Of a stretch of 64,000 nucleotides of DNA, positions 1-64,000 are shown piece by piece; position 1 is the stretch's first letter, and each line of letters begins with the position of its first letter. The DNA is from Bacteroidota bacterium (GTDB taxonomy: Bacteria; Bacteroidota; Ignavibacteria; Ignavibacteriales; Ignavibacteriaceae): positions 1 to 64,000 of the forward strand of contig JAKAGV010000019.1 of assembly GCA_021815405.1 (NCBI GenBank), in the 5' to 3' direction. A model generated the notes under the pieces. The model was not told the DNA's origin. It worked only from the letters and a program-made list of their open reading frames with translations, and made no database searches. Both the position numbers and the translations under genes were made by a program.

Positions 1-106
1 TTTTAAGTGTGCATATTTTTGAAAAAAGCCCGATTTTAGAGCTTATGAATGTGCTCGATTACAAAACTAAAATACAGTATTCTGCTAACCAATTGAATTT
101 ATTCAA

Positions 107-475
107 CTAATAACCGGACAGTAGTGTGTTTTCATATTTCTTGAATTTATTACTTGCATCTCCGGCAAAAGTGCAATCTAATTCTATTGATATTATTTTT
201 TGAAAATTACTTTTTTGAGAATAGACCATATCACCGAGAAATGTACCTGTTTCAATCAAAGTTTTTATGTCAAATTTTTTCTTAAACTCCTCTATTACTT
301 TTTGTTTGACGATGTGAGGAGGAGGAACAGGCTTTCCTTGACGAATCCATTTATTATAAATCTTTTCTTGTTTTTTCTGAGAGTTCCTTTGTTTAATTCT
401 CAGCTTTTCAAAATTAAATAACACCCAATGAGGGATATGCTTTTTAATTTTTTCTTTCAACATAGAATATTTCAT
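107..475 (-). pseudogene. N-terminal fragment of a class I SAM-dependent methyltransferase-like protein, probably truncated
   Basis: 122 aa ORF with 'LIETGTFLGDMVYSQKSNFQKIISIELD' (motif I-like) that stops soon after; no downstream catalytic region in this frame. Confidence 0.45.
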
Positions 476-534
476 TTTTAAAAGTCTTTATTACCTGCTC
501 TCTATTTATCAAATTTAGAACCGACATCGATTAG

Positions 535-670
535 TTAATAACTTACGTTACGCACAATTAAGGATCTAATTTACTTTGTCATTCCGAACTTGATTCGGAA
601 TCTCATTTTTCAGCATTTTTGGGATGCCGAATCAAGTTCAGCATGACATGTGCATAACGTGAGTTAATAA
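535..670 (+). repeat. MITE-like palindromic element, copy 1
   Basis: 136 bp; ends TTAATAACTTACGTTACGCACA / TGTGCATAACGTGAGTTAATAA form an imperfect inverted repeat; near-identical to the reverse complement of 3745-3880. Confidence 0.85.
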
Positions 671-1222
671 TTTCACTCTAATCTTAAGATATTTCCAAAA
701 ACTTAAGTTTAAATTATAAAATATTTTTTTGAAAACCCGATAAAGTAAAACTTATTTTTGTCCAGAAAAATATAAAATGCTTTCTGATTATAAAGTGAAA
801 GAGGTTCAGACACCATAGGAAATGCCGTTGGGAATAAGGACAGGAATTATATAAGCGTCAACGCCGAAATTTTATAAATTAAAATAGATTCTATGTCCGT
901 TCTGTAGTTCTCTTAAATAATGTTGGTGCTTTGCGCAAAACTTCCTGCTTACAGATTTTTTTCTTGCAGATAAATTTTTGATGACCACTGTTAATACTTT
1001 TTTTTATTTCGTACATTTGAACTGCAAAAAAGCTATTACAATTTAAGCTTTCAACTATTTTGAACCTGCCTGCCGCACTTGTTAACCAGCAAGTAGAGGT
1101 AAGCTTTCACTTAAACTTAATCTCAAAAAAGATTAGTATCAGCAAAAAGGTAATCCGCTAAGGCGGAAATTTTAAATTTATGAAATTGATTTCATAGAAA
1201 ATTTTATTTTTAGAGGTTAATT

Positions 1223-2908
1223 ATGAAAGAAGGATTAAACAAATACAGTAAAAGATTAACTCAAACTCGTTCTCAAGTGGGTTCACAAGCAATGCTGCAC
1301 GGTATTGGATTGACTAATGATGATTTCAAGAAAGCACAAGTTGGCATTGCAAGTATGGGCTGGGAAGGCAACACTTGCAATATGCATCTGAATGACTTAG
1401 CAAAGCTTGTAAAGAAAGGCGTAACAGATGCCGGTTTAATCGGATTAATTTTTCATACTATCGGCGTTAGCGATGGTATAGCAATGGGCACCGAAGGAAT
1501 GAAATATTCATTACCATCAAGAGACATCATTGCTGATTCGATTGAAACTGTAATGAGTGCACAGTGGTATGATTCACTCATTGCAATTCCGGGCTGCGAT
1601 AAAAACATGCCTGGTTCCGTAATGGCAATGGCAAGATTGAACCGACCAGCTATAATGATTTACGGCGGAACAATAAGAGCAGGATATTTTCAGGGAAAGA
1701 AGCTCGACATTGTTTCTGCTTTCGAAGCATACGGGCAATACCTTTCAAAAGAATTTACAGAACAGGATCTTGAAAATGTTCTTCACCATGCTTGTCCCGG
1801 CGCCGGTGCATGCGGTGGAATGTACACCGCAAACACGATGGCTTCTGCGATCGAGACTTTGGGAATGAGTCTTCCTAACAGCTCTTCCTGCCCCGCAAAC
1901 AGCGAGATGAAAACCAAAGAATGCTACGAGACAGGCAAAGCAATTCTTAATTTAATGGAGTTGGATTTAAAACCGAGAGACATTATGACCAAAAAAGCAT
2001 TTGAAAATGCAATCACGGTTGTAATAGCTTTGGGAGGCTCTACAAACGCTGCCCTTCATTTAATTGCAATGGCAAAAGCAACCGGTGTCGATTTAACTTT
2101 AAATGACTTCCAAGAAATCTCTAACCGCACACCTTACATCGCAGATTTGAAGCCAAGCGGCAAATTTGTTATAGAAGATTTATATGAAATCGGAGGCGTT
2201 CCGGCTGTTCAAAAACTTTTATTGAAGGAAGGAATGCTCGACGGAAATTGTATTACGGTAACAGGAAAAACTTTGGGAGAAAATATTGAAAACCTTCCAG
2301 ACTTAAAGGAAGGACAGAAGATAATTTTCCCATTGAATAATCCTATTAAGAAAACAGGGCACTTACAAATTCTTTATGGAAATCTTGCTGAAGAAGGAGC
2401 CGTTGCAAAAATAACAGGCAAGGAAGGATTGAAGTTTAGCGGTCCAGCAAAAGTTTACAACTCCGAAGAAGAAACACTAAAAGCAATCGAAAGAAAAGAA
2501 TTGGCTGCCGGTGATGTTGTAGTTATCCGTTATGAAGGACCGAAAGGCGGACCCGGTATGCGTGAGATGCTTGAAGTAACCGCTGCTATTGTAGGCGCAG
2601 GTTTAGGCAAGAGCGTTGCGCTTATTACAGATGGAAGATTTTCCGGAGGAACTCATGGCTTCGTTGTCGGGCACATTACTCCTGAAGCGCAGGTCGGCGG
2701 AAACTTAGCATTACTAGAAAACGGAGACATAATTACAATCGATGCTGAGAAGAATGTAATATCAGTAGATTTATCCGATGAAGTTCTAGCTGAGCGTAAA
2801 AGCAAATGGATACAGCCTCCTTTCAAAGCAAAGAGCGGAATACTTTATAAATACATAAAAAGCGTTTCATCAGCTTCAGAAGGTTGCGTTACCGACGAAC
2901 TAAACTAA
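1223..2908 (+). CDS. ilvD: Dihydroxy-acid dehydratase
   Basis: 561 aa, full-length IlvD/Edd family motifs ([66 protein letters not shown]). Confidence 0.95.
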
Positions 2909-2927
2909 ATCAGTATGACTATATGTT

Positions 2928-2965
2928 CGGATGATTGCATGGATTTAATCTATGCAATCATTCCG
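2928..2965 (+). terminator. Hairpin downstream of ilvD
   Basis: CGGATGATTGCAT..ATGCAATCATTCCG stem (one bulge), 20 bp after the stop codon. Confidence 0.6.
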
Positions 2966-3350
2966 AAACCTTTTACTTATACGTCAACCTAATTTTATTA
3001 CTCCTTCTTTTAATTATTTCTTTTACAATCCATTACTCCCTCAAGGAGTTAGATTTTTTAGGTCGGAGATAACACACACCTGCTTATAATTTTAACGAAA
3101 TAATTTTGAACTCCAACAGAGTGATATAAAAATGCAATCCTTTTAATATTGATTAGAATACAGATCATATTACTAATCTGCGTTATAATGATCTAAATTA
3201 TTAAGTTGATATTTATTTGACTTAATCCAGGTATTTTACAGAACATTCTTTTCCATTTAATTCAAAAGTTACTATTAAAATCCCTGCTTTTTCATGTAAA
3301 AAAGCATTTGTAAGCCTGTAATTGATTTTAGCAGATATGTTCCAAACCGG

Positions 3351-3602
3351 AAATATTCTGCTAAACTCCGGCAGATATCAACTGAAACCAGGCGAATATC
3401 AGCTGGAGTCCGGAAAGTATCAGCTGGAGTCCGGAAAGTATCAGCTGGAGTCAGGAAAGTATCAGCTGGACTCCGGAAAGTATCAACTGGAGTCAGGAAA
3501 GCATCAACTGAAGCCAGCAAAGTATCATCTGGAGTCAGGAAAGTATCAACTGGAGCCAGGAAAGTATCAACTGAAATCCGGCAGGTATCAACTATAATCC
3601 GG
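3351..3602. repeat. Tandem array of 12 x 21 bp (consensus AAAGTATCAGCTGGAGTCCGG), plus a partial 13th unit
   Basis: Hand-parsed: every unit is exactly 21 nt with no indels; edge units are most diverged. Confidence 0.95.
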
Positions 3603-3744
3603 CGAATATCAGCTAAAAAGAAAAATAAGCAACTAAAGATAAGTAAATAATAGCCTTGTGATTTTATATCACAATTAATATTTGTGAATTGATAATAATC
3701 CGGAATATTTTTCCTTCACTTATAAATTTATCTTCATTTTAAAT

Positions 3745-3880
3745 TTAATAACTCACGTTACGCACATGTCATGCTGAACTTGATTCAGCATCCCAAAAAT
3801 GCTGAAAAATGAGATTCCGAATCAAGTTCGGAATGACAAAGTAAATTAGATCCTTAATTGTGCGTAACGTAAGTTAATAA
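3745..3880 (-). repeat. MITE-like palindromic element, copy 2 (inverted relative to copy 1)
   Basis: 136 bp; reverse complement differs from 535-670 at only a few positions. Confidence 0.85.
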
Positions 3881-3888
3881 AATAAAAA

Positions 3889-3911
3889 GGCGGATGCATT
3901 TCGCACCCGCC
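3889..3911 (-). terminator. Intrinsic terminator of the 3943-5796 gene
   Basis: Minus strand GGCGGGTGCGAAATGCATCCGCC followed by TTTTTATT. Confidence 0.8.
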
Positions 3912-3942
3912 CATTAAATAACTTCAGTATTTTCTACGAAAA

Positions 3943-5796
3943 TTATTTCATCAGCATCATCTTTTGAATCTTAATTTGATTTCCTTGACGTAACTGATAG
4001 AAATAAACTCCTGAGGAAAGCTTCGATGCATCAAAGTTTATCGAATAAGCTTGTCCGTTGGTTGCGATACCATTAAACAAGGTTGAAACTTCTTGCCCGA
4101 GTACGTTGTAAACTTTCAGAGTAGTCAATCCGGTTTTATCTACTGAAAACTTTATTACAGTAGCTGGGTTGAAAGGATTGGGATAATTCTGAGAAAGATT
4201 AAAAGTAGTCGGTGCTGAAATTACTTGAGCTTCAACAACATTGCTATATTCAAACTTACCGCTGTAATCAATCTGTTTCAAACGGTAAGAGTAACTGCCT
4301 GGTTTCAGGTTTTCATCAATAAATGAATAAGCATTTCCTGTGGTTGAATTTCCGTTGCCTTTAACAAAAGCAATCTTGGAATAGCTAACACCATCAGAGC
4401 TTCTCTCAACATCAAAGCCCGAATTGTTAGTCTCAGTTGCAGTCTGCCAGGTTAATGTAACAGACTTCTGGTTAACAGCAGCAGTAAATGAAGAAAGTTC
4501 TACAGGCAAAGTACCGGCTGGTAGAAAATCAGTTGTGTATCTTGGCAGTACTTGATATCCGCCTACACCGGAAGAAGCGAACTGAGAACCAATGCCAATA
4601 ACATCAACTGGCCAGGTAGGTTCTGTCATCTGATATAATTTGGTATCCGAATCGATATAGAGTTGAAGCGTATCAGCGCTGTTAGCATCTTTCACATAAA
4701 CTGATTTATTTGAAGATGTCGTTGGCCATGTACCGCTTGTTTTTGAAACTCCGACAAAACAGATTAAATGAGATTCATATTTTTCAGCATTAGTCAGATA
4801 TTCTTGGACGGTTAATCTTTCAGGTTGTGGCAATACAGCGTTTTGCTTAACAACAACTACGCTGCTTGTATCTGAATCAATATAAGGATTAATTTCAAGT
4901 AATCCATTATACATTATAGTGCTGCCAACAACAGTAACGCTGTCACCAAGATTTAATGATGGCATAAATTTTAACCCGTAGGAAAATAAATCAATTCCAT
5001 CAGTTCCATCCCAGATATAATACGATTTGTTAGATGTTTGATAGTTTGGCGAAATAACAACGCCTGAAACAGCAACTAATGTATCTCCACCGGAACTTTT
5101 CATAGTTCTTGCATTAGCCAAGGTAGTTTGGGGAGCCGTTTCTCCAAAAATCTGAGCATATTGTGTGTTTATATATTTAGAAGTAGAAGATGAAGTAGCA
5201 TCATACCAAGGATAAATCCTAAAATAAAGCGATTGTCCTTCTTTAACTAGAACCTTTAGTCTATAACCATAATGAGATAGAGAATCTCTGTAGGGAACAA
5301 CACCTGTATCTGCTGGATTTAACAGTGTTCTAGTAGCGAAAGTTGGATCTGAAGAATAATATAGATTTGCTCTAATATGATCTGTAGTTCCACTGGCACC
5401 AAGATAAATGGAGACGGAGTCTACAATAAATGCATTGCCGGACTTAGGAGCCGCTGTAAATTGAATCCATCTGTTAGGATTCTCAAGTGTATCACTCCCG
5501 CCCCAGCTTACTGCAGTACCGTTAATAGCAGGATACCACCGCATCGCTTTGGTTACACCAGGAATCGGACTGTTTGGAGCTCCGCCGGACATATCTTTGA
5601 TCGCTAAAGTATCTCCGTGTGTAACTACTTGCGCCGTAATATTTCCAACGGTAGTAGTAGGAGATAAAGAGTCTGCACCAAAAAGATTCCAGGTAACCGA
5701 AGCTGCTGATTGCCCGAAAGTTAAAGAAGCTGAAAAGACAAGAGCCAGGAAAAAGAAAAGAGAAGAACGTACCAATCGTGTTTTCATACGATTCAC
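3943..5796 (-). CDS. Secreted protein with OB-fold-like repeats and T9SS type A C-terminal sorting domain
   Basis: Signal peptide MNRMKTRLVRSSLFFFLALVFSASLTFG; C-terminus NYPNPFNPATVIKFSVD...LKVYNVLGQEVSTL...LSSGVYFYQLRQG...KMMLMK. Confidence 0.85.
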   Translation of the reverse strand: MNRMKTRLVRSSLFFFLALVFSASLTFGQSAASVTWNLFGADSLSPTTTVGNITAQVVTHGDTLAIKDMSGGAPNSPIPGVTKAMRWYPAINGTAVSWGGSDTLENPNRWIQFTAAPKSGNAFIVDSVSIYLGASGTTDHIRANLYYSSDPTFATRTLLNPADTGVVPYRDSLSHYGYRLKVLVKEGQSLYFRIYPWYDATSSSTSKYINTQYAQIFGETAPQTTLANARTMKSSGGDTLVAVSGVVISPNYQTSNKSYYIWDGTDGIDLFSYGLKFMPSLNLGDSVTVVGSTIMYNGLLEINPYIDSDTSSVVVVKQNAVLPQPERLTVQEYLTNAEKYESHLICFVGVSKTSGTWPTTSSNKSVYVKDANSADTLQLYIDSDTKLYQMTEPTWPVDVIGIGSQFASSGVGGYQVLPRYTTDFLPAGTLPVELSSFTAAVNQKSVTLTWQTATETNNSGFDVERSSDGVSYSKIAFVKGNGNSTTGNAYSFIDENLKPGSYSYRLKQIDYSGKFEYSNVVEAQVISAPTTFNLSQNYPNPFNPATVIKFSVDKTGLTTLKVYNVLGQEVSTLFNGIATNGQAYSINFDASKLSSGVYFYQLRQGNQIKIQKMMLMK

Positions 5797-6175
5797 CTTT
5801 TATTTATTTGAAAAAATGTCTCAACTACTAATTGTATCTCATCAATCAGATAGTTGATGACCCTATTTATTAGAATTTAATTTTTTACTTTGAAATAATT
5901 AATTCGATCTCCATTTATACATAATAACGATATTATCTAAGCAGTTTCCCATTCATATCATATATAATAATTTATATTGATTTTAATTTACGGAACTAAA
6001 TCTAAAAAGTAAATTTATTTTTAAATTTTTTTAGTTTTAGAAGATTTGTAACTTTACGTAAAGAGGACATGATTGCCAATATTGGAGTTGAGATTTGACT
6101 TAAATATTATAGTATGTAGCTTCGATTTATTTTTCCCACTCTCGTTGTTTTAATTAAGATTGTTATTTACTTCCC

Positions 6176-6409
6176 TTAACCTAATCCTAAAAAATCAATT
6201 AACTTGTTATGAGCATCCGGTGGAAGTTCAACATTATATTTTTTGTAGAAGTCAATGGTTTTTTCTACAGACTTGAAATAATTGCTGCAATCCGGGCATT
6301 CATCTAAATGGTTTTTAATCTCAATGCATTTAGGTGAATCAAGGTCCTCGCCAAGACTCTCGCAGATATGGCTCATAACATCTTTACAAGTAATTTTTTC
6401 TATTTTCAT
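6176..6409 (-). CDS. Small zinc-finger anti-sigma factor-like protein
   Basis: 77 aa with HLDECPDCSNYF (H-x3-C-x2-C); overlaps the sigma factor end by 4 bp. Confidence 0.7.
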   Translation of the reverse strand: MKIEKITCKDVMSHICESLGEDLDSPKCIEIKNHLDECPDCSNYFKSVEKTIDFYKKYNVELPPDAHNKLIDFLGLG

Positions 6410-6996
6410 TTTTGGAACGCCTTATTAATTTCTTTTCTTAAAAAAGCCCTCGCTCTATGCAATCTTGATTTTACAGCCGGAACAGAAAGTTCTGTAATCT
6501 TTCCAGTCTCTTCAGTCGACAGTCCTTCAACGTCTCTCAATAAAAATACTACTCTATAATCGGGTGAAAGTTTTTGAATGGCTTCATCGAGAATATTTTT
6601 CAGTTCGCTGTTTTCAACCACATTAGTTGGAACAGAATCCCAACCTGCAGCATAACTGCTATCATACAAACCATCATCTTCATCAATTGATATCGATTCA
6701 TACTTTTTCTTTCGGGCTTCCATTAAACAGTGGTTGGCAACAATTCTGTAAAGCCATGTAGATAGTTTAGATTTACCGTCAAACTGATGCAGAGACTTAA
6801 TCATGCTTAAAAAAGTCTCCTGCATTATATTTTCAGCCTTAAGAGAATCCCGGCAAATCTTGAAAGCAAAATTATAAACAGTTTTTTCGTAGAGCTTAAC
6901 AAGCTCAGACATCGCATTCCTGTCGCCGTTCTTAGCCGATTCTATTATTTGCTGTTCGTCCATCTGATGCACAATTTCTGTTAAAGATTCATTCAA
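6406..6996 (-). CDS. ECF-family RNA polymerase sigma factor
   Basis: Region 2 'SKLSTWLYRIVANHCLMEARKKK' and region 4 'LSPDYRVVFLLRDVEGLSTEETGKITELSVPAVKSRLHRARAFLR'. Confidence 0.92.
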   Translation of the reverse strand: MNESLTEIVHQMDEQQIIESAKNGDRNAMSELVKLYEKTVYNFAFKICRDSLKAENIMQETFLSMIKSLHQFDGKSKLSTWLYRIVANHCLMEARKKKYESISIDEDDGLYDSSYAAGWDSVPTNVVENSELKNILDEAIQKLSPDYRVVFLLRDVEGLSTEETGKITELSVPAVKSRLHRARAFLRKEINKAFQK

Positions 6997-7135
6997 AAAA
7001 TAAATTCAAATTTAACATAAAACAGACTTTTACGAAATTACCATTTATCACATTTAAATCCGTTTCCTATTTCTAAATATTTCATTATAATTAGAATGTA
7101 TGTTAAAATTTGTAATGAAAATATAATTAGAAACT

Positions 7136-9220
7136 ATGCAACGATACAAAGACACCGAACCGTTGATGAAGAATCGGCTTTTTACAGGTATTGATTCATC
7201 TAAATTTAAAATGAAACTGCGACAGAATAATTTTCTTTCTTACAGGGAAGGAGATATCATCTTTCAAAAAGGAGACGCATCTGAAAATGTTTATCTTATC
7301 CTTGAAGGAGAAGTAAAATTAAAAATGCATTCTGCAGAAAGCGGAACAAATATTTATCGCAAAGGGAAGAATGATTTCTTCGGCGAAACAGAATTTTTAA
7401 GTAAAGTCCCTCGCAATTCGTCGGCAATTGCCAATACCGACTGCATTTTATACACGTTGATAAGAAAAGAACTGTACGAATTAATTTCTGCTAACAAAAC
7501 AATAAGAAAAACATTAAATGGCGAAGAGCTGGAATCCGTCGGATCAGAGGCAGAAAAAAATGAGGTTGAGGAAGAAGCAATTTCCGAAGATCAAAATATA
7601 GGCGGATCTGAAGAGTTAACAGAAAGTCAATTATCAAACGAAGAAATCCCGGAAACTTCGCAAAATAATTTTGAAGATATTATCTCCAGTTCTGATCACG
7701 AAGAAACAATTGAATTTCCTAATGAAGAATATATAGAAGACGGAATTACTCTGAGTGATATAAATAATGATCAGTTAGAAAACAACATTACTGAACAAAA
7801 CTTGGATGAAATGACCGAGCAGAACTTTGAAGAAAAACCGGATGAAAGTTTCTTCTCAAACGAACCTGATCAACTTAATAAAATTGAAGAAGAAAATTTT
7901 CCCGGGGTAAATGAGTATGAGATTGAAAATCTCATCAAGGAAAGCAATGACGATAATAGCTTATTTTCAGAGCCGACGATTGAAATGCCGGAAACAACCG
8001 AGCAAGACACTGAATCTTTTATCGACTATAAGAAATTATATCAAGCGATAAAAAAAATATATTCCGGAAATGAGCTTGAGCAAACCGTTCGCTCAACAAT
8101 TGAAGCACTGATCGAATTGTTTGATGCGCAAATTATAAGAATTTTTATTGTTGAAAAAAGCACGGATGAACTTTGGTCTTATCCTTTTATGGATAACAGC
8201 GAAGAAATAAAGAAAGTTAAGCTTGGCGAAGGTTTAGTCGGCAGTGCTGCATTAACACATGAAGTGATAAATCTAAACGAACCAATGGCAGATGCCAGAT
8301 ATAATCCATATGTCGATTCCGTTGAAAATATTATAATCGAAGATATGATTTTGTTTCCAGTGCTTAATAGAAGCCAGGAGCTTACTGCTGTCTTACAGAT
8401 GATTAACAGCGGAAAGAATGGATTTACAGCTTCAGATATTGAAACACTTTCTACTATTTCAGCCGATATTTCAGAAGCTATTGAAAGGGTAAAATCAGAA
8501 CCAAAGCCGGATACCGATAAAGATAAAAAATTAGTTTCTCCAGTTGCAACAAAAACCATCGAAGACGAATATACTTACTTTCGTAAGGCTTCGGAATTTC
8601 TGACTAATGATATAAAAACCTCTTCATCTCTTTTAATGCGCTATCTTGCTTTTATCAAAAAGAAATCTGAAAGCGACGAAATAAAAAATGCTTCCAGCCT
8701 TGCACTTCAGCAGGCAGAAATTATTCTGAAGGATACAATAACAGTATCTGATTTTATTAACGGCAGGTCTTCTCTTAAAAAAGAAACACTAAATATACGG
8801 AAGACCATAGATGAGATTTTAGAATTACTTGCGGAGTATGCTGAGTCAAGAAAAGTAAAGCTTTTTAAGAAGTGCCTGGTAGATGCGTCTGTTAATATTG
8901 ATAAGCAATCTTTTTACCTGGCATGCTACCAGATAGTTAAAAATGCATGCGATGCTTTGCCTGAAGGCGGAAATATTTATGTTACTTGCGATAATGTATT
9001 GAATAATCTTATGATAGAATTTAAAGATACAGGCAAAGGAGTGAGTGAAGATATCAAAGGGAAAATCTTCGATCCTTTCTTTTCATTTCCGGAAGGTAAG
9101 CCTGGACTGGGACTTTCAATTGCAAGCAAAATTATAAAAGATCATGGCGGAGAATTAAACTTAAATCCGGAGGTTAGCGAAGGAGCTTCGTTTATAATCT
9201 CTCTGCCTGTTGCCGGGTAA
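7136..9220 (+). CDS. Cyclic nucleotide-binding domain - acidic linker - GAF - HATPase_c signalling protein (histidine-kinase-like)
   Basis: CNB domain (GDIIFQKGDASENVYLILEGEVKLK), GAF, HATPase N/G boxes (NACDALPEGG, DTGKGV, FDPFFSF, GLGLSIA). Confidence 0.88.
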   Translation: MQRYKDTEPLMKNRLFTGIDSSKFKMKLRQNNFLSYREGDIIFQKGDASENVYLILEGEVKLKMHSAESGTNIYRKGKNDFFGETEFLSKVPRNSSAIANTDCILYTLIRKELYELISANKTIRKTLNGEELESVGSEAEKNEVEEEAISEDQNIGGSEELTESQLSNEEIPETSQNNFEDIISSSDHEETIEFPNEEYIEDGITLSDINNDQLENNITEQNLDEMTEQNFEEKPDESFFSNEPDQLNKIEEENFPGVNEYEIENLIKESNDDNSLFSEPTIEMPETTEQDTESFIDYKKLYQAIKKIYSGNELEQTVRSTIEALIELFDAQIIRIFIVEKSTDELWSYPFMDNSEEIKKVKLGEGLVGSAALTHEVINLNEPMADARYNPYVDSVENIIIEDMILFPVLNRSQELTAVLQMINSGKNGFTASDIETLSTISADISEAIERVKSEPKPDTDKDKKLVSPVATKTIEDEYTYFRKASEFLTNDIKTSSSLLMRYLAFIKKKSESDEIKNASSLALQQAEIILKDTITVSDFINGRSSLKKETLNIRKTIDEILELLAEYAESRKVKLFKKCLVDASVNIDKQSFYLACYQIVKNACDALPEGGNIYVTCDNVLNNLMIEFKDTGKGVSEDIKGKIFDPFFSFPEGKPGLGLSIASKIIKDHGGELNLNPEVSEGASFIISLPVAG

Positions 9221-9296
9221 CAATTCTTTATAATTTATTCTGGAAATAGCTTATACTTTGTTCGTTATTATTATATTAAATGACTTTTACCTTTAA

Positions 9297-10193
9297 ATGT
9301 CCTACAATTTAATTACAATCCTCGGACCAACAGCAACAGGTAAAACGAAGCTTGCTGCACAGCTTGCTTATGAATTTAACGGCGAAATAATTTCTGCAGA
9401 CTCGCGTCAGGTATATAAAGGAATGGATATAGGCACAGGTAAAGATTTATCGGATTACACCATCAACGGAAAACAAATTCCGTATCATCTTATTGATATC
9501 ATTAGCCCCAAAGAAGAATTTAATCTATTCCTATTTAAGAAATACTTCAATCAAGCTTTTACTGAAATAAAAAACAAAAGTACGCTGCCTTTCTTTGCCG
9601 GCGGTTCAGGACTTTATCTTAGCAGCATTCTCCAAAACTACAAACTGAATGCAGCGAGTGATGATAAAGATAAAGTCAATGAGCTTAGATTAAAAGATAT
9701 TGATGAACTGCAAGAAATACTTATCGATTTAAATCCAAAGCTTCACAATTCAACCGACCTTATTGACAAAGAAAGAATTATTAAAGCAATTGTTATCGCG
9801 GAAGCATCTTCACCTATTGAAGAGCTTGAAATTAATTCTTTAAATATTGGAATAATGCCGGATCGGCAGGAAATAAAAAGAAGAATTACCGAAAGATTAA
9901 AATACCGGCTTCGACACGGAATGATTGAAGAAGTTGAAAGACTTGTTAAAGAAGGAGTAACTTATGATAAGCTTAATTTTTTCGGGCTTGAATATAAATT
10001 TACTGGTCTTTATCTGAAAGGCGAACTTAATTACAATGATATGTTTCAGAAGCTAAATAGCGCAATCCATCAATTTGCAAAGAGGCAGGTAACATGGTTC
10101 CGTAAGATGGAGCGTGAAGGAGTAAAAATAAACTGGATAGACTCACCAGATTTTGAGAGAACAAGTAATATAGTTAAAGAGTCGATGGAATAG
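9297..10193 (+). CDS. miaA: tRNA dimethylallyltransferase
   Basis: ILGPTATGKTKLAAQLAYEFNGEIISADSRQVYKGMDIGTGK. Confidence 0.95.
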   Translation: MSYNLITILGPTATGKTKLAAQLAYEFNGEIISADSRQVYKGMDIGTGKDLSDYTINGKQIPYHLIDIISPKEEFNLFLFKKYFNQAFTEIKNKSTLPFFAGGSGLYLSSILQNYKLNAASDDKDKVNELRLKDIDELQEILIDLNPKLHNSTDLIDKERIIKAIVIAEASSPIEELEINSLNIGIMPDRQEIKRRITERLKYRLRHGMIEEVERLVKEGVTYDKLNFFGLEYKFTGLYLKGELNYNDMFQKLNSAIHQFAKRQVTWFRKMEREGVKINWIDSPDFERTSNIVKESME

Positions 10194-10200
10194 CGCAAGT

Positions 10201-10300
10201 CATTCAACCGCGATTAAATGTTCATTCACTCTGCATCATTCAATTGTCATTTATTGTATTAAACAATTGAATGATTAAGAGTGCGTCAATCGAATGGTTA
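10201..10300. repeat. Long imperfect palindrome between convergent genes
   Basis: ATCATTCAATTG (10235-10246) / CAATTGAATGAT (10264-10275) perfect 12-bp arms; outer CACTCT (10227-10232) / AGAGTG (10278-10283). Confidence 0.75.
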
Positions 10301-10318
10301 AACCTTCTTCAATAATTT

Positions 10319-10668
10319 CTATCTTTTATTATACCCGCGTTCCCCAAAAGGTTGAAGCTTTTCAAGCCAAAGCTCTTCAAGAACTTAAAGGTCTGCGGTA
10401 TAGTCATAACCAGCTTCATCTTTCGGCTTTAACTCATCGAGTATCTCGAATGTAAAATTTACTTCGCCGAATTTTTTGTAATCTTCCACCAGCTCTTTTA
10501 TGTCTTCGCCTCCAAATTGAAGCTGGAACTTATGGCGGTTAATTCTTCCGAAAATATTTTTGCTGCTGCCGATAAAAATCTTTCCGATAGCCAGATTCTT
10601 AATCTGATAAACACCCATCGGTGTGTTGGTCTGCTTATAGCTTTTTTTAATTCTTTTTTGTCAATCAT
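10319..10668 (-). pseudogene. GIY-YIG nuclease family gene interrupted by a frameshift at A7 and an in-frame TAA
   Basis: ORF 10385-10618 (GVYQIKNLAIGKIFIGSSKNIFGRINRHKF) extends upstream as MIDKKELKK|SYKQTNTP after a -1 shift and downstream past TAA as VLEELWLEKLQPFGERGYNKR* for exactly 21 codons. Confidence 0.75.
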
Positions 10669-10670
10669 GC

Positions 10671-11252
10671 TTATTCTTGTTTAGGCAGATGCTTTATTGT
10701 TACCTTCTCCATAATTACTGGACTGACCGGCATGTCATAAGGTTTGGTTATAGGTACTTTTCCTATCTTCTTAACTACATCCATTCCTTCAATTACTTTT
10801 CCGAAAATTGTGAAATGATAATTTAGCCAAGGAGTTGGAGCTAATGTAATGAAGAACTGACTTCCGTTTGTATTTGGACCTTTGTTTGCCATAGCCATAA
10901 CGCCGGCAGAATCGAAAGTAAAGTGCTCATTGAATTCATCATCAAAGAAGCCGCCCCAGATGCTGTGCCCGCCGGTGCCGTTTCCGTTCGGGTCGCCGCC
11001 TTGTATCATAAAATTATCTATTACTCTGTGGAATGTCAGGCTATCGTAATAACCGCTGTTTGCTAATCCTACAAAATTCTCAACAGCTTTCGGTGCAACT
11101 GCCGGAAGCAATTGGCATTCAAAGGTTCCCATATTAGTCGTAATCACTGCAACTATTGTTGAATCATTCATTGAACTCTCATCTTTCTTATTTGACGGCT
11201 TGCAGCCCGCAAGCACCGGGATAAATAAAAGTAATAAAAAAAACCTCTTCAT
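10671..11252 (-). CDS. Cyclophilin-type peptidylprolyl isomerase, lipoprotein
   Basis: Lipobox LLFIPVLAGC; FHRVIDNFMIQGGDPNGNGTGG, NGSQFFITLAPTPWLNYHFTIFGKV. Confidence 0.92.
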   Translation of the reverse strand: MKRFFLLLLFIPVLAGCKPSNKKDESSMNDSTIVAVITTNMGTFECQLLPAVAPKAVENFVGLANSGYYDSLTFHRVIDNFMIQGGDPNGNGTGGHSIWGGFFDDEFNEHFTFDSAGVMAMANKGPNTNGSQFFITLAPTPWLNYHFTIFGKVIEGMDVVKKIGKVPITKPYDMPVSPVIMEKVTIKHLPKQE

Positions 11253-11260
11253 TTTTTCTC

Positions 11261-12109
11261 CTAAGGTAAAATTAAATGTGAGTAAAGAAGAATCAGAATT
11301 AAAACTCCAAGAGCCACTCGGTAATATACAAAAACAAATGTTGTATTCTTGCGTAAATATTTCAGCAGCATATCAATCGAAATATATCCAAAAATAAATG
11401 CAAATACTGTTGAAAGAATCATATGAAAAGCCATTGAAGGATCAAGAAATTTTCTTGCTTCGTATAGTTCTAGAAAACCACTTGCGAGCACTGCCGGTAT
11501 GCTCAATAGAAAAGAAAATCTTGCAGCAGTCTCTCTGTTCATACCGAGGAAAAGACCACCGGTAATCGTAGTACCTGAGCGGCTGGAGCCCGGAATTAAA
11601 GCAAAGCACTGCGCAACGCCTACCCAAAATGCATCCCACTTTGTAATCTTCTCCATATCTTTCTTCAGGCTTGCAAACTTCTCGGCAATCGCAAGAAGTA
11701 TTGCCAGACCAATTAGGCTCGAAGCAATTACATAAAGATCCTTAGTCAAAGCACCTTCAATTATTTTCTTTAATGAAATCCCGATTATTCCAACAGGGAT
11801 AGTTCCGATAATTATAAACCATCCCAGCCGGGAGTTAAGTTTCTGCTCTGAGAATTTTGTTCGCTTTTTTACATTCTGATTTAAGAAATCAAAGATTATT
11901 TGCCATATATCTTTCCAAAAATAAATTATCACAGCCAGTACAGTACCAAGCTGAATGACAGCAATAAAAGCCGTCCATTCTTCAGGATGTTTATCCGAGA
12001 TAAGATGCATCAGCTTACCTGCAACGGTAAGATGTCCTGTACTGCTGATAGGTAAAAACTCTGTTAGTCCCTGAATAATGCCAAGAAGAATTGCCTCCCA
12101 AATATTCAT
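11261..12109 (-). CDS. uppP: Undecaprenyl-diphosphatase
   Basis: AILLGIIQGLTEFLPISSTGHL and PGSSRSGTTITGGLFLGMNRETAARFSFLLSIP. Confidence 0.95.
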   Translation of the reverse strand: MNIWEAILLGIIQGLTEFLPISSTGHLTVAGKLMHLISDKHPEEWTAFIAVIQLGTVLAVIIYFWKDIWQIIFDFLNQNVKKRTKFSEQKLNSRLGWFIIIGTIPVGIIGISLKKIIEGALTKDLYVIASSLIGLAILLAIAEKFASLKKDMEKITKWDAFWVGVAQCFALIPGSSRSGTTITGGLFLGMNRETAARFSFLLSIPAVLASGFLELYEARKFLDPSMAFHMILSTVFAFIFGYISIDMLLKYLRKNTTFVFVYYRVALGVLILILLYSHLILP

Positions 12110-12191
12110 TTAGCCCTCAATGTTGATTAAGTTATAAAGGTATATTGTTGGTAATGCATTTCAAATCATATACCTTAATACCTCTAATCCT

Positions 12192-12839
12192 TTAAAAGAT
12201 ATAAGAAACTCCCAGTCTTATCGTGGCAGAGAGAGAATTTAAATTTACATCCTGATTATAAACGTTGTTATGTATGTATGTGCTGCCGTTTTTTGGCTTG
12301 CCGTTAAAATCATACCGCAGGTCAACACCGATATTAGCATAGAAGTCACCGCCAAGAGTAGTGTTTCCATCTGCTCTTGCCAGAAATCCAAAACCAGTCG
12401 AGGTAAAAGTTACACCTGATATTGTACCCGGAAGCTGCTGGTTTACAGAAACAAACCTAGGACCAACACCGCCGCCGAATTTGAAATCGTAACCTTGACC
12501 CTTGATGACATAATAATTAACAAAAGTCGGCATGATAATATTATAGCTTAATCTATAGTTTCCGATATCATAAGATAAATTGTATGAATTTATAAGATAA
12601 GCAAGTTCAACGCCTATCTCATAATGATTATTCAACAGATAGCCGCCTTCTCCGGAGAAGACAATAGCAGAACCAAATATTTTAAGCTGTTGGTTTGCAG
12701 GTTCAAAGTTCTGGTTTAGATAGTCCGTTAATGAAGGAGTGGCGCCAAATGAAATTCCCATCCCAGCACGGATATCATACTGAGAATATGAAATAGTTGC
12801 AAATGTTAATATCAAAATAAAAGTATATAAGTATTTCAT
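12192..12839 (-). CDS. Outer membrane beta-barrel protein
   Basis: Signal peptide, alternating aromatic/glycine strands, C-terminal IRLGVSYIF. Confidence 0.65.
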   Translation of the reverse strand: MKYLYTFILILTFATISYSQYDIRAGMGISFGATPSLTDYLNQNFEPANQQLKIFGSAIVFSGEGGYLLNNHYEIGVELAYLINSYNLSYDIGNYRLSYNIIMPTFVNYYVIKGQGYDFKFGGGVGPRFVSVNQQLPGTISGVTFTSTGFGFLARADGNTTLGGDFYANIGVDLRYDFNGKPKNGSTYIHNNVYNQDVNLNSLSATIRLGVSYIF

Positions 12840-13891
12840 AATTCTTCAAGATCGGTTTTTACTACTTTAAATAAATTTTCATGCTGTTTATTCAACACAA
12901 AGAAAGAAATAAGTGCGGCAAAGATAAAAAGAAAATACGAAAGCGCATGCGTAAGCACTGCATATGCCAGACTTATCGAATCGCCGAAGCCAAATAATAG
13001 AACAAGAGCTGCCTTCGTAAGTGCTTCATAAGAACCAATAGCTCCAGGCGTTGGAATAACAACACCGATTGCACTTATGCTCATCAATATCCAGCCCATC
13101 TCATAGGTTACATGCTGTATGTTTTGCATCCCCAGCGTAAAGAAGCCGATGTATGCATTTAGAGCATAAACAATCATAATTAAAGCACTGAGTATTATTG
13201 TATAAACATAGTTTCTTACGCCTTTAAGACTTACAAATCCTTGCGTCATCATATCAAAGACGTAAGCAGCTTTATGTGCACCTTTCGTAGAAATCCTTCC
13301 GATAATTTTAATAATCAGACCATAAAATCTTTCTTTAAATTTTACAAGAAGATAAATGAATAATATTATAACCGCGATGATAAAAACTGTAAGATAAATT
13401 GCCGATTTAAGCCACGGAAAAATATCATAAAGATTTCGGCTCCAGATAATTACAGAAACGATTATAGTCAGACCTAAAAATATTACATCAATAATTCTTT
13501 CAAGAATTACTGTACCGAACATTGAAGAACGCGAAAGCTTTTCCCATTTACCCAGAACAACAGCTCTTGAAACTTCACCTAGACGAGGCACCACGCAGCT
13601 TACTCCATAACCTACCATAAGTGCACCGAACAGATTATAAATAGATGTATCCTTTTTAACAGAGCTTAAGATTATTTTCCACCTTAACGCCCGTAAGTAA
13701 TGAGAGAAGATCATTGATATAACAAATATAACAATCCAGAAGATTGAAGCTTGTGAAATAGTATGGAATACTTTGTCAAGATCAACGCCTTGAAATGCAA
13801 TGTACAGGAAAACTGCTGCCAGCAGAAATGAGAGTACGTATTTCAGCGAATGCAAAATCCGCTGTCCGATTTTATTTTTACCGGAGGTCAA
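12836..13891 (-). CDS. Lysylphosphatidylglycerol synthase TM region / UPF0104 family membrane protein
   Basis: Polytopic; 'LRALRWKIIL', 'GYGVSCVVPRLGEVSRAVVLGKWEKLSRSSMFGTVILERIIDV', 'PTPGAIGSYEAL'. Confidence 0.85.
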   Translation of the reverse strand: MTSGKNKIGQRILHSLKYVLSFLLAAVFLYIAFQGVDLDKVFHTISQASIFWIVIFVISMIFSHYLRALRWKIILSSVKKDTSIYNLFGALMVGYGVSCVVPRLGEVSRAVVLGKWEKLSRSSMFGTVILERIIDVIFLGLTIIVSVIIWSRNLYDIFPWLKSAIYLTVFIIAVIILFIYLLVKFKERFYGLIIKIIGRISTKGAHKAAYVFDMMTQGFVSLKGVRNYVYTIILSALIMIVYALNAYIGFFTLGMQNIQHVTYEMGWILMSISAIGVVIPTPGAIGSYEALTKAALVLLFGFGDSISLAYAVLTHALSYFLFIFAALISFFVLNKQHENLFKVVKTDLEEL

Positions 13892-14483
13892 TAATTTTGC
13901 TTCCTTTGGGAGGTGTGAATGTAAAAGTAGATTTTTCTAAGCTGCTGTTTAATTTATAATTTGAGAAACTTACTTGAACGAGAGCATCATTTTGATCAGT
14001 TAGCATAATTTTAGAGATTAAATTTTCAGAGTTAATCCAAATTTTTGCCGTTTTAAAATTTAATCCCGGTTTGTTTGGAGTCAGAACTAAAACATCGCTG
14101 CCGTTATCATTACCTAAGCTTACATCGCATTTTGATGGATAGACTTCGATAATTTGTTTGAGTGAAAAATATGAAGGATCATCCGGATTGTAGCTGCTTA
14201 TAATAACTTTATTCTCTTTTTTATTGTAGTTCCAACTTGTTTGCCCGTCGGTAACTATAAGAAGATTTTTAAATTCCAGCCTAAGCTTGTTTTCTTTTTC
14301 ATAATAGAATTTTCCCGTCAAATTAACTTTGCCGTTTGTGGTCTGAACAAAGTCCGCAGAAATATTCTTTGCGGATTTGAATTTATCTTGGAGACCTCTC
14401 AATACTTTATCCGCATTATTCTGTGCATGGACAGAAACAGCGAGTAAAAACAAGCATAATCCTATTTCAATAATTTTCTTCAT
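13878..14483 (-). CDS. lolA: Outer membrane lipoprotein carrier protein LolA
   Basis: Signal peptide; 'KSAKNISADFVQTTNGKVNLTGKFYYEKENKLRLEF' typical LolA N-terminus. Confidence 0.85.
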   Translation of the reverse strand: MKKIIEIGLCLFLLAVSVHAQNNADKVLRGLQDKFKSAKNISADFVQTTNGKVNLTGKFYYEKENKLRLEFKNLLIVTDGQTSWNYNKKENKVIISSYNPDDPSYFSLKQIIEVYPSKCDVSLGNDNGSDVLVLTPNKPGLNFKTAKIWINSENLISKIMLTDQNDALVQVSFSNYKLNSSLEKSTFTFTPPKGSKIIDLR

Positions 14484-14794
14484 CTATATACAATCATAAA
14501 ATTTAGCGATGGAAATTTATAAAAATTGGATGAGAAAAAATAAATAATTAAATAAACTATCTTTAATCTAGAGTTTTCAGTATTTGGAAATATGCATGAA
14601 AAAATGACCTGGGAGTATTTGGAATGTAAAGTTTTAATATTATCAAGAGAATAAATAGAACAGCGGCTCAGACACTGATTTTCTATTTAATGAAAATAAT
14701 CGGCGCAGCTTAATCATAATAATTTCTCAAGTTTTTTCTCTATTCCCTCTGTAGTAAAAATAAAGAGAAACCCGGATAGAAAATCTCTTCAGTT

Positions 14795-15121
14795 TTAATT
14801 CTTACTTATATCAATATTGCCGTTGCCTAGACTCAAATGTCTTCTGCCGGAGCCGATGCCTAGTGTTCCGTTAAAGTTCCTTCTGCTTGATTGACTTTCT
14901 CTAAAGCTCAAACCACTATTGCTTACAAGCCCGTTGCCTACACCAGCATGAACTGACGCATTTGTATTGCCGGGGACTTTCAAATTGATAAAACCGTTGC
15001 CGACTGACATGGAAACGTTACAATTATCACTTGGATTAATTCTCGCATCCGCTTTACCGTTACCAATATTTAAAGTAAGATTTTTCGTCGATGAATTAAC
15101 CGTAATATTACCGTTCTCCAA
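14795..15121 (-). CDS. GNG-repeat (DUF4097-like) beta-rich fragment lacking a signal peptide
   Basis: Repeated G-N-G turns (ENGNI, IGNGKAD, VGNGFI, VGNGLV, LGNGNI); no ATG, 5' end apparently missing. Confidence 0.45.
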   Translation of the reverse strand: MENGNITVNSSTKNLTLNIGNGKADARINPSDNCNVSMSVGNGFINLKVPGNTNASVHAGVGNGLVSNSGLSFRESQSSRRNFNGTLGIGSGRRHLSLGNGNIDISKN

Positions 15122-15179
15122 GTTTAAAATGTGCTTTTTATACCACTTTATCTTTTGCTCTTACCTCCGCTTAATAAAT

Positions 15180-16916
15180 TCAATATTCGATTTCCAATTT
15201 CTTCATCTTTCTCCACAAAGTAGAAGGATCAATTTTTAATTCTTTTGCAGCCTTTGTTTTGTTGCCTCGGTTATTCTTAAGTGCGGATATTATCATTTCC
15301 TTTTCTGCTTCGACAATATTATTTCTATGCTTAATAATATTTTTATCAACCGGAACTGCTTGTACATTTCTCAACCGCTTCGGCAGATGCTCAACCTGGA
15401 TAACATCACCTACGCAAAGTACAAAGCAATGTTCAATAGCATTTTCAAGTTCACGGATATTTCCGGGCCAGTTGTATTCCAAAAGCAATTCATAAGCAGA
15501 TGAGGAAAATTGTCTTATCTTCTTACCAAGTTTCTCATTGAAATAATTAATGAAATGATTGACTAGTAGCGGAAGATCATCTTTTCTTTCACGCAGCGGA
15601 GGCAGATGGATATTTAAAACATTAATCCTATAAAATAGATCTTCTCTGAATCTCCCGGCGGAAATTTCTTCGGAAAGATTTTTATTTGTTGCGGCAATAA
15701 TTCTCGCATCCAGTTTTATGATCTTGTTCCCGCCTACTCTTTCAAACTCACGGGTTTCTAAAACACGAAGCAGCTTTGTCTGGACTGCTAACGACAGGTC
15801 ACCAATTTCATCTAAGAACAGAGTTCCACCCTGCGCCAATTCGAATCTTCCGGACTTGCTTTTAACAGCACCGGTAAAAGCTCCTTTCTCATGACCGAAC
15901 AATTCGCTTTCGATAAGAGTTTCCACGAAAGCGCTGCAATTAACAGCGACGAACGGACCTGTCTTTCGTGGACTATTTAAATGAATTGCTCTTGCAGCTA
16001 GTTCTTTACCGGTTCCGCTTTCTCCGGTTATTAGAACTGAACTGTCAGTTTGCGCTACACTTTCCAGTACAGAAATAATGTTTTTTATTTCTTTGTTCTT
16101 GCCTATAATATTTTCATAGCTGAATCTTTCGGAAAGATGTGCAGATAAGTTTCTTATTTCCGAAATATCAATGAACGTTTCAACGGCGCCTATCTTTTCA
16201 TTTCTATTATTCAGCAAGACTGCAGAGTTAACGCGGATTGGAACACTCTTCCCGTTTTTATGAACTATTTCAAGTTCATTTCCTATTGCTGGTTTGCCCT
16301 TATGAATTGTTCCTTCCATGTGGCAGCCGTTCCTGCATAACGAAGAATTAAAAATATCCCAGCACTTTTTACCTACAGCTTCTTCCTGCTTGTACCCAGT
16401 TATGTTTGCTGCAGAATTATTGAACGAAGTAATGTTCCATTCATCGTCAATGGTAAATGTCCCCTCAATGTTGCTGTTGAATATTGCTTCGAGCTTGTTT
16501 TTCTGATCTACAAGCTCTAAGGTCTTAAATTCGAGTTCTTCCGAAAGCGAAAGCATTTCCCTGGTATTTCGAAAAACAAATACTATGCTGATAACTTCGC
16601 CGGATTTAGTTATTGGCGTAATTGATGCGAGCACATTTATTACATTTTCATTTCTACATGTAATGTTAACAGGATGGTTGGTAAAAACTCTGTTCTCAGA
16701 AATCGATTCATGAATATACTTCAATTCGTTTTTGCTTTTGCTGAAAAGTATTTTACAATTACGGGAGACAATATCATTTTCAGAAAAGCCTGTAATGCGT
16801 GACGCAGCTTCATTAAAGACTATAACCTTGCTGTCTCTGCCTATAACGGCAATGCCGTCAGGGGTTATCATTGCCTCTTTATTCTTATCGATAATATTTT
16901 TTACTTCTTTTGACAT
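15180..16916 (-). CDS. Sigma-54-dependent Fis-family transcriptional regulator with PAS domains
   Basis: [42 protein letters not shown]-terminal HTH ([23 protein letters not shown]). Confidence 0.95.
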
Positions 16917-17245
16917 CGCTGGGTTTATTTTTCTCTCTTCAATAAATTAAAGTTTTACCATTGCAATTTACTAAAAACTCTTGCGTCTATTCAATCAAAT
17001 GCAAGAGTCTATTGCAAAGATGCAAGACTCCCGCCTGCTGCAAGTTAAAATTTAGATAAAAAATGAAATTTTATTTCCGGCACTAAGATTGTTTTATTAC
17101 TGACATCATAGGTCCCTAACTGCCAGCTGCAGAGCAGACAATTTTTTCATTTTGACCAAAATAAGAAATCTAATTAACAATATAACTAGGAGATTTCTCA
17201 GCCGCTGATTGTTGTTTGCGTCAATTATCTAGTACTGTAATAACT

Positions 17246-17270
17246 TGCAGCTGGCAGATATATTTCAGCA
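17246..17270 (+). promoter_or_regulatory. Candidate sigma-54 promoter for the 17320 operon
   Basis: CTGGCAGATATATTTCAGC: -24 TGGCA matches, -12 weak (TTTC); upstream of a gene divergent from a sigma-54 activator. Confidence 0.35.
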
Positions 17271-17319
17271 AAATAGGCGGTGTGGGAGAAATTATTTAAT
17301 TAAAAATTTTTGAAATATA

Positions 17320-18171
17320 ATGTTGTTAGATCCAAGGTGCATTCCCTGCATAATTAATCAGGCTTACAATGCGGCAAAACTTTTTACTGACGGAAATAAA
17401 GAACTTCAATTTTCAATAGTTAAACAAGCATGCTCATCGGTGCTTACTATAGATGAAAATTTTACAGCTCCGAAGTTTTCTTCGGTTATACAATCTTTAA
17501 TCGAAAATGATTTAGGAATTAATAATCCCTATCAAAATCTTAAGGAGGAAAATTTAAAGAAGGTTGAACAATTTATTCCTTATTTGGAAGCTATGGTTGA
17601 AAGTTCGGACGATAAACTTGAAACTGCTATAAGAGCGGCTATTGCCGGCAATACGATTGATTACGGTGCAAATCCTAAATTCAATATTGAATATGAAGTT
17701 AATAGAATTGCAGCAAACAAGATCAGAATTGATTCTTTAAATAAATTTAAAAGCGATCTGCAATATGCTTCCTCAATACTTTATATCGGTGATAATTTTG
17801 AAGAAGCACTGTTTGATAAGATCCTTATGAAGCTTCTTCTGCCTAGAAAAATTATTTTCGCTGTACGCTCAAAAGCGATACTTAATGATATTACTCTATC
17901 CGATGCAAAACAGCTTGGTATTGATAAGCTTTGCAATGTAATTGAAAGCGGAAGCGAAATTACAGGTACGGACTTGGCGCAATGTACCCCGAAGTTTAAA
18001 GATCTTTTTAAAAATTCAGACATGGTAATTTCAAAGGGACAAGGAAATTTCGAAACATTGATGAACGAAGACAGACCAATTTATTTTTTATTCAAAGTAA
18101 AATGCGAAGCAATAGCGCACCGCTGCGGTCTACCGGTTGGTAACAGCGCGCTTTATTTCAATAAACTTTAA
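17320..18171 (+). CDS. DUF89 / ARMT1-like damage-control phosphatase family protein
   Basis: LDPRCIPCIINQAYNAAKL; 'RAAIAGNTIDYGA'; 'ILYIGDNFEEALFDKILM'; 'ISKGQGNFETL'. Confidence 0.88.
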   Translation: MLLDPRCIPCIINQAYNAAKLFTDGNKELQFSIVKQACSSVLTIDENFTAPKFSSVIQSLIENDLGINNPYQNLKEENLKKVEQFIPYLEAMVESSDDKLETAIRAAIAGNTIDYGANPKFNIEYEVNRIAANKIRIDSLNKFKSDLQYASSILYIGDNFEEALFDKILMKLLLPRKIIFAVRSKAILNDITLSDAKQLGIDKLCNVIESGSEITGTDLAQCTPKFKDLFKNSDMVISKGQGNFETLMNEDRPIYFLFKVKCEAIAHRCGLPVGNSALYFNKL

Positions 18172-18188
18172 CTATAGGAGAACTAGTT

Positions 18189-18647
18189 ATGAATAAAATT
18201 CTTTTCCCAATCGTATCATTTTTATTAATTAATATAATTTTCACTGCATACTCGTTCGCTCAAGGAGGAATGGGTAGAAAAGGCAGCAGCAGCTGGGAAT
18301 CAAAATCTTCATTTAATCGAATGTATAATCCTTCAACTGTTGAGACTATTAAAGGTGAAGTCGTAAGCGTTGACAAGATATCACCAATTAAAGGTATGTC
18401 TTCCGGAATCCATCTAATGTTAAAAACAAACAAAGGAACAGTTTCAATTCATCTTGGACCAGCGTGGTATTTTGAAAGTCACAATTACGTAATAAAGGTG
18501 AAAAATAAAATTGAAATTACAGGCTCAAGAATTACTTATGACGGAAAGCCTGTGGTAATTGCTGCCGAAGTTAAAAAAGGAAATAAAATAATTAAGCTTA
18601 GAGATGAAAACGGATTCCCTGTTTGGAGCGGAGGAAGAAAAAATTAA
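18189..18647 (+). CDS. Secreted small OB-fold-like protein
   Basis: Signal peptide; 'VETIKGEVVSVDKISPIKGMSSGIHLMLKTNKGTVSIHLGPAWYF'. Confidence 0.6.
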   Translation: MNKILFPIVSFLLINIIFTAYSFAQGGMGRKGSSSWESKSSFNRMYNPSTVETIKGEVVSVDKISPIKGMSSGIHLMLKTNKGTVSIHLGPAWYFESHNYVIKVKNKIEITGSRITYDGKPVVIAAEVKKGNKIIKLRDENGFPVWSGGRKN

Positions 18648-18725
18648 TAATAATTTCAACATTATAAAAAGATATAAGAGAATAATTTTAAACAATCAAT
18701 ATAACAAGAATAAAAAAGGTGAAAT

Positions 18726-19115
18726 ATGAATAACAGAATAGCAGTAGCAATTGAAGAAGAAGAATCAAAAGAAAAAGTTGCTGAACATTTCGGCAGATGT
18801 TCCAAATTCAAGGTGTGTGAGATTGACGAACAAAAAAATATAGTCACACAAGAAACTTATTTTAATCCGTTAGCCGGCGAGCATGGCGGAGCCTGCCAGA
18901 TTCCAGGCTATGTAAAACAATTTAATATAAATACAATTATTGCCGGAGGAATGGGACAGAAAGCAGTTTCTAACTTTTTGGCATTCGGGATTGATGTAAT
19001 AACAGCACCCGGATTTTTATATGAAGAAGCGTTAAATCTTTATATTCAAGGAAAGCTTAACGGATATACAGTCTGCGCGCACGAGCATCATCATGGGCAT
19101 AATTGCCGGCAGTAA
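18726..19115 (+). CDS. NifX/NifB-associated dinitrogenase iron-molybdenum cofactor biosynthesis-family protein
   Basis: 'RIAVAIEEEESKEKVAEHFGRCSKFKVCEID'; 'NTIIAGGMGQKAVSNFLAFGIDVITA'; His-rich tail. Confidence 0.85.
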   Translation: MNNRIAVAIEEEESKEKVAEHFGRCSKFKVCEIDEQKNIVTQETYFNPLAGEHGGACQIPGYVKQFNINTIIAGGMGQKAVSNFLAFGIDVITAPGFLYEEALNLYIQGKLNGYTVCAHEHHHGHNCRQ

Positions 19116-19216
19116 AAGACCAGAATATCAGAAATAATGGATCGGATACAAGAAGATTGAGGGTAAAGTGTTTTCTTGTGGTTAAACAATTTTCTAAAAT
19201 TTGAAGGGAAGAACAA

Positions 19217-19762
19217 TTGTACGTACCAACAAAAATATTTTTTACAAAAGGGGTAGGAAGACATAAAGATTATTTAAGCTCTTTTGAAGCAGCCCTTCGA
19301 AATGCTGGAATTGAAATTTGCAACCTTGTTACGGTTAGCAGCATATTCCCGCCGGGATGCAAAAGGATTTCTCACGAAGAAGGTTTAAAGGAAATAAAAC
19401 CAGGTCAAATTACTTTTGCAGTTATGGCAAGGAATTCGACAAATGAACCGAATAGATTAATCGCAGCTTCAATAGGTGTTGCAATCCCAGCCGATAATAA
19501 TCAATACGGATATTTATCAGAACATCATCCTTTTGGAGTAAAAGAAAAAATAGCGGGAGATTATGCCGAAGACTTAGCTGCTCAAATGCTGGCAACAACC
19601 TTAGGTGTTGAGTTTGATGCTTATGCTGATTGGAACGAGCGGGAACAAGTCTTCAAAATGTCCGAAAAGATTGTAAAAACATTTAATATAACTCAATCTG
19701 CCGAAGGTGATAGGACAGGATTATGGACTACAGTTGTTGCTGCTGCTATCCTTTTACCTTAG
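19217..19762 (+). CDS. Pyruvoyl-dependent arginine decarboxylase
   Basis: '[48 protein letters not shown]' including the Ser-Ser self-processing region; TTG start. Confidence 0.9.
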
Positions 19763-19837
19763 GTAACGATAATAATTCGAAGTTAAAAGAATTTGGAAAT
19801 GATTTTTTAAATAAACATAAATTATATCCGAAGTAAA

Positions 19838-20251
19838 TTGGAAACAGAAAATAAGTACAAAGCATCGATTAATTTTAAGATAAAGACATATGAAATTGAT
19901 GCAGCAGGACACGTAAATAATATTGTTTATGTTAAATGGCTTGAAGATTTACGCTGCAAACTTTTCGAGCGGATACTGCCGGTTGATAATCTTATTTATT
20001 GGAATTTGTATCCTGTAATTGTCTCAACTCAAATCGAATATAAAAAGCAGCTTAAGCTGAATGATTATCCGACTGGAACTATTCAGATAGAAAATATTCA
20101 GCATAACATGATAATATTTAAATTTGAATTCATATCAGAAGAAAAGATTTGTGCGGCAGCAGTACAGAAATGTGTATTGATGAATTTAAAAAGCGGAACT
20201 ATGGATAAGTCGAAATTAAAATCTTTAGCAAGCCAAGAATCACCAATATAA
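19838..20251 (+). CDS. Acyl-CoA/acyl-ACP thioesterase, 4HBT hotdog fold
   Basis: 'YEIDAAGHVNNIVYVKWLEDLR'; TTG start. Confidence 0.82.
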   Translation: METENKYKASINFKIKTYEIDAAGHVNNIVYVKWLEDLRCKLFERILPVDNLIYWNLYPVIVSTQIEYKKQLKLNDYPTGTIQIENIQHNMIIFKFEFISEEKICAAAVQKCVLMNLKSGTMDKSKLKSLASQESPI

Positions 20252-20797
20252 AAATTGATTTGAAGTAATTCGTTTCCAGAATCAGCATCAATGGTTTTAT
20301 GTTGATTTATTTGAGAATACCATGCCGAAGCTTTTATCCCGAAAATTCATCTTTAAAAAATCAGAATACAGAAATTGCAAGGTTAGCCATAAAAATTCTT
20401 ATTGCTAAATGATAATAAAACTTCTTAAGATTTTAGTTTAGACATCAGTATTCCAAGTAGTTGTAGGCTTCTACTCGTTTTTCTATCCGGTATCTTGATT
20501 GGAATTTCGTAACTATCAAGATGAAATTCTAATCCTTCTTGATAATAATTACGAAGTATTATTAACTTTTACTAAAAATATTTTTCCGAAGCCGAAAAGA
20601 AATCATATATCAGAAGTCAGAGGCAGCTTCTGATATCTGGTTTCTGACTTCTTAACAATGTTTCCTGAATTAAATCTATTATTGTTTCTGGCAGAATCCA
20701 CATCACTTTTAAATTCGATAGTTTTTATTATTTATTTTATGCAATTTACAGAGCACTAATAATTACTAATTACTTAATACTATTTTAGGAGAGAGTT

Positions 20798-21391
20798 ATG
20801 AAACAAAACAAACTTTGTGTGAGTCTCGTTCTTCTATTATCTGCATTGTTGTTTTTCACCGTTACTTCAACAGCACAGATGCAGAAGGCAAAGAAACCGC
20901 GGTTGAGCTTAAAGGCAGGAGTATATCAGAGAATCGGTGTTGATACGGACATAAATATTTCTTACAGCAGACCCGGAGTTAAAGGAAGAAAGATTTGGGG
21001 CGGTTTGGTACCGTATGGATTAGCGCCGGGAACTAAAGAATCGAAAGACAAGCCTTTCCCCTGGCGAGGCGGAGCCAACGAATGCACTACAATAGATTTC
21101 AGTAAAGATGTTACAATCGATGGTCATAAACTTCCGGCAGGAAAATACAGCATGGATTTTATACCTGAACCGAATGAGTGGACAGTAATATTTAATAAGG
21201 ATACTACTATTTGGGGCAGCTTTTTATATAATGAAAAAGATGATGCGCTTCGAATTAAAGTTAAACCGGTTGCAGCTCCTTTCCAGGAATGGCTTTCCTA
21301 CGGTTTCGATGATCTGAATGGATATTCATGCACTGCATACCTTTGGTGGGAAAAGTTAAAAGTACCTTTTAAAATATCAACGACAGACTAA
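20798..21391 (+). CDS. DUF2911 domain-containing protein
   Basis: Signal peptide; 'DINISYSRPGVKGRKIWGGLVPYGLAPGTKESKDKPFPWRGGANECTTIDFSKDVTIDGHKLPAGKYSM'. Confidence 0.88.
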   Translation: MKQNKLCVSLVLLLSALLFFTVTSTAQMQKAKKPRLSLKAGVYQRIGVDTDINISYSRPGVKGRKIWGGLVPYGLAPGTKESKDKPFPWRGGANECTTIDFSKDVTIDGHKLPAGKYSMDFIPEPNEWTVIFNKDTTIWGSFLYNEKDDALRIKVKPVAAPFQEWLSYGFDDLNGYSCTAYLWWEKLKVPFKISTTD

Positions 21392-21396
21392 GTTCC

Positions 21397-21432
21397 GGCT
21401 TTAGCTTCATATTTTTTTATGCAGCTAAAGCC
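21397..21432 (+). terminator. Hairpin downstream of the DUF2911 gene
   Basis: GGCTTTAGCT..AGCTAAAGCC perfect 10-bp arms, just after the stop. Confidence 0.7.
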
Positions 21433-21891
21433 ATTCATTTTATCCGGTATTTATATGGTTGATGATATCAACGGTAATTAATGAAATCCTTATAATTATA
21501 TTAGATTGCTAAAAACAACAATTCAAAACTCCTAACGGCAATTGATTTCATAATAAGTACAGCATAAAAGGAGATTATAAATAAATTATTTTTATAGTAC
21601 TTCCCATTGGAGATATATCCGATAACAAGTATTGAAGCGGCAAATAAACATTAGAACACTAACCAAAGGATATCATTTATATTGATCTGTTAAGATCAGT
21701 TTAATCAATATTTACCTGCCTATGGTACAGATACAAGTGTGATATTTCTTTCATCCTCACCTAGCTTTAATATTTTCATTTAAACTTTCTTCTCCGGTTT
21801 CTTAATTTAACAAGTATAAAATTTTTCTTTTTGATGAAAGAGTTTTTCAGAGATAACATCTTTTATAAATAAATCTATACAAGGGTTCAGC

Positions 21892-23877
21892 ATGAAACCA
21901 ATTATTGCAATTAATTTTGTTTTATATTTATTTTTCTCTTGCTTCACTGCCTTCCCGCAGACTTCCAAACAGCCATTTCAGTTAGAAGATTTACGAAAAC
22001 TAGTAAACATTTCCGATCCAGCAATCTCTCCAGACGGGAATAGAATTGCATTCATTGTTTCGAAACCGGATTGGGAAAAGGATAAGGCTGTTCAAAATAT
22101 TGATCTTATCAATTCCGATGGTTCTTCTCTTCGAACAATTACTTATAAGCGAAAAGGGATCTCAAATCTTAACTGGTCGCCGGATGGTAATAGTCTCGGC
22201 TTTGTTGCAAAAGATTCGGAAACAAAAAAACCGCAAATATTTATTATGCCGATGAACGGAGGAGATCCGGTATGCATTACAGATTCAAAAACAGGAATTA
22301 AAGAATTTACCTGGAGTCCGGATGGTAAAACTATCGCTTATGCAGCACAAGATACTGTCCCCAATCCAAAAGAAATTGAACATCACGAAGATGCTTTTAA
22401 AGTAAACGATAATAATTTTTTAGTGCGAGCAGAACTTCAGCCATGGCACTTATGGATAGTTCCTTCATCCGGAGGAAAAGCAAAACAATTAATAAAAGGT
22501 AAGCAAAGTCTTTGTACGGATCAGGAAACAATTTCACCTCTTGTGTGGAGTAAGGATGGAAGCTCAATACTCTTTCAGCTTTTCCCGGATGTTTGGGAAG
22601 GAAATGGCTGGCATTGCGTAATTGGGAAAGTTGATACAAATGGCGGAGGCATCGATACAGTCATAAAGGAACAAGGCTCCGGCAGTCCTTCGTTTGCACC
22701 GGAGACAAATATGCTTGCGTTTATGCGCCCGCGTAATGGCGATCAGAATAATGGTAATGCGGTTTATATCCGTATAGGAAATAAAATTGTTGATGCAACA
22801 GCGGAGCTTGCACGAAACATAAATTCATACGTTTGGATGCCGGACGGCAAGTCGCTTTTGCTAACCGGAGAAAAAGGAACTCGCTCCGTTATTTTGAGTC
22901 AGCCGGTAAACGGAAAAGCATCCGTGCTTAATTTTGGAGAGGTAAACTGTTCAAGTAAGCCCAGCGTATCCAAAAACGGAACAATTGCTTTCATAGGTAA
23001 TACTGCCTCTCATCCAGCAGAGCTTTATGTTCTTGATAAAGAAGGCAAAGCGCCTGTACGTCTTACCGATTTAAATAGTTTTGTTGATAGTCTTGATCTA
23101 AGTAAATCGGAAGGTATTACTTGGAATGGTCCCGATGGTTTTAAAGAAGACGGTGTTCTCAATTATCCTGTTAATTATGTAGCGGGTAAAAACTATCCTC
23201 TGGTAATGGTAATTCACGGCGGACCTGAAGGTGCATCTACTGTGGAATTTTCTTCTCTAATACAACTTCTTGCTGCAAAAGGATTCTTTGTCTTCCAGCC
23301 GAATTATCGTGGAAGTACAAACCTTGGAGATAAATATCAGCATGCAATTTTCAGAAACACCGGCAAAGGACCCGGTGAGGATGTAATGGCTGGTTTAAAC
23401 AAAGTTGAAAAGTTAGTTAAAGTCGATACTAGCCGCATCGGAATTTCGGGATGGTCATACGGCGGATATATGACTTCATGGTTAAACGGATATTATCCAG
23501 ATAAATGGAAAGCCGCTGTTGAAGGCGCTGCACTCAACGACTGGGTTATGGATTATACAATATCTTATTATCAGACCGGCGATCTTTACTTTTTCGGAGG
23601 TTCACCATGGACAAAGGAATATTGGAACATCTGGCGAGATCAATCTCCAATTGTTTATGCAAGAAATGTGAAGGCTCCAACTTTAATTATGGGAGATGTA
23701 GGTGATTCCAATGTTCCGCTTGTTAACAGCTATGAAATGTATCATGCATTAAAGGACAACGGAGTGCATGTAGAGTTTTATGCATATCCTGCAGACACGC
23801 ATTTCCCAGGTGATATTGTAAGAACGACAGACGTCTTTAGGCGATGGGTAAATTGGATGGTTAAATATCTTAAATAA
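21892..23877 (+). CDS. S9 family prolyl oligopeptidase
   Basis: WD40-like beta-propeller repeats; 'GISGWSYGGYMTSW' nucleophile; 'HGGPEGAS'. Confidence 0.93.
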   Translation: MKPIIAINFVLYLFFSCFTAFPQTSKQPFQLEDLRKLVNISDPAISPDGNRIAFIVSKPDWEKDKAVQNIDLINSDGSSLRTITYKRKGISNLNWSPDGNSLGFVAKDSETKKPQIFIMPMNGGDPVCITDSKTGIKEFTWSPDGKTIAYAAQDTVPNPKEIEHHEDAFKVNDNNFLVRAELQPWHLWIVPSSGGKAKQLIKGKQSLCTDQETISPLVWSKDGSSILFQLFPDVWEGNGWHCVIGKVDTNGGGIDTVIKEQGSGSPSFAPETNMLAFMRPRNGDQNNGNAVYIRIGNKIVDATAELARNINSYVWMPDGKSLLLTGEKGTRSVILSQPVNGKASVLNFGEVNCSSKPSVSKNGTIAFIGNTASHPAELYVLDKEGKAPVRLTDLNSFVDSLDLSKSEGITWNGPDGFKEDGVLNYPVNYVAGKNYPLVMVIHGGPEGASTVEFSSLIQLLAAKGFFVFQPNYRGSTNLGDKYQHAIFRNTGKGPGEDVMAGLNKVEKLVKVDTSRIGISGWSYGGYMTSWLNGYYPDKWKAAVEGAALNDWVMDYTISYYQTGDLYFFGGSPWTKEYWNIWRDQSPIVYARNVKAPTLIMGDVGDSNVPLVNSYEMYHALKDNGVHVEFYAYPADTHFPGDIVRTTDVFRRWVNWMVKYLK

Positions 23878-23891
23878 AATTTTAATTAATT

Positions 23892-24902
23892 ATGATTTAT
23901 GAAGAAATAAGAATTAGCTTTGAAGAACTAAAATCCCAGTTCAAGCGCGTATTACTAAAGGAAAGATTTATTGAAGAGCAAGCAGGGCTTCTCTCGCAGG
24001 TCTTTGCGGAAAATAATTTGTCCGGAAAAGAATCTCACGGATTAAATCGCTTTCCCGGATTTATAGATTCCGTTAGAAAAGGTTTTGTAAAGAAGAATGT
24101 TGAGCCTGAAAAAATTTCAGGCTTAAATGCCGTTGAACAATGGGATGGTAAGTCAGGCGCTGGTCCAGTAAATGCCATACTTTGCACTGAAAGAGCAATT
24201 GAGCTTGCAAAAGAATTCGGATTAGGCTGCGTCGCTTTAAGAAATACAAATCATTGGATGTGCGGCGGAACTTACGGCTGGAAAGCCGCTGAAGCAGGTT
24301 TTGCATTAATAAGCTGGACAAATGCGATACCATTAATGCCGCCATGGGGAAGCGATGAACCAAAGCTTGGAAATAATCCGCTTGTTATTGCAATCCCGCG
24401 GGAAGAGGGACATATTGTTTTAGATATTGCAATGACGCAATATTCTTACGGGCAGCTTGAAATGCTTAAGCTTAGAAATAATAACACAGAATTTGATGCA
24501 GGCTTCGACAGCCAAGGGCACTTAACAAAAGATCCTTTGGAAGTAATTAAAACGAAAAGAGCGCTGCCGATAGGATTGTGGAAAGGTTCGGGCTTGTCGC
24601 TCGTACTTGATCTTTTAGCTGCTATGTTATCAGGAGGAAATTCAGCATATCAAATCGGTGCGCAGAATGTCGAAACAAATGTTTCGCAAATTTTCATTGC
24701 TTTCGATATTTCTTCGCCAGAGATTAAAGAACATGCACTCAAAATTATAAATGGAACTATTGAAGACTTGCATTCAAGTAAGCAAATTGACAGCAGTATG
24801 ATTTACTATCCAGGCGAAACTTCCGGCAGAAAAAGAAAAGAATATTTGAAGGATGGAATTCCGCTGAATCCGACTCAATGGAAACAGCTTCTGGAAATGT
24901 AA
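23892..24902 (+). CDS. Ldh-family oxidoreductase, probable 3-dehydro-L-gulonate 2-dehydrogenase
   Basis: 'SGKESHGLNRFPGFIDSVRKG', 'VALRNTNHWMCGGTYGWKAAEAGFALISWTNA', 'PWGSDEPKLGNNPLVIAIP'. Confidence 0.87.
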   Translation: MIYEEIRISFEELKSQFKRVLLKERFIEEQAGLLSQVFAENNLSGKESHGLNRFPGFIDSVRKGFVKKNVEPEKISGLNAVEQWDGKSGAGPVNAILCTERAIELAKEFGLGCVALRNTNHWMCGGTYGWKAAEAGFALISWTNAIPLMPPWGSDEPKLGNNPLVIAIPREEGHIVLDIAMTQYSYGQLEMLKLRNNNTEFDAGFDSQGHLTKDPLEVIKTKRALPIGLWKGSGLSLVLDLLAAMLSGGNSAYQIGAQNVETNVSQIFIAFDISSPEIKEHALKIINGTIEDLHSSKQIDSSMIYYPGETSGRKRKEYLKDGIPLNPTQWKQLLEM

Positions 24903-24905
24903 AAG

Positions 24906-25874
24906 CTACGTTTTTTCTGCAGTCGGTTCAATCTTTTCTATTTCATGAAACCTGCTCATATCAACTGCAGTAATTCCTTGAACGGATTCAGAATATATAT
25001 TCACGAACTTGGAGTTCCAGATTATTTCCTCAGCAGTATAAGAGCTTCTTGAATGTACGGATTGAGAGAATGTATCATCAAACGCCTTTATTAGAATTAA
25101 AAATTCTGCCCCGGATTGCCTCAGTTTTTCACCGGTCATTCCTTTCAGCGGGCTTTCTTCAGTTATCGGATGGACTATCGTCCAAGTAAGTGGAAAGAAA
25201 TTAATTTTATCCCTTTCAAGCGGAAGCTCATAATAGCTCCTGAGTGCTTTTCCGTCATTGCTGTATTTCATTGTTAACACAACCAGAACTTCAGTATCAA
25301 TTAATTGATTCTTTCTAGCGTTTGCTATCCTGAATTCAAATGCAGTAGTATCTTTGTAAGGAGCTATAACCGCTTCTTTGCTGTAAAGTATTTTTGCATT
25401 CGGTCGTGAGAACCTTCCATATAAAAGTCCGGTTGCAAGAGCAAAACCAAGCAGCCCGGTCATTGATTCAACTAATGAAATCATACTTGTTAAAAATCCT
25501 TCGGGATGAATAACACCGTAGCCGACAGTAGTAATTGTTTGCCCGCTGAAAAAAAATGCATCAAAAAATTTTTCGAGTGTTGTAGTTCCAGTTATACCTC
25601 CGAGGTGTTCAACTCCGGCTAGCATATAAAGTGAAGCAAAAAATAAATTAACTACAATGTATGATAGCAGAACTACAAGATTAAACCTGATCCATGACAT
25701 TTCTAGAAGTGAATGATAGAAGCTTAACGATTCGAAGAAAGGCAGTCCTCGCCGTTCAACATTGAACGAGCCGTTCTTATTAATAAGCCTTCTGCTCTGC
25801 CCGGATATTTTAGATCCGAAACCGAGGTCTTTAAATTCTTCTTCTTTAATTGATGAATCGATTTTGTTTTTCAT
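24906..25874 (-). CDS. Prokaryotic inward-rectifier potassium channel (KirBac-like)
   Basis: Selectivity filter 'TITTVGYG'; Kir C-terminal domain 'FEFRIANARKNQLIDTEVLVVLTM'. Confidence 0.9.
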   Translation of the reverse strand: MKNKIDSSIKEEEFKDLGFGSKISGQSRRLINKNGSFNVERRGLPFFESLSFYHSLLEMSWIRFNLVVLLSYIVVNLFFASLYMLAGVEHLGGITGTTTLEKFFDAFFFSGQTITTVGYGVIHPEGFLTSMISLVESMTGLLGFALATGLLYGRFSRPNAKILYSKEAVIAPYKDTTAFEFRIANARKNQLIDTEVLVVLTMKYSNDGKALRSYYELPLERDKINFFPLTWTIVHPITEESPLKGMTGEKLRQSGAEFLILIKAFDDTFSQSVHSRSSYTAEEIIWNSKFVNIYSESVQGITAVDMSRFHEIEKIEPTAEKT

Positions 25875-25884
25875 GTAAGAGGGA

Positions 25885-28317
25885 TTAAAGCGATCTTAAA
25901 ATCGTTTCAAGCTGCTCGTCATTTTCAACAAGAACAGTTCGAGCTTTGCTTCCATCGTTTGGTCCTACTATTCCTGCTTCTTCCAGTTGATCTACAATTC
26001 TTGCCGCGCGAGAATATCCAAGTTTTAATCTTCTTTGAAGAAGAGATACGGAGCCCTGCTGATGGCGGACAATAACTCTTGCAGCATCTTCGAACATTGG
26101 ATCTAAATCTGTCAAAAATCCGGATGAAGAATCTTTCTTCTTATCATATAATGAAGGAAGGAAGTAAGGCTTTGAATAACCAGGCTGCCGCGAGATATAA
26201 TCAGTCAGTCTTTCAACTTCTTCCGTCGAAATGAAAGCATTTTGAATTCTAATTGGCTTAGGAGAGCCCGAAGGAAGGAAAAGCATATCGCCGCGACCAA
26301 GAAGCTGCTCGGCACCGTTCATATCGAGAATAGTGCGTGAGTCAATTTTAGTTGCAACCTGATAGGCAACCCTTGCACTAAAGTTTGCCTTGATAACACC
26401 GGTAATTACATTAACCGATGGTCTCTGCGTTGCAAGTACAAGGTGAATGCCGACCGCTCTGGCAAGCTGTGCAAGGCGTGCAATAGGTTCTTCAACTTCT
26501 TTACCGGCAGTAATCATCAAATCAGCAAGTTCATCGATAATAACAATCAGATAAGGGACAGGGTGATGCTTAATCTCATCGGTATCTTTAGGTCTTCTTT
26601 TAGGATCGAGTACTTTAGAATTGTAATCCACAATATTTCTAACACCGGCTTTTGCAAGCTTGTCGTAACGCTTCTCCATTTCGTACTCAACTGCTTTAAG
26701 AAGAATAACTGCGTTTTGTGGATTCGTAATTATTTCTTCTTCAAGATCGGGGGAGACTGCAAGATAATGACGTCGCAGTTTGTTGTAAAAAGATAATTCA
26801 ATCTTCTTCGGATCAATCATTATCAACTTTACTTCGTTTGGCTGCTTTGAGTAAAGCAGGCTTGCAATAATCATGTTGATACCGACACTTTTACCGGAAC
26901 CAGTAGAACCGGCAATCAGCAGATGCGGCATTTTCGAAAGATCGGTAACGTAAACGTCGCCGTTAATAGTTTTGCCAAGTGCGATTGGAAGTTCAACTTT
27001 GGATTCGGAGATTTGACCAAGAACAGAACGAGCATTTACAAGCGATGCTTCTGCATTTGGTATCTCAACACCAATCGCACTTTTGCCGGGAATAGGTGCG
27101 ATAATTCTTATTCCTCTCGCCGCAAGAGCAAGTGCGATATCATGCTCAAGCCCGACAATGCGACTTATCTTTACGCCCGGGGCAGGAACAATTTCATATA
27201 ACGTAACCACCGGACCTGGAGTTACGGAAATATCCTGAATGTCAATATCAAACAGCTTTAATTTTTCTTTAAGAAGCTCTGCATTTTTCTTTAGTTCTTC
27301 TTCTGCAACTTTGAAATCTTCTTTCGGTATCGGTTCAAGAAGCTCTAAGCCTGGCTTCTTATAATTTATCTGCTCTTCCCATTGGTTTGGCAATGCTAAT
27401 TCTTTTTCCCTGTCAATTTCTTTAGAAGAAATCTCACCGGTTTTTTCAAGATCAACTTTCTTTGTCTCTTCATTCTGGATTTTATTAATCTCTTCTTTTT
27501 TCGGCACTTCATCTTTTCTAATAATTCTAATCCGGGTCTGTTCTTCAGCTTCAGACTCCATAAGCTCTGCAGCAGTAGCAGCCGCAGCTTCTTCTTTGCC
27601 GAAAAGTTTTTTCTTCTTTTTCTTTTCTCCGCTTAATTCCTTTATCTTTTTAAGATTTTCTTTGCTCTCTTCTTTTACTTCAACCGGTTCTTCAGCTTCT
27701 TTTTCTGAAGAGCCTGCAAATAAATTCTGGAAGAAATTAATTATGGATTCAAGCTTTACATCGAAAGCGACAATAAGAAGAATCAAAGTTAATGTAAGCA
27801 GCAAAAGAATACTGCCGACACCGCCGACAAGCCTGCTTAAAAAACTTCCAAGATAATCTCCAATCGAGCCGGACAACTCGTAAATGCCGCCAAAAACCTG
27901 GTAATGCATTCGTAATACACCGAAGAAAGTTGAAAGTATAAATCCGGCAAGCAATAAGAAGTTGGAGATATTAATCAATTTTCTAATGGTGATTTTTTTT
28001 AATGCAGCAAAGCCCCAAACGAAAAGCAGAATTGGAAAGATAATTGAAAAAATGCCGAGAGTAGAATTGATGAAGAAGTCTGAAAGATATGCGCCAAATA
28101 CACCAAGCCAATTCCTCATATCGGCAGGCTGATTTAAAATGTTGTTTGCACCAAGATTTGCTTTATCGAATCTGGAATATGAAACAATGCTCAGCAGAAT
28201 ACAAACAGAAAAAAGCATAAGGAGGATACCAAGAATGCTTTTTTTCTTGCCGGAAACCAACGAGGACTTGCTTTCTCCATTTGCGGATTTATTTGACTTT
28301 ACCTTCTTCTTAGCCAT
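25885..28317 (-). CDS. ftsK: DNA translocase FtsK/SpoIIIE
   Basis: N-terminal TM segments; 'LLIAGSTGSGKSVGINMIIASLLYS'; gamma winged helix at the C-terminus. Confidence 0.96.
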   Translation of the reverse strand: MAKKKVKSNKSANGESKSSLVSGKKKSILGILLMLFSVCILLSIVSYSRFDKANLGANNILNQPADMRNWLGVFGAYLSDFFINSTLGIFSIIFPILLFVWGFAALKKITIRKLINISNFLLLAGFILSTFFGVLRMHYQVFGGIYELSGSIGDYLGSFLSRLVGGVGSILLLLTLTLILLIVAFDVKLESIINFFQNLFAGSSEKEAEEPVEVKEESKENLKKIKELSGEKKKKKKLFGKEEAAAATAAELMESEAEEQTRIRIIRKDEVPKKEEINKIQNEETKKVDLEKTGEISSKEIDREKELALPNQWEEQINYKKPGLELLEPIPKEDFKVAEEELKKNAELLKEKLKLFDIDIQDISVTPGPVVTLYEIVPAPGVKISRIVGLEHDIALALAARGIRIIAPIPGKSAIGVEIPNAEASLVNARSVLGQISESKVELPIALGKTINGDVYVTDLSKMPHLLIAGSTGSGKSVGINMIIASLLYSKQPNEVKLIMIDPKKIELSFYNKLRRHYLAVSPDLEEEIITNPQNAVILLKAVEYEMEKRYDKLAKAGVRNIVDYNSKVLDPKRRPKDTDEIKHHPVPYLIVIIDELADLMITAGKEVEEPIARLAQLARAVGIHLVLATQRPSVNVITGVIKANFSARVAYQVATKIDSRTILDMNGAEQLLGRGDMLFLPSGSPKPIRIQNAFISTEEVERLTDYISRQPGYSKPYFLPSLYDKKKDSSSGFLTDLDPMFEDAARVIVRHQQGSVSLLQRRLKLGYSRAARIVDQLEEAGIVGPNDGSKARTVLVENDEQLETILRSL

Positions 28318-28566
28318 ACTTTATACTCTTGAACAAATTCAATAGGTCGATTGACAAATATAATTCTTTTTTCCAAAAATACTTCCATTATTTTAAAAGT
28401 GAATTCAGAAGGCTTAAAAAATGTAGATGAATTCGAAATGCAATTATGCCCTTAGTCTTGCTTGATCATACAAATGCAGGTTTTTTAAACTAAATTCAGA
28501 AAAAGGTAGATCTGACTCCGGTTTAAATATTTTTATATACTATTAAAATTAAGATTTGTAAAAATA

Positions 28567-29337
28567 CTAATCCGGCTGCACTTCTTCACTGCTGCCGGGG
28601 ACAGCCATTTGTTCTACTTGAAGAAGTTTTAAAACATTGCCTGTTAAATAAGGGATAGCTTCGGTGCTGTTAAGCTTGCTTGCGTATTTTATATCTTCTT
28701 CGAATCCGTTTTCAATTAGAATCTTTCCGTGCTCGGTCTCTTTCATCATTTTAAAAATACTTTTACCGAAAGACTTACTTAAAGCACGGCTGGCAATAGC
28801 AGAATCAGTCAGCGCAATATTATCATTAAACTTTTCTATTTCCGAAATCAATTTACCGGCACAGACTGAATCTTCCATAGAAAAAGTATTGGATCTTCCC
28901 GCACAAACTATCTCAACGTCCTTATTTAACTCTGCAAGATGTTTTGCAAGCGCAGAAACATTTATAAAAGCGCAGATGAATAGGTCCGCTGAAAATTTAG
29001 CCTTTGCTATAGCTTTTGTTCCGTTCGTTGTATAAAGGATAACTGATTTTCCAGAGACGATTTCCTCGGAATATTCGAAGGGAGAATTTCCTAATGCAAA
29101 ACCCTCAATTTTTTTAGTATTACGCTCCCCGCCTAAAAGTGTCTGCCCTCCAAACATTCCACCTGAAACTTTCACAGCAAACTCTACTGTAGCTACCGGA
29201 ATTATTTCCTTCGCATTATTTTGTAAGGCAGTAATTATAGTTGTTGATGCGCGTAGGACATCAATTACAACGGTTGTTTTGCCTGTAAAAAATAATTCAT
29301 CAACACTTAACGGGGTTAAGTGCACATTTATCTTCAT
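28567..29337 (-). CDS. comB: 2-phosphosulfolactate phosphatase family protein
   Basis: 'VVIDVLRASTTIITALQNNAKEIIPV', 'LLGGERNTKKIEGFALGNSPFEY', 'TTNGTKAI'. Confidence 0.9.
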   Translation of the reverse strand: MKINVHLTPLSVDELFFTGKTTVVIDVLRASTTIITALQNNAKEIIPVATVEFAVKVSGGMFGGQTLLGGERNTKKIEGFALGNSPFEYSEEIVSGKSVILYTTNGTKAIAKAKFSADLFICAFINVSALAKHLAELNKDVEIVCAGRSNTFSMEDSVCAGKLISEIEKFNDNIALTDSAIASRALSKSFGKSIFKMMKETEHGKILIENGFEEDIKYASKLNSTEAIPYLTGNVLKLLQVEQMAVPGSSEEVQPD

Positions 29338-29455
29338 ATATTAAATCAAATTATTATTAAATCTTATCGCAAATTTTCAATTTGCTCGTATCTTAAAAAA
29401 TAAATTCGTTTTTCACTCTTCGAATTAAGAGAAAGATTATTGAGCAATTACAAGA

Positions 29456-30538
29456 TCATTTCTTTACGAAAGGAAGCTTAGTAACCTTTGCAGGAACTTC
29501 TTTACCTCGTATTAAAAAATTGATAATAGAATTTTCAGCAGCATAACTACTATCAACATAACCAAGAGCAATGGGTTTGTCAAGTATCGGGCTCACCGTT
29601 CCGCTTGTAACTATTCCAATTTTTTTCCCGTCACCAGTAAGTTCATATCCATGCCGCGGAAAAGCTTTTTCATCAGACATTAAAGGAGTCAGCTTTCTTT
29701 TAAGTCCTTCCGACTTTATTTTTAATAGAGCATCCTTACCAATAAATTCATCTTTAGATAATTTTGTAATCCATCCTAGCCCGGCTTCAAGAGGATTTGT
29801 TGTTTGATCAATATCATTCCCGTAAAGACAGAAACCCATCTCCAACCTTAAAGTGTCCCTGGCTCCAAGTCCTATCGGTTGAATATTAAATTCTTTTCCA
29901 GCAGCAAAAATTTTATTCCAGATATCTTCGGCAATTTTTTCATCACCTTTGAAATAAATTTCGTAACCAAGCTCTCCGGTGTACCCGGTTCTCGAAACGA
30001 TTGAATCATGACCGGCAATCTTTGCATTAAAGAAATGATAATATTCAAGATTCAGTTCCTTGCTGCAGAGCTTTTGCACAACTTCTTTTGAGTTAGGTCC
30101 TTGAACTGCAAGAAGAGAATATTCGTCGCTCTTGTTCTCCAGCTTAACACCAAAATTATTATTCTCATTCATCCAGTTAAAATCTTTTTCGGTATTCGAT
30201 GCATTTATTACTAGCATGAACTCAGTATCAGATATTTTATAAACGAGAAGATCGTCCACAATTCCACCGGCAGGATAGCACATTGCAGAATATTGTACTC
30301 TTCCGGGAAAAAGCTTTGATGCATCGTTCACGGTTATATGCTGAACAAAATCCAAAGCTTTTTCTCCGGTAACAAACACTTCACCCATATGGGAAACATC
30401 AAAAACACCAACGGAATTTCTTACAGCTTTATGCTCTGTTATAATTGATGAGTATTGTATAGGCATCAAATAGCCGGCAAACTCAACGATTTTGGCGCCG
30501 AGCTTTTCATGTATGTTGTATAAAGTAGTCTTTTTCAT
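29456..30538 (-). CDS. gcvT: Glycine cleavage system aminomethyltransferase
   Basis: 'LYNIHEKLGAKIVEFAGYLMPIQYSSIITEHKAVRNSVGVFDVSHMGEV'. Confidence 0.95.
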   Translation of the reverse strand: MKKTTLYNIHEKLGAKIVEFAGYLMPIQYSSIITEHKAVRNSVGVFDVSHMGEVFVTGEKALDFVQHITVNDASKLFPGRVQYSAMCYPAGGIVDDLLVYKISDTEFMLVINASNTEKDFNWMNENNNFGVKLENKSDEYSLLAVQGPNSKEVVQKLCSKELNLEYYHFFNAKIAGHDSIVSRTGYTGELGYEIYFKGDEKIAEDIWNKIFAAGKEFNIQPIGLGARDTLRLEMGFCLYGNDIDQTTNPLEAGLGWITKLSKDEFIGKDALLKIKSEGLKRKLTPLMSDEKAFPRHGYELTGDGKKIGIVTSGTVSPILDKPIALGYVDSSYAAENSIINFLIRGKEVPAKVTKLPFVKK

Positions 30539-30540
30539 AG

Positions 30541-31188
30541 CTATTTCTTATTAAGCTTGTCCCAGTCTTTTAAGAATTTTTCTAAACCGAGATCGGTTAA
30601 AGGATGAATGAATAATTTGTCGATAACATTGAACGGCATGGTGCAGACATCTGCGCCCATCATTGCAGATTCGACAAGATGAAGCGGATGCCGGATGCTG
30701 GCAACAAGTACCTCAGTCTGGTAATCATAGTTTCTGTAAATCTGAACTATCTGAGAAATTAATTCCATACCGGAAGTGCTAATGTCGTCTAACCTGCCTA
30801 CAAACGGACTGATATAAGTTGCACCCGCTTTAGCCGCAAGTAAAGCTTGCGAAGGTGAGAAGCAAAGTGTTACATTTGTTTTTATTCCCTGGTCGCTTAA
30901 TGATTTTACCGCTTTCAATCCTTCCTTTATCAAAGGAACTTTAACAACTATGTTCTTGTGTATTTTAGAATATTCAACGGCTTCTTTCATGATGCCGTTA
31001 TAATCGGTAGCAATTACTTCCGCACTTACGGGACCATCGACAATTGCAAGTATCTCATCTAAAAGTTTTCTAAAGTCTTTTCCTTCTTTTGAAACGAGTG
31101 AAGGATTTGTAGTCACACCGTCAAGTATACCGAGAGCGGCAGCCTCTTTAATCTCGTTAATGTTTGCTGTATCTATGAAGAACTTCAT
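30541..31188 (-). CDS. Transaldolase / fructose-6-phosphate aldolase family
   Basis: '[36 protein letters not shown]', '[32 protein letters not shown]'. Confidence 0.93.
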
Positions 31189-31304
31189 TCTTTTTCCCAG
31201 TTGTTTATTAGTTGATTATTTATTTTCTTGTTACATTATTGTAAAGTTGTTTAATCGCTAAATTGATTTTAACAGTTTAGCAATTTTATCTGCAGCAACT
31301 TTCT

Positions 31305-32915
31305 TTAACTAAATTCCTCCGTTAATTCCTTCTGAGTTTTCTTGGAGAAGAATTTGACTTCGCCAAGCGGCATATTCTCATCTTCCTCAATCGTCAGCCT
31401 TACGCCATACTTGAACCAAAATTTGAAAAATGTTTTTATTTTCCCCTCAATAAACTTTGCTGCAAAAGTAGGATGACATTTTATGATTATTGCCCTCTCC
31501 TTTGATTGCCTTCTAAATTTCTTCAGCCAATCTTCTAAGTCATAAACAACATGAGAGTGTTTTGTGAGCATGCCGGTACCGAGGCAGTAAGGACAGACTT
31601 CTTTCATTGTCTGCATTATATTTTGCCTAATTCTCTGCCTTGTAATCTGAACCAATCCAAAATCGGACATTTGTAACACGGAGACTTTCGCTCGGTCTTT
31701 GCGAAATTCTTTTCTAAGCTCATCGTAAATTTTTTTCCGATTCTTTTCATCTTCAAGATCGATAAAATCGACAACGATAATTCCTCCAATATCTCTTAGC
31801 CTTAACTGTCGTGCAACTTCGCGTGCTGCTTCTAAGTCCGTCTTAAGTGAATTTTGTTCCTGTTCTTTGCTCTTTGCATATCTTCCGCTGTTTACGTCAA
31901 TCACTACCATCGCTTCTGTATGGTCAATAATTAGATAGCCTCCGCTGGGCATTGGGACTCTTCTTCCCATTAGAGTTTTAATCTGCTCTTCAATTTTGAA
32001 TGCATCGAATATCGAATTGCTGGATTTGAACGGCTCAATCTTTTCGGCAAGCGCAGGCTGAACAAGTTGAACATAGTTCTTGATTTGCTTGTAAAGCTTT
32101 TTGGAATCAATAAAAACTTTTGAAATGTCGGTAGTAAATAAGTCTCTTATAACGCTCGAAGTCGTATTGAGATCTTGGTAGATTAAAGCAGGAGGTTCTT
32201 CGGTCTTAATTGTATTTTGAATATCTTCCCATGTTTTCAGCAAATTTTTCAAATCTTCCCGGAGGGACTCTTCGGATTGATTTCTTGCAACAGTCCTGAT
32301 AATCAAACCAAATTTTTCAGGGAGAATTCCTCTTGCAATATGGCGCAGCCTTCTTCTTTCCTTAAAATCAGAAATCTTTTTAGATACTCCAATTTTATTA
32401 TCAAAAGGAAGTAAGACACAAAATCTTCCCGGCAGTGAAACTGAAGAGGTTACTCTTACACCTTTATTGTTCACCGGCTCTTTGGTTATCTGGATTAAAA
32501 TCTCCTGACCTTTGTGAAGTTTTGGGATTGCGTTTTCCTCGGCAACTTCTTTTACGGCTTCCTTAGCAGGTTTAGCCTGAATGTTGCTTCTGGCAGAAGC
32601 ATCTCCTTCTTCATCTGAATCAGCCTCATCATCAACATCCGAATCCTCATCACCCAGCATATCCTGGAACTGCTGAGTTCTTGCACCAATATCTGAAAAA
32701 TGAAGGAAGGCATCGTGTTTCATGCCGATGTCAATAAAGGCAGCTTTAATCCCCGGCAAAACTCTTGCAACTTTCCCCAAGTAAATGTCGCCGACCATTC
32801 GGCGGTTTTCAGGATAGTCGACGAAGAAATCGACTAAGTTTCCATCTTCTGTTATCGCTACTCGGGTCTGCGAAGTAGTAGAATTTATTATAATTTCTTT
32901 TGTCATAAAGAACAA
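31305..32915 (-). CDS. rng: Ribonuclease E/G family protein
   Basis: 'YLGKVARVLPGIKAAFIDIGMKHDAFLH', 'VVIDVNSGRY', 'CPYCLGTGML'; acidic insertion in the S1 region. Confidence 0.94.
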   Translation of the reverse strand: MFFMTKEIIINSTTSQTRVAITEDGNLVDFFVDYPENRRMVGDIYLGKVARVLPGIKAAFIDIGMKHDAFLHFSDIGARTQQFQDMLGDEDSDVDDEADSDEEGDASARSNIQAKPAKEAVKEVAEENAIPKLHKGQEILIQITKEPVNNKGVRVTSSVSLPGRFCVLLPFDNKIGVSKKISDFKERRRLRHIARGILPEKFGLIIRTVARNQSEESLREDLKNLLKTWEDIQNTIKTEEPPALIYQDLNTTSSVIRDLFTTDISKVFIDSKKLYKQIKNYVQLVQPALAEKIEPFKSSNSIFDAFKIEEQIKTLMGRRVPMPSGGYLIIDHTEAMVVIDVNSGRYAKSKEQEQNSLKTDLEAAREVARQLRLRDIGGIIVVDFIDLEDEKNRKKIYDELRKEFRKDRAKVSVLQMSDFGLVQITRQRIRQNIMQTMKEVCPYCLGTGMLTKHSHVVYDLEDWLKKFRRQSKERAIIIKCHPTFAAKFIEGKIKTFFKFWFKYGVRLTIEEDENMPLGEVKFFSKKTQKELTEEFS

Positions 32916-33244
32916 ACTCGTTTAATGAAATATCATATTTCATGAAATTTTTAAAAACATCAAAGCCCGCACTGCGTTTGAGGACATTGCCTGTGCCGCT
33001 CTCTGCACTTTCCGGTACTTCTTTCCTGTTCAGTTTTAAATAAATCAACAGGTAAAGAAGTATAAATATATTAAAGCAAACTAACTCCACAGTCGAGCCT
33101 AATTAATTGTAAACCTTATTTTATCAAACTAAAACCTTTTTAGCGATAAACAATTCATAATCCTGTACCGGAAAATTTTCCGGAATACTTTTAATATATT
33201 ATAAAGGAAAAATCCGGTACTTCGGAAAATAATTTATAAAATTT

Positions 33245-35356
33245 TTAATCGCCGTTTACTGGCTGGTTTTCTTTGTGATTTTCCTTCAGCATTTCTTTTC
33301 TGCTTAGAGAAAACTTACCATTCTCAATCTTAACCAGCTTTACAGTAACCTTGTCGCCTTCTTTAAAGTAATCAGTAACCTTATTAACGCGTTTATTGTC
33401 GATCTGCGAAATATGCAGCAAGCCTTCCTTACCAGGAAGGATTTCTACAAACGCGCCGAAGTCCATGATCTTTGTAATTACACCATCATAAACTTCACCT
33501 ACTTCGGGAGTAGCGGTCATTTTCTTTATGTACTCTTTGCACTTTGTAGCGCTTTCTTTATTGGGTGAAGCGATGTTGACAGTTCCGTCGTCATCGATAT
33601 TTATGTCAACACCAAACAGCCGCTGCATTCCCTGAATAGTCTTTCCGCCAGGACCTATTATCAATCCAATCTGATCTTGTTCAACCTTCATTGTTATAAG
33701 CCGCGGTGCATATGGCGACAAACCTTCACGCGGCTTACTGATAGCCTCGTTCATAATCCCAAGAATATGGAAGCGACCTTCTTTAGCTTGAGCAAGCGCT
33801 TTCTCCATAATCTCGAACGAAATTCCTTTGATTTTTATATCCATCTGGAATGCGGTTATTCCATCGGTTGTTCCGGCAACTTTAAAATCCATATCTCCAA
33901 GATGATCTTCATTGCCAAGAATATCTGAAAGAATAGCATATTGATCGCCTTCCTTTACAAGTCCCATCGCAATACCGGCAACCGGTTTGGGAAGCGGAAC
34001 TCCGGCATCCATCAAGCCCAACGAACCTGCACAAACAGTTGCCATAGATGATGATCCGTTCGATTCAAGAATATCTGAGATAACTCGGACAGTGTATGGA
34101 AAAGTATTTTCTGAAGGCATCAGCATCTTTAATGCACGCTCGGCGAGATTACCGTGACCAATTTCCCGTCTTCCTACACCGGACATCTTTCCAACCTCTC
34201 CAACGCTGAATGGCGGAAAGTTGTAATGAAGCATGAACTTCTTTGAATACTCATCGATCAATCCGTCGATTACTTGTTCATCATTCTTTGTACCGAGTGT
34301 AACAGTGGTTAAGCTTTGCGTCTCACCGCGTGTAAACAAAGCTGAACCGTGAGTCCTTGGAAGAACGCCAAGCTCAATTGTTATAGGTCTTATCTGTTTG
34401 GTGTTTCTGCCATCAAGACGGATTCCCTCAGTAAGAATTCTTCCCCGCATAAGCTCTTTTTCAAGATCGTGAAGAATTTCTCCGATCACTTTTTCCTGTT
34501 CCGGATATTTTTCTTTGAGAGATTCATTCACAAAACTGAGAAGCTCTTTATTCTTCGCGCTTCGTTCTTCTTTTGCAAGAACGGAATAGACGATCTCCTT
34601 AAACTTTTCACTAGCAAGATCATAAACATCCTTTTTAAGCGCTTCATCAATTACTGCCGGAGCGATTTCCTTCTTCGGCTTTCCGATTTCTGCTCTTAGT
34701 TCAACCTGAATCTGAATCAGCTTTTTGATTTCTTCATGCGCAAACTTTAGTGCATTAAGAAGGTCAACTTCACTAATCTCTTTCGATTCGCCTTCAACCA
34801 TCATAATAGAATCCGATGTGCCTGCAACAACTAACTCCATGTCGCTGTCTTTCAACTGCTGCAAAGTCGGATTGATTATGAATTGTCCGTTCACTCTTCC
34901 AACTCTAACCTCGGCAGCGGGACCATCAAACGGTATATCGGAAATCATTAAAGCGGCAGAAGCACCTACTGCCCCTAAAACATCAGCATCATTCTCTCCG
35001 TCGTGCGAAAATACGAATGCAATAACCTGAGTTTCATTTTTGAAGTAATCCGGGAATAGTGGTCTAATCGGTCTATCAATTAAGCGTGAGCTTAAGATTT
35101 CTTTTTCAGTAGGTCTTCCTTCACGCTTAATATAGCCGCCGGGAAACTTACCTGCTGCGGAAGTTTTTTCTCTGTATTCAACTTGAAGAGGAAAGAAGTC
35201 CTGGTCCTCTTTTACTTCTTCTGCAGCAACAGCGGTAACCAAAACCATCGTATCTGCGTATCTAACCATAACCGCACCGTTTGCCTGTTTGGCAAATCTT
35301 CCGGTTTCAATTGAAAAAATTTTACCGCCAATCTCAACTTCTTTTTTAACTATCAT
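33245..35356 (-). CDS. pnp: Polyribonucleotide nucleotidyltransferase
   Basis: Two RNase PH domains, KH ('IGLIIGPGGKTIQGM') and S1 domains. Confidence 0.97.
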   Translation of the reverse strand: MIVKKEVEIGGKIFSIETGRFAKQANGAVMVRYADTMVLVTAVAAEEVKEDQDFFPLQVEYREKTSAAGKFPGGYIKREGRPTEKEILSSRLIDRPIRPLFPDYFKNETQVIAFVFSHDGENDADVLGAVGASAALMISDIPFDGPAAEVRVGRVNGQFIINPTLQQLKDSDMELVVAGTSDSIMMVEGESKEISEVDLLNALKFAHEEIKKLIQIQVELRAEIGKPKKEIAPAVIDEALKKDVYDLASEKFKEIVYSVLAKEERSAKNKELLSFVNESLKEKYPEQEKVIGEILHDLEKELMRGRILTEGIRLDGRNTKQIRPITIELGVLPRTHGSALFTRGETQSLTTVTLGTKNDEQVIDGLIDEYSKKFMLHYNFPPFSVGEVGKMSGVGRREIGHGNLAERALKMLMPSENTFPYTVRVISDILESNGSSSMATVCAGSLGLMDAGVPLPKPVAGIAMGLVKEGDQYAILSDILGNEDHLGDMDFKVAGTTDGITAFQMDIKIKGISFEIMEKALAQAKEGRFHILGIMNEAISKPREGLSPYAPRLITMKVEQDQIGLIIGPGGKTIQGMQRLFGVDINIDDDGTVNIASPNKESATKCKEYIKKMTATPEVGEVYDGVITKIMDFGAFVEILPGKEGLLHISQIDNKRVNKVTDYFKEGDKVTVKLVKIENGKFSLSRKEMLKENHKENQPVNGD

Positions 35357-35367
35357 TTTCTAACCTA

Positions 35368-35631
35368 TTACTTTCTAATATTCAATTCTTTTATTATCGA
35401 TCTGTATCTTGCTATATCTTTCTTCATCAGGTAATCAAGGAGTCTTCTGCGCTTTCCTACCATCATCATTAAGCCGCGGCGGGAATGATGATCCTTTTTA
35501 TGCGCGTTGAAATGATCTGTTAAGTCATTTATTCTTTTTGTAAGAAGTGCAATTTGAACTTCAGATTTACCGGAGTCTTTTTCGTTTTTCCCATATTGCT
35601 TGATTAACTCAAGCTTTTCTTCTTTTGTCAT
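35368..35631 (-). CDS. rpsO: 30S ribosomal protein S15
   Basis: '[50 protein letters not shown]'. Confidence 0.97.
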
Positions 35632-35673
35632 TTTTTATCCTTTGTTTTTTGTACGATATAATCCTAGAAATTT

Positions 35674-35690
35674 TCCCGTCATTTACGGGA
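35674..35690 (-). promoter_or_regulatory. Hairpin in the ribF-rpsO spacer / rpsO leader
   Basis: TCCCGTAAATGACGGGA on the minus strand, about 43 nt upstream of the rpsO start. Confidence 0.45.
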
Positions 35691-35698
35691 CACCGGGA

Positions 35699-36649
35699 TT
35701 AATTATTTAAAATTCCATTTGCCAGTTTGTTGAAAATTTCAAGCCCGGCTTCTTTATCCTTATTCATATGAGTTATTAACTCTTCAGTAGAAGAAAACTT
35801 TTCTTCTCCTCTAATTCTTTCCACCATGTTCACGGTAACTTGAGCGCCGTATATATCCAAATCGAAATCCAGAATGTAAACTTCCGTAGTAACCATACCA
35901 TCAATATAAAATGTCGGTCGTCTGCCGATACTCAACAAACCATTATATTTTTTATTCCCAACGATTACTTCTACGGCATAAATTCCGATTGCAGGCAGCA
36001 GCTTACTCTCATCATTCAACTTAATATTTGCAGTTGGGAAACCGAGTGTTTTACCTCTGCCGTCGCCTTTAATTACGGTTCCGCTGAAGGAATAGTAGCT
36101 TCCAAGCAGAGCGCTGGCAAGTTGTACTTCACCATTCACCAATGCGTTTCTTATTTTAGTGCTGCTTACCGTAATACCATCAACATAAATTGCTTCAACT
36201 CTTGTTACGCCAAATCCATATTTATTTCCAAGCTCTCTCAGGGTATGCTCATCACCGCCTCTTCCTTTTCCGAAGTGATGGTCATATCCGATAACCATTT
36301 CCCTTAAACCGATCTTATCAATAATATAATCTTTAATAAAAGTTTCGGAATCAAGCTGAGAAAACTCTTTTGTAAAATTGATTACAAGGATGTTCTCAAT
36401 ACCTAGCCCGCTTAAAATTTCAAGCTTTTCAGGCAGAGTATTTAACAACCTGACACCGGTTTTGGAGACAATTGTTCTGGGGTGAGGGTCGAATGTCACT
36501 AAGAAACTTCTTCCGCCAATCTGCGAAGCTTTTTCTAAAACGCCTTCAATAATTTTTTTATGCCCCAGATGAATGCCATCGAAAGTCCCAAGAGTAAGTA
36601 CTGTATCTTTATTTTTTACTACCTCCGACAGGCTTTTAAACACTTTCAT
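35699..36649 (-). CDS. ribF: Bifunctional riboflavin kinase/FAD synthetase
   Basis: 'LGTFDGIHLGHKKIIEGV', 'VTFDPHPRTIV', 'GRGKTLGFPTANI'. Confidence 0.95.
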   Translation of the reverse strand: MKVFKSLSEVVKNKDTVLTLGTFDGIHLGHKKIIEGVLEKASQIGGRSFLVTFDPHPRTIVSKTGVRLLNTLPEKLEILSGLGIENILVINFTKEFSQLDSETFIKDYIIDKIGLREMVIGYDHHFGKGRGGDEHTLRELGNKYGFGVTRVEAIYVDGITVSSTKIRNALVNGEVQLASALLGSYYSFSGTVIKGDGRGKTLGFPTANIKLNDESKLLPAIGIYAVEVIVGNKKYNGLLSIGRRPTFYIDGMVTTEVYILDFDLDIYGAQVTVNMVERIRGEEKFSSTEELITHMNKDKEAGLEIFNKLANGILNN

Positions 36650-36697
36650 AACAACATTTTACAATTCAAAAGTTTGCTAATATAATTCTTTTTTAAC

Positions 36698-37420
36698 TTA
36701 AAACGAAATTTTTTGATCACTAACCATTGCAGCTTTCATTTTTTCAGTAAATTCGTCCACATCAAGCGCATTATCTATCGAATAATTTCCAATTGCCGTT
36801 CTTCGCAATGAACCTAGAACTCCGCCGCAGCCCAGTTTTTCACCGAGGTCATTTGCAATCGAACGGATATATGTTCCCTTAGAACAGACTATCTCGAATT
36901 CGATTTCTGGTAGAGAGATCTTTTTAATTTCAAATTTATGAACTTCAACTTCACGAGGTTCTCTGGCAATTTCCTTTCCTTTACGGGCAATTTTGTACAA
37001 AGATTTTCCTTTAACTTTTACCGCAGAAAACATTGGCGGAATCTGCATTATTTTTCCAACAAAGCTATCTCTTACTTTAAGTATTTGATCAACCGTAATC
37101 CCGGAAAAATCAGTTTCGGTTATGTCAGTTTCCATATCCATTGAAGGGGAAGTTTTACCAAGGATGATTTTACCGGTATAAGTTTTTTCTAAATCTTGAA
37201 ACTGAGTAATCTCTTTTGTCTTTTTCCCAGTGCAAATTATTAGAAGACCAGTAGCAAGAGGATCAAGAGTTCCGGCATGACCAACTTTTTTTACATTAAT
37301 TGCGCGGCGAATTTTGTGAACAACTTTAAACGAAGTCCAGCCTATTGGTTTATCGATAAGAATATTTTCCCCGGCTTGAAAATCGAGCTTAGAAAAATCA
37401 GCCGTTTCCTTTGTTATCAT
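36698..37420 (-). CDS. truB: tRNA pseudouridine(55) synthase
   Basis: 'IDKPIGWTSFKVVHKIRR', 'KVGHAGTLDPLATGLLIICTGKKTK'. Confidence 0.96.
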   Translation of the reverse strand: MITKETADFSKLDFQAGENILIDKPIGWTSFKVVHKIRRAINVKKVGHAGTLDPLATGLLIICTGKKTKEITQFQDLEKTYTGKIILGKTSPSMDMETDITETDFSGITVDQILKVRDSFVGKIMQIPPMFSAVKVKGKSLYKIARKGKEIAREPREVEVHKFEIKKISLPEIEFEIVCSKGTYIRSIANDLGEKLGCGGVLGSLRRTAIGNYSIDNALDVDEFTEKMKAAMVSDQKISF

Positions 37421-37784
37421 CTTCGTGAATCTTCTTAATTAAACCTTCAATCTTCTCAACATAATCAAGCGTGTCATCAAGGAAGAATTTCAGTTCGGGA
37501 ACAAACTTTATGCGGATTCGTGAAGCAAGCTCTGACCTGATAAAACCTGTTACGGATTTAATTCGTTCCAATGAATGTTCGCGTTTATCTTTTTCAAGCA
37601 CCGAAACATAAATCTTGGCAATTTTCAGATCAGGGCTGACTTTAACAGATGTAACAGTTATGAATCCGACGGAGGAGTCACCCAATTTGTCCGGCAGCTT
37701 ATATAAAAATATTAAACTAATCTCTTCCTTAATTAAATGCTCTACTCGATTAATCCTGTGTGTCATTTCAATCACTCCTTTCAA
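37398..37784 (-). CDS. rbfA: Ribosome-binding factor A
   Basis: 'RINRVEHLIKEEISLIFL', 'VTSVKVSPDLKIAKIYVSVL'; position between infB and truB. Confidence 0.93.
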   Translation of the reverse strand: MKGVIEMTHRINRVEHLIKEEISLIFLYKLPDKLGDSSVGFITVTSVKVSPDLKIAKIYVSVLEKDKREHSLERIKSVTGFIRSELASRIRIKFVPELKFFLDDTLDYVEKIEGLIKKIHEDDNKGNG

Positions 37785-37872
37785 GCAGCCAGCATCTTGA
37801 AAATATCTTAAAATTCCGGTATTAAATATCAGTTATAAATTAACAAAATATTTTTGTTAATTCAGTATAAAA

Positions 37873-40566
37873 TTAAACCAGCTTTTTCTTTGTTTCAATT
37901 ATCTTGAACGCTTCAATTGTATCGCCGACTTTCACATCGTTGAAGTTGGCAATATTTAATCCGCATTCATAACCGGAATCGACTTCTCTAACATCATCCT
38001 TAAAACGCTTAAGCGAGGAAATCTCGCCTTCATGGATTACAATTCCATCACGTATCAAACGAATTCTGTTGTTGCGGATAATCTTGCCGTCTTGTACATA
38101 ACAGCCTGCAATTGTTCCAGACTTTGGAATCTTAAATGTATCTCTTACTTCAAGTGAAGCAGTAACTTCTTCTGAAAGTACCGGTGATAATAATCCTTCA
38201 AGCGCAGATTTTACTTCGTTTATCGCATCATAAATTACGTTATAAAGCCTAATGTCCACGTTTTGAGTTTCTGCAAGCTTGCGGGCGTTTAAGTTTGGTC
38301 TTACATGGAAGCCGATAATTATTGCATCCGAAGCCGATGCAAGAAGGACATCGCTTTCAGAAATACCGCCGACACCTTTGTGAATAACTCTTACAATTAC
38401 TTCTTCATTTGAAAGCTTCATCAGTGAATCGGATAAAGCTTCAACAGAACCATCCACGTCACCTTTAACAATTAATGGAAGCTCTTTTACTCCGCCGATA
38501 CTAATTTGTTTTGCAATCTCGTCAAGCGTAACATGATGAACCTGCTTCTGGTCCTGTTCTCGTTTTAGCTGTTGTCTCTTCAATGCAATTTCGCGAGCCA
38601 TTCTATCAGAGTCAACTACTACGAAAGTATCTCCGGCTTGAGGAGCACCCTCAAATCCTAAAACCTGAACCGGCGTAGATGGTGGAGCTTCTGCAACTTT
38701 GTTGCCGCGTTCATCAAACATAGCCCGAACTTTACCTTGATAAATTCCAGCAATAAACGGATCACCTACACGCAGAGTACCTTTCTGAACTAGAATTGTT
38801 CCGGTGATACCTCTTCCTTTATCAAGTTCAGATTCAACAACTGCACCGCGAGCAGTTCTGTCCGGATTGGCTTTCAGGTCAAGAACTTCAGCTTCAAGAA
38901 GAATTTTTTCAAGAAGAAGATCAACATTCAATCCGGTTTTTGCTGAGATCTCGACACACTGGTATTTTCCGCCCCAATCTTCAACCAGAATATTTCTTTC
39001 AGCCAACTGCTGTTTAATTCTATCGATATTGGAGCCGGGTTTATCAATCTTGTTAATAGCAATTACGATCGGAACATTTGCAGCCTGAGCATGGTTGATT
39101 GCTTCAACAGTTTGCGGCATTACAGCATCATCGGCAGCAACCACAAGGACTACAATGTCTGTCAACTGCGCACCACGCGCACGCATTGCAGTAAAAGCCT
39201 CATGACCAGGAGTATCGAGAAATGAAATAAATTTTCCGCTGCCTACATCAACTTTATAAGCGCCGATATGCTGAGTAATTCCTCCGGCTTCACCGGCAAC
39301 TACGTTTGTTCGCCTTATATAATCAAGCAAGGATGTTTTACCATGATCAACATGCCCCATTATTGTTACTACAGGAGAACGAGAAACAAGAGTTGAAGGA
39401 TCATCAGGCTTATCTTCCAGAACTTCTGAAGTATATTCTTTCTGAAGTTCAACTTCATATCCGAACTCGTCTGCTACAAGTGAGATAGTTTCAAAATCGA
39501 GCCTCTGGTTGATTGAAACCATCAATCCAAGCTCTATACATTTTGAAATTACATCACCTACAGGCACATTCATTAAATTTGCAAGTTCATTTACTGCAAT
39601 AAATTCGTTTACAGCAATTTTATTCTGCTCAAGCGATCTCATTTCCTGACGCAGTTCTTCTTCTGCTTCTCTCTCCTTGCGTTTCTTCTTGCGTGAATTT
39701 GCACGGTCGGAAATTACAGAGTCCTCCATACTGAGGAGAGTTTTTCTAATTGCTTCTTTGACTTCTCGCTGGTCGATCTCGAATCGTTTTACTCTCTTTC
39801 TTTTCTTTACTATAACAGGTTCATCAACAGTCTGCTCGCCGGTTTTCTTCTTCGGCTTCTTCTTTCTTTTCTTTCTGGGAGTTTCGGTAGAAGACTGCCC
39901 CGTTGAGGAAGTTTCTGAACTGGAAGAAATCCTATCAGATTTAGTATCTTCACCCAGATCAATCTTGCCCACAACCTTTAATCCTTTTTTCTTGGATGCT
40001 TCAATTTCCTTAGGCGAAAGGAATACTTTTTCTTCTTCAACAGGAGCAGCTACTGCTTCATGCGCTCTTTCTCCGGATAACTTTTCCTCAACAATTTCCG
40101 GCTCGATAATTTTCTTCTCAGGAACTTTGGATTCTTCTTCAGGAGTTTGAATCACCTGAATTTCAGGTACTTCTTCAATAGGTTTCTCTTCAACCGGTTT
40201 AATATGTTCTTCAACTACCTCGGGTTTTTCTTCAATAACTTTTTCGGGTTCTTTAGCAGTAGTAATTTCAGGTGTTTTCTCCTTCGGCTTCTCCTCTTGC
40301 TTTTGCTCTTCTTTTTCTTCTTTACCGGATTTCTCTGTTCTCTTTTTGTTGAACTCTGCAATCTTCTTGTAATGCTTTTCTGCTTTCTCGATATCTTTCT
40401 TAAAGTGATCGTTTATCTCTTTAAGCATTTCATCGGTAAGTAAAGCCATATGGGATTTTACATCATGCCCGCGCTTGCGTAAAAACTCCATAAGGTTCTC
40501 AGCCGAGAGGTTGTACTCAGAAGCTATTTTATAAACCCGTATTTTTTTCTCTTTAGTTTCGGACAT
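37873..40566 (-). CDS. infB: Translation initiation factor IF-2
   Basis: '[24 protein letters not shown]' G-domain; long charged N-terminal linker. Confidence 0.97.
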
Positions 40567-40589
40567 ATTCTGGTTACCTAATATTCGAG

Positions 40590-41840
40590 CTATTCTTCTT
40601 CTTCTTCAAATTGTGATTTAATTATTTCTAGTATCTCGTTTATCTTTGCTTCATCGAGACCTTCAATTTCTTTTAGCTTTTCAGCTCCAGCGGTTAATAC
40701 CTCAAGAGCCGTATCGTATCGGTTATTAATAAGCAGATCGTAAACTTCCGCTCCCAATTCTTCTTTCAGATCGATTAACTCGATATCTTCATCATATTCT
40801 TCGAATGGTTTTTCTTCTCTTAGAATTTCTATTTCATAACCGGTAAGCTTCATTGCAAGCCTGATGTTTACACCGTTTCTTCCTACAAGCAGAGAAACCT
40901 GATCGCTATCCGCAGTTACTACCGCTTTTTTAGCCGCAGTGTTCACATCAATCTTTTTAAGTTTGGCAGGCGCCAGTGATCTTTGAAGGTAAACAACCGG
41001 ATCTTCAGAATAATTTACAACATCGATATTCTCGTTGTTCAATTCTCTTACGATAGCATGGATACGGACGCCTTTCATTCCTACACATGCGCCTACTGCA
41101 TCAATACGGTTGTCCTGCGATTGTACCGCTACTTTTGCTCGTTCACCGGGCTCGCGGGCAATTGCCTTTATTTCAATTATGCCATCATATATTTCCGGTA
41201 TTTCAATCTCAAATAATCTTCTTAAGAAATTATTATCTGCGCGGGAAATAACTATCACTGGTCCGCTGGTGCTTTTTCTAACTTCCTTTACTATTCCACG
41301 GATAGTCTCGCCTTTTTTATATCTTTCATAAGGGATTTGTTCAGATCGAGGTAATATTAATTCATTTCTGTTATGGTTAACAAGTATATCGCTCTTCCTA
41401 ATTTGATATATATCGCCGACAACTATTTCATTGAGGAGTTCGTTATATTCGTTGTAAACGATGTCCTTTTCAATTTCACGTATTTTCTGGTTGAGTCCTT
41501 GCTTTGCAAGAGTTATCAATCTTCTTCCAAAAGTTTCAAGTTCAAGTTTTTCAACATAATCATCACCAACATCCAGCTCATCATCGTTACCGCGGCTATT
41601 GACTTCTTCGATGCTTATTTGAGTATTAGGATTTTCAACTTCTTCCACAATTTCTCTTTCAAGGAAAATCTCGATATCGCCTCTATCCATATTTACAACG
41701 ACATCATACTTTGCATCATCCCCGTATTTTTTTTTGACAAGCATACCGAAGATTTCTTCAATGATGCCGGCTAAAACATCTTTGTCGACTCCTTTTTCCC
41801 TCACCATCTGGGAAAATGATTCAACAATATCTGTGTTCAT
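40590..41840 (-). CDS. nusA: Transcription termination/antitermination factor NusA
   Basis: S1 and KH regions ('AVGACVGMKGVRIHAIVRELNNENIDVV'), operon context. Confidence 0.96.
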   Translation of the reverse strand: MNTDIVESFSQMVREKGVDKDVLAGIIEEIFGMLVKKKYGDDAKYDVVVNMDRGDIEIFLEREIVEEVENPNTQISIEEVNSRGNDDELDVGDDYVEKLELETFGRRLITLAKQGLNQKIREIEKDIVYNEYNELLNEIVVGDIYQIRKSDILVNHNRNELILPRSEQIPYERYKKGETIRGIVKEVRKSTSGPVIVISRADNNFLRRLFEIEIPEIYDGIIEIKAIAREPGERAKVAVQSQDNRIDAVGACVGMKGVRIHAIVRELNNENIDVVNYSEDPVVYLQRSLAPAKLKKIDVNTAAKKAVVTADSDQVSLLVGRNGVNIRLAMKLTGYEIEILREEKPFEEYDEDIELIDLKEELGAEVYDLLINNRYDTALEVLTAGAEKLKEIEGLDEAKINEILEIIKSQFEEEEE

Positions 41841-41856
41841 ATAACTAATCCTCCGA

Positions 41857-42312
41857 TTAAGAAAAACTGACTAATACTTTTGCTTTTTCTATGTTATTAA
41901 AATTTATTATTGTATCCTTACCACCCGAAGAGAATATCAAATTCTCGCCTTCAATAGCTATCAGCTTACCTGTAAGTTTTTTTGTTTCTTCTCCGGAGTT
42001 AAATGTAATTTCAAATTTCCTGTTGACGTGCTTGGGATACTGTTTTAAGAACTTAAGTGGTCTATCAACGCCTGGAGAAGATACTTCAAGATAATAATTG
42101 GAACCAATATCAGGCAAGCCTTCCAGTTTGGGATTTATCTCAAGGCTGATCCTAGCACAATCATCTGCCGAAACATTTTGCTCGCCATCAATATAAATTT
42201 CTATAGAACGACTGCTGCTTCTTCCGTGTACAACAAGATCAACAAGGAAGAAATTATTACGCTCAATAATTTCCGAAGCAATCTCTTTTATATTTTCTTC
42301 AAGTAAATTCAT
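41857..42312 (-). CDS. rimP: Ribosome maturation factor RimP
   Basis: 'DDCARISLEINPKLEG', 'YYLEVSSPGVDRPLK'; start placed at ATG 42312 (MNLLEEN) rather than the ORF-track TTG 42333. Confidence 0.92.
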   Translation of the reverse strand: MNLLEENIKEIASEIIERNNFFLVDLVVHGRSSSRSIEIYIDGEQNVSADDCARISLEINPKLEGLPDIGSNYYLEVSSPGVDRPLKFLKQYPKHVNRKFEITFNSGEETKKLTGKLIAIEGENLIFSSGGKDTIINFNNIEKAKVLVSFS

Positions 42313-42323
42313 ACAAATAAAAA

Positions 42324-42341
42324 TCGCCCTCAAGAGGGCGA
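42324..42341 (-). promoter_or_regulatory. Terminator-like hairpin in the leader of the rimP-nusA operon
   Basis: Minus strand TCGCCCTCTTGAGGGCGA followed by TTTTTATTTG, immediately upstream of ATG 42312. Confidence 0.7.
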
Positions 42342-42351
42342 ATTAACTTGA

Positions 42352-42382
42352 CAAACATAGTATTATTTTGCCCAATATGCAA
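42352..42382 (-). promoter_or_regulatory. Candidate Bacteroidota-type promoter for rimP-nusA
   Basis: Minus strand TTG - 20 nt - TATGTTTG, matching the TAnnTTTG -7 consensus. Confidence 0.5.
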
Positions 42383-42477
42383 GAAACGTATTAGTGACCA
42401 GGCAAAGATAATCTAATTCAAAATGTATAAATCTGAAAATTGATTCACGGAATTCGAATCAAATCTTAATTATTTTT

Positions 42478-42699
42478 TTATTGGGTTGATTCTGCCTCTT
42501 TCTTCTTTGGAACAGAAAAGAGGCTGATAATAATGAAACCTAAAATCATTCCCACAAGAAAGGAAATTGAAATTACAACAATAGTCGATAATTCAACTTT
42601 CCAAAAGAAAAAATTTATTGGGATTATATCTGTATTCTGCGAAACGAATACCGTAAATAGGACGATCAAGAACATGAGAAACAAAATTTTTAATTTCAT
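42478..42699 (-). CDS. LapA family (DUF1049) membrane protein
   Basis: Two TM segments, 'VFVSQNTDIIPINFFFWKVELSTIVVISISFLVGMILGFI'. Confidence 0.75.
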   Translation of the reverse strand: MKLKILFLMFLIVLFTVFVSQNTDIIPINFFFWKVELSTIVVISISFLVGMILGFIIISLFSVPKKKEAESTQ

Positions 42700-42814
42700 T
42701 TCAACTCCTGACTTGGTTTGTGATATAAAATCGCTACATTTTGATTACTAAAATAAAAAATATTATAATTTAAGTGTAAATAATTACATTTAAGAAAAAA
42801 GAAAGGAGATCCCA

Positions 42815-43246
42815 ATGCCTATAAGAAAAGCAAATGCCGAATGGCGCGGTGACTTAAGAAAAGGAACCGGAAACATCAGCACCGAATCCGGTGTACTTAA
42901 AAATGTACCTTATAATTTTGTTTCAAGATTTGAAACCGGAGATGAAACTAATCCGGAAGAACTGATTGGCGCTGCCCATGCAGCATGTTTTTCCATGGCT
43001 CTTTCAAATATTCTTGCCGGTGCCGGTTTTACTGTTAACTCTGTAAAAACAGAAGACAAAGTTCATATTGAAAAGCTTGAAAGCGGATTCACAATTACAA
43101 AAATTGAAATGCAATGCGACGCCAACGTTTCAGGTATTGACGATGCAACATTTCAAAAGCATGCGGAAGAGGCAAAGAAAGGCTGCCCTGTTTCTAAAGC
43201 ACTCGCTGCTGTGGAAATGGTACTTACCGCTAATTTGAAAAAGTAA
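42815..43246 (+). CDS. OsmC family peroxiredoxin
   Basis: 'NPEELIGAAHAACFSMALSNILAGAGF', 'KKGCPVSKALAAVEMVL'. Confidence 0.93.
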   Translation: MPIRKANAEWRGDLRKGTGNISTESGVLKNVPYNFVSRFETGDETNPEELIGAAHAACFSMALSNILAGAGFTVNSVKTEDKVHIEKLESGFTITKIEMQCDANVSGIDDATFQKHAEEAKKGCPVSKALAAVEMVLTANLKK

Positions 43247-43290
43247 ATCTGTGAAGATTTATTTTTTTCAAGGTTAAATAACAAATCATA

Positions 43291-43346
43291 GGAGTGTTGG
43301 AATAGTGGGGTAATGGAATAGCATTTAACCATTACTCCAATGCTCC
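43291..43346. repeat. Palindromic intergenic repeat
   Basis: GGAGTGTTGG..GGGGTAATGG / CCATTACTCCAATGCTCC between convergent genes. Confidence 0.6.
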
Positions 43347-43381
43347 ATAATTCCATTCCCTGATGAAATTGAATCCAATAG

Positions 43382-43660
43382 CTAATCTAAGAGAGTTTCA
43401 TATTCCTTGTGTCTCTCAATATAAGTTTCTACATAAGAACATGAGGGAATCACGTTATATCCTTTTTCTTTTGCATACTCCAGCCCGGCATGAACAACTT
43501 CAGCAGCAATTCCCTGCCCGCGCAACTCAGGTGGAACATAGGTTTTAATCATATTCATTGTCCCTTTGCCAATAAACAAATAACGTAAATATGCTTCTTT
43601 ACCATTTACTTCGGCAAAGAATTTATTAGCTGTTTCATCATGCTTAACTTCTAATTTCAT
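43382..43660 (-). CDS. GNAT-like N-acetyltransferase (YidJ type)
   Basis: 'TYVPPELRGQGIAAEVVHAGLEYAKEKGYNVIPSCSYVETYIERH'. Confidence 0.9.
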   Translation of the reverse strand: MKLEVKHDETANKFFAEVNGKEAYLRYLFIGKGTMNMIKTYVPPELRGQGIAAEVVHAGLEYAKEKGYNVIPSCSYVETYIERHKEYETLLD

Positions 43661-43908
43661 TTTAATCCTTTTAAAGACACTGGCTTAATTTATAACAAGT
43701 GCGACTAATCTAAAAGAAGATTTAATTTTTACCCAAAAATATTTTTGGTGATTTAAATAATTCTTGTAACTTTTGCAAGTGTAAAATCCTCGTTTTGAGT
43801 TATAAAACACAGTTGGTTTTCAGGTTGAATATTAAATTGATTGGTAAAGAGAATATTATTTTTGAAGAAAAAAGATACGGTAATTTCTTTTTTCCCAAAA
43901 AAATTAAA

Positions 43909-44229
43909 ATGAAAATTAGAACACTTTTTGTAAATATATTCTTGATCACTGCTATGCTGATTTTTTCAGCTTGCGCCTCATCTAAAGATACCACAGGCAT
44001 TAAAGAATTAGTCGGGCAGGTTGTTGTCGTTGGTAATGAGCCATTTACAAACTTAGCACTTCAGGTTAATCCATCTCTCAACTACATACTGGAATGCAAC
44101 GGGAAGACTCGCGATATATTGCTTGGAAACCAGGGTAAGTGGGTAAAGATTTATTACGAAAATGTTGTTGAGAAAAATAATTTAAAAACAATTGAAGTCG
44201 AGAAAGCAGAAATTCTTACTAGGGAATAA
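43909..44229 (+). CDS. Hypothetical lipoprotein
   Basis: Internal start MKIRTLFVNIFLITAMLIFSAC lipobox preferred over the ORF-track start at 43795. Confidence 0.6.
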   Translation: MKIRTLFVNIFLITAMLIFSACASSKDTTGIKELVGQVVVVGNEPFTNLALQVNPSLNYILECNGKTRDILLGNQGKWVKIYYENVVEKNNLKTIEVEKAEILTRE

Positions 44230-44310
44230 AGGTATACGGTTTGGCTGGCATATCACCTATACCTTATAACTTAAGCCTTAATAATCACAAGTTTTAAATA
44301 TGAGGAATAT

Positions 44311-46581
44311 ATGAAGAACATCCGTATAATACTTTTGCTTGCTTGTATGTTTACGATTGCCACTAATGCACAGGTTATGATGAAGAAAGCAAAAGAGGAT
44401 TTACCGAAAAGCTACCCCGTTGACGGGACACCGCTTCTTTATAAACAAGATATTCAAGTTGCTCAATGGATTAAAGCCCATCCGGATTATTACAGCAAGA
44501 TGAGATTGCAGAAAACTGCCGGGTGGGGATTTACAGTCGGCTCAACGCATACTTGGCAGGCATATAATTTTACCAACGGACAATTTTACTCCGTACCGTC
44601 TACTTGCCGCGGTATAGGACCACACTGCTACGTATTTGTTGAAGATGCAAACTGGAATGTTAAAGTTAATCAGGCAGCAGTTGACTCGATTGTAAATGAA
44701 TTTGAAAATAAGACTCCTGCTAATCCGAACATGGGAATTTACCAAACAGATGTCAATACTTTCGGTAATCCGCCGGATGTAGACGGCGATCCCAGAATCA
44801 TTATTTTAATTCTGGATATTAAAGACGGCTTCACAGGTACAGGCGGTTATACTGCCGGATATTTCAGCTCTACGAATGAAATAAATACTTACGGAAGCAA
44901 CATGGCTGAAATATATTATATGGACTGCAATCCGACTGACCTTACAACAACAGACGGGCTTAACACAGCACTCGAAACTTGCGCACATGAATTTCAACAT
45001 ATGATTAATTGGAATTACCATCAGACATCTACAGAATGGACTTTTGTTAATGAAGGTCTTTCGATGGCAGCGGAAATTGTCTGCGGTTACCCGCCGGAAT
45101 TTCCTGAACTTTATGCAGGAGAACCAAACCATTTCTTATTCGACTGGAGAACAAACGATAATACATTAGTACTCAATGATTATTCCCGTGCCCAAAGATT
45201 TTTTATGTATTGGATAGATCAATTTGGTGCCGGAATATTAAAGTATGTAGTTATGGATAATGCAAACCATGGCGTTGTTGGCGCTGCAGGATTAAGTTAT
45301 GCTTTGAAGGATGATGGTCAATCTTTAACTCTAAATCAGGTATTTAACAACTGGCTTATAGCAAATGAGTTGAACAATAAGTCAGTTAACCCGGCATGGG
45401 GTTATTCATATACCGGATTGCCGAATTCTGTTCCAAAATCTTTTTATAATCCGGATGTTAACGAAACTGATACAATTCAGAATTATGCTGCGGAATATCT
45501 TACGTTTACAAACTCAAAAAACTTAAACATTACTTTTAACAGTACAAGCAAGCCGCTAATTAAAGCAATTGAAACAGGCGGAAGCGGAAGCCCGCGGGTT
45601 GTTGATGTACCGTTAAACACGGCATTCTCCGACGCCGCCTACGGAACAACTTACAGCACCATCAGCTTTGTTGTTATCGATACTAATTTAACAGGCGAAA
45701 CGGAAGTTTCAGCGCTTGATAATATTGTTTCTTACACTTCAACAGGAACTGTTCTTTCAAATGTATCTGAATTGAAGTGGGACGATACTGAACCGACAGG
45801 TTATTATGCCTGGACATCTAATGATACTTTGTGCGTTACTTTTGATGCCTATCCGGGAGGAAAGCTTGATTCAATTAGAGTTGCATTAAGAAGAGCTGGT
45901 TCTATCTCTGGCGGAGTTTGGCAATATACAGGAGGTACAGATCCTACTCCATTAGGGCAACCACTAGCTGTACCTATTACAGCTTCAATTTCTACAACTG
46001 TTTCTTATCCTTATCCGGTTCCATATTCCAACTGGGCTACTGTTGATTTAAGATCTTACAATATCTCTACTAACCAACCATTTGCCGTTGGATTTGTTAT
46101 CGGTTCGGTTCCAAATACACCTGGTGTAATGGCAACAGATTATGCTTCATCAAGCCCATATCATAGTTATACGTATTTGCAAACCAGCGATCAAGTATCA
46201 ACGCCTGGCTGGTATTATATTACAACTAACAATGCAGGCGATACCGTTGCAATATATTTAATCCGCGCTTATGTTTCTCTCGTTACCGGTGTTCAACAGG
46301 AAGTGGAATTAACTCCAAGAGAATATTCCTTAGCTCAGAACTATCCCAATCCTTTTAATCCATCAACGACAATTAATTTTGCTCTGCCTAAAGCCGAAAG
46401 AGTTAGGATTGTAATTTATAATCAGCTTGGTCAGCAGGTTGCAGTTGCAGCAAATGAAAATTATTCTGCCGGAGATCATTCGATAAATTTTAATGCTTCA
46501 GGATTAGCAAGCGGAATTTATTTTTACAGAATCTCGGCAGGCAGCTTTGTTCAAACTAAGAAGATGGTTCTTCTTAAATAA
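44311..46581 (+). CDS. Secreted zinc metalloprotease-like protein with T9SS type A sorting domain
   Basis: 'ETCAHEFQHMINWNYH' HExxH motif and 'FVNEGLSMAAE'; C-terminal 'NYPNPFNPSTTINFALP...YNQLGQQV...GLASGIYFYRISAGSFVQTKKMVLLK'. Confidence 0.88.
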   Translation: MKNIRIILLLACMFTIATNAQVMMKKAKEDLPKSYPVDGTPLLYKQDIQVAQWIKAHPDYYSKMRLQKTAGWGFTVGSTHTWQAYNFTNGQFYSVPSTCRGIGPHCYVFVEDANWNVKVNQAAVDSIVNEFENKTPANPNMGIYQTDVNTFGNPPDVDGDPRIIILILDIKDGFTGTGGYTAGYFSSTNEINTYGSNMAEIYYMDCNPTDLTTTDGLNTALETCAHEFQHMINWNYHQTSTEWTFVNEGLSMAAEIVCGYPPEFPELYAGEPNHFLFDWRTNDNTLVLNDYSRAQRFFMYWIDQFGAGILKYVVMDNANHGVVGAAGLSYALKDDGQSLTLNQVFNNWLIANELNNKSVNPAWGYSYTGLPNSVPKSFYNPDVNETDTIQNYAAEYLTFTNSKNLNITFNSTSKPLIKAIETGGSGSPRVVDVPLNTAFSDAAYGTTYSTISFVVIDTNLTGETEVSALDNIVSYTSTGTVLSNVSELKWDDTEPTGYYAWTSNDTLCVTFDAYPGGKLDSIRVALRRAGSISGGVWQYTGGTDPTPLGQPLAVPITASISTTVSYPYPVPYSNWATVDLRSYNISTNQPFAVGFVIGSVPNTPGVMATDYASSSPYHSYTYLQTSDQVSTPGWYYITTNNAGDTVAIYLIRAYVSLVTGVQQEVELTPREYSLAQNYPNPFNPSTTINFALPKAERVRIVIYNQLGQQVAVAANENYSAGDHSINFNASGLASGIYFYRISAGSFVQTKKMVLLK

Positions 46582-46655
46582 CGTTTATAACTTAACGTTT
46601 TATTACTTATAAAACACCGGACAGCAAATGTAGTAATACTAAATTACCGCATTTT

Positions 46656-46685
46656 ATGTTGGGTAACTGTTTAGTTGCCCAACAT
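46656..46685 (+). terminator. Terminator-like hairpin of the T9SS metalloprotease gene
   Basis: ATGTTGGGTAAC-TGTTTA-GTTGCCCAACAT, T-rich tract shortly after. Confidence 0.7.
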
Positions 46686-46765
46686 CAAATATAATTTTTG
46701 AATCTATTTCATCTTCAGTTAACCGACATTTTGACACAATCAGATGTAATTATGGCAAGGTAAAC

Positions 46766-47017
46766 ATTAATTCTTGCTTGTTTGCAATTTATTCTTCTGA
46801 GTTTGCGATTTATTCTTCTGAGTTTGCGATTTATTCTTCTGAGTTTGCGATTTATTCTTCTGAGTTTGCGATTTATTCTTACATGTTTGCGATTTATTCT
46901 TACAAGTTTGCGATTAATTCTTGCTTATTTGCATTTTATAATTAAAAGGCGAGAAGTAATTGTTACAAGATTATGTTTTATTTTTAAGAGGTTTGCTTTT
47001 AATTCAGTCTGTTTGAG
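46766..47017. repeat. Tandem array with 21-bp period (core ATTTATTCTTCTGAGTTTGCG), 8 clear units plus 4 degenerate in-phase units
   Basis: Units 46787-46870 are four identical copies; decaying units stay in the 21-bp phase to about 47017. Confidence 0.9.
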
Positions 47018-47109
47018 TTTTGAAATAATAGGTAAATTTCAAATAATAGGTTAAGATATTCCCAAATCACTTATTTCATTACTAAAAAGCCCATTTAAAT
47101 TCTAAAAAA

Positions 47110-47961
47110 TTATTTCATAACAACCAAACCCGGCGTCCATACAGTTGAAATGCCGAACATTAGTCTGCCGCTGCTGCGCATTACCACCCACAAGCCGGGA
47201 GAAACCGGACCAATCTTAATTATGCCAGGATAAATATTCAAATCAATGCGGTAGCTCGTTAATCCGCTGACAAACAATGATGACATCAAAGAGTTATCAA
47301 TATCATAAAACAATCCAACATTCCAGGTCATCTCAATTGTTTTTTGATTTACAGATTGATTTATAGTAACAAGATGTTTAGCCCGCAAACCGGCGCCGAA
47401 AGAAATGGCTTTGCCGTCTTTAAATTTATAAGAAAGCCCGGTAAGCCCGTTCATTCCGAAGTAATAAAATAAATGCCATGAATCCGAGAAAGGCAGTTTC
47501 CATTTAATTGAAAAATACTGTCCGTTGTTTTGCAAAGTTTTGTTTTTCAGATCGAAAGACGGCTGAAGAGACCAATCGGTTAGGTTCAACTGCTCGCTGA
47601 AGAATTTGTCAACGCCATCAAAGCTGAAAAGGACAATACCGCCGATATCGAAAACATAAATATCAGGAATTGGATCTTCATTATCACCGACATAAGCGCC
47701 GTTTTCAACAAACTCATTCATTAAATGATAAGTCGCCATAGTTGCGAGAGATAAAATTTCAGGATCAGGAAAATTATGCTGTTCATACCATTCCTTAACG
47801 GCAATAAAAGTCATCCCGCCGCCGATCAGATGCAATTGATAATTGGGCCACCACTGCGCGCCCTTCTGTGCAAAGTCAATTGGGAAAATTTCGTTCTCTA
47901 AAAATTTTCCCCAGCCGTATCTTCTAATTACAGGAAAAGGATTGCCGAGATTATGAAGCAC
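47110..47961 (-). pseudogene. Outer-membrane-type protein, probably 5'-truncated
   Basis: 'YGWGKFLENEIFPIDFAQKGAQWWPNYQLHLIGGGMTFIAVKEWYEQHNFP'; no ATG or signal peptide; in-frame TAA only 11 codons upstream of the GTG. Confidence 0.5.
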
Positions 47962-47992
47962 ATTCTTAATTGAAGTTTCGTAAGTGACTCTT

Positions 47993-48078
47993 TATCTTGC
48001 TCATAATAGTAATCTTCCAACCGTAGACTGATCCGCCTTTGGCGTAAATCAGATTATGTTACAAGTAAGAGCAAGATT
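47993..48078. repeat. Imperfect inverted repeat element
   Basis: TATCTTGCTCATAATAGTAA vs inverted AATCTTGCTCTTACTTGTAA arms; nested CTGATCCGCCTTTGGCGTAAATCAG. Confidence 0.55.
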
Positions 48079-48198
48079 AAGAAGATACATGACTTCACTA
48101 AAAATCATAAAACAACTAAAGTCTATTGCAGAACCGAAATCGCAATAATCATATTTTTTCTATATTAGATTTATCATTTTAAAAAGGCTCAGAACAAA

Positions 48199-48972
48199 TT
48201 GAAGACAAAGCTTGACATTGCAAAAAACTGGCTGCCGCGTTATACCGGCACTAAGCTGGATGAATTCGGCGAATATATTTTATTGACTAATTTTGATAAC
48301 TACCTTACCAACTTCGCAGAACAGTTCAACTGCGATGTTAAAGGCGAAGGCAGACCAATGCAGACCGCAACTAACTCCAATGGACTAACGTTAATAAATT
48401 TTGGAATAGGCTCGGCAAATGCAGCAACTATTATGGACCTTCTTGTTGCAAAGAAACCGAAAGGAGTCTTGTTTTTGGGTAAATGCGGCGGATTAAAATC
48501 TTCTACCGAAATCGGACACTTTATTCTTCCAATTGCCGCAATACGAGGCGAAGGTACAAGCGATGATTATGTTCCGAAGGAAGTGCCTGCATTGCCGTCT
48601 TTCAAGCTTCATAAGTTTGTTTCCGAAAAAATTATTCGTCATAAACAGGAATACCGCACCGGAGTTATTTATACAACCAACAGAAGAGTATGGGAGTGGG
48701 ATGATAATTTCAGAAAATATTTAAAGACTCTTTACACTATCGGTATAGACATGGAAACAGCAACGCTGTTTATTGTAGGTCTCGTAAATCAAATTCCCCG
48801 TGGTGCACTGCTGCTTGTTTCAGATATGCCGCTCATCCCCGAAGGAATAAAAACAGAAGCTTCAGATAAAAAAGTAACTGAGAAGTTTTCAAAGCTTCAT
48901 CTGCAGATCGGCGTAGAAGCAATGACGGAGCTGGAAATGAAAGGCGAACCCATCAAACATTTCATCTATTAA
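48199..48972 (+). CDS. amn: AMP nucleosidase
   Basis: 'LTLINFGIGSANAATIMDLLVAKKPKGVLFLGKCGGLK', 'GIDMETATLF'; TTG start. Confidence 0.9.
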   Translation: MKTKLDIAKNWLPRYTGTKLDEFGEYILLTNFDNYLTNFAEQFNCDVKGEGRPMQTATNSNGLTLINFGIGSANAATIMDLLVAKKPKGVLFLGKCGGLKSSTEIGHFILPIAAIRGEGTSDDYVPKEVPALPSFKLHKFVSEKIIRHKQEYRTGVIYTTNRRVWEWDDNFRKYLKTLYTIGIDMETATLFIVGLVNQIPRGALLLVSDMPLIPEGIKTEASDKKVTEKFSKLHLQIGVEAMTELEMKGEPIKHFIY

Positions 48973-49058
48973 TATTATAAGAGATAATAGAAATATTGGA
49001 GTAAAGGGATGTTGGGCAATTATAAACTAAACTACCCCAATTCTCCATTCAATTAAAT

Positions 49059-49718
49059 TCAGTTGAGTGGAAGATCTCTATTGTGTGAAATTTCTAGTTT
49101 GCCATGTTCTTCATCATCTTCATCTTCCCATTCATATTTTTTATATGGATCAGATTTGCGGTAAATAAATGCACACACAATCCCGGTAAGAGATCCGAAC
49201 AAATGATATTCCCAGGATATTCCATTATTTATTGGAAGAACACCCCAGATTATGCTTCCGTAAAGAAAGGTGACAATTAGAGCAAGTGCAATTGAACGTG
49301 TATCTCTGCGAATTATTCCGCTGAAAAATAAGAAGGTGACTAAACCGTAAACAATACCACTCGCTCCGATATGATACGCAGACCTTGCAAAAAGCCAAAC
49401 AAAAACGCCCGGAACAAAATATACCAACCCAAAAATTCTGAGAGCTGAACTTGGATAGAAATACATCATACCTGTTCCTAAAAATAAAAGTGGAAGCGTG
49501 TTGGAAAAGAGATGTGCATATCCCGCATGGATTAATGGCGCAGTCACAATTCCAATCAGTCCGGACATTCTTCGCGGATAAAGCCCGAGCGAAATGAAAC
49601 TAACATTTAATATTTTCTGAGCAATTTGTATAAGCCAAAGAAGCAAAATAAAACTAAGAGGTATAATAAGGCTCGGCAGTAGTTTCTTTTTCTCATCAGC
49701 CATTTGTTTTCTCCGCAA
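49059..49718 (-). CDS. Rhomboid family intramembrane serine protease
   Basis: 'HIGASGIVYGLVTFLFFSGI' (GASG), 'WEYHLFGSLTGI' catalytic His. Confidence 0.9.
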   Translation of the reverse strand: MRRKQMADEKKKLLPSLIIPLSFILLLWLIQIAQKILNVSFISLGLYPRRMSGLIGIVTAPLIHAGYAHLFSNTLPLLFLGTGMMYFYPSSALRIFGLVYFVPGVFVWLFARSAYHIGASGIVYGLVTFLFFSGIIRRDTRSIALALIVTFLYGSIIWGVLPINNGISWEYHLFGSLTGIVCAFIYRKSDPYKKYEWEDEDDEEHGKLEISHNRDLPLN

Positions 49719-50367
49719 ATTTTTTGTTAGTCAATCTTTCAGCAAATAATATGCTGATGCAGCACCATGCAGTTCCTAGCATCCAGCCGGCAAGAACATC
49801 TGATAGATAATGAACACCGAGATAAATTCTACTAACGCCTATCAAAATTGAAATTAAAATTGCAAATGTTAAGATAAATTTCTTAAGTTTTTTTTCAATG
49901 TTAACCGGAATGAAAATTACCGAAAGAGATAAATATAAGACTGCCGACGTAACTGAATGTCCGCTTGGAAAACTCCAGGATTCAACATTTACAAGATGCG
50001 AAACTATTTCTGGTCGTGGTCTTGCAAATAATTCTTTAAATAATAAATCAAGTAAACTTCCACCGATAGCTGCAAAAAGAATTAACCACAGAAAATTAAA
50101 ATTCTTTTTAACTATCATGAATCCCGATACGAATAATGTAACCAAAACTATAATTGAAACGCTGCCGAGCGAAGTAATGTCGGCCATAAAATCCTTAAAC
50201 CAAGCCAGACCGATAGGAACAGAAGTGTTTCCATTTTGTCGAAAAGATAACAAAATAAGATTATCAAAATTTATTTTTGAGCTAATTGAAACTAACAAAG
50301 CAATTAAGCAAAAGATTAAAATACTTATAGATAAGATAACCAATATTTTATTCGAATTTAATTTCAA
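49696..50367 (-). CDS. PAP2 family phosphatase
   Basis: 'KELFARPRPE', 'SFPSGHSVTSAVLY', 'RIYLGVHYLSDVLAGW'. Confidence 0.93.
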   Translation of the reverse strand: MKLNSNKILVILSISILIFCLIALLVSISSKINFDNLILLSFRQNGNTSVPIGLAWFKDFMADITSLGSVSIIVLVTLFVSGFMIVKKNFNFLWLILFAAIGGSLLDLLFKELFARPRPEIVSHLVNVESWSFPSGHSVTSAVLYLSLSVIFIPVNIEKKLKKFILTFAILISILIGVSRIYLGVHYLSDVLAGWMLGTAWCCISILFAERLTNKKFAEKTNG

Positions 50368-50461
50368 TTATAAATCTTCAGCATTAAGTATCATAAATAA
50401 ATTATTCGTCCGGTTTAAATAACGCTTAAGCCCGATAAAATGCAAAGACAAAATGATTTCA

Positions 50462-51766
50462 TTATAAAGATGCATCTGCAAGCTTTATTTTTCGCGGTTC
50501 CTTCAATTTGAATAAGATCCATAAAGTAGCTATTGCAGCAACTAAAGAATTTAACAGAAAAACAGTTTCATAACTTGTAATTGAAATTAACACACCACTT
50601 ATAATTCCGAATAATAATGTTGGAGCCGTAATTGTGTTCATAAGAGATATAATGAAAGAGCGCTCATGCTCGTTGCAGATCTCAACTATAAAAGCAAGCC
50701 TCGAAATTCCTTGAATTGTTGATACGCAGGCAACAAATAAAAAGACTAGATAAAAAACATAAACATTGCCGGCAATTACAGCAATTAAACTTGAAAGCAT
50801 TGAAGATAATGATAAGAACATCAAATTAAGTTTATGACCGAACTTATCACCGGTTATGCCGAATATTATGTTTGCAGCAATCATACTGCCGGTTTGAACG
50901 ACTGTGAAGGTTCCGGCAAACGAGGTCGGTAAATTGAATTTCCTTAATCCATAAACAGCATAAAAGGCAAAAACGGTTATCGATATTAAATACAATGCAT
51001 CCGATACAAGAAAGTTTTTAAAGTTTTTATTTTCTTTTAGAATAATTTTTGCCTGGGCTAATCTTTTAACTGTTGAAACACTTTTTTCTTCGCCAATGGT
51101 TGTGGCTGGTTCTTTCACATTTCTTAAAAAGTTAAATGAAATCATCATAAAAAAGTAACAGAGTAGAAAGAGCATCCCGAAATTTTCTGGAAAAGCTATC
51201 GATGATAAAATGATTATAATTAACGAGCCTGCCAGCATTCCGAAAAGAGAACCTAAAAATTGACGCAGAGCTTGGAGCCTTCCTTTAAGCTTTACCGGAG
51301 TTGTTTTCGAAAACAAAGTATACCAGGTCGGAACTCCCACGCATCCGGATACAGCAGTAATAAAAATAAGCGAGAGTAAAACCAAAACTGCAGTTGAATG
51401 ATTTAATCTTCCTAAAATGAAAAAAGAAAATATTGCTATAACAAAAAACATTGTTCTATTTATAAATCCCCAGCGAACGACTGTAGGTTTAATCTGTTTT
51501 TTATCTTTGAAAATACCTGAGAAGAAAAATTGCGGCAGGTTCATCCCGATATTCCAGAGTACGGGAACACTGCCGATAGCAATTGCAGAACCGCCAATTC
51601 TCTCAACATAAACAGGCATAATCATATTTACAGACACAAAGTGCATCGCAAACAAGAACAATGTCCCGTCACCGACGTGCATCATCAGATTATGTATAAG
51701 TGTATTTTTATCTTCGTCAGGAAATTTATAAAGCTGGAAGTATTTGTTCAGAAGAAAATCAAACAT
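50462..51766 (-). CDS. MFS transporter
   Basis: 12-TM pattern and internal MFS-like duplication. Confidence 0.82.
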   Translation of the reverse strand: MFDFLLNKYFQLYKFPDEDKNTLIHNLMMHVGDGTLFLFAMHFVSVNMIMPVYVERIGGSAIAIGSVPVLWNIGMNLPQFFFSGIFKDKKQIKPTVVRWGFINRTMFFVIAIFSFFILGRLNHSTAVLVLLSLIFITAVSGCVGVPTWYTLFSKTTPVKLKGRLQALRQFLGSLFGMLAGSLIIIILSSIAFPENFGMLFLLCYFFMMISFNFLRNVKEPATTIGEEKSVSTVKRLAQAKIILKENKNFKNFLVSDALYLISITVFAFYAVYGLRKFNLPTSFAGTFTVVQTGSMIAANIIFGITGDKFGHKLNLMFLSLSSMLSSLIAVIAGNVYVFYLVFLFVACVSTIQGISRLAFIVEICNEHERSFIISLMNTITAPTLLFGIISGVLISITSYETVFLLNSLVAAIATLWILFKLKEPRKIKLADASL

Positions 51767-51887
51767 AGATGTCTATTATGAATTTAACTTGCAAACATAA
51801 AACTTTTTTCGCCTTTTAGATTAATAATTTTTATTTGTGTGCAAAAATTGACAGGACAAAGTAACAACAGGTTGGTTTAAAAAAATA

Positions 51888-51909
51888 AATCCCGACGAAA
51901 GTCGGGATT
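51888..51909 (-). terminator. Intrinsic terminator of the RRM gene
   Basis: AATCCCGACTTTCGTCGGGATT followed by TATTTTTTT on the minus strand. Confidence 0.85.
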
Positions 51910-51928
51910 AAGAACTGAAAGTTAAAAA

Positions 51929-52186
51929 TTATTCTTTAGCTTTCGGCTTAGCCTCACTGACAATGATGTTCCGACCTTTAAGTTCGGCACCATTGAGAGC
52001 CTGGATAGCGCTTGAAGCTTCAGATTCGCTTTCCATTTCCACGAATCCAAATCCTCTAGATCTACCTGTTTGGCGATCAGTAACAACTTTAGCAGAAACA
52101 ACTTTACCATGTGCTTCAAAAGCAGCTTTCAAAGCATCGTCATTTACTGCCCATGGGAGTGACCCCACAAAAAGCTTAGTACTCAC
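51929..52186 (-). CDS. RRM-type RNA-binding protein
   Basis: 'TKLFVGSLPWAVNDDALKAAFEAHGKVVSAKVVTDRQTGRSRGFGFVEMESESEASSAIQALNGAELKGRNIIVSEA' (RNP1/RNP2); GTG start at 52186 preferred. Confidence 0.93.
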   Translation of the reverse strand: MSTKLFVGSLPWAVNDDALKAAFEAHGKVVSAKVVTDRQTGRSRGFGFVEMESESEASSAIQALNGAELKGRNIIVSEAKPKAKE

Positions 52187-52391
52187 TAACTTACCTCTAA
52201 TATGATTGAAAATAACTACACGGTTATAAACCGCAAAGAAAAATAGCACTTTGCGAAATTAAAACAAAATAATTTCTACCCTTTTTTTATAATTTGTTGT
52301 ATTTTTCAACACGTCGTTGGAGCGCTTGGAGAGAGCTTATTTTAAGCTTTTGAACAAAATTTTATACATTATTCAAACTTATATTTAATAG

Positions 52392-53741
52392 TTACCTAAA
52401 AACTTCATCTACTGCAGAAGTTAAACTTGCTGCAGGGAAAATTTTTATTCCGCCGTTTTGTTTTAATCCTTTTAAGTTATTTTGAGGAATTATGATTTTT
52501 CTGAATCCCAGTCTTTCAGCTTCCTGAATTCTTTTTTCAATCTGGCTCACTGTTCTAATCTCACCGCCTAAGCCGACTTCCCCAACGACAACACAGCTAT
52601 TATTTGCAGTCTTGTCAAGCAAACTCGATGCAATACTGCAGCAGACTGCTAGATCGATAGCAGGTTCATCTATTTTAACTCCGCCAGCCATATTTAAAAA
52701 AACATTGTTAGCAGAAAGCCTGAAGCTGCCTCTCTTCTCAAGTACAGCAAGAAGAATCGACAATCTTCTTTGATCGAACCCGGTGGTTACTCTTTGAGGA
52801 TTTCCATAGTTCGACGGCGTGACAAGTGCTTGAACTTCAATTAGAATAGGACGAGTACCTTCCAAGCTAGCAGTTACAATTGACCCGGAGGTTTCTTTTT
52901 CCCTCTCACTTAAAAAAAGTTCGCTGGGATTTTTCACTTCAGATAAACCATCTTCGTGCATTTCGAATACGCCGATTTCATTCGTGCTGCCAAATCTGTT
53001 TTTCTGTGAGCGCAATATTCTAAATGAATGATGAGATTCTCCTTCAAATTGAATTACAGTATCAACGATGTGTTCGAGCAGCTTTGGTCCTGCGATGAAT
53101 CCTTCTTTGGTTACGTGTCCGACAATCAAAACGGAGTAATGCTTTTTCTTTGCATCTTCAAGAAGAAGCGCAGTACATTCTCTTATCTGTGTAATTGTTC
53201 CCGGAGAATTTTCAAGCTCGCTGCGGTACATCGTTTGAATGGAATCGATAACTACCAAGACGGGAGTTAAATCGTTTATTGCTTTGATAATTGGATTTAA
53301 ATCCGTTTCGGCTAAAACATAAAACTCATCTGATTTTATATTTAATCTTGATGCACGGATCTTAATTTGTTTTTCCGATTCTTCGCCTGTTACATAAAGT
53401 ACTTTATTTTTTATGTTTGATGCTACCTGCATTGCAAGTGTAGATTTACCAATGCCGGGATCGCCGCCAAGCAAAACAACCGAGCCAGGCATTAGTCCTC
53501 CGCCGAGAACGCGGTCAAATTCATTTATGCCGGTCTTTATCCGGTCTTCTTCCACGGCTGTAATTTCATTTATCTTATGGAGAGTAACTCTTCCTTCATA
53601 AGAAGATTTTTGGTGCGGCGATGTTTCAATTATTTCTTCAACAAATGTATTCCAACTATCGCAGCCCGGACATTTACCGATCCATCTTAAAGATTCATAC
53701 CCACAATTCGAACAAACATATTTTATTTTTGTCTTGCTCAA
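52392..53741 (-). CDS. radA: DNA repair protein RadA
   Basis: Zn finger 'YVCSNCGYESLRWIGKCPGCDSWNTFVEE', Walker A 'GGDPGIGKST', 'KNRFGSTNEIGVFEM'. Confidence 0.96.
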   Translation of the reverse strand: MSKTKIKYVCSNCGYESLRWIGKCPGCDSWNTFVEEIIETSPHQKSSYEGRVTLHKINEITAVEEDRIKTGINEFDRVLGGGLMPGSVVLLGGDPGIGKSTLAMQVASNIKNKVLYVTGEESEKQIKIRASRLNIKSDEFYVLAETDLNPIIKAINDLTPVLVVIDSIQTMYRSELENSPGTITQIRECTALLLEDAKKKHYSVLIVGHVTKEGFIAGPKLLEHIVDTVIQFEGESHHSFRILRSQKNRFGSTNEIGVFEMHEDGLSEVKNPSELFLSEREKETSGSIVTASLEGTRPILIEVQALVTPSNYGNPQRVTTGFDQRRLSILLAVLEKRGSFRLSANNVFLNMAGGVKIDEPAIDLAVCCSIASSLLDKTANNSCVVVGEVGLGGEIRTVSQIEKRIQEAERLGFRKIIIPQNNLKGLKQNGGIKIFPAASLTSAVDEVFR

Positions 53742-53813
53742 GTTAAATCCTCCTTTGCAACCTAGTGACTTTGCGGCGGAAATATATTGCTACGAAGATA
53801 CAAAGGCATTAAG

Positions 53814-56399
53814 TTAAATAAATTTTCCAACAACTTGTTCAACTTCGCCTAAAGCAGAAGGAATTTGAGAAATATCCTTTCCGCCGGCAGTTGCTAAGTG
53901 CGGTCTACCGCCTCCGCCTCCGCCAACTAATTTTGCAAGCTCGCCGACAATCTTTCCGGCACTCAATTTCTTTTCTTTAATTAAATCATCCGATACGACA
54001 CAAACGATTCCGACTTTTCCTTCAACCTCTGTAAACAGAACTCCGATTCCATGTTTTATTTTATTTCTAAGCTCATCGCCAAAATATTTAAGCTCATCCA
54101 TGTTATCGGCATTCACTTTTGCTTTGTAAATTTTTATTCCGTTTACTTCAGTAGATTTTGAAACCACAGAATCAATCTGTCCAAGTTTTTCTTTCAGTTT
54201 AAATTCGGAAATGTCCTTTTCAAGTTTTTTCTTTTCGTCAAGAAGTAAGGCAATCCTTTCTTCCGACTGCTTGAGATTATTTATCTGTGAAAGAATGAAA
54301 TGCTCAACACCTTCGCCGGTAACAGCTTCAATTCTTCTAACGCCGCTTGCGATTGATGATTCGCTGATTATCTTGAACAAGCCGATCTGTGAAGAATTTT
54401 TAACATGCGTACCGCCGCAGAATTCCATGCTGAAATCACCGAACTGAACGACGTTAACAAAATCTCCATACTTATCGCCGAAGAACATGAGTGCACCCAT
54501 TTTCTTAGCAACATCAAAGGGCACATTGCGGTGGTGCTGAAGTGGAATATTAAGTCTAAGCTGTTCGTTAACCAAAGCTTCAATATCACGCAGTTCGCTG
54601 TCGCTAAGCTTTGCAAAGTGGGTAAAGTCGAAACGGAGCCTGTCTGGTCCAACGTACGAACCGGCTTGATGAACATGCGTTCCTAAAATTTTTCTAAGTG
54701 CCGCATCAAGGAAATGTGTTGCAGAATGATTGCGCATAATATCCCAGCGACGTTTCTCATCAACCAAGGCAAGTACTTCCATTCCGGGAATAATCCGGTT
54801 TTCATTTTCGTTCTCAATAACATGAACAGTTTTATTCTCAATCTTTGTTACATCTATAACATTTAAAGAAGTATTACCAGCAATCAATTTTCCGAGATCG
54901 TCTATCTGCCCACCGGCTTCAACATAAAAAGGAGTTTTATCGAGAATTATTAGATCGGTACTGTTATCTTTTTTATGTCCGATTATTTTTGAATCTGATT
55001 TTAACTCATCATAACCTGAGAATTCTGAGTTCACCGGCTCGATTAATTCAAAAGAATTTAGATCGCCGACTGAAATATTTACAGATGCAAATTTTTCTTT
55101 TGAAGCTTCTCTGGCACGTTTTCTTTGTTCTTCCATCAAATCATTGAAGCCTGCTTCATCGACTGTAAAGCCTTGTTCTTTTGCCATTACATTTGTAAGA
55201 TCAACCGGGAAGCCGTAAGTATCGTAAAGCATGAATGCATCTTCACCGGGAATTACATTTGCATTTGACTCCTTTAATCCCTTGATTAAATCTTCAAACA
55301 ATTCAATGCCGCGGTCAAGTGTAGCATTAAAGCTTTCCTCCTCGGCTTTGATTACTCGTTCAACATAACTTTGCTTTTCTTTTATTTCCGGGAAGACGCT
55401 GCTCATCGTGACGACTAAAACTTTTACCAATTCAAAAAGAAATGGCTTGTTCAAATTTAATTTTCTTCCATAACGGGCTGCACGTCTTAAAATTCTTCTA
55501 AGAACATAACCGCGACCGTCATTACCAGGCACTGCACCGTCTGCTATTGCAAATGTTAATGTGCGAATGTGGTCGGCAATAACTCTCATTGGAATTTTAT
55601 TTTCTTCCTTGTCGTACTTTACTCCTGACATTTTAGCTACAGCATCAATCAGCGGAGTAAAAACATCAGTATCGTAGTTCGAGCTTTTCTTCTGGAGTAC
55701 TGCGCAGACCCTTTCGAATCCCATTCCGGTATCAACATGTTTTGCGGGAAGCTCATGAAGCTTTCCTTCTTCATCGCGGTTATACTGAATAAAAACTAGG
55801 TTCCAGATTTCGATGCATTCCGGTACCCCGGCATTTACATATTTCGGATTATCATAATCATCGCTTAAGTTAATATGAATTTCCGAACACGGACCGCACG
55901 GACCGGTCTCGCCCATTTCCCAGAAGTTATCCTTCTCATCGAACCTTAAAATATGTTTTGGATTTATGTCGGTCTTGGTTTTCCAAAATTCTAAAGCTTC
56001 ATCGTCGGTCCGGTAAACCGTTGCGTATAATCTTTCTTTCGGAAGCTTCCAGACTTCGGTTAAAAGCTCCCACGCCCACTCGATTGCTTCGGCTTTGTAA
56101 TAATCTCCGAATGACCAGTTGCCAAGCATTTCAAAAAAAGTATGATGGTAGGTATCGTGCCCAACTTCTTCAAGATCATTATGCTTACCGCTTACACGGA
56201 TACATTTTTGCGTATCAGCCGCACGCCTATATTCTCTTGTGCCAGTCCCAAGAAAAACATCTTTAAATTGATTCATACCGGCATTTGTAAAAAGCAAAGT
56301 CGGATCGTCGAAAGGAACCACCGGCGAACTTGGAACTATGCGGTGTTCTTTACTTTTAAAGAAATCCAAAAACTGCTGTCTTATTTCACTCGAAGTCAT
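53814..56399 (-). CDS. alaS: Alanyl-tRNA synthetase
   Basis: 'FLDFFKSKEHRIVPSSPVVPFDDPTLLFTNAGMNQFKDVFLG', 'FCGGTHVKNSSQIGLFKI'. Confidence 0.97.
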   Translation of the reverse strand: MTSSEIRQQFLDFFKSKEHRIVPSSPVVPFDDPTLLFTNAGMNQFKDVFLGTGTREYRRAADTQKCIRVSGKHNDLEEVGHDTYHHTFFEMLGNWSFGDYYKAEAIEWAWELLTEVWKLPKERLYATVYRTDDEALEFWKTKTDINPKHILRFDEKDNFWEMGETGPCGPCSEIHINLSDDYDNPKYVNAGVPECIEIWNLVFIQYNRDEEGKLHELPAKHVDTGMGFERVCAVLQKKSSNYDTDVFTPLIDAVAKMSGVKYDKEENKIPMRVIADHIRTLTFAIADGAVPGNDGRGYVLRRILRRAARYGRKLNLNKPFLFELVKVLVVTMSSVFPEIKEKQSYVERVIKAEEESFNATLDRGIELFEDLIKGLKESNANVIPGEDAFMLYDTYGFPVDLTNVMAKEQGFTVDEAGFNDLMEEQRKRAREASKEKFASVNISVGDLNSFELIEPVNSEFSGYDELKSDSKIIGHKKDNSTDLIILDKTPFYVEAGGQIDDLGKLIAGNTSLNVIDVTKIENKTVHVIENENENRIIPGMEVLALVDEKRRWDIMRNHSATHFLDAALRKILGTHVHQAGSYVGPDRLRFDFTHFAKLSDSELRDIEALVNEQLRLNIPLQHHRNVPFDVAKKMGALMFFGDKYGDFVNVVQFGDFSMEFCGGTHVKNSSQIGLFKIISESSIASGVRRIEAVTGEGVEHFILSQINNLKQSEERIALLLDEKKKLEKDISEFKLKEKLGQIDSVVSKSTEVNGIKIYKAKVNADNMDELKYFGDELRNKIKHGIGVLFTEVEGKVGIVCVVSDDLIKEKKLSAGKIVGELAKLVGGGGGGRPHLATAGGKDISQIPSALGEVEQVVGKFI

Positions 56400-56511
56400 T
56401 TTTTCTTTCTAATTTTTTCGTGCAAAGATAATAAAATCGAGGCTAAAATTTTGAAACCAAATCGGCATTTCATCATCGAACGGTTTGGAATTAAAAATTA
56501 TTGGGAGAAAA

Positions 56512-56760
56512 ATGCAAACACAACCTAAAGTAGTAATGTTTACAACGCCAACATGCAGTTTCTGCAATGCGGCAAAAAGATATTTTAGAGAAAAAAGTAT
56601 AAAGTTTACCGAAGTTGACGTAAGCCGGGATTTCAATGCAGCAAGAGATTTGCAAAGAATGACCGGTCAAACCGGAGTGCCGGTAATTTTAATCAACAAC
56701 CGTCCGATCGTTGGATTCGACAGACCGAAAATAAATCAAATGTTAAACATAAAAGGATAA
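56512..56760 (+). CDS. Glutaredoxin family protein
   Basis: 'VVMFTTPTCSFCNAAKRYFREKSIKFTEVDVS', 'GQTGVPVILINNRPIVGFD'. Confidence 0.92.
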   Translation: MQTQPKVVMFTTPTCSFCNAAKRYFREKSIKFTEVDVSRDFNAARDLQRMTGQTGVPVILINNRPIVGFDRPKINQMLNIKG

Positions 56761-56764
56761 TAAA

Positions 56765-57037
56765 ATGAAAATTAAACCGATGGATGACCGCCTCGTGCTT
56801 GAACTGCTTGAGGAAGAAACCAGAACAAAATCAGGACTTTATATTCCCGACACCGCAAAAGAAAAGCCGATTATGGGCAAAGTAGTTGCCGTTGGAACCG
56901 ATGAAGATTTGCGTGAGAAAATTAAAGAAGGCGATAAAGTTTTGTTTGCCAAATACGGCGGCGAAGAAATCAGCTTTGATGATAAGAGCTACAAAATTGT
57001 GCAGCGCTCCGATGTACTTGCTGTAATCGAAGACTAA
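56765..57037 (+). CDS. groES: Co-chaperonin GroES
   Basis: 'IKPMDDRLVLELLEEETRTKSGLYIPDTAKEKPIMGKVVAVG', 'EGDKVLFAKYGGEEI'. Confidence 0.95.
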   Translation: MKIKPMDDRLVLELLEEETRTKSGLYIPDTAKEKPIMGKVVAVGTDEDLREKIKEGDKVLFAKYGGEEISFDDKSYKIVQRSDVLAVIED

Positions 57038-57052
57038 CTTTTTTGAATATGC

Positions 57053-57096
57053 AAAGTGCATAGCGCATGGAATGAATGGCGTTATGCGCTTTGCAG
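57053..57096. repeat. Palindromic gene-end repeat, copy A
   Basis: GCAAAGTGCATAGCGC..GCGTTATGCGCTTTGC hairpin; shares arms with 63405-63453. Confidence 0.75.
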
Positions 57097-57124
57097 GCAA
57101 TTACAAACTTAATATGCTTTTTTA

Positions 57125-59218
57125 TTAAGGTACTAATTTTATTCTTGCATCGACAATACTTATCGAATCATCTACACAAACGATGAGCGGGTTGAAATCA
57201 AATTCTTTAATATCCGGATTATCCAGCATCATCTGAGCTGATGATCTAATTACGTTTTTAATTTTTTCCATATCAGCCGGTTTCTCTCCGCGAACGCCTT
57301 CTAATATTTTGCCAATCTTCGTTTTCTTAATCATCTCTTCAATGTCATCATCGCAAAGGCAAGCCGACTTTAAACAAGTATCATCGTAAACCTCAACATA
57401 CTTGCCTCCTCCGCCAAACATTATCATCGGTCCGAAAGACTTATCTCTAAAACCTCCGATAAGCAGCTCATGCTTCGGCTTAATGAAAGGTTGAATCAAG
57501 AATCCTTCAAGTTCAATATTATTTTTTTCAAAATTATTTTTTATTGAACCGGCTGCTAATAAAAGTTCTTCTTTATTTTTAATATTGACTTTGACGGCAT
57601 CCAGTTCCGATTTGTGAATTACTTTTTTTGAAATCCCCTTCAGCACAACCGGAAAATTAATCTTGAGCGAAGTTTTAGTAATTTCTTCAAGTGGAATAAA
57701 ATCAGATTGAATCATCGGAAGATTATACACTTTGGTAATTCTTTCCAATATTTTATGTCCGATAAAACCGGTATCGGTTCTTTTAGAACTTTCTGTAATG
57801 AAATCAGTTGATTTAATTTTAGAATTTCCCGGTTGAAAATAATTTCTTTTTACTTTTCTCTTTTCAAAAAATAAAATATTGGAGATTACTTTTGCCGGTT
57901 CTTCAGGATTTCTAAACAACGGTATTTTATATTTAGAATCCCGCCTGTACTTTTCCCAAAATTCCGGCAGAGGCATAACTACTTGGTAAATCGGCTTTTC
58001 ACTTTTGATGGAATTTATATTTTCAATTACATCAAATGCGGGAACCATAACCGGTTCAACAAAAATAGAAATTACCGCATCGACATTTTCATCTGCAGCA
58101 GCTATCTCATTTACGGCTTTGAATTGCTCGGGAGTTCCGCCCGGTAAAAGATCAACAGGATTTTCTACGCTGCCTTCTGCGCGGACAATTTCTCTTAATT
58201 TTTTCTTTGTGAAAATCGATAGCTTAGCCGGAGTAAGTTTTTCTTTTACAATTGAATCGATCGCTAAAATGGCAGGTCCGCCGGCATTTGTTACAACTGC
58301 AATCCGACTGCCTTTCGGCAGCGCGAAGTTTTCAAATCCTTTTGATGTATTGAACAACTCATTTAAACTTTCTGCTCTGATTATTCCGAACTGATCCAGC
58401 GCGGCATTTACAACTCTGTCGCTGCTGCCAAGCGCGCCGGTGTGAGAAGATGCAGCTTTAATTCCTTCTTCGGATCTCCCGGCTTTTAAAATTATTACCG
58501 GCTTAGTTATATCACCTTGAATAAATTTATTTATAAACGATTCACCGTTTTCAAAGCTTTCCAGATAGAAAGTCATTACGGAAATGTTTTCATCAGTCTG
58601 CCAAAATTCCAAAATATCGATTTCCGAAATGTCAGCTTTATTTCCGGCGCTAATAAAATGGGCAAACCGGATATCGGTATCCCGTAAAGAATTCAGAACT
58701 GCCGCACCGATGGCACCGCTTTGAGAAAAGAATGCTGTCCGCCCAACGGCTGGTTTTTCTGCAACAAAGGTAGCGTTTAATTTTATCTCGTCTAAAGTAT
58801 TTATTAATCCCATGCAGTTCGGTCCGACGAGTCGCGCCCCAGCAGCATTAACTTTCTGTAAAATTTTATTTTCCAAAACAGCGCCTTCGCTGCCGGTTTC
58901 TTTAAAGCCGGCAGTAATTAGTACAATCGCTTTAGTTCCCTTTTTCAAAATTGAATCAACTGAATCCTCAGCAAAAGTTTTCGGTACAACTATTATTGCA
59001 AGATCAATTTTTTCATGAATATCTTCGATAGTTTTAAAGCATTTGCTGCCGAGAATAGAACCGGAATTCGGATTTACCGGGAACAGCTTACCCGTATAAC
59101 CAAATTCTTTTATTGATCTCAGAATTTCATAGCCGATGCTTTTCTCTTTTGAAGAAGCGCCGGCAACACAGATTGATGAAGGATAAAAAAAACTTTTAAT
59201 TTTTGAATCTGCTTTCAT
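57125..59218 (-). CDS. Acetate--CoA ligase (ADP-forming)-type NDP-forming acyl-CoA synthetase
   Basis: 'FFYPSSICVAGASSKEKSIGYEILRSI' CoA-binding, 'FFSQSGAIGAAVL', ATP-grasp-like C-terminal domain. Confidence 0.92.
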   Translation of the reverse strand: MKADSKIKSFFYPSSICVAGASSKEKSIGYEILRSIKEFGYTGKLFPVNPNSGSILGSKCFKTIEDIHEKIDLAIIVVPKTFAEDSVDSILKKGTKAIVLITAGFKETGSEGAVLENKILQKVNAAGARLVGPNCMGLINTLDEIKLNATFVAEKPAVGRTAFFSQSGAIGAAVLNSLRDTDIRFAHFISAGNKADISEIDILEFWQTDENISVMTFYLESFENGESFINKFIQGDITKPVIILKAGRSEEGIKAASSHTGALGSSDRVVNAALDQFGIIRAESLNELFNTSKGFENFALPKGSRIAVVTNAGGPAILAIDSIVKEKLTPAKLSIFTKKKLREIVRAEGSVENPVDLLPGGTPEQFKAVNEIAAADENVDAVISIFVEPVMVPAFDVIENINSIKSEKPIYQVVMPLPEFWEKYRRDSKYKIPLFRNPEEPAKVISNILFFEKRKVKRNYFQPGNSKIKSTDFITESSKRTDTGFIGHKILERITKVYNLPMIQSDFIPLEEITKTSLKINFPVVLKGISKKVIHKSELDAVKVNIKNKEELLLAAGSIKNNFEKNNIELEGFLIQPFIKPKHELLIGGFRDKSFGPMIMFGGGGKYVEVYDDTCLKSACLCDDDIEEMIKKTKIGKILEGVRGEKPADMEKIKNVIRSSAQMMLDNPDIKEFDFNPLIVCVDDSISIVDARIKLVP

Positions 59219-59488
59219 TTAGTCCCCGATATTTTTTTAACTACAACAATTAAAGAACATCCACTCAAAGCTAAGACAATTTACCGGAATAAAAAATCAT
59301 GTTTAAGCCACGGAGATAATTAATTAAATTTTTATATATTTCGGTGAAGCTTAAAATAAATAATGAATAAACACCTAGAAACGCTGCTATCTGCTCATAC
59401 GATTTATTCCAACTCTTTTAATCTTATCTCCAAAGTTTTTAGGAGAAAATCAGAGAACCGTCATTAGCTTCACATTTTTTAAGAGCAA

Positions 59489-61846
59489 ATGAATAATAAT
59501 CAAAAAACAAAAAATCAGTTAATTGAAGAATTAAAAAAGCTTCAAAGAAAAGTAAAGAGACTTGAAAAGTCAGGGTCTGAACTGAAAAAAAATTCTGCTT
59601 TAAAAAATGAAAATCTCATAAAGCAAAATGGGGAAAACATTAGTGCACAAGAACTAGACTACAAAGCACTAGTTGAATCATCACTCGATGCAATCTGTGT
59701 AATGCAAGAGAGTAAGTTGATAATGGTTAATCCTGCGTGGGAAAAATTATTCGGATATTCCCGTAAGCTGGCTTATTCAAAGTATTTTGATTTTATGAAG
59801 ATAGTAGCACCATCCTGCCGGGCAAAAATTCAATCTCGGTTGAATACGTTAAATAAAGGTGTTCCTTCCGAACAAAGGTATGAGTTTAAAGGTATAATTA
59901 GTTCAGGAGAAATAATTGATATAGAAGCAAGCATGACCTCAATAACCTGGAATGGGGGGAAAGCTATCCAGGGTATTTGCCGCGATATATCCGAAAGGAA
60001 TAAAATTGTAGATGCATTAAAACGTGAAGCCTTTATTTTTGATAACCTCAATGATGCAATTATAATTACCGACCTTGAAGGAAACATTCTCAATTGGAAT
60101 TCTGCTGCAACAAAAATGTACGGTTTTACTAAGGAGGAAGTACTAGACAAACCGGCGGATATCTTAAATAGGAAAGAAGTTCACCTATCATTAAATAAAA
60201 AAATAATTGCCTCGATAGAAAAAGAAGGCAAATGGATAGGCGAAGTTGAATTTATAAGAAAGGACGGAGTTAAGCGATTATCGGAAACAGTCGTATTTCC
60301 ATACTTTGATTCGAACGGGGAACAAATTGCTCTTGTCCGTGTTAATAGAGATATAACCGAAAAGAAAAAAGCGCAAGAAGAACTCCAGGAAAGCAAAAGA
60401 AGGTATGAAGAACTAGCTGATCTTTTACCGCAAACTGTATTTGAAGTTGACCTGACAGGAAAAATTATATTTGTAAACCAGGCAAGCTTTAAAATGTTTG
60501 GCTATACAAAAGAAGAATTCGAAGAGGGCTTGAATTTATTTCAGATGATATCTCCAAACCAGGCATCTTTAGTTTCAGAAAATTTTCTAAAAAGAATTAA
60601 AGGTGAAAATTTTAATGACGAAGAATATATTGCGGTAAGAAAGGACGGTTCTTCTTTTCCAATCCTTGCTTTCACGGTACCAATCAATAAGAACGGAAAA
60701 ATAACCGGATTGAGAGGTTTCATAATTGACATTACGGAAAGAAAACAAACTGAAGAGCAGCTAAGAAAGCTATCAAGGGCAGTTGAACAAAGCCCTAGCT
60801 CTATTATCATTACAAATATTTTCGGAGATATTGAGTACGTTAATCCGTACTTTTCAGAACTGACTGGTTATAATAAAGAAGAAGTAATAAACAAAAATCC
60901 CCGCATACTGAAATCAGGTTACACATCAACTGAAGATTATAAAAAAATGTGGGAATTTCTTTCCAACGGTAAAAAATGGTCTGGTGAATTTTTAAATAAG
61001 AAAAAGAACGGCGAACTTTACTGGGAATCGGCAACTATCTCTCCTATTATAGATTCACGCGGTAAGATTACTCATTACTTAGCCATCAAAGAAGATATTA
61101 CCGAAAAGAAAAAAGTCGAGAAGGAATTAATCTTAGCCAAAGAGAAAGCAGAAGAATCCGACAGGCTGAAATCTGAGTTCCTTGCGCAAATGTCGCATGA
61201 GATCCGTTCGCCGATAAATGTAATTTTAAGTTATAATTCTTTCTTAAAGGAAGAGCTTGAAGATAAGCTTGACAGCAGTCTTGAATCTTCATTCACATCA
61301 ATTGATTCTGCAGGTAAAAGATTACTGCGTACAATCGACCTGATACTTAATATGGCTGCCATGCAAACTGGTTATGTTAATGTTGAGTTAAATCCTACTG
61401 ATATTTCTTCCATAATTGCCGGACTTGTTGCTGAGTTCGAATTCTCCGCCAAAAACAAAAATATTGAGCTGTCCATCGTAAACCTTGCAGAAGGTGTAAA
61501 AGTACCGGCAGATGATTATATAATAAGTGAGATTTTTCAAAATTTAATTGGCAACTCGGTAAAATACACAACTAGCGGAAAGATTGAGATAAAAATTTAT
61601 TCCGATGGAAACAGCCGACTGCTGGTAGATGTTAAAGATACCGGTATTGGCATTTCGGAAGAATATCTGCCAAAGCTGTTTATTCCTTTCTCGCAGGAAG
61701 AAATGGGATACTCTCGAAAATACGAAGGCAATGGCTTAGGACTCGCATTGGTTAAAAAATATATTGATCTGCTTGGAGCGGAAATAAAAGTTGAAAGCAA
61801 AAAGGGAGAGGGATCCACGTTTACGGTAATTTTTCATAAAGAATAG
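59489..61846 (+). CDS. Multi-PAS sensor histidine kinase
   Basis: Multiple PAS S-box repeats, 'FLAQMSHEIRSPINVI' H-box, HATPase 'DTGIGISEEYLPKLF'. Confidence 0.95.
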   Translation: MNNNQKTKNQLIEELKKLQRKVKRLEKSGSELKKNSALKNENLIKQNGENISAQELDYKALVESSLDAICVMQESKLIMVNPAWEKLFGYSRKLAYSKYFDFMKIVAPSCRAKIQSRLNTLNKGVPSEQRYEFKGIISSGEIIDIEASMTSITWNGGKAIQGICRDISERNKIVDALKREAFIFDNLNDAIIITDLEGNILNWNSAATKMYGFTKEEVLDKPADILNRKEVHLSLNKKIIASIEKEGKWIGEVEFIRKDGVKRLSETVVFPYFDSNGEQIALVRVNRDITEKKKAQEELQESKRRYEELADLLPQTVFEVDLTGKIIFVNQASFKMFGYTKEEFEEGLNLFQMISPNQASLVSENFLKRIKGENFNDEEYIAVRKDGSSFPILAFTVPINKNGKITGLRGFIIDITERKQTEEQLRKLSRAVEQSPSSIIITNIFGDIEYVNPYFSELTGYNKEEVINKNPRILKSGYTSTEDYKKMWEFLSNGKKWSGEFLNKKKNGELYWESATISPIIDSRGKITHYLAIKEDITEKKKVEKELILAKEKAEESDRLKSEFLAQMSHEIRSPINVILSYNSFLKEELEDKLDSSLESSFTSIDSAGKRLLRTIDLILNMAAMQTGYVNVELNPTDISSIIAGLVAEFEFSAKNKNIELSIVNLAEGVKVPADDYIISEIFQNLIGNSVKYTTSGKIEIKIYSDGNSRLLVDVKDTGIGISEEYLPKLFIPFSQEEMGYSRKYEGNGLGLALVKKYIDLLGAEIKVESKKGEGSTFTVIFHKE

Positions 61847-61930
61847 CTGATCTTATCATTTGTAAATAATTTTTATCCTCTTTAGGTTTATTAAGGTAAT
61901 TTTATTTAAGAGATTGGAAGTCATAGCAAT

Positions 61931-63424
61931 ATGAAAATCGAAAAGAATAAATTTTATTCCGGCAGTTTAGGCGATATGCCTGCAGATGAGTTTAGGAAAT
62001 ACGGTCATCAAATAATTGATTGGATTGCAGATTATTTAAGCGGCATAGAAAAATTTCCGGTTTTATCTCAAGTACAGCCGGGCGATATTAAGAAGAGCCT
62101 TCCAGCAGCTCCGCCAATTCACGGCGAAGGCATGGACAATATTCTTAACGGTGTTGAGCAAAAAATTCTTCCCGGCATTACACACTGGAATCATCCAGGC
62201 TTTATGGCTTACTTCAATTCAACTTCAAGCGGACCCGGCATACTTGCCGAGCTTCTCGCTGCAGCTTTCAATGCGAACGGAATGCTCTGGAAAACTTCTC
62301 CTGCATTAACTGAACTTGAAGAAGTTACACTTAACTGGTTCAGGCAAATGCTTGGGCTTAACGAAGACTTTTGGGGGATTATCTACGATACCGCTTCCGT
62401 AAGCACAATGCATGCAATTGCAGCGGCAAGAGAGCAGATAGAAAATTATCAAATAAGACAGCAAGGATTTGCAGGTGCAAAAGATATCCGCGGCTTCAGA
62501 CTTTACGCTTCCGAACAAGTGCATTCTTCAATTGATAAATCTGCCATAACTCTCGGTCTCGGAATTGATGGTCTTAGGAAAATTCCTGTTGATAAAGAAT
62601 TCAGGATGATCCCGTCGGAATTAGGAAAAGCAATTGAAGAAGACCGAAAGAACGGCTGGCTTCCCTTCTGCGTTGTTGCAACTATCGGAACAACTTCAAC
62701 AACAAGTGTTGATCCCGTAGATAAAATTGCTGCGATATGCGAGCGGGAAAAACTATGGCTGCATGTTGATTCTGCCCATGCAGGAGTTACTGCTATCATT
62801 CCGGAGATGCGAAACATTTTTAACGGAGTTGAAAAAGCTGATTCGCTTGTTGTTAATCCGCATAAATGGCTCTTCACACCTGTTGATTTAAGCGTATTGT
62901 TCACTCGTAAAAAAAATATTTTAAAGAGAGCCTTTAGCCTTGTCCCAGAATATTTAAAAACATCCGAAGACAGCAAAGTTGAAAATTATATGGATTACGG
63001 CATTCAGCTTGGAAGAAGATTCCGTGCGCTTAAACTGTGGTTCATTATCCGGTATTTTGGTACAGAAGGAATTTCTGAAAGAATAAAAGAGCATTTGCGT
63101 CTTGGTAAAATTTTTTCAGAATGGATAATTAACAATCCTCAATTTGAATTGATGGCGCCGGTCCCCTTCAGCACTACTTGTTTTAGGGCTCATCCAAAGG
63201 AAATAAATGACGAAGCAAAACTGGATAAGCTGAACGAAGCTTTGATGAACAGTGTTAACTCAACCGGTAATATCTTTTTAACCCACACAAAGCTGAATGA
63301 TAAATTTGTAATAAGGCTCGTAATATCCGGTTTAAGAATAGAAGAAAGACATGTTATTACGGCAGAGGAAATTCTTCAGGATAAGTTAACCGAACTTTTA
63401 ATTGGCAAAGAGCATAGGGCATAG
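61931..63424 (+). CDS. Pyridoxal-dependent group II (aromatic-L-amino-acid-type) decarboxylase
   Basis: 'HPGFMAYFNSTSSGPGILAELLAAAFNANGMLWKTSPALTELEEVTLNWF', PLP lysine region 'ADSLVVNPHKWLFTPVD'. Confidence 0.93.
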   Translation: MKIEKNKFYSGSLGDMPADEFRKYGHQIIDWIADYLSGIEKFPVLSQVQPGDIKKSLPAAPPIHGEGMDNILNGVEQKILPGITHWNHPGFMAYFNSTSSGPGILAELLAAAFNANGMLWKTSPALTELEEVTLNWFRQMLGLNEDFWGIIYDTASVSTMHAIAAAREQIENYQIRQQGFAGAKDIRGFRLYASEQVHSSIDKSAITLGLGIDGLRKIPVDKEFRMIPSELGKAIEEDRKNGWLPFCVVATIGTTSTTSVDPVDKIAAICEREKLWLHVDSAHAGVTAIIPEMRNIFNGVEKADSLVVNPHKWLFTPVDLSVLFTRKKNILKRAFSLVPEYLKTSEDSKVENYMDYGIQLGRRFRALKLWFIIRYFGTEGISERIKEHLRLGKIFSEWIINNPQFELMAPVPFSTTCFRAHPKEINDEAKLDKLNEALMNSVNSTGNIFLTHTKLNDKFVIRLVISGLRIEERHVITAEEILQDKLTELLIGKEHRA

Positions 63425-63453
63425 CGCAGAGAGTTGTTATGCGCTGCTCAAAG
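63405..63453. repeat. Palindromic gene-end repeat, copy B (overlaps the 3' end of the decarboxylase CDS)
   Basis: GCAAAGAGCATAGGGCATAGCGCA..GTTATGCGCTGCTC. Confidence 0.65.
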
Positions 63454-63713
63454 TTGTTTTCTAATATGTTCCAGCTCCTATGTTTTATTATTTAGTACGA
63501 GTCTGACATTTTATTAAATTATATATGCAATTTGAAAAATATTATTGCTAATTTGCGTTTAGAGAATTTATCGAATCTAATAAAGTTTGAAAAATTTTCG
63601 ATAATAATATACCTCGGAGAATAATATCAAAAAGGGGGAATCAATATGTCGATTGTTTAAGTAAATCGAAGAGTCATCTAATAAATAAAAAAAATTTTTG
63701 AGCGAGAAAATTT

Positions 63714-64000
63714 TTGAAATTCAAAACGGTAAAATGGTCAGCAGAAAATATTGCGGCATTTAAATCTGCCGTTTCCTTTTTGATAATTGGAATTCTCTGG
63801 ATTGCTTTTTCCGACCGCATTGCCTCCGTCCTAAGCCGCAATCGATATGCTTTCGAACAAATAGAAATTGTAAAAGGCTGGTTCTTCATTTTCATTACTT
63901 CATTACTTATTTTTTTCTTAATTAAGCGTTATTTAAGCAAAGCTAATGCATCTATTAGCGAAAAAAAAGCTGTTGAAAAGCATCTTGACATTTTCACAAA
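63714..64000 (+). CDS. N-terminus of a membrane sensor protein, truncated by the window end
   Basis: Hand translation from TTG: LKFKTVKWSAENIAAFKSAVSFLIIGILWIAFSDRIASVL...GWFFIFITSLLIFFLIKRYLSKANASISEKKAVEKHL; two TM segments. Confidence 0.6.
   Translation, partial: MKFKTVKWSAENIAAFKSAVSFLIIGILWIAFSDRIASVLSRNRYAFEQIEIVKGWFFIFITSLLIFFLIKRYLSKANASISEKKAVEKHLDIFT

Follow-up and report, generated by a model that had tools for sequence, protein, structure and literature searches.

The window analyzed here, the whole 64,000-nucleotide stretch C9:1-64000 of a 4.97-Mb draft genome in 31 contigs (G000), carries two arrays of 21-bp tandem repeats, both located in convergent gaps beside the 3' end of a T9SS CTD gene. 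Array 1 (about positions 3331-3634, no strand assigned) has ~14 units of 21 bp with the consensus TATCArCTGgAGtCnGGAAAG, and array 2 (about 46725-46955, likewise without strand) has ~11 units of 21 bp with the consensus TTTATTCTTnnnaGTTTGCGA. TRF places the core of array 1 at 3376-3611 (period 21, score 261-293) and the near-perfect core of array 2 at 46780-46922 (period 21, 6.8 copies, 94% matches, score 223), and in neither array does it report an indel at that period. Degenerate units that remain in register are present at the edges of both, widening the TRF cores to 3331-3634 and 46725-46955.

The 3' neighbor of array 2 (44311..46581, plus strand) codes for a T9SS CTD protein with a Por_Secre_tail match above cut-off and a weak Peptidase_M30 match, and is a probable metallopeptidase. 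A terminator-like hairpin read from the sequence, ATGTTGGGtAACtgtttaGTTgCCCAACAT (46656..46685, plus strand), lies between this gene and the array, and a convergent gene with no family assigned (47110..47961, minus strand) is on the far side. At array 1, the CTD gene (3943..5796, minus strand; Por_Secre_tail above cut-off) has its own terminator-like hairpin, GGCGGaTGCattTCGCAcCCGCC (3889..3911, minus strand), also read from the sequence, and a MITE copy of 136-140 bp (3742..3882, no strand assigned) is located between the gene and the array; the convergent partner is a gene named ilvD in an earlier note on this DNA (1223..2908, plus strand), present in one copy and with congener orthologs 86-92% identical. 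The CTD genes are the only two in the window, as that note had stated, with the next CTD matches at C9:75551 and C9:112178, and TRF and the Por_Secre_tail matches confirm that two 21-bp arrays lie beside them in convergent gaps. The placement therefore stands, and the distances differ slightly from those given for it (184 bp for array 2 and 340 bp for array 1): array 2 begins 198 bp from the stop of the CTD gene when measured to the TRF core and 144 bp when measured to the first degenerate unit, and array 1 is 331 bp from its CTD gene to the core and 309 bp to the degenerate edge.

The period of exactly 21 bp is found genome-wide. A sample of 2.77 Mb (56% of the genome) was taken in 20-kb stretches, 2210 genes were called in it with a purpose-built codon-pair model, and 856 intergenic pieces (294 kb, MITEs masked) were scanned for lags without gaps. 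Lag 21 has 26 loci, lag 42 has 25, and lag 63 has 15, compared with one locus at lag 20, two at lag 22, and none at lags 23 to 32; Markov-resampled intergenic DNA gives no lag-21 loci compared with the 26 observed. Merging gives a total of 25 arrays in the 2.77 Mb, mostly of 6-22 units each, and one of the called arrays (C23:615120) is really a 7-bp repeat. Consecutive unit matches are spaced by exactly 21 in 277 cases, and at C23:73318-73779 there are 22 units in register at 40% divergence from their own consensus. Unit profiles are alike solely within array families, with z > 4 in 7 of 406 pairs and the remainder largely unrelated. One repeat length, 21 bp, is dominant among the non-coding arrays of this genome, and the proposal that the two window arrays share a period but not a sequence, and are defined by architecture, holds well beyond the window. 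The arrays have homogeneous cores and degenerate edges. In other genera, a period survey by spaced 6-mer patterns gave mostly chance matches and a few arrays of 19, 21, 22, and 23 bp, and it is uninformative. A congener carries a highly homogeneous array with a 42-bp period, equal to two 21-bp units (L203:355-782), which adjoins a MITE tip (L203:261-287) and is weakly similar to the array at C23:485797.

Several known systems share some of these features. VNTRs and minisatellites are also tandem and gain or lose whole units, but they have many periods per genome, whereas one exact period dominates here. REP/BIME elements are extragenic and dispersed, often beyond gene ends and sometimes in tandem, and a transposase of the Y1 (RAYT) type mobilises the REP units, which are conserved palindromes; the present arrays are similarly extragenic and dispersed, but their units are mostly non-palindromic (dyad P < 0.05 in 4/25 arrays) and differ in sequence, and a pattern search found no MPNHxHLL-type protein among the 2210 genes called in 56% of the genome. 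Plasmid iterons are helix-phased direct repeats of 17-22 bp, in which one sequence is read by a cognate Rep at one origin; the present arrays are direct repeats in that size range, but they occupy ~25 loci and their sequences differ.

The arrays fit the description by Subirana and Messeguer of bacterial tandem repeats that are constant in size (20-21 or 52 nt) and variable in sequence (PMC8161180). Most of those repeats are non-coding, a species has several families of them, and their conservation between strains is partial. The new element class considered in the earlier note is thus already published, at least in its defining features of a constant 20-21-nt size and variable sequence. In that source the repeats are called enigmatic, a survey is cited (J Bacteriol 2020, e00229-20), the 20-21-nt size is equated with two helical turns, and nucleoid proteins or small RNAs are suggested, these ideas on their role being guesses only. 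The likeness extends to the large number of non-coding arrays in a genome, their single fixed length, unrelated families, dispersed copies, and partial conservation between relatives, and the differences are that the host here is an Ignavibacteria-like member of the Bacteroidota and that the shortage of indels is measured; period exactness and indel shortage are therefore now quantified in another bacterial group. The linkage to small gene families on the 5' side, the array ortholog, the empty site, and the orphan copy go beyond the portion of that text consulted.

Several arrays have diverged siblings elsewhere in the genome, so that the arrays are not all locus-specific in the way suggested for arrays 1 and 2. 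Array 1 has a sibling at C2:131931-132212 (77% over 283 bp, 1 gap) and array 2 has one at C14:189192-189449 (70% in the match at 189192-189410); similarly, the C23:73318 array is related to C1:78337-78491 (75%), and C21:156028-156339 to C9:79866-80176 (87% over 312 bp). A whole-genome search with the C25:146190 array found no sibling. An ortholog of the C2 array is present in the congener G007 (L188:1084-1349); its flanks are conserved, its core is more diverged, and the two arrays differ in length by 63 bp, which corresponds to three units; arrays turn over between species by whole units. In addition, a 21/42-bp array follows the metalloprotease ortholog in L199 and is absent from the orthologous gap in L200. 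Next to the C2 array, a non-coding stretch of about 270 bp (C2:132210-132500; L188:740-1050) appears in the alignment to be more conserved than the adjacent gene, which has 90% nucleotide identity between the two species.

The MITE beside array 1 belongs to a family of about 75 copies in the 2.77 Mb, with two subfamilies and terminal repeats like AACTxACGTTACGCA, and further copies are present at C2:131725-131863 and C12:129520-129656. At the C2 locus G007 has the empty site, with a 7-bp target duplication, TTATTAA, and at C12:129520 the array runs on at both sides of the MITE. These insertions identify the MITEs as passengers, and we rejected them as a source of the arrays, since they sit inserted in arrays or at their edges.

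Most arrays outside convergent gaps face a gene start, and 17 genes start within 500 bp of an array. These include four full-length paralog pairs against an expectation of 0.03 (permutation P = 5e-5), and this test is independent of the choice of family, although the families themselves were recognised post hoc. One is a family of 203-205 aa with a fibronectin type III-like C terminus (C12:234296, C2:101379, and C21:155432), and another, of 126 aa, has a DSDEYELLGGTKxSxRKxPVRK tail (C11:291774 and C23:404168); all members of both in the 2.77 Mb, 3/3 and 2/2, respectively, have an array upstream. The 126-aa protein also has a homolog in a different species (L202:16242-16628), with a 21-bp array ~140-370 bp upstream of it; a second Fn3 protein (C30:6246) follows an array, and so do proteins of 236-237 aa at C2:130992 and C25:192623, as well as the G007 ortholog of the former. 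For the 203-205-aa and 126-aa families, Pfam and NCBIfam give no assignment other than a fibronectin type III match that is weak or partial, and the array-linked proteins have no clear relatives in plasmids, viral contigs, or PHROGs. None of the significantly similar unit-profile pairs joins the arrays of paralogous genes, so that the period has been retained there and the sequence has not. Small gene families in which all members have an upstream array are a concrete association, and they turn the role of the arrays into a testable question.

A LuxR-type regulator (L202:15014-15691) adjoins the L202 array. Its three closest relatives in G000 (C2:102712-103440, C2:127913-128467, and C25:195337-196065) each lie no more than 3.5 kb from an array that has a small gene linked to it.

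An array can also occur without its gene. The copy at C9:79866 retains the C21 array and ~50 bp of leader but the gene is absent, and it is clearly an orphan array. Array 1 has no adjoining gene start, and its C2 sibling lies upstream of a 236-aa gene; arrays 1 and 2 look like orphan copies as well.

The explanation that we consider best, with a probability of roughly 40%, is that these are spacing-constrained, helically phased protein-binding arrays. A length of 21 bp is two turns of B-DNA, and arrays 1 and 2 are two copies of a dispersed, genome-wide intergenic class in which the period stays at 21 bp while the unit sequence drifts. The units would be putative binding sites along which a protein assembles on one face of the helix, such that insertions and deletions are removed and most substitutions are tolerated. 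The arrays may then act in cis beside small genes, either in upstream control or in local DNA packaging, and those in convergent gaps, including arrays 1 and 2, could be orphans left by duplication or gene loss.

The spacing component draws on the ratio of substitutions to indels. Gapped profile alignment counts 2381 substitutions and 20 indels in the arrays compared with 260 and 11 in MITE copies (odds ratio [OR] 5, P = 1e-4), a ratio that is suggestive of a spacing constraint but short of proof because the ungapped scan that found the arrays is biased toward indel-free ones and the MITE copies used as the yardstick are younger, at 3.5% divergence. Several features argue against protein binding. 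Unit sequences differ so strongly among arrays that no single sequence-specific protein could recognise every one of them, A-tract phasing is absent and dyad symmetry is restricted to a minority of arrays, and a few arrays of 19, 22, and 23 bp are present in other genera. The column heterogeneity of the arrays may also partly reflect shared descent of their units.

A neutral origin is a strong competitor and still somewhat short of an even chance, with protein-binding arrays narrowly favored over it. By this account the arrays are satellites, in which lineage-specific slippage or unequal exchange yields duplications of ~21 bp, for example if two helical turns are the offset at which strands misalign most readily, and ectopic copying spreads them, substitution decays them, and they persist without function in large gaps. 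Homogeneous cores with degenerate edges are consistent with this, as are the change in unit number between species, the presence of an array in L199 and its absence from the L200 gap, the location of arrays in longer gaps that are often hit by MITEs, and the fact that coding, curvature, and RNA covariation were not detected. However, the 21-bp peak is sharp across unrelated sequences, indels are scarce although units are up to 40% diverged from their consensus, and the linkage to paralogous genes is non-random, all of which argue against neutral satellites.

A more specific and rather doubtful form of the binding-array explanation is that the arrays are the cis half of a dispersed small-gene module. 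The proposed module would comprise an array followed by a short protein gene (for an Fn3-tailed protein of ~205 aa, the 126-aa protein, or others), sometimes beside a LuxR-type regulator; its spacing would be under selection, the module would duplicate, and solo arrays such as 1 and 2 would be relics. If so, the unexplained constant-size repeats would gain a genetic partner and a test.

A role for the arrays as transcribed RNAs, either structured or small, is unlikely. About 10 arrays do fold better than column-permuted versions of themselves, with C30:5904, C21:156086, and C9:79920 among the strong ones, and Bacillus 52-nt repeats are transcribed (PMC8161180). But compensatory covariation across arrays is absent (combined P = 0.39), the dyads that reach significance are in the same 4 of 25 arrays noted above, the window has no Rfam match, and structure alone leaves the exact 21-bp DNA period unexplained.

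It is very improbable that the arrays belong to T9SS CTD genes, as the earlier note proposed. The genome has 139 TIGR04183 matches, and 91 CTD genes are assigned among the 2210 called. With the window counted, TRF arrays of 20-22 bp follow 3/89 CTD and 14/2107 other 3' ends (nominal P = 0.03), but two of the three positives are the cases that prompted the idea. Outside the window, an array is present in 1/40 CTD gaps compared with 16/511 other gaps (OR 0.79, P = 0.73, in the 2.77 Mb), and gaps of at least 150 bp with a CTD 3' end have an array in 3/42 cases, including the two discovery cases, so an array at each CTD gene is not the rule. The 3' flank could be read for six metalloprotease orthologs; it contains an array in L199 and none in L198, L200, L202, L203, or L204. 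The T9SS link is refuted for the 56% of the genome sampled, and the two arrays beside two T9SS genes are a warning that such a locus-level coincidence is unfit as a rule.

All three arrays beside CTD 3' ends are in convergent gaps, and it is these gaps, not CTD genes, for which there is weak support for a mild enrichment: they hold 5 of the 22 arrays outside the window on ~9% of intergenic bases (P = 0.036), with gap length as a confounder (the median MITE-free gap is 741 bp with an array and 417 bp without). This part of the earlier proposal survives in a weak form; most arrays elsewhere face a gene start.

Coding of heptapeptide repeats by the 21-bp units was rejected and is just as improbable. 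Array 1 does have an open frame of 91 aa with a YQLESGK repeat, and substitutions in it spare the second codon position, but TAA stops interrupt this frame in the sibling arrays of C2 and G007. Stop avoidance is not above that of column shuffles in 23/24 arrays, there is no shared codon phase, and the intergenic DNA scanned (294 kb) shows no lag peaks at 18 or 24. Neither coding nor A-tract bending nor a general RNA structure is thus supported, A-tract curvature being rejected with no AA/TT phasing at 10-11 bp within units (mean z of 0.0 in 25 arrays).

Two other types of repeats are present in the same genome. There is a second, smaller class of intergenic array with an 11-bp period, with seven lag-11 loci (e.g., C5:29986, C12:271951, C11:7369, C21:24552, and C26:25606). 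At C26:8865-9816, repeats with a period of ~65-67 bp are built on GATTTCAATTCTATAGTAGTTCGATTAAAAC and resemble a CRISPR array, and this is probably the source of the loci at lags 65 to 67.
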